IMG/VR virus record: IMGVR_UViG_3300020213_001054
Span: 1 to 23,049 of that record
DNA from: a virus
Reading direction: 5' to 3' (one strand)
DNA length: 23,049 nt
Below, piece by piece: positions 1 to 23,049 of the stretch. Position 1 is the first letter of the stretch. Every line of letters begins with the position of its first letter. The notes under the pieces are model-generated. The model did no database searches and was not told where the DNA came from. It saw only the letters and a list, made by a program, of their open reading frames with translations. The position numbers were made by a program, and so were the translations under genes.

Positions 1-6
1 ATATAT

Positions 7-312
7 ATGAGTTTTTCATCTACGGTTTCTATTACTGGCACGCAAAAAGTAACTTTGCACGCTGATTGCAGAGATGTTTGTGGTATGTGCATGTTGTCGC
101 CTTCTACTCCATCTTGGAGTAATAGCGACAACGCAGTGGCAACCATAACTCCGTCCGGAGATAATCTTTCTTGCGACGTAATAGCTGTTTCAGCTGGATT
201 TACAGATGTCACTGTAACAATTAATTCTAGTTCAACAATCACTAGAGTCGTCGTGTCTGGACCTGTATTCAATTATATCAAAGTGAATGCTGACGATCCA
301 GTTTCACAATAA
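7..312 (+). CDS. Small Ig-like (Big2-type) protein
   Basis: A 101-aa protein. The stretch around residues 37-80 (SNSDNAVATI, then a GDN turn and VSAGFTDVTVTI) follows the bacterial Ig-like domain group 2 pattern, in which a 'W-x-S-S/N-D-x-x-V-A-x-I' strand is followed by 'x-x-V-x-A-x-x-x-G-x-T-x-V-T'. Such domains are common on phage tails, heads and fibres, where they make weak contacts with cell surfaces or glycans; that role is inference here. Cysteines are clustered near residues 21-28. No signal peptide or membrane segment is visible. The window starts only 6 nt upstream (atatat), which may be the end of the AT-rich promoter element seen before other genes, so a longer upstream part cannot be excluded. 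The next gene starts 18 nt downstream, after a hairpin and a promoter-like site. Confidence 0.6.
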   Translation: MSFSSTVSITGTQKVTLHADCRDVCGMCMLSPSTPSWSNSDNAVATITPSGDNLSCDVIAVSAGFTDVTVTINSSSTITRVVVSGPVFNYIKVNADDPVSQ

Positions 313-319
313 GTGAAAC
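301..319 (+). terminator. Hairpin at end of the Ig-like gene (weak terminator candidate)
   Basis: A perfect 7-bp stem, GTTTCAC pairing with GTGAAAC, with a 5-nt loop that contains the TAA stop codon of the preceding gene. It is followed by TATATTAG rather than a T run, so classical rho-independent termination is doubtful. It could instead protect the 3' end of the mRNA. The last base of the stem is the first base of the promoter-like site. Confidence 0.35.
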
Positions 320-327
320 TATATTAG
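319..327 (+). promoter_or_regulatory. Late-promoter-like element CTATATTAG before the aminotransferase gene
   Basis: CTATATTAG lies 3 nt before the GTG start at 331, and no Shine-Dalgarno sequence is present. The same 9-mer or its reverse complement occurs beside starts at 7611, 11730 and 17679. It resembles the T4 late -10 box (TATAAATA) in composition. A -10 box here would place the transcript start at or next to the start codon. The promoter role is inference. Confidence 0.45.
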
Positions 328-330
328 TGT

Positions 331-927
331 GTGAACCCATTCGTTACAGTACAGCAGTTTGAACAAGTGGTTGCCGAATATACAGGTAGCCCATACGCCG
401 TGGCAATTGATAGTTGCACCGGCGCTTTGTTTTTAACCTGCAAATATCTTGAAGTCAAAGAAGTTACAATTCCAGCACGAACTTACGTATCCGTTCCTTG
501 CTCTGTTATTCATGCTGGTGGAACTGTTGTCATGGAAGACGTTTCTTGGGCAGGAGCATATCAATTAAAGCCATATCCAATATGGGATTGTGCATGCCGT
601 TTTACCAAAGATATGTACGTACCTGGAACATATCAATGTTTGTCATTCCAATACAAAAAGCATCTTCCTATTGGACGCGGTGGAATGATACTGACAGACA
701 ACATTGAAGCAGTGAAGTGGTTCAAATTAGCCCGATTTCACGGAAGGCATGAAGTTCCTTTGATGGAAGATACTCCGGCAATGGTCGGTTGGCATCTTTA
801 CATGGAACCAGAACGCGCGTCTCGTGGATTAACCTTAATGAGTAGTTACCCAAAACACAATGACGACCTCAATTTTGAATACCCCGACCTCAGAAAATTT
901 GGCATCTACGATTCCCCACTTCTCTAG
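331..927 (+). CDS. Short DegT/DnrJ/EryC1-type sugar aminotransferase homologue
   Basis: A 198-aa protein resembling PLP-dependent sugar aminotransferases of the DegT/DnrJ/EryC1/StrS family, which build amino sugars for surface glycans. The N-terminal pattern F-E-x-x-V-A-x-Y-x-G-x-x-x-A-V-A-x-D-S-x-T-x-A-L (residues 10-33), the segment VTIPARTYVSVP (45-56) and the PLP-lysine region SFQYKKHLPIGRGGMI (105-120, lysine 109 or 110) all fit. Family members are usually about 370 aa. This one stops after the large domain, with a short tail, and as far as I know short forms of this kind occur in other large phages, so it need not be truncated. The GTG start follows a promoter-like site without a Shine-Dalgarno sequence. 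Its end overlaps the glycosyltransferase start by 68 nt, suggesting joint expression. The substrate is unknown. Confidence 0.75.
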   Translation: MNPFVTVQQFEQVVAEYTGSPYAVAIDSCTGALFLTCKYLEVKEVTIPARTYVSVPCSVIHAGGTVVMEDVSWAGAYQLKPYPIWDCACRFTKDMYVPGTYQCLSFQYKKHLPIGRGGMILTDNIEAVKWFKLARFHGRHEVPLMEDTPAMVGWHLYMEPERASRGLTLMSSYPKHNDDLNFEYPDLRKFGIYDSPLL

Positions 928-1642
928 CGTTATATCCGCTGGTGAACGCATGGAAAGTCGATTAGAACTATTCTTCCAATCACTAATCAATCCAGGTGGA
1001 TTAACTAATTGGCATGCAACTATTTTCATCCTAGAAGGCGAAAAGATTGAGAGTAAGTATCTCAAAGAAGTTGCCGAAATAGTTGAATATGAAAGAGACC
1101 CAAAATACAAACGTCCTTGGAATGTATCTCCACGATGGAGATGTCAACCAAAAAGCGATCTCTGTATTTGCGTAGATGCAGATGTCGTTGTATTGGATAA
1201 GTTTTCTCTTCTTTTAGATACTTGTGTTGATAAAGATGCGGTGTATGGCGTTCAGGCATGGCACAGTCCATTTTGGAATCACCATGAAAAAGGTTGGCAA
1301 AAGGTATTTGACTCCGTTGGACTGGCATTATCCGAATCAACAAACAAACAAGTATTCATGCCATGGTACGTCAACCATGGATTGATTGTTGTGCCATCAA
1401 AATATATGTCAGATATCAATGAGGCAATCAAGGAAGTTTCGTATAAAGTTTATGATGTGATACCTGGCTTATACTATTTTGCGCAACTAAAAACCACTGC
1501 TGCATTAGAAAAACTGAACATTCCAAGAAAATTGCTGCCTTCTCGGTTCAATTCACAAAATCTACATGACGATACAGTATTGTGGCATTACACGTCATTT
1601 GATTTCAATGAAGTCAAAAACATACTAAGGAAAAAACAATGA
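860..1642 (+). CDS. GT-A-type glycosyltransferase-like protein
   Basis: A 260-aa protein with a GT-A glycosyltransferase look. A hydrophobic strand runs into a metal-binding DxD motif (LCICVDADVVVLD; D106 and D108), which in this fold holds the nucleotide-sugar and a divalent metal. A late histidine (LWHYTSF, near residue 245) could be a further ligand. The start at 860 overlaps the aminotransferase gene by 68 nt. I keep it because the segment HFSSVISAGERM before the next ATG (950) reads like the first strand of the fold. The stop overlaps the WbqC-like start (ATGA), so the three genes form one operon. Donor and acceptor sugars are unknown. Modification of virion or host surface is inference. 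Confidence 0.65.
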   Translation: MTTSILNTPTSENLASTIPHFSSVISAGERMESRLELFFQSLINPGGLTNWHATIFILEGEKIESKYLKEVAEIVEYERDPKYKRPWNVSPRWRCQPKSDLCICVDADVVVLDKFSLLLDTCVDKDAVYGVQAWHSPFWNHHEKGWQKVFDSVGLALSESTNKQVFMPWYVNHGLIVVPSKYMSDINEAIKEVSYKVYDVIPGLYYFAQLKTTAALEKLNIPRKLLPSRFNSQNLHDDTVLWHYTSFDFNEVKNILRKKQ

Positions 1643-2235
1643 GACTGGCTATCATGCAGCCATACTTCTTCCCATATTACGGCTATTTTGACCTTATCAG
1701 TAAAGTAGATTTGTTTCTGTTTCTCACAGACGTTCAATACATTCGTCGTGGCTGGATAAACAGAAACAGAATAAGATCAGGGCAATACATTACCGTTCCA
1801 ATATCACATTGCCATCAATCAACTAAAATAAAAGATATTAGAATTGCTGGAGAGTGGAAATCCAAAGTATTATCTTCATTAAGATCAACGTACAAAAAGG
1901 CAACTCTACATACCTTATACAAACTCATAGAACGGCAGACTGGTAGTAATTTATCTTCTGTGCTGCAACAAACAATAATTGAAACCGCATCTTTTCTAGG
2001 TATCAATACTAAGTTCGAGGAAGCAGAACCAACACCAGGACGTGGCAAAGAACTTATTAGTAATCTGTGTAGAAAGTATGGAGCAACAACTTACGTCAAT
2101 CTACCAGGAGGACGAGAATTATATAATAAGTTTGATATTGATATTGAATTTGTTGATACCGTTCCAGACTATTCAATCCTTGACTTCTGTCTTAGGGATA
2201 CCGTCCCATCGCCCACCAGTGCGCAACATGACTAA
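1639..2235 (+). CDS. WbqC-like family protein
   Basis: A 198-aa protein that opens with the WbqC family signature: AIMQPYFFPYYGYFDLI (residues 4-20), then DVQYIRRGWINRNRI (31-45), and later YVNLPGGRELY (near 154-164) and a final SILDF. WbqC-like proteins occur in O-antigen and other sugar clusters, where they are thought to act with aminotransferases on amino sugars; the exact reaction is not established. It is translationally coupled to the glycosyltransferase through an ATGA overlap. The last 63 nt overlap the 3' end of the convergent methyltransferase gene. After SILD the sequence stops resembling the family (RDTVPSPTSAQHD), so the normal C-terminus may have been trimmed. Confidence 0.8.
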   Translation: MRLAIMQPYFFPYYGYFDLISKVDLFLFLTDVQYIRRGWINRNRIRSGQYITVPISHCHQSTKIKDIRIAGEWKSKVLSSLRSTYKKATLHTLYKLIERQTGSNLSSVLQQTIIETASFLGINTKFEEAEPTPGRGKELISNLCRKYGATTYVNLPGGRELYNKFDIDIEFVDTVPDYSILDFCLRDTVPSPTSAQHD

Positions 2236-2805
2236 AAAGTAAGAATGATTTTTACGTGCGTGAACTTGACGTTTTCTTGGATGCGGTCTTTTATTGGATT
2301 GAACTAATACAAAAATGTCTTCGCAACGAAAACCAATTGTTGAAGCATGGGTAATAAGATCACAATGAACCAATACTTGTCTATTTGCGCACACCATATC
2401 TTGGCATTTTATTATCATCACACCAGAAGAATTCAATACTCGATTGGCTTCGTTCATTCCTTTTATGTAAATATCAAGAACTGCATCTGCCCATTTTTTA
2501 TCAGTAAAAGTGCGTTCAATGCCATAGTAATCAGAGAATTGTGATATGCCTGTGTATTGAGTAGGCATGTAAGGTGGGTCCATAACCAATGCATCAAATG
2601 ATCCTGCTTCATAAGGCAAAGCAGTCATGTCAACACCAGTTTTCAAATCTGTTGGCGTGAATTCATATTTAGACGTATCAACATTTCTCCAAAACACACC
2701 TTTGCCATAATTAACATCCGTTATCTTGCTTCCTGGTTTGACATAAATGTCTAGTATGCCAGGAAAAAGGTCTGCGTTAGTTCCGACGCTTGCTGTATAA
2801 ATCAC
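2173..2805 (-). CDS. DPPY-motif DNA methyltransferase
   Basis: A 210-aa putative SAM-dependent DNA methyltransferase. The catalytic DPPY motif is at residues 76-79 (LVMDPPYMPTQYTG), typical of amino-methyltransferases acting on adenine N6 or cytosine N4. The N-terminal TASVGTNADLFP and DVNYGKGVFWR (30-40) correspond to a phage and bacterial methylase family with this start and a SAM-binding loop. The start is GTG; an in-frame TAG lies 7 codons upstream and there is no in-frame ATG between. The protein should end near HARKNHSYFLV. The further 18 or so residues (MLRTGGRWDG onward) read through into the opposite WbqC-like gene. A role in protecting phage DNA from host restriction is likely but inferred. 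It is an orphan methylase: no cognate nuclease is visible. Confidence 0.75.
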   Translation of the reverse strand: MIYTASVGTNADLFPGILDIYVKPGSKITDVNYGKGVFWRNVDTSKYEFTPTDLKTGVDMTALPYEAGSFDALVMDPPYMPTQYTGISQFSDYYGIERTFTDKKWADAVLDIYIKGMNEANRVLNSSGVMIIKCQDMVCANRQVLVHCDLITHASTIGFRCEDIFVLVQSNKRPHPRKRQVHARKNHSYFLVMLRTGGRWDGIPKTEVKD

Positions 2806-2841
2806 GATTTTTTGCCTACCGTTCTAATTAAAGTAAATTTA

Positions 2842-2950
2842 GTTTGAATAATCAACCATCTCACTTTCACCGTGAGACTTTCAATGGATTGATTACTACT
2901 GGCCTTGCGGCAAGGCTCCTATCCCCTATTCCTGCGAACTCAGAGATTAC
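2842..2950 (-). ncRNA. Candidate omega-RNA / right-end structure of the TnpB gene
   Basis: TnpB proteins are guided by an RNA made from the 3' end of their own gene and the flanking right end. On the minus strand the last about 50 nt of the TnpB-like gene and the bases after it contain two perfect hairpins: GCCTTG-CCG-CAAGGC (plus positions 2902-2916) and TCTCAC-GGTGAAA-GTGAGA (2859-2877), the second spanning the stop codon. They are followed by GGTTGATTATTCAAAC (2857-2842), a plausible right-end border. A guide would then begin near 2841 and read leftwards. The limits are estimates and the RNA was not tested against any covariance model. Confidence 0.4.
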
Positions 2951-4042
2951 TTTTCGTCCTATGTTGAGAGAACCATTAACGTCAGCATTCACAGCAAATC
3001 CATCCTTCGTAACGTACAAACCACGTTTCTTTCTCTTTCCAGAAAATTCAGGTACAGGCTCTCCGTACTTGGGTAATGGATCATTATCATAAAAACTGGC
3101 TTTACTTGTGTACGCTTCTTCCGTGAATGTTACATCAATTCCTGCAATATCTGCTTTGTACTTGATTTTTTGCAAAAGTAAATATATTGGCACACAGCAA
3201 AATGCTTGGTTTGTCTTTTTGCCTAAATTGATATTTTGTTTCCATCCATTATTTTTGCCAATAACAATATGACCAATACCTTCCTTTACACATAAGTCAA
3301 TAATGAATTTACTTACATGATGGAAATAGTTTTCAAGCCTCCAATACCTTTTACGCAAACGATTCTTGCAAGGACGTTTATTGTACCATTGATTGATGGA
3401 CTTGACGATGCGACCATTGATCAGTATCGGACGGTTCTGATCGTAAGTTATCGCACACAAATTATTTAATCCAATATCAATCGTACAAATCTTGTTTTTG
3501 TTAAACTTTATCTTTTCACTGTTTTCTTTCTTTTCGTATTGGACGTCAATTACGAATCCAAACGCTTTTGGCGTAATGACAACTTGTTTGTATCCTTCTT
3601 TGAATGGAACAGAAAAACAATCGTTGTTCGCAGTGAGTGTGGTTAATGGTTTTTTGCCTTGTCCTCTTTTAATTGTGTGTTTGGAAAAAATTACTTGAGC
3701 CATTTTATTTTTGTAATTAGGCGGTTTTGGACATTTGATGAACTTACTTGAGTCTTTCTTGTAAGCAGTTAATGCTTTCAAAAAATTACTCCAATCTATA
3801 AGACATTTTCGTATTGTTTGTGTAGCAGTTTTAGTATTGCCAAATTGCTGAAAACAATCAAGTAGTCTTGTTTCTTTCACAAGTATACTAATGTTAGGAA
3901 TTTGTCGATATTTTACGTGTTGTTGATTGAACCATGCTTGACGCATCAAATAATTACATCGATTGTATAATTCTTTGCTCAGAGAGCAAAGACGAGTGAT
4001 TTCAGCATTGCCATTTGTGTAGTGTCGTTCGGATAATATCAT
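2867..4042 (-). CDS. tnpB: TnpB-family (IS605 OrfB-like) RNA-guided nuclease homologue
   Basis: A 391-aa protein from the ATG at 4042. A TTG six bases earlier would overlap the upstream stop codon. TnpB uses a transposon-end RNA to cut matching DNA with a RuvC domain, and also helps IS200/IS605 elements persist. RuvC-I is present (CTIDIGLNNL, D189), as is RuvC-III (NADVNGSLNI, D354). At RuvC-II, where most TnpBs have I-V-x-E-x-L, this one has HIVIGKNNGWKQ with glycine at 262. The nearest conserved acids are E308 and E309 (TFTEEAYTSK). The usual C-x-x-C...C-x-x-C zinc finger is missing (TSKASFYDND). I recall a TnpB subfamily with the same IGKN-GWKQ-N and EE-YTSK pattern, so this may be a clade feature, either nuclease-dead or with a moved glutamate. 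No TnpA transposase is nearby. Confidence 0.85.
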   Translation of the reverse strand: MILSERHYTNGNAEITRLCSLSKELYNRCNYLMRQAWFNQQHVKYRQIPNISILVKETRLLDCFQQFGNTKTATQTIRKCLIDWSNFLKALTAYKKDSSKFIKCPKPPNYKNKMAQVIFSKHTIKRGQGKKPLTTLTANNDCFSVPFKEGYKQVVITPKAFGFVIDVQYEKKENSEKIKFNKNKICTIDIGLNNLCAITYDQNRPILINGRIVKSINQWYNKRPCKNRLRKRYWRLENYFHHVSKFIIDLCVKEGIGHIVIGKNNGWKQNINLGKKTNQAFCCVPIYLLLQKIKYKADIAGIDVTFTEEAYTSKASFYDNDPLPKYGEPVPEFSGKRKKRGLYVTKDGFAVNADVNGSLNIGRKVISEFAGIGDRSLAARPVVINPLKVSR

Positions 4043-4044
4043 TT

Positions 4045-4920
4045 TCAATGGTTTTTGCCTAGTCTAAATTTGCGATGACCTTGGACATCTTGAAATTTGC
4101 GAATCAATTCATATGTTGGTCGATTATATTCACGTTCTACATCTTCATTGTCTTCAACTGGTTCTCCAAGAACTCGTTCTAAGAACTTAAGCCATTGACG
4201 ACCGCGCCAACCTGCGTATTCACTCCACTTCATTGAATGTAGTGCTTGAAGAACTATTTGATTGAATTTATAACTACCTTCCATAACCCAGTGTGCAAGA
4301 TCAGTATATTGTATCATATCTTGAAGCATGTTTACAACAGCATGTTCTACGTCATCCATTGATGCCGTTGTAAACCTTCTTTTTGGCTGATTTGCTTCGG
4401 GCGAAATACTAGGTATTTTACCTTTATTAACCTTGGCAATGAACTGCTTCATTGGTGTTTCTGGAGGGATAGAATTTGACAAATCGAAATTACTGACTGG
4501 GTAAATCACGCCAGTGATGTATTTTGCAGGTATTGGAACAGGTGAAAATGCTTGAAGTCTAGTAGTTGCATCAAATGTTTCTTTGTCATCTGGGTCAACT
4601 TGCAATATTGAAAATGGAACTTCAGCAACAAACATAAGATGATCACCGCCATGTTTAGTTACGGCAGCATGACTATACATATTCGTTCTGCCTGGATCAA
4701 AAGAGAAAAAGACCCCAGGAGTTACCTTGCTCCAGTTCATCCGTGATTTATCGAATGTGAATCCGTTATTGACAATCTCCCAAAACCATTTTGTACTTGT
4801 CCCGTGATAAACTAACGCTTTTTTCTTACGTCCAACTATTGATTTTTGAAAATCTGGATCAAATGGGTTATCAACCACACTCATATCCATCGCCATCTCT
4901 AACCATTTCCTGAACTCCAT
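4045..4920 (-). CDS. ADP-ribosyltransferase-like protein with capsid-targeting-like N-terminus
   Basis: A 291-aa protein. Residues 35-110 (ALVYHGTSTKWFWEIVNNGF, then GVFFSFDPGRTNMYS and FVAEVPF) follow the pattern of ADP-ribosyltransferase folds (KptA/PARP-like): a YHGTS strand, a helix ending in N-G, a G-V-F/Y-F-S strand and an alanine/tyrosine helix. The fold call is moderate, because I cannot place the catalytic glutamate. The protein begins MEFRKWLEMA, which resembles T4 internal-head capsid-targeting peptides (for example MKTYQEFIAE). T4 packages the ADP-ribosyltransferase Alt and injects it to modify host RNA polymerase; a similar role here is inference. The C-terminal 120 residues are unassigned. 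The start codon is 2 nt from the palindromic element CTATATATAG, with no Shine-Dalgarno sequence. Confidence 0.55.
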   Translation of the reverse strand: MEFRKWLEMAMDMSVVDNPFDPDFQKSIVGRKKKALVYHGTSTKWFWEIVNNGFTFDKSRMNWSKVTPGVFFSFDPGRTNMYSHAAVTKHGGDHLMFVAEVPFSILQVDPDDKETFDATTRLQAFSPVPIPAKYITGVIYPVSNFDLSNSIPPETPMKQFIAKVNKGKIPSISPEANQPKRRFTTASMDDVEHAVVNMLQDMIQYTDLAHWVMEGSYKFNQIVLQALHSMKWSEYAGWRGRQWLKFLERVLGEPVEDNEDVEREYNRPTYELIRKFQDVQGHRKFRLGKNH

Positions 4921-4922
4921 AA

Positions 4923-4932
4923 CTATATATAG
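4923..4932. promoter_or_regulatory. Perfect palindrome CTATATATAG between divergent starts (bidirectional promoter candidate)
   Basis: Only 12 nt separate the start codons of two divergent genes, ATG 4920 on the minus strand and ATG 4933 on the plus strand. Ten of these form CTATATATAG, identical on both strands. Spacing to the start codon is 0 nt (plus) and 2 nt (minus). No room exists for a leader or Shine-Dalgarno sequence in either direction, so both mRNAs would be leaderless if this is the promoter. Confidence 0.5.
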
Positions 4933-5490
4933 ATGATGGAAAACAATATAGATTCAGCATTCAATGAATGGCTTGAACACAGAGACTTAGGCACCGAATT
5001 AACCGAATCATTGCAATCAAATCGCTATAGCATAGAAGTCAACTACAGAACCAAAATCGAAGAAGTAGTCGATAATTTTGCCAAATTAGCTTTAGGATAC
5101 ATAAGTGCTGGAATGAAGAACTGTGGGTATCACTGCAAAACGATGTTCATAGATCAACCGTTCCGAGTCATGGTATCAACTCGCAACTGGGACGATGGAG
5201 AATGGGTTGGATTAGCCATCTTTAGCCACAAGGAAGGTCAATTCATCATTGCCAAGGGTTCATACAACAAAGACGTGAAGACGGTAACAATACAGTCAAG
5301 CAAGAAAAGTACGGGAGTTTCTGCTGCTGAAATTGTACGAGAACTAAGAAACTTGATGGAAGAACTCAAACGAACTCCTCCACGCGGCAGCAATACATTG
5401 AATCCAGCAGAACTTAAACGTGGACCAAAACCAACTCATCTCAAGAAAGTAAATAAGGTGACTGGTCCTTGGAAACCAAAGTTCAATTAA
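4933..5490 (+). CDS. Unknown protein with FxxWLE N-terminus
   Basis: A 185-aa protein that I do not recognise. The N-terminus (MMENNIDSAFNEWLEHRDLG) contains an F-x-x-W-L-E segment like that of its divergent neighbour (FRKWLE), again suggestive of a phage capsid-targeting peptide. The middle (residues about 60-120) alternates hydrophobic and polar residues with aromatic turns (WDDGEWVGLAIF), suggesting a small alpha/beta fold. The C-terminal 40 residues are basic and proline-rich (RTPPRGS, KRGPKPTHLKK, GPWKPKFN), as in nucleic-acid-binding tails. That would suit an internal-head or DNA-associated protein, which is inference. The gene starts directly after CTATATATAG without a Shine-Dalgarno sequence. 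Its stop codon overlaps that of the convergent gene. Confidence 0.65.
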   Translation: MMENNIDSAFNEWLEHRDLGTELTESLQSNRYSIEVNYRTKIEEVVDNFAKLALGYISAGMKNCGYHCKTMFIDQPFRVMVSTRNWDDGEWVGLAIFSHKEGQFIIAKGSYNKDVKTVTIQSSKKSTGVSAAEIVRELRNLMEELKRTPPRGSNTLNPAELKRGPKPTHLKKVNKVTGPWKPKFN

Positions 5491-5699
5491 TACCAACAAC
5501 AATTGCGAATCATCTTCTTGATTTCTTGCAATTCAACTAAGATTGCGCCAAGAGCAAGTCCGGCGAAACCAATAATGCAATCTTCATTTATAAGTGCATA
5601 AGATACCATGATTGCAGGAATAACCAAAGTACACCTTTGACAAAACATAGAAGCCAATTTGCCTAATTGACAACAAATACATTCAAAAAAAGATTTCAT
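5487..5699 (-). CDS. Small membrane protein, cysteine-rich
   Basis: A 70-aa protein with two hydrophobic stretches across residues 24-57 (TLVIPAIMVSYAL and IIGFAGLALGAILVEL), separated by a short acidic turn, which suggests a hairpin of two membrane segments. Seven cysteines occur in total: CICC and a further C-x-x-C in the first 23 residues, one before the second segment and CC near the end. I recognise no family. The size and shape allow a holin-like or membrane-accessory role, but nothing shows this. Its ATG overlaps the stop of the upstream glycosyltransferase (ATGA) and is preceded by GAGGA, so it is the last gene of the pyrF operon. Its stop overlaps the convergent gene's stop. Confidence 0.6.
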   Translation of the reverse strand: MKSFFECICCQLGKLASMFCQRCTLVIPAIMVSYALINEDCIIGFAGLALGAILVELQEIKKMIRNCCWY

Positions 5700-6586
5700 C
5701 GAGTGTCCTCAAGACGTGTGTTAAAATAATCCTTGATCCCTCTGTGCATGTCTAGTTTGTCCGATGACCACTCAAAAACTGGACCAACTAACTTTACATC
5801 TTTATCTGGGTCATAATCACAAGATAATAAAATCTCATGCCTCTTCATGTACCCACGATTGCGTAAATCACCATGCCACAAATGAAACAAGTCTACTGGT
5901 AGATAGTCCACATTTATACGTTTCTTTTTGAATTCACTCGCCCAACTTTGAATATGCTGTTTCATTCTCTCAGAAAACTTACGTTCATATCCATGCAATG
6001 CCCAAGAATCAACTAAAGAGTCAACAAAAATACAATCACCACTACCAACAATATCCCAGTCATAAACCCCACCAAAATCCCTACGCGCAGCCCACGCAAA
6101 ACCCGGTGCCGCAAAAGGTAAATCCTTGTTCTCTCGACGTACTAACCAATTGCGATTTTTTGCTCTTTGTGCAATAATCCCATCAAAAGCATGTTGTTGC
6201 TCTCCACGATATTCTGTATGACCTGGAGGTAAATAATAAATGCGCCTAAACAATTGTATTACATCACATTTGTCTAAAGCAGAAATGACTGAAGAGTTCC
6301 ATCCATCCGGTAACAACAAATCACAATCCAACCAAGCAAATTTATCGCAATCATTTGGAAGGATAGACATCCCATAATTGATCAATCTTTCTTTCAACCA
6401 CATACAGTCTTTTGATCTGATTTGTTCTACGCCTTCAAGATAAAAAGGATCATTTCCAAAAGCAACTTCAATGGTTAATAACTTTACGCCTTGCCTTCGC
6501 AAATTATGCGAAAACAAAGCGTGATTGTTAACCAATGCTTTATAACCAGCAGGATTGAAAAATGTGGTGATTGCCCAGAAGCTCAC
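5696..6586 (-). CDS. Glycosyltransferase-like protein (GT-A, galactosyltransferase-like)
   Basis: A 296-aa protein. It shows a DxD metal site (KFAWLDCDLLLPDGW, D87 and D89), a central APGFAWAARRDFGGVYDWDIVGSGD segment (read in two parts, residues 160-184) and a late HLWHG...NRGY..RH region (235-250). This order resembles the catalytic core of beta-1,4-galactosyltransferase-type and related phage glycosyltransferases, where the late W-H-G and the G-G/G-S-G-D loops bind the acceptor and metal. No membrane segment or signal peptide is seen, so it should act in the cytoplasm. The GTG start overlaps the upstream TGA (GTGA), with GAGGA as ribosome site. The acceptor could be phage DNA, virion protein or host glycan; the sequence does not decide. 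Confidence 0.7.
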   Translation of the reverse strand: MSFWAITTFFNPAGYKALVNNHALFSHNLRRQGVKLLTIEVAFGNDPFYLEGVEQIRSKDCMWLKERLINYGMSILPNDCDKFAWLDCDLLLPDGWNSSVISALDKCDVIQLFRRIYYLPPGHTEYRGEQQHAFDGIIAQRAKNRNWLVRRENKDLPFAAPGFAWAARRDFGGVYDWDIVGSGDCIFVDSLVDSWALHGYERKFSERMKQHIQSWASEFKKKRINVDYLPVDLFHLWHGDLRNRGYMKRHEILLSCDYDPDKDVKLVGPVFEWSSDKLDMHRGIKDYFNTRLEDTR

Positions 6587-6897
6587 TCGTTGTCCTCAAT
6601 AGCAAACCAACTCAAACGACAATCGTTATGAACTTGAACTTTGAATTGGAACCCACCAGGAACAACCACCGCTTCACTAATGTAACAAACCTCACCCATA
6701 TTTTCATTGTATGGATGAACGTGAGGTATAATAGAGAACCACACTCTCAAAACATTTAATTCTGTTTCTATGAACATAGTACTGTCATTATCAACCATTG
6801 AAATATCTAATGTTCCATATTGATAATGGCTTGCACCAAAAAAATCACGAACTAATTTAACTATACGAGCAACAAAATTATTGGTTATTCCTGGCAT
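6583..6897 (-). CDS. Unknown small beta-rich protein
   Basis: A 104-aa protein that I do not recognise. It is rich in alternating hydrophobic strands (LNVLRVWFSIIPHVHPY; EVCYISEAVVVPGGFQFKVQV) with a central 'P-H-V-H-P-Y-N-E-N-M-G' loop, suggesting a compact beta fold. The start codon has a clear ribosome site (AAGGGAG, 6 nt before ATG) and overlaps the end of pyrF by 20 nt. Its stop overlaps the next start (GTGA). It is therefore co-translated with pyrF and the glycosyltransferase. No signal peptide or membrane segment is present. Confidence 0.6.
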   Translation of the reverse strand: MPGITNNFVARIVKLVRDFFGASHYQYGTLDISMVDNDSTMFIETELNVLRVWFSIIPHVHPYNENMGEVCYISEAVVVPGGFQFKVQVHNDCRLSWFAIEDNE

Positions 6898-7543
6898 CGT
6901 TCACTCCCTTGATTATTGATTCTATCGCCTTGATCGGATCAGCGGATTCACTAATCGGTCTTCCGACCACAAATAGATCACCACCACCCCCATCACCGAC
7001 TCGCTTTTGATCGTCGCCTTCTACATTCTTCACACGAATGCCGGGGACTACCTTTATAAAGTTTAAATGCTTCAATAAATTCACTTCACGAGACGAACAA
7101 ACGATCCCATGCGTTCCCGCTTCATACGCAAGATGAGCCAAATCCCACACCGTTTCCTCAACAGGACGATGGTAAATCTCATGAACCTCTGCTTCGTCCA
7201 TACTCGTCAAAGCAGTTACCGCAAGTATCTTGGATTCACCGCAATTCTCTACTGCTGCCTTCATCATCCTTTTTCCGCCACTAGCATGAACCGTAATCAA
7301 GTCAGCACCAGCATGAGCCAAACGCCTCACACTATTCCCAACTGTCTTTGGTATGTCAAACAATTTAGGATCAGCAAAAACTTTACCCAAACATTTCAAC
7401 TCTGTGATAATTTCTATGCCGCATGAAAGCAAAAGATCATTGACTTTGAATCCCCAAACAGTTGAAGATAGAGTCCAGGCAAGCATCAGTGCTTCTTCAC
7501 GGTCCATTCCGTCCAAGGCTACGATAATCTGATTGGATTGCAT
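6878..7543 (-). CDS. pyrF: Orotidine-5'-phosphate decarboxylase
   Basis: A 221-aa enzyme that converts orotidine 5'-phosphate to UMP, the last step of de novo pyrimidine synthesis. The family's catalytic set is intact: D11 in IIVALDG, K33 in WGFKVND, and D58-x-K60-x-x-D63 in VFADPKLFDIPKT. The phosphate-binding parts VVPGIR and VVGRPIS are near the C-terminus. The loop between DDQKRV and VVGRPI is short and glycine-rich (GDGGGG) compared with bacterial enzymes. I choose ATG 7543 because residues from there match the usual enzyme start and size; the frame is open for 38 more codons upstream. A weak ribosome site (GAGAGG) precedes it. It heads a four-gene operon. In a phage it should raise UMP for nucleotides, or for UDP-sugars used by the glycosyltransferases; the latter is inference. 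Confidence 0.92.
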   Translation of the reverse strand: MQSNQIIVALDGMDREEALMLAWTLSSTVWGFKVNDLLLSCGIEIITELKCLGKVFADPKLFDIPKTVGNSVRRLAHAGADLITVHASGGKRMMKAAVENCGESKILAVTALTSMDEAEVHEIYHRPVEETVWDLAHLAYEAGTHGIVCSSREVNLLKHLNFIKVVPGIRVKNVEGDDQKRVGDGGGGDLFVVGRPISESADPIKAIESIIKGVNDARNNQ

Positions 7544-7610
7544 TGCTGCCTCTCTTGGGTTATACTCTGTAGTTATCCAGAACGAATTGGGAATTGATAA
7601 ATGATCCCAC

Positions 7611-7619
7611 CTAATATAG
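7611..7619. promoter_or_regulatory. Late-promoter-like element CTAATATAG
   Basis: CTAATATAG lies 2 nt before ATG 7622 and has no Shine-Dalgarno sequence behind it. On the other strand it reads CTATATTAG and lies 67 nt upstream of the pyrF start, so it could serve both directions. It is an exact match to the elements at 11730 and 17679 and to the reverse complement of the one at 319. Confidence 0.45.
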
Positions 7620-7621
7620 CC

Positions 7622-8701
7622 ATGTTGCCACACCAACTGCGAGAAATTGCAGCTCAACTCTCACGTTCAGTCAAATCTAACTCCGATAATTGGTTCCAAG
7701 AGCGCGGCATAGACATTCACAACAAAGATATGTTTTGGATTCTCGACCAGAAAACCCAAGCCAACAAAAATCCCTGGAACTCAATTTGTAACGGTCTAGT
7801 ATACACGAAAGAACAATTTTTGATATCAGTTCCTCCAACAAAATTCTACAACTTCTCAGACCAAAACGCCGTCATCAACCTTCACGACAGCGATTTACTA
7901 CAAAAAGTCGACGGCGAAATGTTCGTTGCCATATTCCCTTGGAGTAATCACGAACACCCCTGCATCCACACCAGAACTAAAATCAGCTACGTCACAGGCG
8001 ATATGGGCGAAGGTACACCCTTGTACGCAGGTCGCAAAGCCATTCGTGAACGTACATATAAAAAATCAGATACAGACTACGGCTACACATTCCAATACGA
8101 CGGAAGAGATTTATTCCTCGTTGCCGGAAGACATATCGGTTCTCTCTTTGAACACTCAGAAGAAGAACTTGACTCAATAGCGAAACGATTAGGTTGCATG
8201 CGACCACTTCGCTATCCATGTCAAAAAGGATGGCTGACCGTGGAAAGGATTCTCAAAGAATTTGATGAGTCTTTCTTTGTTCGTGATCGCAACACAGGTG
8301 ATCGTGCCCACGTCATGCTCCCAATCGCGATTAAACGCCCCAAGTTGCTCATATCTGGTAAGTACAAGTATTTACTACCTTATTGGCTCAATGGCGAATA
8401 CAAGTCACTCCTAAACTCTTATCCACTGTTCAGAGAACGATACGCAGTGGTTGACGACACTTTGTTAAAGATTAAAACCCGAATGAAAAAAGCAGCAGAG
8501 CATTGGTGCCGTTCCCTCTCCGCTCCAAACAAGGCAGCAATTGCTGCTGCCTTGAACGAATCACAAGAACCTTATTGGGCAAAACGAATCATTTTGAGGT
8601 TAGTTGACATTCATCAAGAGCGATGGGATGAATCAATCACAGAATACTTCCGCAGATTGACACCAAAAGCACTTATCGAAATAATGGGACTTATTGATTA
8701 G
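7622..8701 (+). CDS. RNA-ligase-like nucleotidyltransferase
   Basis: A 359-aa protein resembling T4 Rnl1-type and related RNA ligases. The order fits: CNGLVYTKEQFLISVPPTKFYNF (residues about 56-77, read in parts), equivalent to the 'R-G-x-x-F...K-F-F-N' lead-in; motif I K95-V-D97-G (LQKVDGEMF), whose lysine would carry AMP; motif Ia HTRTK (116-120); and a motif III-like strand YTFQYDGRDLFLV followed by R-H-I-G-S-L-F-E. Several positions are unusual: the glutamate expected after T-F is Q158, and the motif IV region reads ESFFVRD rather than E-G-x-V. The enzyme may thus be divergent or impaired. I start at ATG 7622, just after CTAATATAG, instead of ATG 7601, whose first codons would contain the promoter. 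RNA repair against host tRNA cleavage is the usual role in phages. Confidence 0.6.
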   Translation: MLPHQLREIAAQLSRSVKSNSDNWFQERGIDIHNKDMFWILDQKTQANKNPWNSICNGLVYTKEQFLISVPPTKFYNFSDQNAVINLHDSDLLQKVDGEMFVAIFPWSNHEHPCIHTRTKISYVTGDMGEGTPLYAGRKAIRERTYKKSDTDYGYTFQYDGRDLFLVAGRHIGSLFEHSEEELDSIAKRLGCMRPLRYPCQKGWLTVERILKEFDESFFVRDRNTGDRAHVMLPIAIKRPKLLISGKYKYLLPYWLNGEYKSLLNSYPLFRERYAVVDDTLLKIKTRMKKAAEHWCRSLSAPNKAAIAAALNESQEPYWAKRIILRLVDIHQERWDESITEYFRRLTPKALIEIMGLID

Positions 8702-8709
8702 GAGATGAA

Positions 8710-8892
8710 ATGGAAGAATCTAGGGCCGCAGAAAATCTTAAATTAGCTAATGAGTTTGCGCAACCAGGAACGGTAAAACATTTTATGCTTCGACAAGGTT
8801 TCATGCCGTTTGATGAAAAAGATGCCGAAGCAATTATTATCAACATCTTCAAAGAATGGGAAGACTTACAATGGAAACGAGATCACGGTTAA
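8710..8892 (+). CDS. Small unknown protein
   Basis: A 60-aa, largely helical, acidic protein of unknown function. Residues about 40-58 (DAEAIIINIFKEWEDLQWKR) look like an amphipathic helix. A good ribosome site (GGAG, 5 nt before ATG) begins right at the stop of the RNA-ligase-like gene, so the two are probably co-translated. Its stop lies 6 nt before the end of the convergent gene. Confidence 0.65.
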   Translation: MEESRAAENLKLANEFAQPGTVKHFMLRQGFMPFDEKDAEAIIINIFKEWEDLQWKRDHG

Positions 8893-8898
8893 ACATTA

Positions 8899-9444
8899 TC
8901 ATTTGAAGTCCGTAATCTTGAAGTCTGGTGTTGCCTGAGTGACACGCCCTTCGCCCGTCGTAGTAGTTTCTTGGAACTTGCGACAATGCAAGAGTAATCT
9001 GATTGCGCCCCACAACTTGAATTGATCCAATCTCGTATCAATGATGATCCAGTTCTCTCCACGATGAGGCGTATAGATTCGTGATCCAATTTTTGGGTGA
9101 TGCCCAATTGTTGTTTCTACTGCCTTGAAATTCAATTCAAAGATAATTTCTTCATCTGGCGTGTCAATCGCAAACATGCCAGACATATTCTGCTGTTGTG
9201 GTGGTTCGTAAAACGCAAATAGTTGAACTGGCACTGGAGAGAACAATTTGCCACGGTCTTCCATGTACAAAGGATCAACCGTTTGTTGTTGGATGAACAC
9301 TTCGTAGTACAAGATTGGTGCGCCACTGAATTGAATCATTTCTGCGTCGTAACGATTCAATAGATCATGACTTGGACTGTCCGGATCAAACTGTTGGAGA
9401 GTTCCCTTGAGAGTATACTGTTGACCATTTGGACGACAAATCAT
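8899..9444 (-). CDS. Probable virion-associated protein
   Basis: A 181-aa protein that I cannot assign. It is mostly beta, with the central segment SRIYTPHRGENWIIIDTRLDQFKLWGAIRLLLHCRKFQ (near residues 120-158, in parts). A 'P-K-I-G-S...G-x-x-W-x-I' pattern followed by a helix is reminiscent of small phage neck or head-closure proteins, which is a weak resemblance only. Its first residues (R-P-N-G-Q-Q-Y-T-L-K-G) resemble those of the divergent gene at 9951 (R-K-D-G-S-K-Y-R-L-Q-G). A ribosome site (AAAGGA) precedes the ATG. It follows the 9463-9876 gene with an 18-nt gap, so both share the TATAAATA promoter. Confidence 0.6.
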   Translation of the reverse strand: MICRPNGQQYTLKGTLQQFDPDSPSHDLLNRYDAEMIQFSGAPILYYEVFIQQQTVDPLYMEDRGKLFSPVPVQLFAFYEPPQQQNMSGMFAIDTPDEEIIFELNFKAVETTIGHHPKIGSRIYTPHRGENWIIIDTRLDQFKLWGAIRLLLHCRKFQETTTTGEGRVTQATPDFKITDFK

Positions 9445-9462
9445 AACAATCCTTTGTAAAGA

Positions 9463-9876
9463 TTAATCAAGTTTTATCTGAGCGTCAATGTCTACACTGC
9501 CCCCGCCGCTCGGTATAACAAATGGTGCGCCAGTAAATCTTTCTGCGTGTACTAATTCTTGAACGTTGATGTTATTCTTGTTCGTCATGTAATATCCGTA
9601 CACTGTTTCAGATGTACCGTATGAAAATGTTTGACGAGCATATATTGCACTTGACGTCCCTGCCGAAGTAGCAAATGTCCAAGCTGTACCTGTCAAGGCA
9701 AAAGGGGTATATCCTGCTGCCGATGACTCCGTAAATGTTGCAAGAATATCATTTTCTGAGGGCGTAACATTGTTTGTGTATAAATGTAATCGAACATCAC
9801 CAGGCGTGGTGTGATTAAGCATATACTTAAGCAATAATATTTCCGCTAAATCTGGTGTTACAAAGCTCACTTGCAT
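9463..9876 (-). CDS. Probable phage structural protein
   Basis: A 137-aa protein. The pattern 'L-L-L-K-Y-M-L-N-H-T-T-P...L-x-L-Y-T-N-N-V-T-P...F-T-E-S...G-Y', followed by a W-T-F strand, R-Q-T-F-S-Y and V-Y-G-Y-Y-M-T-N, and ending in 'A-E-R-F...P-S-G-G-G-x-V-D-I', is one I know from small proteins in structural regions of many tailed phages. Their exact place in the particle is not settled, and a decoration or tail-associated role is inference. It has a strong ribosome site (GGAGG, 1 nt before ATG, so tight spacing) and a T4-type late box TATAAATA 24 nt upstream, in line with late expression. Confidence 0.65.
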   Translation of the reverse strand: MQVSFVTPDLAEILLLKYMLNHTTPGDVRLHLYTNNVTPSENDILATFTESSAAGYTPFALTGTAWTFATSAGTSSAIYARQTFSYGTSETVYGYYMTNKNNINVQELVHAERFTGAPFVIPSGGGSVDIDAQIKLD

Positions 9877-9900
9877 TCCTCCGTAATAATCTTACTTGTG

Positions 9901-9908
9901 TATTTATA
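9901..9908 (-). promoter_or_regulatory. T4-type late promoter box TATAAATA
   Basis: The minus strand reads TTATATAAATACACAAG, an exact match to the T4 late consensus TATAAATA, 24 nt before the start of the structural gene at 9876. Unlike the CTAATATAG sites, this one leaves room for a leader with a GGAGG ribosome site. The gp55-like sigma gene in the window (17189-17632) is the obvious reader. Confidence 0.6.
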
Positions 9909-9950
9909 TAACCATTCAACAAAATTAACTCAATATCTAAATATGTAGAA

Positions 9951-10511
9951 ATGGCAATCAAACGTAAAGATGGTAGTAAATATCGACTTCAAGGTCCAAA
10001 CCCCATAATGAAAGAACAAAACCCATGGGTGGAAGACTCCAAAATCCATAATTTTAACTTTCCGGAAATAACAACAAAAGAAGGAATGATCGAAGAAGAA
10101 GAATACGAAACGTTCACACCAACAGAAATTCCACAAAGAGTTGAACCAAAAGAAGAAATAGTTACGGTAACAGAAACCACAAAAGAAAAACCACAAAGAA
10201 TTGTGCCAAAAGGAGTCAAACGAAACCAAGTCTGGATTCTTCCCGCTACAATCACCGAATTCAAAGACCCGCTCTACGGTGAAACAAGATCATCTATCAA
10301 CTACGGAAATAAAATCAATGGTGAAGTTGTTATTATGTCATCTAATGATTTGTCTGTTACTGTATGGACAAATGGCGTCAAAGTAGAACGCGGATCAATT
10401 ATCTACATTTGCGAAGAACGACGTTGGTGGAAAGTTCAACAAGCCTCAGAAAAATCTGACGGATTCCTCTACATTTGCACTATAAGTGATTTTCAACCTG
10501 CGTTTGAATGA
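9951..10511 (+). CDS. Unknown protein, possibly virion-associated
   Basis: A 186-aa protein of unknown function. The N-terminal 20 residues (A-I-K-R-K-D-G-S-K-Y-R-L-Q-G) are basic. The middle (about 42-82) is strongly acidic and lysine-rich with T-P-T-E-I-P-Q-R and K-E-K-P-Q-R repeats, likely disordered. The C-terminal half (about 85-186) is beta-rich with V-K-V-E-R-G-S-I-I-Y-I, E-E-R-R-W-W-K-V-Q and F-L-Y-I-C. A flexible linker joined to a beta domain suits a head or tail accessory protein, but that is inference. No Shine-Dalgarno sequence is seen; TCTAAATA lies 11 nt upstream and may be a weak late box. The last 19 nt overlap the convergent gene. Confidence 0.6.
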   Translation: MAIKRKDGSKYRLQGPNPIMKEQNPWVEDSKIHNFNFPEITTKEGMIEEEEYETFTPTEIPQRVEPKEEIVTVTETTKEKPQRIVPKGVKRNQVWILPATITEFKDPLYGETRSSINYGNKINGEVVIMSSNDLSVTVWTNGVKVERGSIIYICEERRWWKVQQASEKSDGFLYICTISDFQPAFE

Positions 10512-10750
10512 CCTGACACAATCGCTACTTCATACCCAAGTTCTCGTAACTTTACTTTGTAATCTTGAACTGCTTTCTCGTAACCTTTACTGTAAGAATC
10601 TGCAACCATCTGACAAAATTCACGTACGTCTTTCTCTGTAGTCATATGGTAAGTAACACGAGACAACACTTCTTCGTATGCAGAATATCTTTCTTGCAAT
10701 ATATCAAAAACATATTTTTTTACGACATATGGATATTGTTGGTGCATCAT
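10493..10750 (-). CDS. Small helical unknown protein
   Basis: An 85-aa protein, mostly helical, with a regular heptad-like pattern from residue 10 to 72 (VVKKYVFDILQERYSAYEEV and later MVADSYSKGYEKAVQDYKVK). I recognise no family. Its ATG overlaps the stop of the 54-aa gene upstream (ATGA), and it is the last member of the three-gene operon that starts at 11729. Its end overlaps the convergent gene by 19 nt. Confidence 0.6.
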   Translation of the reverse strand: MMHQQYPYVVKKYVFDILQERYSAYEEVLSRVTYHMTTEKDVREFCQMVADSYSKGYEKAVQDYKVKLRELGYEVAIVSGHSNAG

Positions 10751-10911
10751 GGTTTAATTACTTTCATCTTGAATTTAGGTCTAGGGAGAATTATTACTTC
10801 CTTGCCAGCATCAACCGTCACATTAATAATTGGCTTTCCTGCTCCAAGAACCTTGCCTTCCCATACTACTACATTTTCTTTGCGACGATTGATTGGACAC
10901 CATTTAAACAT
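10747..10911 (-). CDS. 54-aa basic unknown protein
   Basis: A short gene found by reading the gap between two coupled genes. It starts at ATG 10911, which shares a base with the upstream TAA (TAATG), and ends at TGA 10749-10747, which overlaps the next start (ATGA). The product begins MFKWCPINRRKENVVVWEGK and continues with a beta-like stretch (PIINVTVDAGKEVIILPRPK). It is basic and has no membrane segment. The tight coupling on both sides makes it a real gene despite its size. Function is unknown. Confidence 0.65.
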   Translation of the reverse strand: MFKWCPINRRKENVVVWEGKVLGAGKPIINVTVDAGKEVIILPRPKFKMKVIKP

Positions 10912-11729
10912 TATATCACTTTCCGTTTGAACTTCATCCTAGCTCTGTCTTTCTTTTCTTCTTGTTCTTTCTCAACATTATTATCTATTTCTTTCAAGTG
11001 ATCATAAACTGCTTCGGCTCCACTTTTTTTTGCAATTTTACTCAAGTTCTTATATTTATTATCAAATTGTTCACCTTTAAGAGTCTTCCAAGTGTTAGTT
11101 GAGATTTGTTCGTTATGATCACTTAATATTTTGTCCATTTCACTACGAATTTTTATTTCCTCTTGCGTCATTGGAATTACATTATATTGAACCGTCTTTG
11201 GAACGACAATAACTTTGGCGTAACCTTCACCTTTCCTGAATATGTATGTTTGACCTTCCAAGGGACTTTTGAAAACAACAAAAAATACTTTTGGCCAGAA
11301 GTCTGATTCAATAATACCAGAAACTACCAATGGGACAGTACCCGTTCTATCCGTATAGTATCTTGGATGAGGCAAAAGCATTATTCCATATCCTTCTTCT
11401 GTCATAAGGTCAACTGAAGACGTGAATCCAAAATGACCTGGAGCAAATGAAGAAAAAGGACGTTCCCATTTCTGATCTCCCTTTTCTTTCGTGAAATCTC
11501 CTTCAAATACTAATTCGTTATTTTTTGTTGTTACTTTGCATTCTGTGTCAAATGGATAAATCAATTCTACCCCATAGACACTACCATCGATAAAAGGTTT
11601 GCAATGATGTGGTTGTCCTGAATCTCTAGTCCTTTCGCCCGCCCAGCCAGGAATTTCAAGTTTGGTATGTCTTGGCGCTTCGCCTTTGAACCAAGTCCGA
11701 TATTTTAAGTTAATTTGTGTATCCATCAT
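10911..11729 (-). CDS. DUF6065-like protein of unknown function
   Basis: A 272-aa protein. The series R-T-R-D-S-G-Q-P-H-H-C-K-P-F...S-V-Y-G-V-E-L-I-Y-P-F, then S-F-A-P-G-H-F-G-F-T-S-S-V, L-L-P-H-P-R-Y-Y-T, V-V-S-G-I-I-E-S-D-F-W and finally G-E-G-Y-A-K-V-I-V-V-P resembles the DUF6065 pattern, an uncharacterised family seen in phages and in some biosynthetic clusters. The match is by eye, so only tentative. The last 60 residues are charged and probably coiled coil (E-K-E-Q-E-E-K-K-D-R-A-R-M-K-F-K-R-K). It starts directly next to the CTATATTAG element (0 nt) with no Shine-Dalgarno sequence and leads a three-gene operon. Confidence 0.55.
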   Translation of the reverse strand: MMDTQINLKYRTWFKGEAPRHTKLEIPGWAGERTRDSGQPHHCKPFIDGSVYGVELIYPFDTECKVTTKNNELVFEGDFTKEKGDQKWERPFSSFAPGHFGFTSSVDLMTEEGYGIMLLPHPRYYTDRTGTVPLVVSGIIESDFWPKVFFVVFKSPLEGQTYIFRKGEGYAKVIVVPKTVQYNVIPMTQEEIKIRSEMDKILSDHNEQISTNTWKTLKGEQFDNKYKNLSKIAKKSGAEAVYDHLKEIDNNVEKEQEEKKDRARMKFKRKVI

Positions 11730-11738
11730 CTAATATAG
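11730..11738. promoter_or_regulatory. CTAATATAG element between divergent starts
   Basis: Only 12 nt separate ATG 11729 (minus) from ATG 11742 (plus). CTAATATAG occupies nine of them. It lies 3 nt before the plus start and abuts the minus start, where it reads CTATATTAG. This repeats the arrangement at 4923-4932, again without space for a Shine-Dalgarno sequence on the plus side. Confidence 0.5.
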
Positions 11739-11741
11739 TTA

Positions 11742-12698
11742 ATGGAAAAATCCTTAAACGAATGTCCTGATAAGTGGCCAGAACCTCCATTCAACCTCGA
11801 TAAGCCATCACCTTTGTGCAAAGACGATTGTGCCATTGATCCGTCTCTAAAAGACGTCAATACATTTTTCGATGATGTAGTGCATACAAATAAAGGTCTT
11901 GGCGCAGATGGAAACTGCGATCCAATGATGTCAGGGCAAATTGCGCAAGATTTAGCCAAAACTCCAAACCGTGACACAATTTATCGATACAGCAAAGGTA
12001 TACGTGGTTGTGACGAAGCGATGAAAGATTTGTTTAGCAATCTCATTGTTATTGACGAACGAGGAGTTTCGCATCCTGTACCTATTCTTTGGTCTACTCA
12101 GGAACGCGCTGTCGCTGCTGTTGTGCAAGAAAATGTTAGGAAAGATACAAGTCTTGTTGTTGATAGAGTTAGATTGCCATTGATGTCAATTTATTCATCT
12201 AATTTTACTTTCAATCAAAGCAGATATACGTATCACAAGGCAATTAATTATTTCAGAGGCAGTGATGGAAAGCCTGGTTTGACGATACGTGAAAAATATG
12301 ATAGAGACACAATATTTGGATTGGCGAGAGGTATTCCAATCGATGTTGGATACACATTAACGATATGGACTTATTTCATAGAAGACATGAATCAAATTCT
12401 AGAACAAGTTCTCTTAAAATTTTCCCCTATTGCATATATACGAATACAAGGCGTGCAATGGGAAACGATAGTCAAGTTGGATGCAATTGCAAACAATGTT
12501 GACATAGAACCTGGAAATACGGCGAACAGGGTAGTAAAGTTTCAAATTAGCATGACGGCGGAAAGTTATATACCGCAGCCAATCACTAGAGAAAAAGCAG
12601 TCCTTAGAACGAGGGTTGAAATAGTGGATGGTCTAAGTGATGACGAAATAACCCAAGTCATTACAAGACTAGAAAACGCTGTAGATGAGTTAAAATAA
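11742..12698 (+). CDS. gp15-like tail sheath stabiliser / tail completion protein
   Basis: A 318-aa protein. The C-terminal two thirds match the T4 gp15 layout: V-P-I-L-W-S-T-Q-E-R, then V-R-L-P-L-M-S-I-Y-S, a receptor of the form R-G-I-P-I-D-V-G-Y-T-L-T-I-W-T (near 197-211), E-D-M-N-Q-I-L-E-Q-V-L-L-K-F-S-P (213-228) and a strand-rich end. In T4, gp15 caps the finished tail tube and sheath and joins the tail to the head. The first 95 residues (with C8, C26, C30 and others, and proline-rich) are an extension not expected in gp15. It lies immediately upstream of the sheath and tube genes, in agreement. It begins 3 nt after CTAATATAG, with no Shine-Dalgarno sequence. Confidence 0.65.
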   Translation: MEKSLNECPDKWPEPPFNLDKPSPLCKDDCAIDPSLKDVNTFFDDVVHTNKGLGADGNCDPMMSGQIAQDLAKTPNRDTIYRYSKGIRGCDEAMKDLFSNLIVIDERGVSHPVPILWSTQERAVAAVVQENVRKDTSLVVDRVRLPLMSIYSSNFTFNQSRYTYHKAINYFRGSDGKPGLTIREKYDRDTIFGLARGIPIDVGYTLTIWTYFIEDMNQILEQVLLKFSPIAYIRIQGVQWETIVKLDAIANNVDIEPGNTANRVVKFQISMTAESYIPQPITREKAVLRTRVEIVDGLSDDEITQVITRLENAVDELK

Positions 12699-12904
12699 TG
12701 ATCGAGATAACAAACAGAACTGCTGGGCCTATTCAGATTCTAGTAAGGTCTCGCAAAAAAGCTAGAGCTTTTACAACCCTCATTGTTCCAGGACGTGGAT
12801 CGGGACATAACGTAAAAACAATCGAGGACGAGCTATATACTGAGTATATTGACCGTGCGGAAGGCTTTGGATTGATTTCCACACGCAAAATCACAAATAA
12901 GTAA
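12698..12904 (+). CDS. Small unknown protein upstream of the tail sheath
   Basis: A 68-aa protein whose ATG overlaps the stop of the gp15-like gene (TAATG), so translation is coupled. The sequence is beta-rich: I-E-I-T-N-R-T, P-I-Q-I-L-V-R-S, T-L-I-V-P-G-R-G-S-G-H, and ends in G-L-I-S-T-R-K-I. Similar small proteins with a 'N-x-x-x-x-P-I-x-V-x-V-R...P-G-x-G' pattern are often found next to sheath genes; their role is unknown to me. Confidence 0.6.
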   Translation: MIEITNRTAGPIQILVRSRKKARAFTTLIVPGRGSGHNVKTIEDELYTEYIDRAEGFGLISTRKITNK

Positions 12905-12922
12905 AGTAGGGAGAACGACACT

Positions 12923-15292
12923 ATGGCGATACTAACGGGTTTTCCACCTTCGAACTTGATTAGTCCGAGCGTCCGCATTGCTGAGAAAGACCTCAGCTTT
13001 ATTGCTCCAGAGCAAACCGGGCACCGCGCAGGATTAGTTGGGTTTGCAAGCAAGGGACCAATTAATGTGCCGACTTTGGTTACAACTTCACGGCAATTAC
13101 ACACAGTTTTTGGGCAGCCACATCCAGATGTAGGCGATCCATATCTGCTTTATGCAGCCGAACAATATCTACAAATCGCCAATGAACTATTCATTGTCCG
13201 TGTAGCTGATACAGCACCTACTAGCGACGAAGCCGCAGTCGTTGCCTCTGTTGACGTTCTGACCGCAGGTGGTCCAGTCGTTATCGAAGGTAATGTTGCT
13301 GTTGGTGGCGGTGGCTGGGTGTTTCCAAGCGATACATTCTTCCGATGGCGGTTAAATGGAGTGCTTGCTAGTAAAGTTCTTGTTGTTATTGCTGGTACAT
13401 ACAGCGATCCACAAGACCTAGTAGATGATCTCAACAGCCAACTCAGTGCAGAATTTGATGGAATTCAGTTTGGGCTTGTTGGAAGTGGTACGGCACGCAA
13501 GTTGAAAGTTTATACGACTTTTGCTTATGGTCCAGTTGCTTCAGTTGAATTGATTTCGGTAACAAGCAGCCTTTATGGTCCTACCAGCGTTGTTGGTATG
13601 GGCACAGGTATGACGGCTGGTTCGATTACTGGTACATTGACTCAATATCCAGCAACATCTATTCCAAATCCAGGCGACTTTGATTTCAGTGGTTTTGCTA
13701 CTGACACTATCAATTTGCAAATTGTTATTGACGGAACAGATAATCCTTTGATCGATAATGTCGTTCAAACTGTTATTATCCCTTCAGTTGATTACCCAAC
13801 AACCGCAGATGTTGCTACAGTTATCAATGATGCAATTACAATGGGTGATATTCCTGGTGGGTTTGTTGCTTCTGTAACTTCAAATGCACTTGTTCTTACG
13901 ACTCTTCATGTTGGTGATGATGCGAAGTTGCTTGTTAAGAGTAGCAGCACCGCTGATACACTACTTGGACTTGATAACTTGACACATTCAGGTAGCACAG
14001 GCGCTCCTTGTATTACAGCCCCAGGAGCAACTTACACATGCGGTAAGGTAACTGGAGATGCGAACAACAGTGGTGAGATTTGCTTTAGTGTTACGGCTGA
14101 TACGGCTGGCATTGATGGTAATAACACTCAATTGGTTATTACAAGTCATATTGCTGACGGTAATTTCACAATGGAAATTTATTCATATGGAAACCAAGTA
14201 GAAGCTTGGGGAAATTTGTCGAAAGACCCTTCCAGTCGCTTCTATGTTGAATCCTATATGGCAACCGTTTCTGATTACATTCGTGTGACAGACAACGCTG
14301 GCACATTGGCACTACCACAAGATGCAAGTGGATCAGCTCCACTACAACTTTCTGGTGGTACAGATGGTATTCCTTCTGATCCAAACGTACAAGATAGTTT
14401 GTTGATTGGTAGCATCACGGCAATGACTGGTTTGGCTGCATTGTCTGACCCAGAACAAGTTGATATTGATTTGATTGCAATTCCTGGTCACACATCTACG
14501 GATATTGTGAATGGACTGATTGATTTCTGTCAATTGCGTCAAGACTGTTTCTCTATTGTTGATGCTCCATTCGGCTTGACTGTCAATGAAGTTACACACT
14601 GGCAGAATGGTACTCACCCATTGAACGATGTTCGGTTTGATAGTGATTTCGCAGCATTGTACTGGCCATGGTGCAAGATTCGTGACACCTTCAACAAGAT
14701 TGATGTGTGGGCACCTCCTTCTGGCGGTGTGATGGCAGCTTACGCTCGTAGCGATTCTATTAGTGCCCCATGGTTTGCTCCAGCAGGTACAACTAGAGGA
14801 TTGGTTCCAAGTGTATTGGATGTATTTAGTCGACCATCTTTGATTGAACGTGACTCAATGTATGGAAACCGCAATGCGGTCAACCCAATCATTCACTTCG
14901 TTGATTTGGATGGATTCTTGATTTGGGGTCAGAAAACTCTCCAGAGGACGCCTTCGGCACTTGACCGAGTCAATGTGCGAAGAATGATGTTGTATGTTGA
15001 GAAGCGTATCAAGGCAGACTCTCGTAGTTTGTTGTTTGAGCCAAATGATGCTTCTGTTCGTTCTTCATTCATCCGAATTGCAACCAGGACTTTGAAGCGA
15101 GTCAAAGAAAGTCGTGGTATTGCTGACTTTATTATCAAATGCGATGAAGAATTGAACACACCTGATGTAATTGACAGGAATGAACTTCGTGCCAGAATCG
15201 GCATTCAGCCAACCCGTGCGGTAGAGTTTATCTTTATCGAATTTTCAATACACCGTACCGGAGATTTCGGTGAAGCTTCATCGAACTTCTAA
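12923..15292 (+). CDS. Tail sheath protein (gp18-like)
   Basis: A 789-aa contractile tail sheath subunit, which wraps the tail tube and contracts on infection. The N-terminus (L-I-S-P-S-V-R-I-A-E-K-D-L-S) and G-L-V-G-F-A-S-K-G-P-I-N-V-P (residues 37-50) are the usual start and first domain. The conserved C-terminal domain (W-A-P-P-S-G-G-V-M-A-A-Y-A-R-S-D, A-P-W-F-A-P-A-G, then R-R-M-M-L-Y-V-E-K-R-I and the strand E-F-I-F-I-E-F-S-I) provides the inter-subunit contacts. T4 gp18 is about 659 aa. The extra length lies in a variable outer region where residues about 140-237 and 264-360 look like two copies of one beta domain. A ribosome site (GGGAG) precedes ATG. The sheath is followed within 22 nt by the first tube gene. 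Confidence 0.95.
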   Translation: MAILTGFPPSNLISPSVRIAEKDLSFIAPEQTGHRAGLVGFASKGPINVPTLVTTSRQLHTVFGQPHPDVGDPYLLYAAEQYLQIANELFIVRVADTAPTSDEAAVVASVDVLTAGGPVVIEGNVAVGGGGWVFPSDTFFRWRLNGVLASKVLVVIAGTYSDPQDLVDDLNSQLSAEFDGIQFGLVGSGTARKLKVYTTFAYGPVASVELISVTSSLYGPTSVVGMGTGMTAGSITGTLTQYPATSIPNPGDFDFSGFATDTINLQIVIDGTDNPLIDNVVQTVIIPSVDYPTTADVATVINDAITMGDIPGGFVASVTSNALVLTTLHVGDDAKLLVKSSSTADTLLGLDNLTHSGSTGAPCITAPGATYTCGKVTGDANNSGEICFSVTADTAGIDGNNTQLVITSHIADGNFTMEIYSYGNQVEAWGNLSKDPSSRFYVESYMATVSDYIRVTDNAGTLALPQDASGSAPLQLSGGTDGIPSDPNVQDSLLIGSITAMTGLAALSDPEQVDIDLIAIPGHTSTDIVNGLIDFCQLRQDCFSIVDAPFGLTVNEVTHWQNGTHPLNDVRFDSDFAALYWPWCKIRDTFNKIDVWAPPSGGVMAAYARSDSISAPWFAPAGTTRGLVPSVLDVFSRPSLIERDSMYGNRNAVNPIIHFVDLDGFLIWGQKTLQRTPSALDRVNVRRMMLYVEKRIKADSRSLLFEPNDASVRSSFIRIATRTLKRVKESRGIADFIIKCDEELNTPDVIDRNELRARIGIQPTRAVEFIFIEFSIHRTGDFGEASSNF

Positions 15293-15314
15293 TATAATCA
15301 AGGAGATATAAAAT

Positions 15315-15941
15315 ATGGCATCTTGTTCAGTTAATGCAGCTTTTCCAGAATCAGTTGCTCGGATGGAGGGTGGTGGAATTGTCAAAGCCGGAATGGGCAT
15401 GGGCAAACTAGGTGGTGCGGACCTTGTAATGAAACGAAAATTTCGTTGGGTGTTCCAAATAACCACCATTTGTGCTGGAGACGTTCCAGCATACTTTGTG
15501 AAAACAGCCAGCCGTCCTGATCTCAGCATCGAAGAAACTGAAATCAACTTCTTGAATGCAAAAACCTGGATTCCAGGCAAAGCATCTTGGGAAGCAATTA
15601 CAATTACATACTATGATGTTGCGACTGGTGATAACATCAACTTGTGGAATTGGCTAGCTTCAGTTTATGATTTTACAAACTCTGATTGTTTGCATATGAA
15701 TTCACAACGTAGTGGATATGCAGGCACAGCTAATTTGTATTTGTTGGACGGTTGTGGAAATCCACTAGAACATTGGACTCTAGACGATGTGTGGCCAACT
15801 TCAATCAAATTCGGAGAACTAGATTATTCTAGCTCTGATACAGTTGATATTGAACTCACTCTTCGATATAGCCAGGTAAAGTACAACATGCTTTGTCCAA
15901 AACTGGAAGTCAAACCTTGTCCATGCAAGGCTTGCGTATAA
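15315..15941 (+). CDS. Tail tube protein, first copy (gp19-like)
   Basis: A 208-aa tail tube subunit of the T4 gp19 type, whose hexamers stack to form the inner tube through which DNA passes. Seen are the strand K-R-K-F-R-W-V-F-Q-I (near residues 37-46) and the C-terminal block L-L-D-G-C-G-N-P-L-E-H-W-T-L-D-D-V-W-P (142-160) followed by G-E-L-D-Y-S-S-S-D-T-V and L-T-L-R-Y-S. The cysteine-rich end (CPKLEVKPCPCKACV) is unusual for a tube protein. It has a strong ribosome site (AAGGAG, 10 nt before ATG) and a CTAATATAA variant of the promoter element at the sheath stop. It is followed by a terminator, then by a paralogous tube gene. Confidence 0.92.
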   Translation: MASCSVNAAFPESVARMEGGGIVKAGMGMGKLGGADLVMKRKFRWVFQITTICAGDVPAYFVKTASRPDLSIEETEINFLNAKTWIPGKASWEAITITYYDVATGDNINLWNWLASVYDFTNSDCLHMNSQRSGYAGTANLYLLDGCGNPLEHWTLDDVWPTSIKFGELDYSSSDTVDIELTLRYSQVKYNMLCPKLEVKPCPCKACV

Positions 15942-15958
15942 TACGCAATTTCAATTCA

Positions 15959-15985
15959 AAACACCAAGACTTTGTCTTGGTGTTT
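15959..15985 (+). terminator. Rho-independent terminator between the two tube genes
   Basis: A perfect 12-bp stem (AAACACCAAGAC with GTCTTGGTGTTT) and a TTT loop, followed by GTTTT. It lies 17 nt after the first tube stop. The stem is long and strong. It separates the sheath/tube 1 transcript from the second tube gene, which has its own promoter-like site. Confidence 0.85.
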
Positions 15986-15998
15986 GTTTTCGATACAA

Positions 15999-16010
15999 CT
16001 ATATAATAAT
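15999..16010 (+). promoter_or_regulatory. Late-promoter-like element CTATATAATAAT
   Basis: CTATATAATAAT directly abuts ATG 16011 and follows the terminator by 13 nt. No Shine-Dalgarno sequence lies between. It is a variant of the CTATATTAG / CTATATATAG elements at other gene starts, and overlaps a T4-like TATATAAT box. Confidence 0.5.
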
Positions 16011-16604
16011 ATGGCAATATCAAGTAAAGACGATTCGTGTATGGGACTTCGGTTTGGATTCGAGAATCCAACCAATAGCCCAAAACGAAAATTCCGTTGG
16101 CTTTTTCAAATAGATGATATTAGCGCAAAAAACTCTAAAGCGAGTGAAGCAAAAGCGTTACCACACCGACGTGGAGCAAGACCTAGTCTGTCATGGAAAG
16201 AAATGGAATGTCAACACATGAATGAAACAATCTGGTTTCCAATGAAACCAGATTGGAAACCAGTTCAACTTCATTTATACGACATTCATTGTAACTCAAA
16301 TCCTGTTTTTGATTGGATTCGTTATAGTGAAAGAAATACTGGCGGCGAAGGCATATACGACCCGCAAAATGGAGTTTGGAATCCTATTCTTGATGCCGAA
16401 CTAAAACGAGAAGCCACAATAAAAATGCTAGATGGATGCGGTAACGTTCTTGAAACTTGGACTTTGGAAGGATGCTATCCCCAAAACATTGAATGGGGAG
16501 AGCTTGATATGGACAACGTTGATCTCGTTACAGTAGACTTAACCTTGCGTTATGATCGCGCATTTATTGTTCCTGGTGGTTTTGGTGGTGGTGGAGATTT
16601 CTAA
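16011..16604 (+). CDS. Tail tube protein, second copy (gp19-like paralogue)
   Basis: A 197-aa paralogue of the preceding tube protein. It shares K-R-K-F-R-W-L-F-Q-I (near residues 25-34), L-D-G-C-G-N-V-L-E-T-W-T-L-E-G-C-Y-P (142-159) and G-E-L-D-M-D-N-V-D...L-T-L-R-Y. It differs by a glycine-rich end (PGGFGGGGDF) instead of cysteines, and by an insert around S-E-R-N-T-G-G-E-G-I-Y-D-P (near 106-118). I start at ATG 16011, just after the promoter element. An upstream in-frame TTG at 15972 would lie inside the terminator. The gene's stop is directly next to the stop of the convergent gene. It may form part of the tube, its tip or its head-proximal end; this cannot be told from sequence. Confidence 0.88.
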   Translation: MAISSKDDSCMGLRFGFENPTNSPKRKFRWLFQIDDISAKNSKASEAKALPHRRGARPSLSWKEMECQHMNETIWFPMKPDWKPVQLHLYDIHCNSNPVFDWIRYSERNTGGEGIYDPQNGVWNPILDAELKREATIKMLDGCGNVLETWTLEGCYPQNIEWGELDMDNVDLVTVDLTLRYDRAFIVPGGFGGGGDF

Positions 16605-16835
16605 TCACAAGAAAAGATCAACACCTAATATCTTACGACATTCTGCCATCGTATCTTCTAACTGTTTTGTTTTCCAGTTAAGAACTCTACAAGCACCAGA
16701 TTTATTTGGTCTACCTTTTTTTGTATAACACCTTTGTTCATTATACAAAAATGCTTCTACGAACTCTGAAAATCCATTATCAATAAGTTTCTGAATCAAT
16801 TCTTGACGTTCGATATTATCAACTATTTTTGGCAT
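16605..16835 (-). CDS. 76-aa protein in the late-sigma operon (possible transcription co-factor)
   Basis: A 76-aa helical protein, start chosen at ATG 16835 because GGAGG lies 5 nt before it; the frame is open further upstream. The middle (G-R-P-N-K-S-G-A-C-R-V-L-N-W-K-T-K-Q-L-E-D) looks like a helix-turn-helix-type segment, and I recall similar small proteins in marine T4-like phages. The end, G-V-D-L-F-L, resembles a sliding-clamp-binding tail of the 'x-L-x-L-F' type. In T4, the small protein gp33 partners gp55 and binds the clamp at its C-terminus to activate late promoters. Position behind two gp55-like genes makes a gp33-like job attractive, but this is inference. The start overlaps the upstream gene's end by 17 nt. 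Confidence 0.65.
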   Translation of the reverse strand: MPKIVDNIERQELIQKLIDNGFSEFVEAFLYNEQRCYTKKGRPNKSGACRVLNWKTKQLEDTMAECRKILGVDLFL

Positions 16836-17175
16836 GCTTGCCTCCTCGATATAATTGTCTTGCGGAACATAACATGATAGTGGTAAAATAATTGAATGCT
16901 CTGCCACTTCCTGTGGCGAACCTATCAATTTTACTCCACGCAGCACTAACCATATCAAGCACAACGTCTTGTTTTGGTTGAAACTTAAAACCTCTTTCAA
17001 AACCCGCACCATCATAAATTCTGTTGGCTAAGACAAAGAATGCTTCGCCAACAGAATCGTGTGTAGAAAAAAATTGTTTGGTGCCAAGTCGATTAGCACA
17101 ATCCAAACAATTTTTTTCATCTAAATACTTTCCAATCAAATCATCTAAATACTTACCAGAAAAGTCTTGATCCAC
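16819..17175 (-). CDS. Second, divergent gp55-like sigma factor
   Basis: A 118-aa protein that aligns with the neighbouring gp55-like sigma: A-F-F-V-L-A-N-R-I against A-F-Y-T-L-A-K-N-I, R-G-F-K-F-Q against R-A-F-K-F-Q, and most clearly G-R-A-F-N-Y-F-T-T-I-M-L...R-Q-L-Y-R against G-R-A-F-N-F-C-T-T-I-I-L...R-Q-L-Y-R. It is therefore a region-2 sigma paralogue. It has lost the acidic D-D-A-L-Q-E-G signature (here Q-D-V-V-L-D-M-V) and carries an insertion after N-R-I. I choose GTG 17175 because GGAG sits 5 nt before it and the product then starts like its paralogue. The frame is open 33 more codons into the sigma gene. It may read a different promoter set or compete with the first sigma. Confidence 0.65.
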   Translation of the reverse strand: MDQDFSGKYLDDLIGKYLDEKNCLDCANRLGTKQFFSTHDSVGEAFFVLANRIYDGAGFERGFKFQPKQDVVLDMVSAAWSKIDRFATGSGRAFNYFTTIMLCSARQLYRGGKHAKNS

Positions 17176-17188
17176 ATTTTCTCCAACA

Positions 17189-17632
17189 TTAAGAGTGTTC
17201 TTCGTCTTTGTTTCGCCGGTATTGATTGTTGCGAGCTTTCTTGCCCTTATTACCGGAAAAGTCCACTTTTTCACAAAGATGATCGTGATAACGTATTTTT
17301 AGTTCATTGTAATTTTTTGCTGTTCTGTAAAGTTGTCTATAATGATTAAGAATTATAGTAGTACAAAAATTAAACGCCCTTCCAATGTTGGGATCAAATC
17401 TGTACAATTTCTCAAAACAAATCATAACGCCTTCTTGCAAGGCATCATCTTTGTCCACTAACTGAAATTTAAAGGCACGTATTATATTCTTCGCCAAAGT
17501 ATAAAATGCTGTTGCTAATTCAAGCTGAGATTGCTCAAATTCAACTAAATTCTTCTTTTTGTTCTTCTCAGCTTTTCGATACCTGGCAATAACTGCCTCA
17601 AACACTTTGTTATTCAAATATTCTACAGACAT
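17189..17632 (-). CDS. Late-transcription sigma factor (gp55-like)
   Basis: A 147-aa protein matching the T4 gp55 late sigma family, a small sigma-70 relative that recruits host RNA polymerase to late promoters. Seen are F-E-A-V-I-A-R-Y (11-18), L-V-D-K-D-D-A-L-Q-E-G-V-M-I-C-F-E-K (58-75), the region 2 core R-F-D-P-N-I-G-R-A-F-N-F-C-T-T-I-I-L-N-H-Y-R-Q-L-Y-R (78-103) and N-Y-N-E-L-K (107-112). The tail after residue 112 is charged and shows no clear sliding-clamp motif, which T4 gp55 has at its end. A good ribosome site (GGAGG, 6 nt before ATG) is present. A CTATATTAG element lies 46 nt upstream on this strand. Confidence 0.88.
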   Translation of the reverse strand: MSVEYLNNKVFEAVIARYRKAEKNKKKNLVEFEQSQLELATAFYTLAKNIIRAFKFQLVDKDDALQEGVMICFEKLYRFDPNIGRAFNFCTTIILNHYRQLYRTAKNYNELKIRYHDHLCEKVDFSGNKGKKARNNQYRRNKDEEHS

Positions 17633-17678
17633 ATATCCCTCCAGTTATTGCCACATCCATGTTTACCAGATGTACATA

Positions 17679-17687
17679 CTAATATAG
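17679..17687. promoter_or_regulatory. CTAATATAG element between sigma operon and TPR-like gene
   Basis: CTAATATAG lies 4 nt before ATG 17692 on the plus strand. On the minus strand it reads CTATATTAG, 46 nt upstream of the gp55-like start. It is an exact copy of the elements at 7611 and 11730. If it drives the sigma operon as well, the late sigma would control its own expression. Confidence 0.45.
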
Positions 17688-17691
17688 TAGC

Positions 17692-17916
17692 ATGAATATG
17701 TTACAATCACTCTACGTTGATTTAATATCAAATCCTTTTGCTCCAAAACCATACAGAGAATTAGCAAAGTATTACGAAAAAATTGGACAACAAGATAATG
17801 CAGATGTGTTTTGGCATGCACTAAGCGTCAAATTTGAGAACATAAATGAACCTGACAGTACAAATCCTGACCAAGAACAATGTGTCAACATTGAAAGATT
17901 GCTTGACATCCCTTGA
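17692..17916 (+). CDS. Small TPR-like protein
   Basis: A 74-aa protein whose centre (P-K-P-Y-R-E-L-A-K-Y-Y-E-K-I-G-Q-Q-D-N-A-D-V-F-W-H-A-L, residues 18-44) reads as one tetratricopeptide repeat, a helix pair that binds proteins. It starts near CTAATATAG with no Shine-Dalgarno sequence; ATG 17698 is an alternative. Its last 71 nt overlap the glycosyltransferase that follows, which itself ends in a TPR-like region, so the two products may act together. The C-terminal 28 residues are encoded in the overlap and may be unconstrained. Confidence 0.5.
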   Translation: MNMLQSLYVDLISNPFAPKPYRELAKYYEKIGQQDNADVFWHALSVKFENINEPDSTNPDQEQCVNIERLLDIP

Positions 17917-18778
17917 ACCACTCGATGCCAAAATAATTGTTGCAGATATGGGTAGCACGGATGGCACAACAGATTTGCACCCAACAATACACGTCGACGA
18001 TAAAAACTATTCAAAAATTAGAAATGACATAATAGGCAATTCAGATTGGCAAATGTGGATTGAACCATGGGAAATTCTCACATCTGGCGCAGACCAAATA
18101 CTATACGCAATACGACAACAAGAACCTGCATATAATGTTTATACATTGCAAGGCAACATCTTGTCTAAATCAACTAGACTATGGCGAAAATCATCTGGAA
18201 TACATTTCGAAAGACCAGTATATGAAAGCCTTGAACCAGATATTGAACGACCACTCATTCAAGCAGTAATATCTGGCACCGGCTCTCGTGACCAAACAGA
18301 AATTATGTCTTTGTTAAATTTATGGGAATCAACAAATCCACATGCTGCTGATGTTGAATATTACAAAGCATGTACATATCTGATACATGGAAGATATGAT
18401 CAATTCTTGACCCACGCGAACAATTACTTGTTTCGTGCAAACAAAGTCTCTACATCATCCATTCTTACGAATTATTACATTTCATTAATTATGCTGCATC
18501 ACAAAAACAATCCATCAAAATGTATTCAACACATCACTCATTGCATTTCCTGCTATCCTACTTTGGCTGAATTCTGGTGTTTGTTGGGAGATGCTTTCGC
18601 CAAAATGGGACAATGGCATCGCGCGAGTGGATTTTATGACAATGCTATTGTTCTTGGATCACGCAGGAAACATGATGATCAATTTCCAATAGAAATATCT
18701 AAATACAAAGAGTATCCAGACAAAATGCTAGAACGATGTCGCGAAGCAATAAAACAAATGCATGGAATTAAGTCTTGA
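17846..18778 (+). CDS. Family-2 glycosyltransferase with C-terminal TPR-like region
   Basis: A 310-aa protein. The N-terminus (L-T-V-Q-I-L-T-K-N-N, residues 3-12) and A-D-M-G-S-T-D-G-T (33-41) are the nucleotide-sugar-binding signature of GT2 enzymes. The DxD position seems to be I-E-P-W-E (72-76), as in the GT2/TPR subgroup. After about residue 140 it turns helical, with at least one clear TPR (A-E-F-W-C-L-L-G-D-A-F-A-K-M-G-Q-W-H-R-A-S-G-F-Y-D-N-A-I, near 248-275). The GT domain is short, about 100-140 residues, so substrate range may be narrow or partly degenerate. It overlaps the small TPR-like gene upstream by 71 nt. In a phage it could glycosylate virion proteins, DNA bases or host surface; the target is unknown. 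Confidence 0.75.
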   Translation: MNLTVQILTKNNVSTLKDCLTSLEPLDAKIIVADMGSTDGTTDLHPTIHVDDKNYSKIRNDIIGNSDWQMWIEPWEILTSGADQILYAIRQQEPAYNVYTLQGNILSKSTRLWRKSSGIHFERPVYESLEPDIERPLIQAVISGTGSRDQTEIMSLLNLWESTNPHAADVEYYKACTYLIHGRYDQFLTHANNYLFRANKVSTSSILTNYYISLIMLHHKNNPSKCIQHITHCISCYPTLAEFWCLLGDAFAKMGQWHRASGFYDNAIVLGSRRKHDDQFPIEISKYKEYPDKMLERCREAIKQMHGIKS

Positions 18779-19019
18779 CAAGTTCCCAACCAACTTCCAA
18801 ACCAACCATCACATCAGAGTTCAATGGCTCACTTGAAAGCCATGACAAACGTACTTTCATATGTTTTTTTGTAAAATCATAAGACATGCCACTAATACGA
18901 AGTGGCTGTTCTTGAGCAAGTCCTTCAAAGTCCATGCCTGGATATGGCGTAAATGGCAAATCACGCTCACATTTAATCCATTTTGTATCATTTGCCATTA
19001 AATATAAAATTGTGTTCAT
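18768..19019 (-). CDS. Small unknown protein
   Basis: An 83-aa protein of unknown function. It contains a short aromatic N-terminal part (T-K-W-I-K-C-E-R-D-L-P-F-T-P-Y-P-G-M-D-F) and a beta-like end (V-G-L-E-V-G-W-E-L-V). Its ATG overlaps the stop of the upstream gene (ATGA); ATG 18998 is an alternative start. It is the last of four coupled genes. The stop overlaps the convergent glycosyltransferase by 11 nt. Confidence 0.6.
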   Translation of the reverse strand: MNTILYLMANDTKWIKCERDLPFTPYPGMDFEGLAQEQPLRISGMSYDFTKKHMKVRLSWLSSEPLNSDVMVGLEVGWELVKT

Positions 19020-19381
19020 ACTAGGTAATCCAATTCATTTACGACTAAGGTTATCTCATTTTCCCAACGCGCAATTGCAATTTGTTTTCGTCCAGTACCC
19101 AATTTCCTCAATTGCTTCTCCAACTCATCTGCCTTACAATTAATGACTTTCCATTTGTTTTTAGATAACGCTTCTATTTCTTCTTTCGGCGTGATGATTG
19201 TCTTGGTTGGAAAATAGGCTTGCAATCTATCTTTATGCTCCATGATTTTTCTATAAAGATCAACATTACATGCGCAACCTGGGTTGTTCAAGAACTCCGT
19301 GAAGTCATATTCAGGGAAAAGTTCACGAAAACGTTTGTCCCAAATTGCTTGTTTGACGTCTAGAAGAGTCAGTGGCTTCAT
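19016..19381 (-). CDS. Unknown protein, paralogue of 19716-20075
   Basis: A 121-aa protein with the N-terminal pattern L-T-L-L-D-V-K-Q-A-I-W-D...F-R-E-L-F-P-E-Y-D-F-T-E-F-L-N-N-P-G-C-A-C-N (residues 4-38). I recall similar 'LFPE-FL-N-CxCN' proteins in T4-like phages near baseplate genes, without a known function. The C-terminus has A-D-E-L-E-K-Q-L-R-K-L...I-A-I-A-R-W-E-N-E-I. It parallels the first gene of this operon, suggesting duplication around the membrane-protein gene. I start at ATG 19381, which overlaps the upstream TGA; a TTG start 30 nt earlier is less likely. Confidence 0.65.
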   Translation of the reverse strand: MKPLTLLDVKQAIWDKRFRELFPEYDFTEFLNNPGCACNVDLYRKIMEHKDRLQAYFPTKTIITPKEEIEALSKNKWKVINCKADELEKQLRKLGTGRKQIAIARWENEITLVVNELDYLV

Positions 19382-19713
19382 TGATTGTTTCCCGTGTGAG
19401 TTTGTATCCAAACGATAAAAATAGCTGCTTGAGGACTTAAATAACTACCTGCGCATCCATATATGAATGCAGACAAAGGCATCCACGATAGTCCGCAATT
19501 CAATGGATCAACTCCCATAACACACATCAACGATCCTGTAAATAGTCCACTCCACCACCCAGAGCATTGATAACAGTTCATTAGATTGAGAAGTTTCGTT
19601 CTGAACCACCCACCTTTTTCAAGCCAAACTTTAAAAGGATTGAAAATTGATCCATCTACAAGCGTGTGTGACATTCCAATAGTAGCCAGTATAAACATTA
19701 AAGTGTTTGTCAT
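19378..19713 (-). CDS. DUF1360-like membrane protein with CxxC
   Basis: A 111-aa membrane protein. It has an N-terminal hydrophobic helix (T-L-M-F-I-L-A-T-I-G-M, residues 4-14), a helix ending in L-L-N-L-M-N-C47-Y-Q-C50-S-G-W-W-S-G-L, and two more hydrophobic stretches (about 54-70 and 80-105). The C-x-x-C-x-G-x-W-x-x-L core is that of DUF1360, a small membrane family found in bacteria and many phages; no biochemical role is known. The start at ATG 19713 has GGAGG 5 nt before it; an earlier ATG (19728) lies before the ribosome site. It is coupled at both ends to neighbours. Confidence 0.7.
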   Translation of the reverse strand: MTNTLMFILATIGMSHTLVDGSIFNPFKVWLEKGGWFRTKLLNLMNCYQCSGWWSGLFTGSLMCVMGVDPLNCGLSWMPLSAFIYGCAGSYLSPQAAIFIVWIQTHTGNNQ

Positions 19714-19715
19714 TT

Positions 19716-20075
19716 TTACCTCCAACATGATAGATACATTTGATCATCTTTTCTAGCGATACTGACATTCCAGTCATCTAACTCACATAATTTATCTTGT
19801 AAATTTTCTTTATTGACAATTATGTTTTTTACTATACTTGAATCGATTCTTTGTAATGAAACAGGTAATCCCCAATAATCAGATATCTTGTCCAGTTGAT
19901 CGTTAGAAATTATATTGATAAAGTCAAACAAAGCGTCTTTCGCCATTGATTTCATACCTGATCTCGTACCTAAAATCCACTTATTAAAAATAAATGAAAA
20001 TTCTGGAAAAAGTTGTTGTACTTTATTATCGAAAAAAATCAATTCCTCAATATTTTGAAATGTTAAATTAATCAC
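19716..20075 (-). CDS. Unknown protein, paralogue of 19016-19381
   Basis: A 119-aa protein. The first half (L-T-F-Q-N-I-E-E-L-I-F-F-D...V-Q-Q-L-F-P-E-F-S-F-I-F-N-K-W) and the end (E-N-L-Q-D-K-L-C-E-L...N-V-S-I-A-R-K-D-D-Q-M-Y-L) line up with the protein at 19016-19381, although the C-x-C-N site is missing here. It leads the four-gene operon. The start is GTG 20075, with CTTATAAC just upstream on this strand and no Shine-Dalgarno sequence, another possible leaderless start. Function is unknown. Confidence 0.6.
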   Translation of the reverse strand: MINLTFQNIEELIFFDNKVQQLFPEFSFIFNKWILGTRSGMKSMAKDALFDFINIISNDQLDKISDYWGLPVSLQRIDSSIVKNIIVNKENLQDKLCELDDWNVSIARKDDQMYLSCWR

Positions 20076-20106
20076 TGTTATAAGTTAGTCAAAGGAGAAA
20101 ATAATT

Positions 20107-21114
20107 ATGGATTCAGAAACTTTCCGTCCCAGGAAGCCAGCCGTCGAAGAAACCAAGTCTACAGATACGGGGCTTCCACCCAATATAGACAAGCTTCCTG
20201 GCCCAGTTCAACACGCACTTAGACAAAATGCCGAACGAATGTCTGCACGTAAGACCGAAGATGAAACTCCATCACAAGGTCCACGCCTCGCTTTCACTGG
20301 CAATGCCAAGCTTGATGAACTGTTGGCTGGAATCAAAGAACAAGTCTACAAATACGAGGAGCAAACCCTTCCTTCTCGCGGCAAGTTCTATGATGGGACT
20401 GTCGCTCCTTCCAACGGAGTAATTCACATTCGTTGCATGACGGGCGAAGAAGAACAAATCCTGGCAACTCCAAGATACATCAAAAAAGGTCAAGCCATCA
20501 ATATGATCTTCAAGAACTGTGTTCGGGAATCAATCATCCCAGAAAAGTTGTTGACAATTGATAGGACTTGGTTGTTGATCTTCCTGCGTGGTATTAGTTA
20601 TGGACCAGATTACGAAGTAGAAGTTCGTTGTACAGAATGTGCAACTAAATTCCAAAGCAATCTTGACCTGGACAGTTTACTTGTCAACCCATGCCAGAAC
20701 GATTTTGGACCAGAGAACCTTACGGACGTTCTTCCAAAGTCTGGATATAAGTTCTCATATCGCTTGCCAACTGGCAAAGATGAAAACATGATTCAAGAGC
20801 ATCGTGACCAAAGAATTCGTAAAAATACGGATGGTGGGTCTGATGACACTTGGACGTATCGTGCTTCTCTGCTGATTTCTGATGTTGAAGGACTAACAGA
20901 CAAGGATGCTTTACAAGCGTTGATTAGTAGATTGCCAATTCAGGATGTTGCATATATCCGAACTGCATTGAATGATCCACCATTTGGCGTTGATACCAAG
21001 GTGTCTATTGCGTGCCCTAATTGTTCGGAAGGTTTTCAAGTTGAGATGCCGATGGACACAAATTTTTTCTTCCCGAAGGCAAAGAGGGTCAAACACACCC
21101 TTCCCTCGTCCTGA
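20107..21114 (+). CDS. gp26-like baseplate hub / hub-assembly protein
   Basis: A 335-aa protein of the T4 baseplate family (gp26-like). The core is L-P-S-R-G-K-F-Y-D-G (residues 88-97), I-H-I-R-C-M-T-G-E-E-E-Q-I-L-A (106-120), L-L-T-I-D-R-T-W-L-L-I-F-L-R-G-I-S-Y-G (148-166), then C175-T-E-C178 and C303-P-N-C306, which probably bind a metal ion together. T4 gp26 helps form the central baseplate hub; at 208 aa it is shorter and lacks the N-terminal 80-residue extension seen here. A strong ribosome site (AAAGGAG) lies 8 nt before ATG. Codons 318-321 contain a slippery run leading to a long -1 frame, so this stop product is probably one of two. Its zero-frame tail after the slip is only 15 residues. 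Confidence 0.75.
   Translation: MDSETFRPRKPAVEETKSTDTGLPPNIDKLPGPVQHALRQNAERMSARKTEDETPSQGPRLAFTGNAKLDELLAGIKEQVYKYEEQTLPSRGKFYDGTVAPSNGVIHIRCMTGEEEQILATPRYIKKGQAINMIFKNCVRESIIPEKLLTIDRTWLLIFLRGISYGPDYEVEVRCTECATKFQSNLDLDSLLVNPCQNDFGPENLTDVLPKSGYKFSYRLPTGKDENMIQEHRDQRIRKNTDGGSDDTWTYRASLLISDVEGLTDKDALQALISRLPIQDVAYIRTALNDPPFGVDTKVSIACPNCSEGFQVEMPMDTNFFFPKAKRVKHTLPSS
21060..21069 (+). other. Putative programmed -1 frameshift site
   Basis: AAATTTTTTC in the frame ACA-AAT-TTT-TTC contains two overlapping canonical X-XXY-YYZ heptamers, A-AAT-TTT and T-TTT-TTC. Both would move ribosomes from the gp26-like frame into the -1 frame. The zero-frame stop comes 45 nt later; the -1 frame is open from 21030 to 21281. 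I did not identify a clear stimulatory stem-loop downstream. Confidence 0.6.
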
Positions 21115-21281
21115 AAAAGCATCTGCTTGAGGAAGAATTTTTCTATTGGTACTATTACCATAGTCCACCTTGGGAGTCACGACGATTACCAATTTATGAA
21201 CGCAAATGGTTCATAAGTCGTTTCGTAGAGCAAAAAGAAAAAGAGAACCAAGAATTAGAAAGAGCAAGAAAGAAAAAGTAA
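21066..21281 (+). CDS. -1 frameshift extension of the gp26-like protein
   Basis: The 71 codons read after a -1 shift at 21060-21069, giving a fusion of 391 aa with the gp26-like protein. The frame has no ATG, GTG or TTG codon between its upstream stop (TGA ending 21047) and its end, so it can hardly be translated on its own; only CTG codons are present. Its sequence looks like a real protein: L-L-E-E-E-F-F-Y-W-Y-Y-Y, then L-P-I-Y-E-R-K-W-F-I-S-R-F-V-E-Q-K-E-K-E and a coiled-coil end. I recall small 'P-x-Y-E-R-x-x-F-I' proteins encoded next to gp26 in other T4-like phages. The stop lies 3 nt before the next start, so translation could couple. Confidence 0.65.
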   Translation, partial: FLPEGKEGQTHPSLVLKKHLLEEEFFYWYYYHSPPWESRRLPIYERKWFISRFVEQKEKENQELERARKKK

Positions 21282-21284
21282 AAT

Positions 21285-22025
21285 ATGACTAAAGAACGAA
21301 ATCAAAATGCCGCCATTGGCGATACCTTGAAATTAAGGTTAATAGCTTTCAATTCTAATCTTCAGGTTGACGTAGATTCTATTGACAGGATTGAGATTTA
21401 CAAACTTGATCCTGCTAATTGCTCTGAATCTTGTAAAGATGGAAGAACTTTAGTTGAAACTATATCAGGTACGTACATAAATGCAGATTGTACTGGTTCT
21501 TACTCATACGATTTAGTGTTAGAAGGACCAAAATACACAATCGGTAAATATATCGATATTTGGTACGTAAGCCCAAGAAATGGTGATCCATTACTTGCCA
21601 TCGATAACAGATTTGAAGTATTTTCTGATCTGTGGTATTTCAGCACGATCCCTGCCGTCTACGGATTTGACTTTCAATTCCAACCTAATATGATACGTCA
21701 AGGCAGCAAAAAATGGCTGACGATCAAGATTACACCCAACATTCCACGTGCAACAGAACTTGAACGATATTATACCAATCTGGCAATATCATCAAATCTA
21801 TTGATCAACATTGAAACGAATTGTTCGCCATGCCCACCAGCAGACTCCGGACTCATCGTTGAAGACGCCGTAGTTTGTGTCCGAGACAAGGTATTTGGAT
21901 TTTATTTCTTGGATTTGAGTGAAGACGGACTTGATCTTCCATGCGGAATTTATAACGTGTGGTTCAAACTCGCTTATGCAAATAGTCTTGAAATTTCTCC
22001 TAAAATGCAATTTCAAATTTTCTAG
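21285..22025 (+). CDS. Probable virion structural protein, unknown
   Basis: A 246-aa beta-rich protein without a family I can name. It has two parts that may be similar Ig/jelly-roll-like domains: residues about 10-115 (L-K-L-R-L-I-A-F, I-D-R-I-E-I-Y-K-L-D, ending G-K-Y-I-D-I-W-Y-V) and about 120-246 (K-W-L-T-I-K-I, ending G-I-Y-N-V-W-F-K-L-A-Y). Each half ends in a 'G-x-Y-x-x-x-W' strand, which suggests duplication. Cysteine pairs occur in both (C-S-E-S-C; C-S-P-C). The position behind the hub gene and the beta content suggest a tail or neck part; this is inference. No Shine-Dalgarno sequence is seen, but the frameshift extension ends 3 nt upstream. Confidence 0.6.
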   Translation: MTKERNQNAAIGDTLKLRLIAFNSNLQVDVDSIDRIEIYKLDPANCSESCKDGRTLVETISGTYINADCTGSYSYDLVLEGPKYTIGKYIDIWYVSPRNGDPLLAIDNRFEVFSDLWYFSTIPAVYGFDFQFQPNMIRQGSKKWLTIKITPNIPRATELERYYTNLAISSNLLINIETNCSPCPPADSGLIVEDAVVCVRDKVFGFYFLDLSEDGLDLPCGIYNVWFKLAYANSLEISPKMQFQIF

Positions 22026-22030
22026 AATTA

Positions 22031-22064
22031 TTTTTTGGTGATATTCTGTGATTGAACCAAAAAA
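22031..22064 (+). promoter_or_regulatory. Hairpin overlapping the resolvase ribosome site
   Basis: TTTTTTGGT pairs with ACCAAAAAA (9 bp, 16-nt loop). The 3' arm runs into AAGGA, the ribosome site of the resolvase gene at 22074. It could act as an attenuator or limit resolvase translation. It is A/T-heavy, so stability is modest. As a terminator it lacks a T run after the stem. Confidence 0.35.
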
Positions 22065-22073
22065 GGACCAATA

Positions 22074-22622
22074 ATGTCAGATGACGATGATTTCTTTATT
22101 GATGATGTTCTCGGAGATTTGAGCAAAAAAAGAACCAAGAAAAAGGTCAACAGTAAAGACAAAGGTCAACGTGGAGAACGCGGTCTGTGCGAAGTCCTTT
22201 CAGCACGATTCCCTGATCGTAAAGGGTGGGCGAGAGTGGTTGGTTCTGGTAATGCCTGGGCACATGGCGAAATGACCGAACAAGCCAAGCAAGTCCTCAC
22301 TTCAGATATCGTCTGTCCCGAAGGATTCAAGTTCTCCATTGAATGCAAATTCGGCTACAAAGATTATGACCTGTCTGCTGCTTTTGATAAACGTCTCAAG
22401 GGGTTAGATGAATTTCTTGAACAATCTGAGAAGGATGCCGCGAGAGTCAATAAAAAATCGTGGCTCTGTTGGAAGAAGCCACGACAAGGTTGGTTAGTAT
22501 TTCTCAAAGATGATCCGATTGGTCCATTCAAGGTTAAACTTTATTACCATGACTGGGTCGGTGTTTCTCTTGCCGAATTACTAGCCGTTAAATCAGACGA
22601 CTACTTCTTTACGACCTTCTAG
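22074..22622 (+). CDS. PDDEXK-fold nuclease, Holliday-junction-resolvase-like
   Basis: A 182-aa protein with the archaeal/phage Hjc-type resolvase layout: G-Q-R-G-E-R-G-L-C-E-V-L (residues 31-42, E35), then V-V-G-S-G-N-A-W, and the active site S-D78-I-V-C-P-E-G-F-K-F-S-I-E90-C-K92. These residues bind the metal ions that cut branched DNA. In T4-type phages a resolvase trims replication networks before packaging; this protein is unrelated in fold to T4 gp49, so it would be a replacement or a related structure-specific nuclease. The acidic start (MSDDDDFFIDD) and lysine-rich stretch (18-30) are probably disordered. Ribosome site AAGGA precedes ATG. The 3' end overlaps the convergent gene by 14 nt. 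Confidence 0.8.
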   Translation: MSDDDDFFIDDVLGDLSKKRTKKKVNSKDKGQRGERGLCEVLSARFPDRKGWARVVGSGNAWAHGEMTEQAKQVLTSDIVCPEGFKFSIECKFGYKDYDLSAAFDKRLKGLDEFLEQSEKDAARVNKKSWLCWKKPRQGWLVFLKDDPIGPFKVKLYYHDWVGVSLAELLAVKSDDYFFTTF

Positions 22623-23049
22623 CTGCATTGGCTGCTGCTTGTGCCCTAAGTGCAGCAACGTGTTTGTTCGTAGAAGGCTTTTGAGTTGGTTGCGTTCCAA
22701 ATTGGTTGTATAGTTGAGAATGTCCTGCCATTGGCAAGTGTACATCTGGATGTGTTTTGACAAACTTTCTAAGAATTTCAGTAACAAGTTCCGCCAAATC
22801 AGATTCAAGTTCCGGATTATGCTTAACAACATTAATGACTGTTAGTTGAAAATCATGTAGAACATCAGGCTCAGCTTCAAAAGTCGATAAAAGACCCGTA
22901 ATATAATTATTTCCTTTAGTCATTAATTTCATTTGATTAATGACTTTGATTTGAAGAGAGTTAGCTCCACCAGCACTCAAAGTGTTCTCCACTAGATTGT
23001 TTTTAGCTTTTTGTTCTACAAAGCCTTGAAATGTCGGGAATTTTTGCAT
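22609..23049 (-). CDS. Unknown protein at window edge, FxxFVE N-terminus
   Basis: A 146-aa protein, possibly incomplete, because its first codon (ATG 23049) is the last base triplet of the window. It begins MQKFPTFQGFVEQKAKNN, which again resembles an F-x-x-F-[LV]-E capsid-targeting-type start. The middle is helical (L-E-S-D-L-A-E-L-V-T-E-I-L-R-K-F-V, near 79-96). The C-terminal 45 residues are rich in Q, T, P and A with A-A-L-R-A-Q-A-A-A-N-A-A-R-R-S, probably disordered and basic. An internal-head or scaffold-type protein is conceivable. I recognise no family. Confidence 0.5.
   Translation of the reverse strand: MQKFPTFQGFVEQKAKNNLVENTLSAGGANSLQIKVINQMKLMTKGNNYITGLLSTFEAEPDVLHDFQLTVINVVKHNPELESDLAELVTEILRKFVKTHPDVHLPMAGHSQLYNQFGTQPTQKPSTNKHVAALRAQAAANAARRS

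Follow-up and report, generated by a model that had tools for sequence, protein, structure and literature searches.

The gp26-like gene discussed here raises the question of whether its product ends at the annotated stop codon, or whether some ribosomes change frame just before it and append a second coding region that lies beyond. The gene lies in IMG/VR virus record IMGVR_UViG_3300020213_001054, of which a stretch of 23 kb (positions 1 to 23,049), referred to throughout as the window, was analyzed. An earlier note on this DNA had proposed a programmed −1 frameshift giving products of 335 and 391 aa. The positions of the features concerned are collected in Table 1.

The gp26-like gene and the open frame at its 3′ end

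The 335-aa ORF matches Pfam family PF12322 (T4_baseplate; E 4.8e-18, above the curated cut-off) and phrog_150, a baseplate hub family (E 2.8e-22), and homologues of its product are present in SP-15, jumbo phages and cyanophages. Close to the end of the gene the zero frame reads GAC ACA AAT TTT TTC TTC CCG, with the TGA stop codon following later. The −1 frame is open from position 21045 to a TAA at 21279–21281 and contains no ATG, GTG or TTG, a statement of the earlier note that is borne out by the sequence. A slip on T_TTT_TTC would join 321 residues of the gp26-like protein to 70 residues encoded in the −1 frame, giving the predicted total of 391.

The structure model of the gp26-like protein (pLDDT 85.6) matches predicted gp26-type proteins in BFVD, with that of SP-15 at the top (E 4.2e-21); no relative with a solved structure was found, and in a Foldseek search with this model the HK97 chaperone 2ob9 appeared at rank 9 with an E-value of 2.4, which is not significant. 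The extension is confidently modeled as three helices (pLDDT 88), and a PDB fold search with that model returned no useful match. Extensions of two clades match Pfam DUF6760, a family of unknown function, weakly (20/39 and 10/21 members, best E about 2e-5), and the window's own extension does not match it.

Taken alone, the open −1 frame of the window is modest evidence and could be a product of chance. The 70-codon frame stays open in 102 of 5000 dinucleotide shuffles (2%), and is both open and free of start codons in 11 of 5000 (0.2%); in-frame heptamers of the form X_XXY_YYZ occur 13 times in the plus-strand genes of the window. What exceeds chance, on comparison of the sequences, is the conservation of the arrangement across relatives.

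Table 1. Positions of the predicted features of the gp26-like locus and its surroundings in the window.
Feature	Position	Strand	Remarks
Tandem tail tube paralogues	15315–15941 and 15972–16604		
Putative gp26-like tail assembly chaperone, short form, 335 aa	20107..21114	+	Stop TGA 21112–21114; PF12322, phrog_150
Candidate slippery heptamer T_TTT_TTC	21063..21069	+	In frame in 40/40 clade and 68/68 cyanophage-type sequences; wobble invariant in 39 clade sequences
12-base block T TTT TTC TTC CC	21063–21074	+	Invariant in clade; contains the heptamer
−1 frame extension, helical, 70 codons + TAA	21069..21281	+	Conserved protein in 39 aligned relatives; predicted long form 391 aa
246-aa protein of unknown function	21285..22025	+	Directly downstream of extension; tblastn 40/40 clade representatives

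Conservation of the shifted frame and of the slippery site

A tblastn search with the gp26-like protein matched 52 records, and the extension used as a query matched only beside gp26 in one huge uncultured phage. Seventeen homologous loci in phages other than T4 were inspected, and in every one an ORF in a shifted frame overlaps the 3′ end of gp26: the overlap is −1 in LR756511, Atu_ph07, CM1, 121Q, XacN1, Paride, S-SSM7, S-RIM8, PC-Liy1 and SD25, and +1 in SP-15, LIS04, GXN1, LR756508, Mel-JY01, immuto and RM378. Many of the −1 set carry T_TTT_TTC, with T_TTT_TTT in its place in CM1 and XacN1 and GTT TTT CGC in SD25. A large sample of 240 loci was obtained from three scans of viral contigs with clade alignments. 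The window protein used alone retrieved nothing from viral contigs owing to its poor peptide patterns, a viral scan with the XacN1/CM1 alignment gave no matches, and bacterial genome contigs scanned with two clade alignments yielded no relatives.

The sample has several features that bear on the nature of the extension. First, the −1 frame is open for 57–66 codons beyond the gp26 stop in 80 of 80 window-clade loci and for 57–64 codons in 79 of 79 untruncated cyanophage-type loci, in which the control +1 frame closes after 2–21 codons. Second, T_TTT_TTC is in frame in all 108 sequences that remain after dereplication at 90% identity, and TTT accounts for only 52–72% of Phe codons elsewhere in the gene. 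Third, every base of the 12-base block, wobble positions included, is invariant in 39 window-clade sequences, and the wobble bases upstream of it vary. Finally, past the gp26 stop the −1 frame of the window clade has an excess of third-position differences, with N/S about 0.11 of neutral; the extension is under purifying selection as a protein in that frame. None of these counts carries a phylogenetic correction, but clade members share only about 48–59% protein identity with the window.

Of the two overlapping heptamers in the earlier note, T_TTT_TTC stands and A_AAT_TTT does not. The latter was rejected as a slip site for its lack of conservation in the clade, 5 of 40 members having GGT or AGT ahead of TTT TTC, which breaks it.

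Homopolymer runs are prone to errors, and gp26 and the extension could in principle be one continuous ORF interrupted by a sequencing or assembly error in the T run, as the earlier note had itself allowed. A one-base error is excluded because the same heptamer is present in 108 of 108 relatives. Moreover, the identical heptamer and frame relation recur at 80 of 80 window-clade loci and in isolates that different groups sequenced, and the zero-frame stop is present every time; the probability of this explanation is negligible.

The distribution of start codons bears on a different alternative, namely that the extension is a separate small gene with its own start, translated by re-initiation or coupling at the gp26 stop, as annotated for the cyanophage 'gp51'. 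The earlier note had named a conserved separate start among homologues as one finding that would count against frameshifting, and such a start is not common to the window's clade: 15 of 41 sequences, the window included, lack ATG, GTG and TTG from the slip to the conserved core, and the −1 frame of Paride likewise has none at all. In other relatives starts are plentiful – in many an ATG lies close to the gp26 stop or overlaps it (121Q, a KVP40-like Vibrio phage and SD25, for instance, have TAATG), many cyanophages have one at codon 3, and databases annotate the small gene separately – and since a start codon is close to the slip in 62 of 67 cyanophage-type genes, a separate small protein is also possible there. 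However, conservation reaches upstream to the FF codons, past the annotated start of S-RIM8, which sits within the conserved stretch and is probably misplaced, and a separate gene leaves the invariant heptamer unexplained. We therefore regard a separate gene as a very improbable account of the extension.

Possible stimulators of the slip were also compared. Cyanophage-type genes have a GGAG-type sequence 11–12 nt upstream of the slip in 59 of 68 cases, against a background of 12%, and downstream RNA structure with a mean z of −1.87 versus −0.37 in controls. In the window's clade neither an enriched upstream Shine-Dalgarno sequence (8 of 40 vs 14%) nor strong downstream structure (mean z −0.56; about −0.8 in the window) is evident.

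The arrangement is taken as real because it is kept in every close relative examined, and a programmed −1 frameshift at T_TTT_TTC is very likely; that slipping occurs, and its efficiency, are matters that we infer from the sequences. The proposal of the earlier note, with its products of 335 and 391 aa, is strongly supported, since across many divergent relatives the site does not vary and selection acts on the extension at the protein level.

Other frame relations and the tie to T4 gp51

The direction of the shift is not the same in all tail assembly chaperones, that of lambda shifting −1 and that of SPP1 +1. Among the gp26-type loci, a third clade, of the Microcystis phage Mel-JY01 / Flavobacterium phage immuto type, has a +1 frame open for 61–108 codons in 75 of 76 untruncated loci, and TTT TTT TGG CC(T/A) or a near variant is kept in nearly all of 70 sequences (TTT TTT TGG CCT exactly in 54 of 70). 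The extensions of the window clade and of this +1 clade are homologous (hhalign 97%, E 3.5e-11).

Two further observations concern the +1 clades. One member of the third clade (L223, near 3253) has TTC TTC TGG, with its +1 frame closed and the homologous extension open in −1, which is either a real switch or a base error. The SP-15 clade keeps a +1 frame extension preceded by an NCC codon and then CGA or AGA, which suggests that ribosomes slip +1 where an Arg codon is read slowly.

T4 gp26 and gp51 both belong to PF12322, with two copies in T4 and exactly one in each of the 15 other genomes that have a match; Mel-JY01 and immuto are below Pfam detection for this family. At the level of sequence, T4 gp51 holds the corresponding C-terminal extension in frame. 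A profile of the cyanophage extensions matches the gp51 C-terminus (E 5.7e-05 with the full-length protein among about 1,200 ORFs; hhalign E 5.3e-05), T4 gp26 is absent from the matches of this profile, and phrog_634, 'baseplate hub assembly catalyst', matches 24 of 24 cyanophage extensions. The window-clade and cyanophage extension profiles gave no direct match to each other, and what connects the window to gp51 is therefore the homology of their gp26 parts together with position and layout, making the putative tie of its extension to T4 gp51 an indirect one.

We consider it rather probable that a two-form chaperone design is near-universal in the gp26 superfamily among the phages sampled, and that it is achieved by differing means: −1 frameshifting at T_TTT_TTC in the window clade, cyanophages and several jumbo phages, +1 frameshifting near TTT_TGG in the Flavobacterium/Microcystis-type phages, +1 frameshifting near NCC before an Arg codon in the SP-15 clade, and gene duplication in T4. 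The direction of the shift would then have changed in evolution with the extension kept. Possibly new are the +1 variants and how widely the arrangement is conserved. For a large group of phages the annotation is corrected: what is entered behind gp26 as a small 'gp51' or 'hypothetical protein' would often be the end that frameshifting adds to the gp26 product. The need of T4 for both gp26 and gp51 may be explained by the two being duplicated stand-ins for a single frameshifted gene, and the +1 and −1 variants form a natural series for asking how a required product ratio survives a changing recoding signal.

A predicted two-form chaperone and its known counterparts

Very probably the gp26-like gene encodes a tail assembly chaperone in short and long forms of the gp26/gp51 type; the chaperone roles of both forms are ones that we infer by analogy. 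Most ribosomes would stop at 21112 and release the short form. Some would slip back one base on T_TTT_TTC, with two Phe-tRNAs re-pairing on TTT TTT, and would pass the gp26 stop and complete the long form. If the two forms work as gpG and gpGT do in lambda, the tape measure or a hub intermediate would be coated by the short form, the helical C-terminal extension of the long form would bind tail tube or hub subunits in assembly, and neither form would need to remain in the virion.

The gene has the usual chaperone position in SP-15, LIS04, immuto and Mel-JY01, with the tail tube on one side and, on the other, the tape measure or the long ORF that occupies its place. In the window the tail tubes are 3.5 kb upstream of the gp26-like gene, and the gene for the 246-aa protein comes next. 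The phage record also contains a transposase-like ORF at 2867–4048 on the minus strand (phrog_506, 5.9e-24).

The position of the gene in several relatives and the two-form design fit tail assembly chaperones better than a further alternative, in which frameshifting is real and the products are structural hub proteins made in a fixed ratio. According to PMC3004832, some studies have claimed that T4 gp26 is part of the hub, but that review also counts gp26 and gp51 among the hub assembly chaperones, with gp51 required yet absent from the particle. Structural hub proteins are thus unlikely, and 'tail assembly chaperone' is a better name than the 'hub protein' of the earlier note.

Contrary to the earlier note, which knew of no frameshifting in gp26-type genes, poly-T signals are known in T4-like phages, according to a paper citing Vladimirov et al. 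2022. As relayed by PMC10885494 and PMC12846349, that study had already assigned the T4-like chaperones and their poly-T signals, and PMC10885494 says of it that in some T4-like phages a short gene and a long, fused one take the place of frameshifting. Since poly-T signals are reported in T4-like chaperone genes, the window's arrangement is, on these second-hand accounts, of a known kind.

The known systems closest to it are the following. For the chaperone locus of phage Adele and the Vandenendeviridae (PMC12846349) a comparative argument of the same sort has been made, from a −1 frame that is conserved and a poly-T motif that does not vary at the end of the short-form gene; the motif there is GTTTTT. 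Lambda gpG/gpGT and other frameshifted chaperones (Levin 1993; Xu 2004) resemble the window in having an N-terminus common to two products and a −1 frameshift near the 3′ end, and the lambda gene is beside the tube and tape measure, as in several relatives of the window gene; no sequence homology was detected between the window gene and lambda G, and the window's candidate slippery site is T_TTT_TTC. The cyanophage 'gp51' of phrog_634 is, as in the window, a small protein corresponding to a −1 extension of gp26, but unlike the reading proposed here it is annotated as a separate gene; in S-SSM7 and S-RIM8 the product annotated 'gp51 baseplate hub assembly catalyst' is this −1 frame extension. 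T4 gp26/gp51 (Vladimirov, Gautam and Davidson 2022, as cited in the papers above) share the Pfam family, the short form and C-terminally extended long form and, in T4-like genes, the poly-T −1 signals. In T4, however, two paralogous genes give the two forms, whereas the window would make both from one gene with a slippery site, and its phage falls within a divergent large-phage clade whose related clades shift +1.
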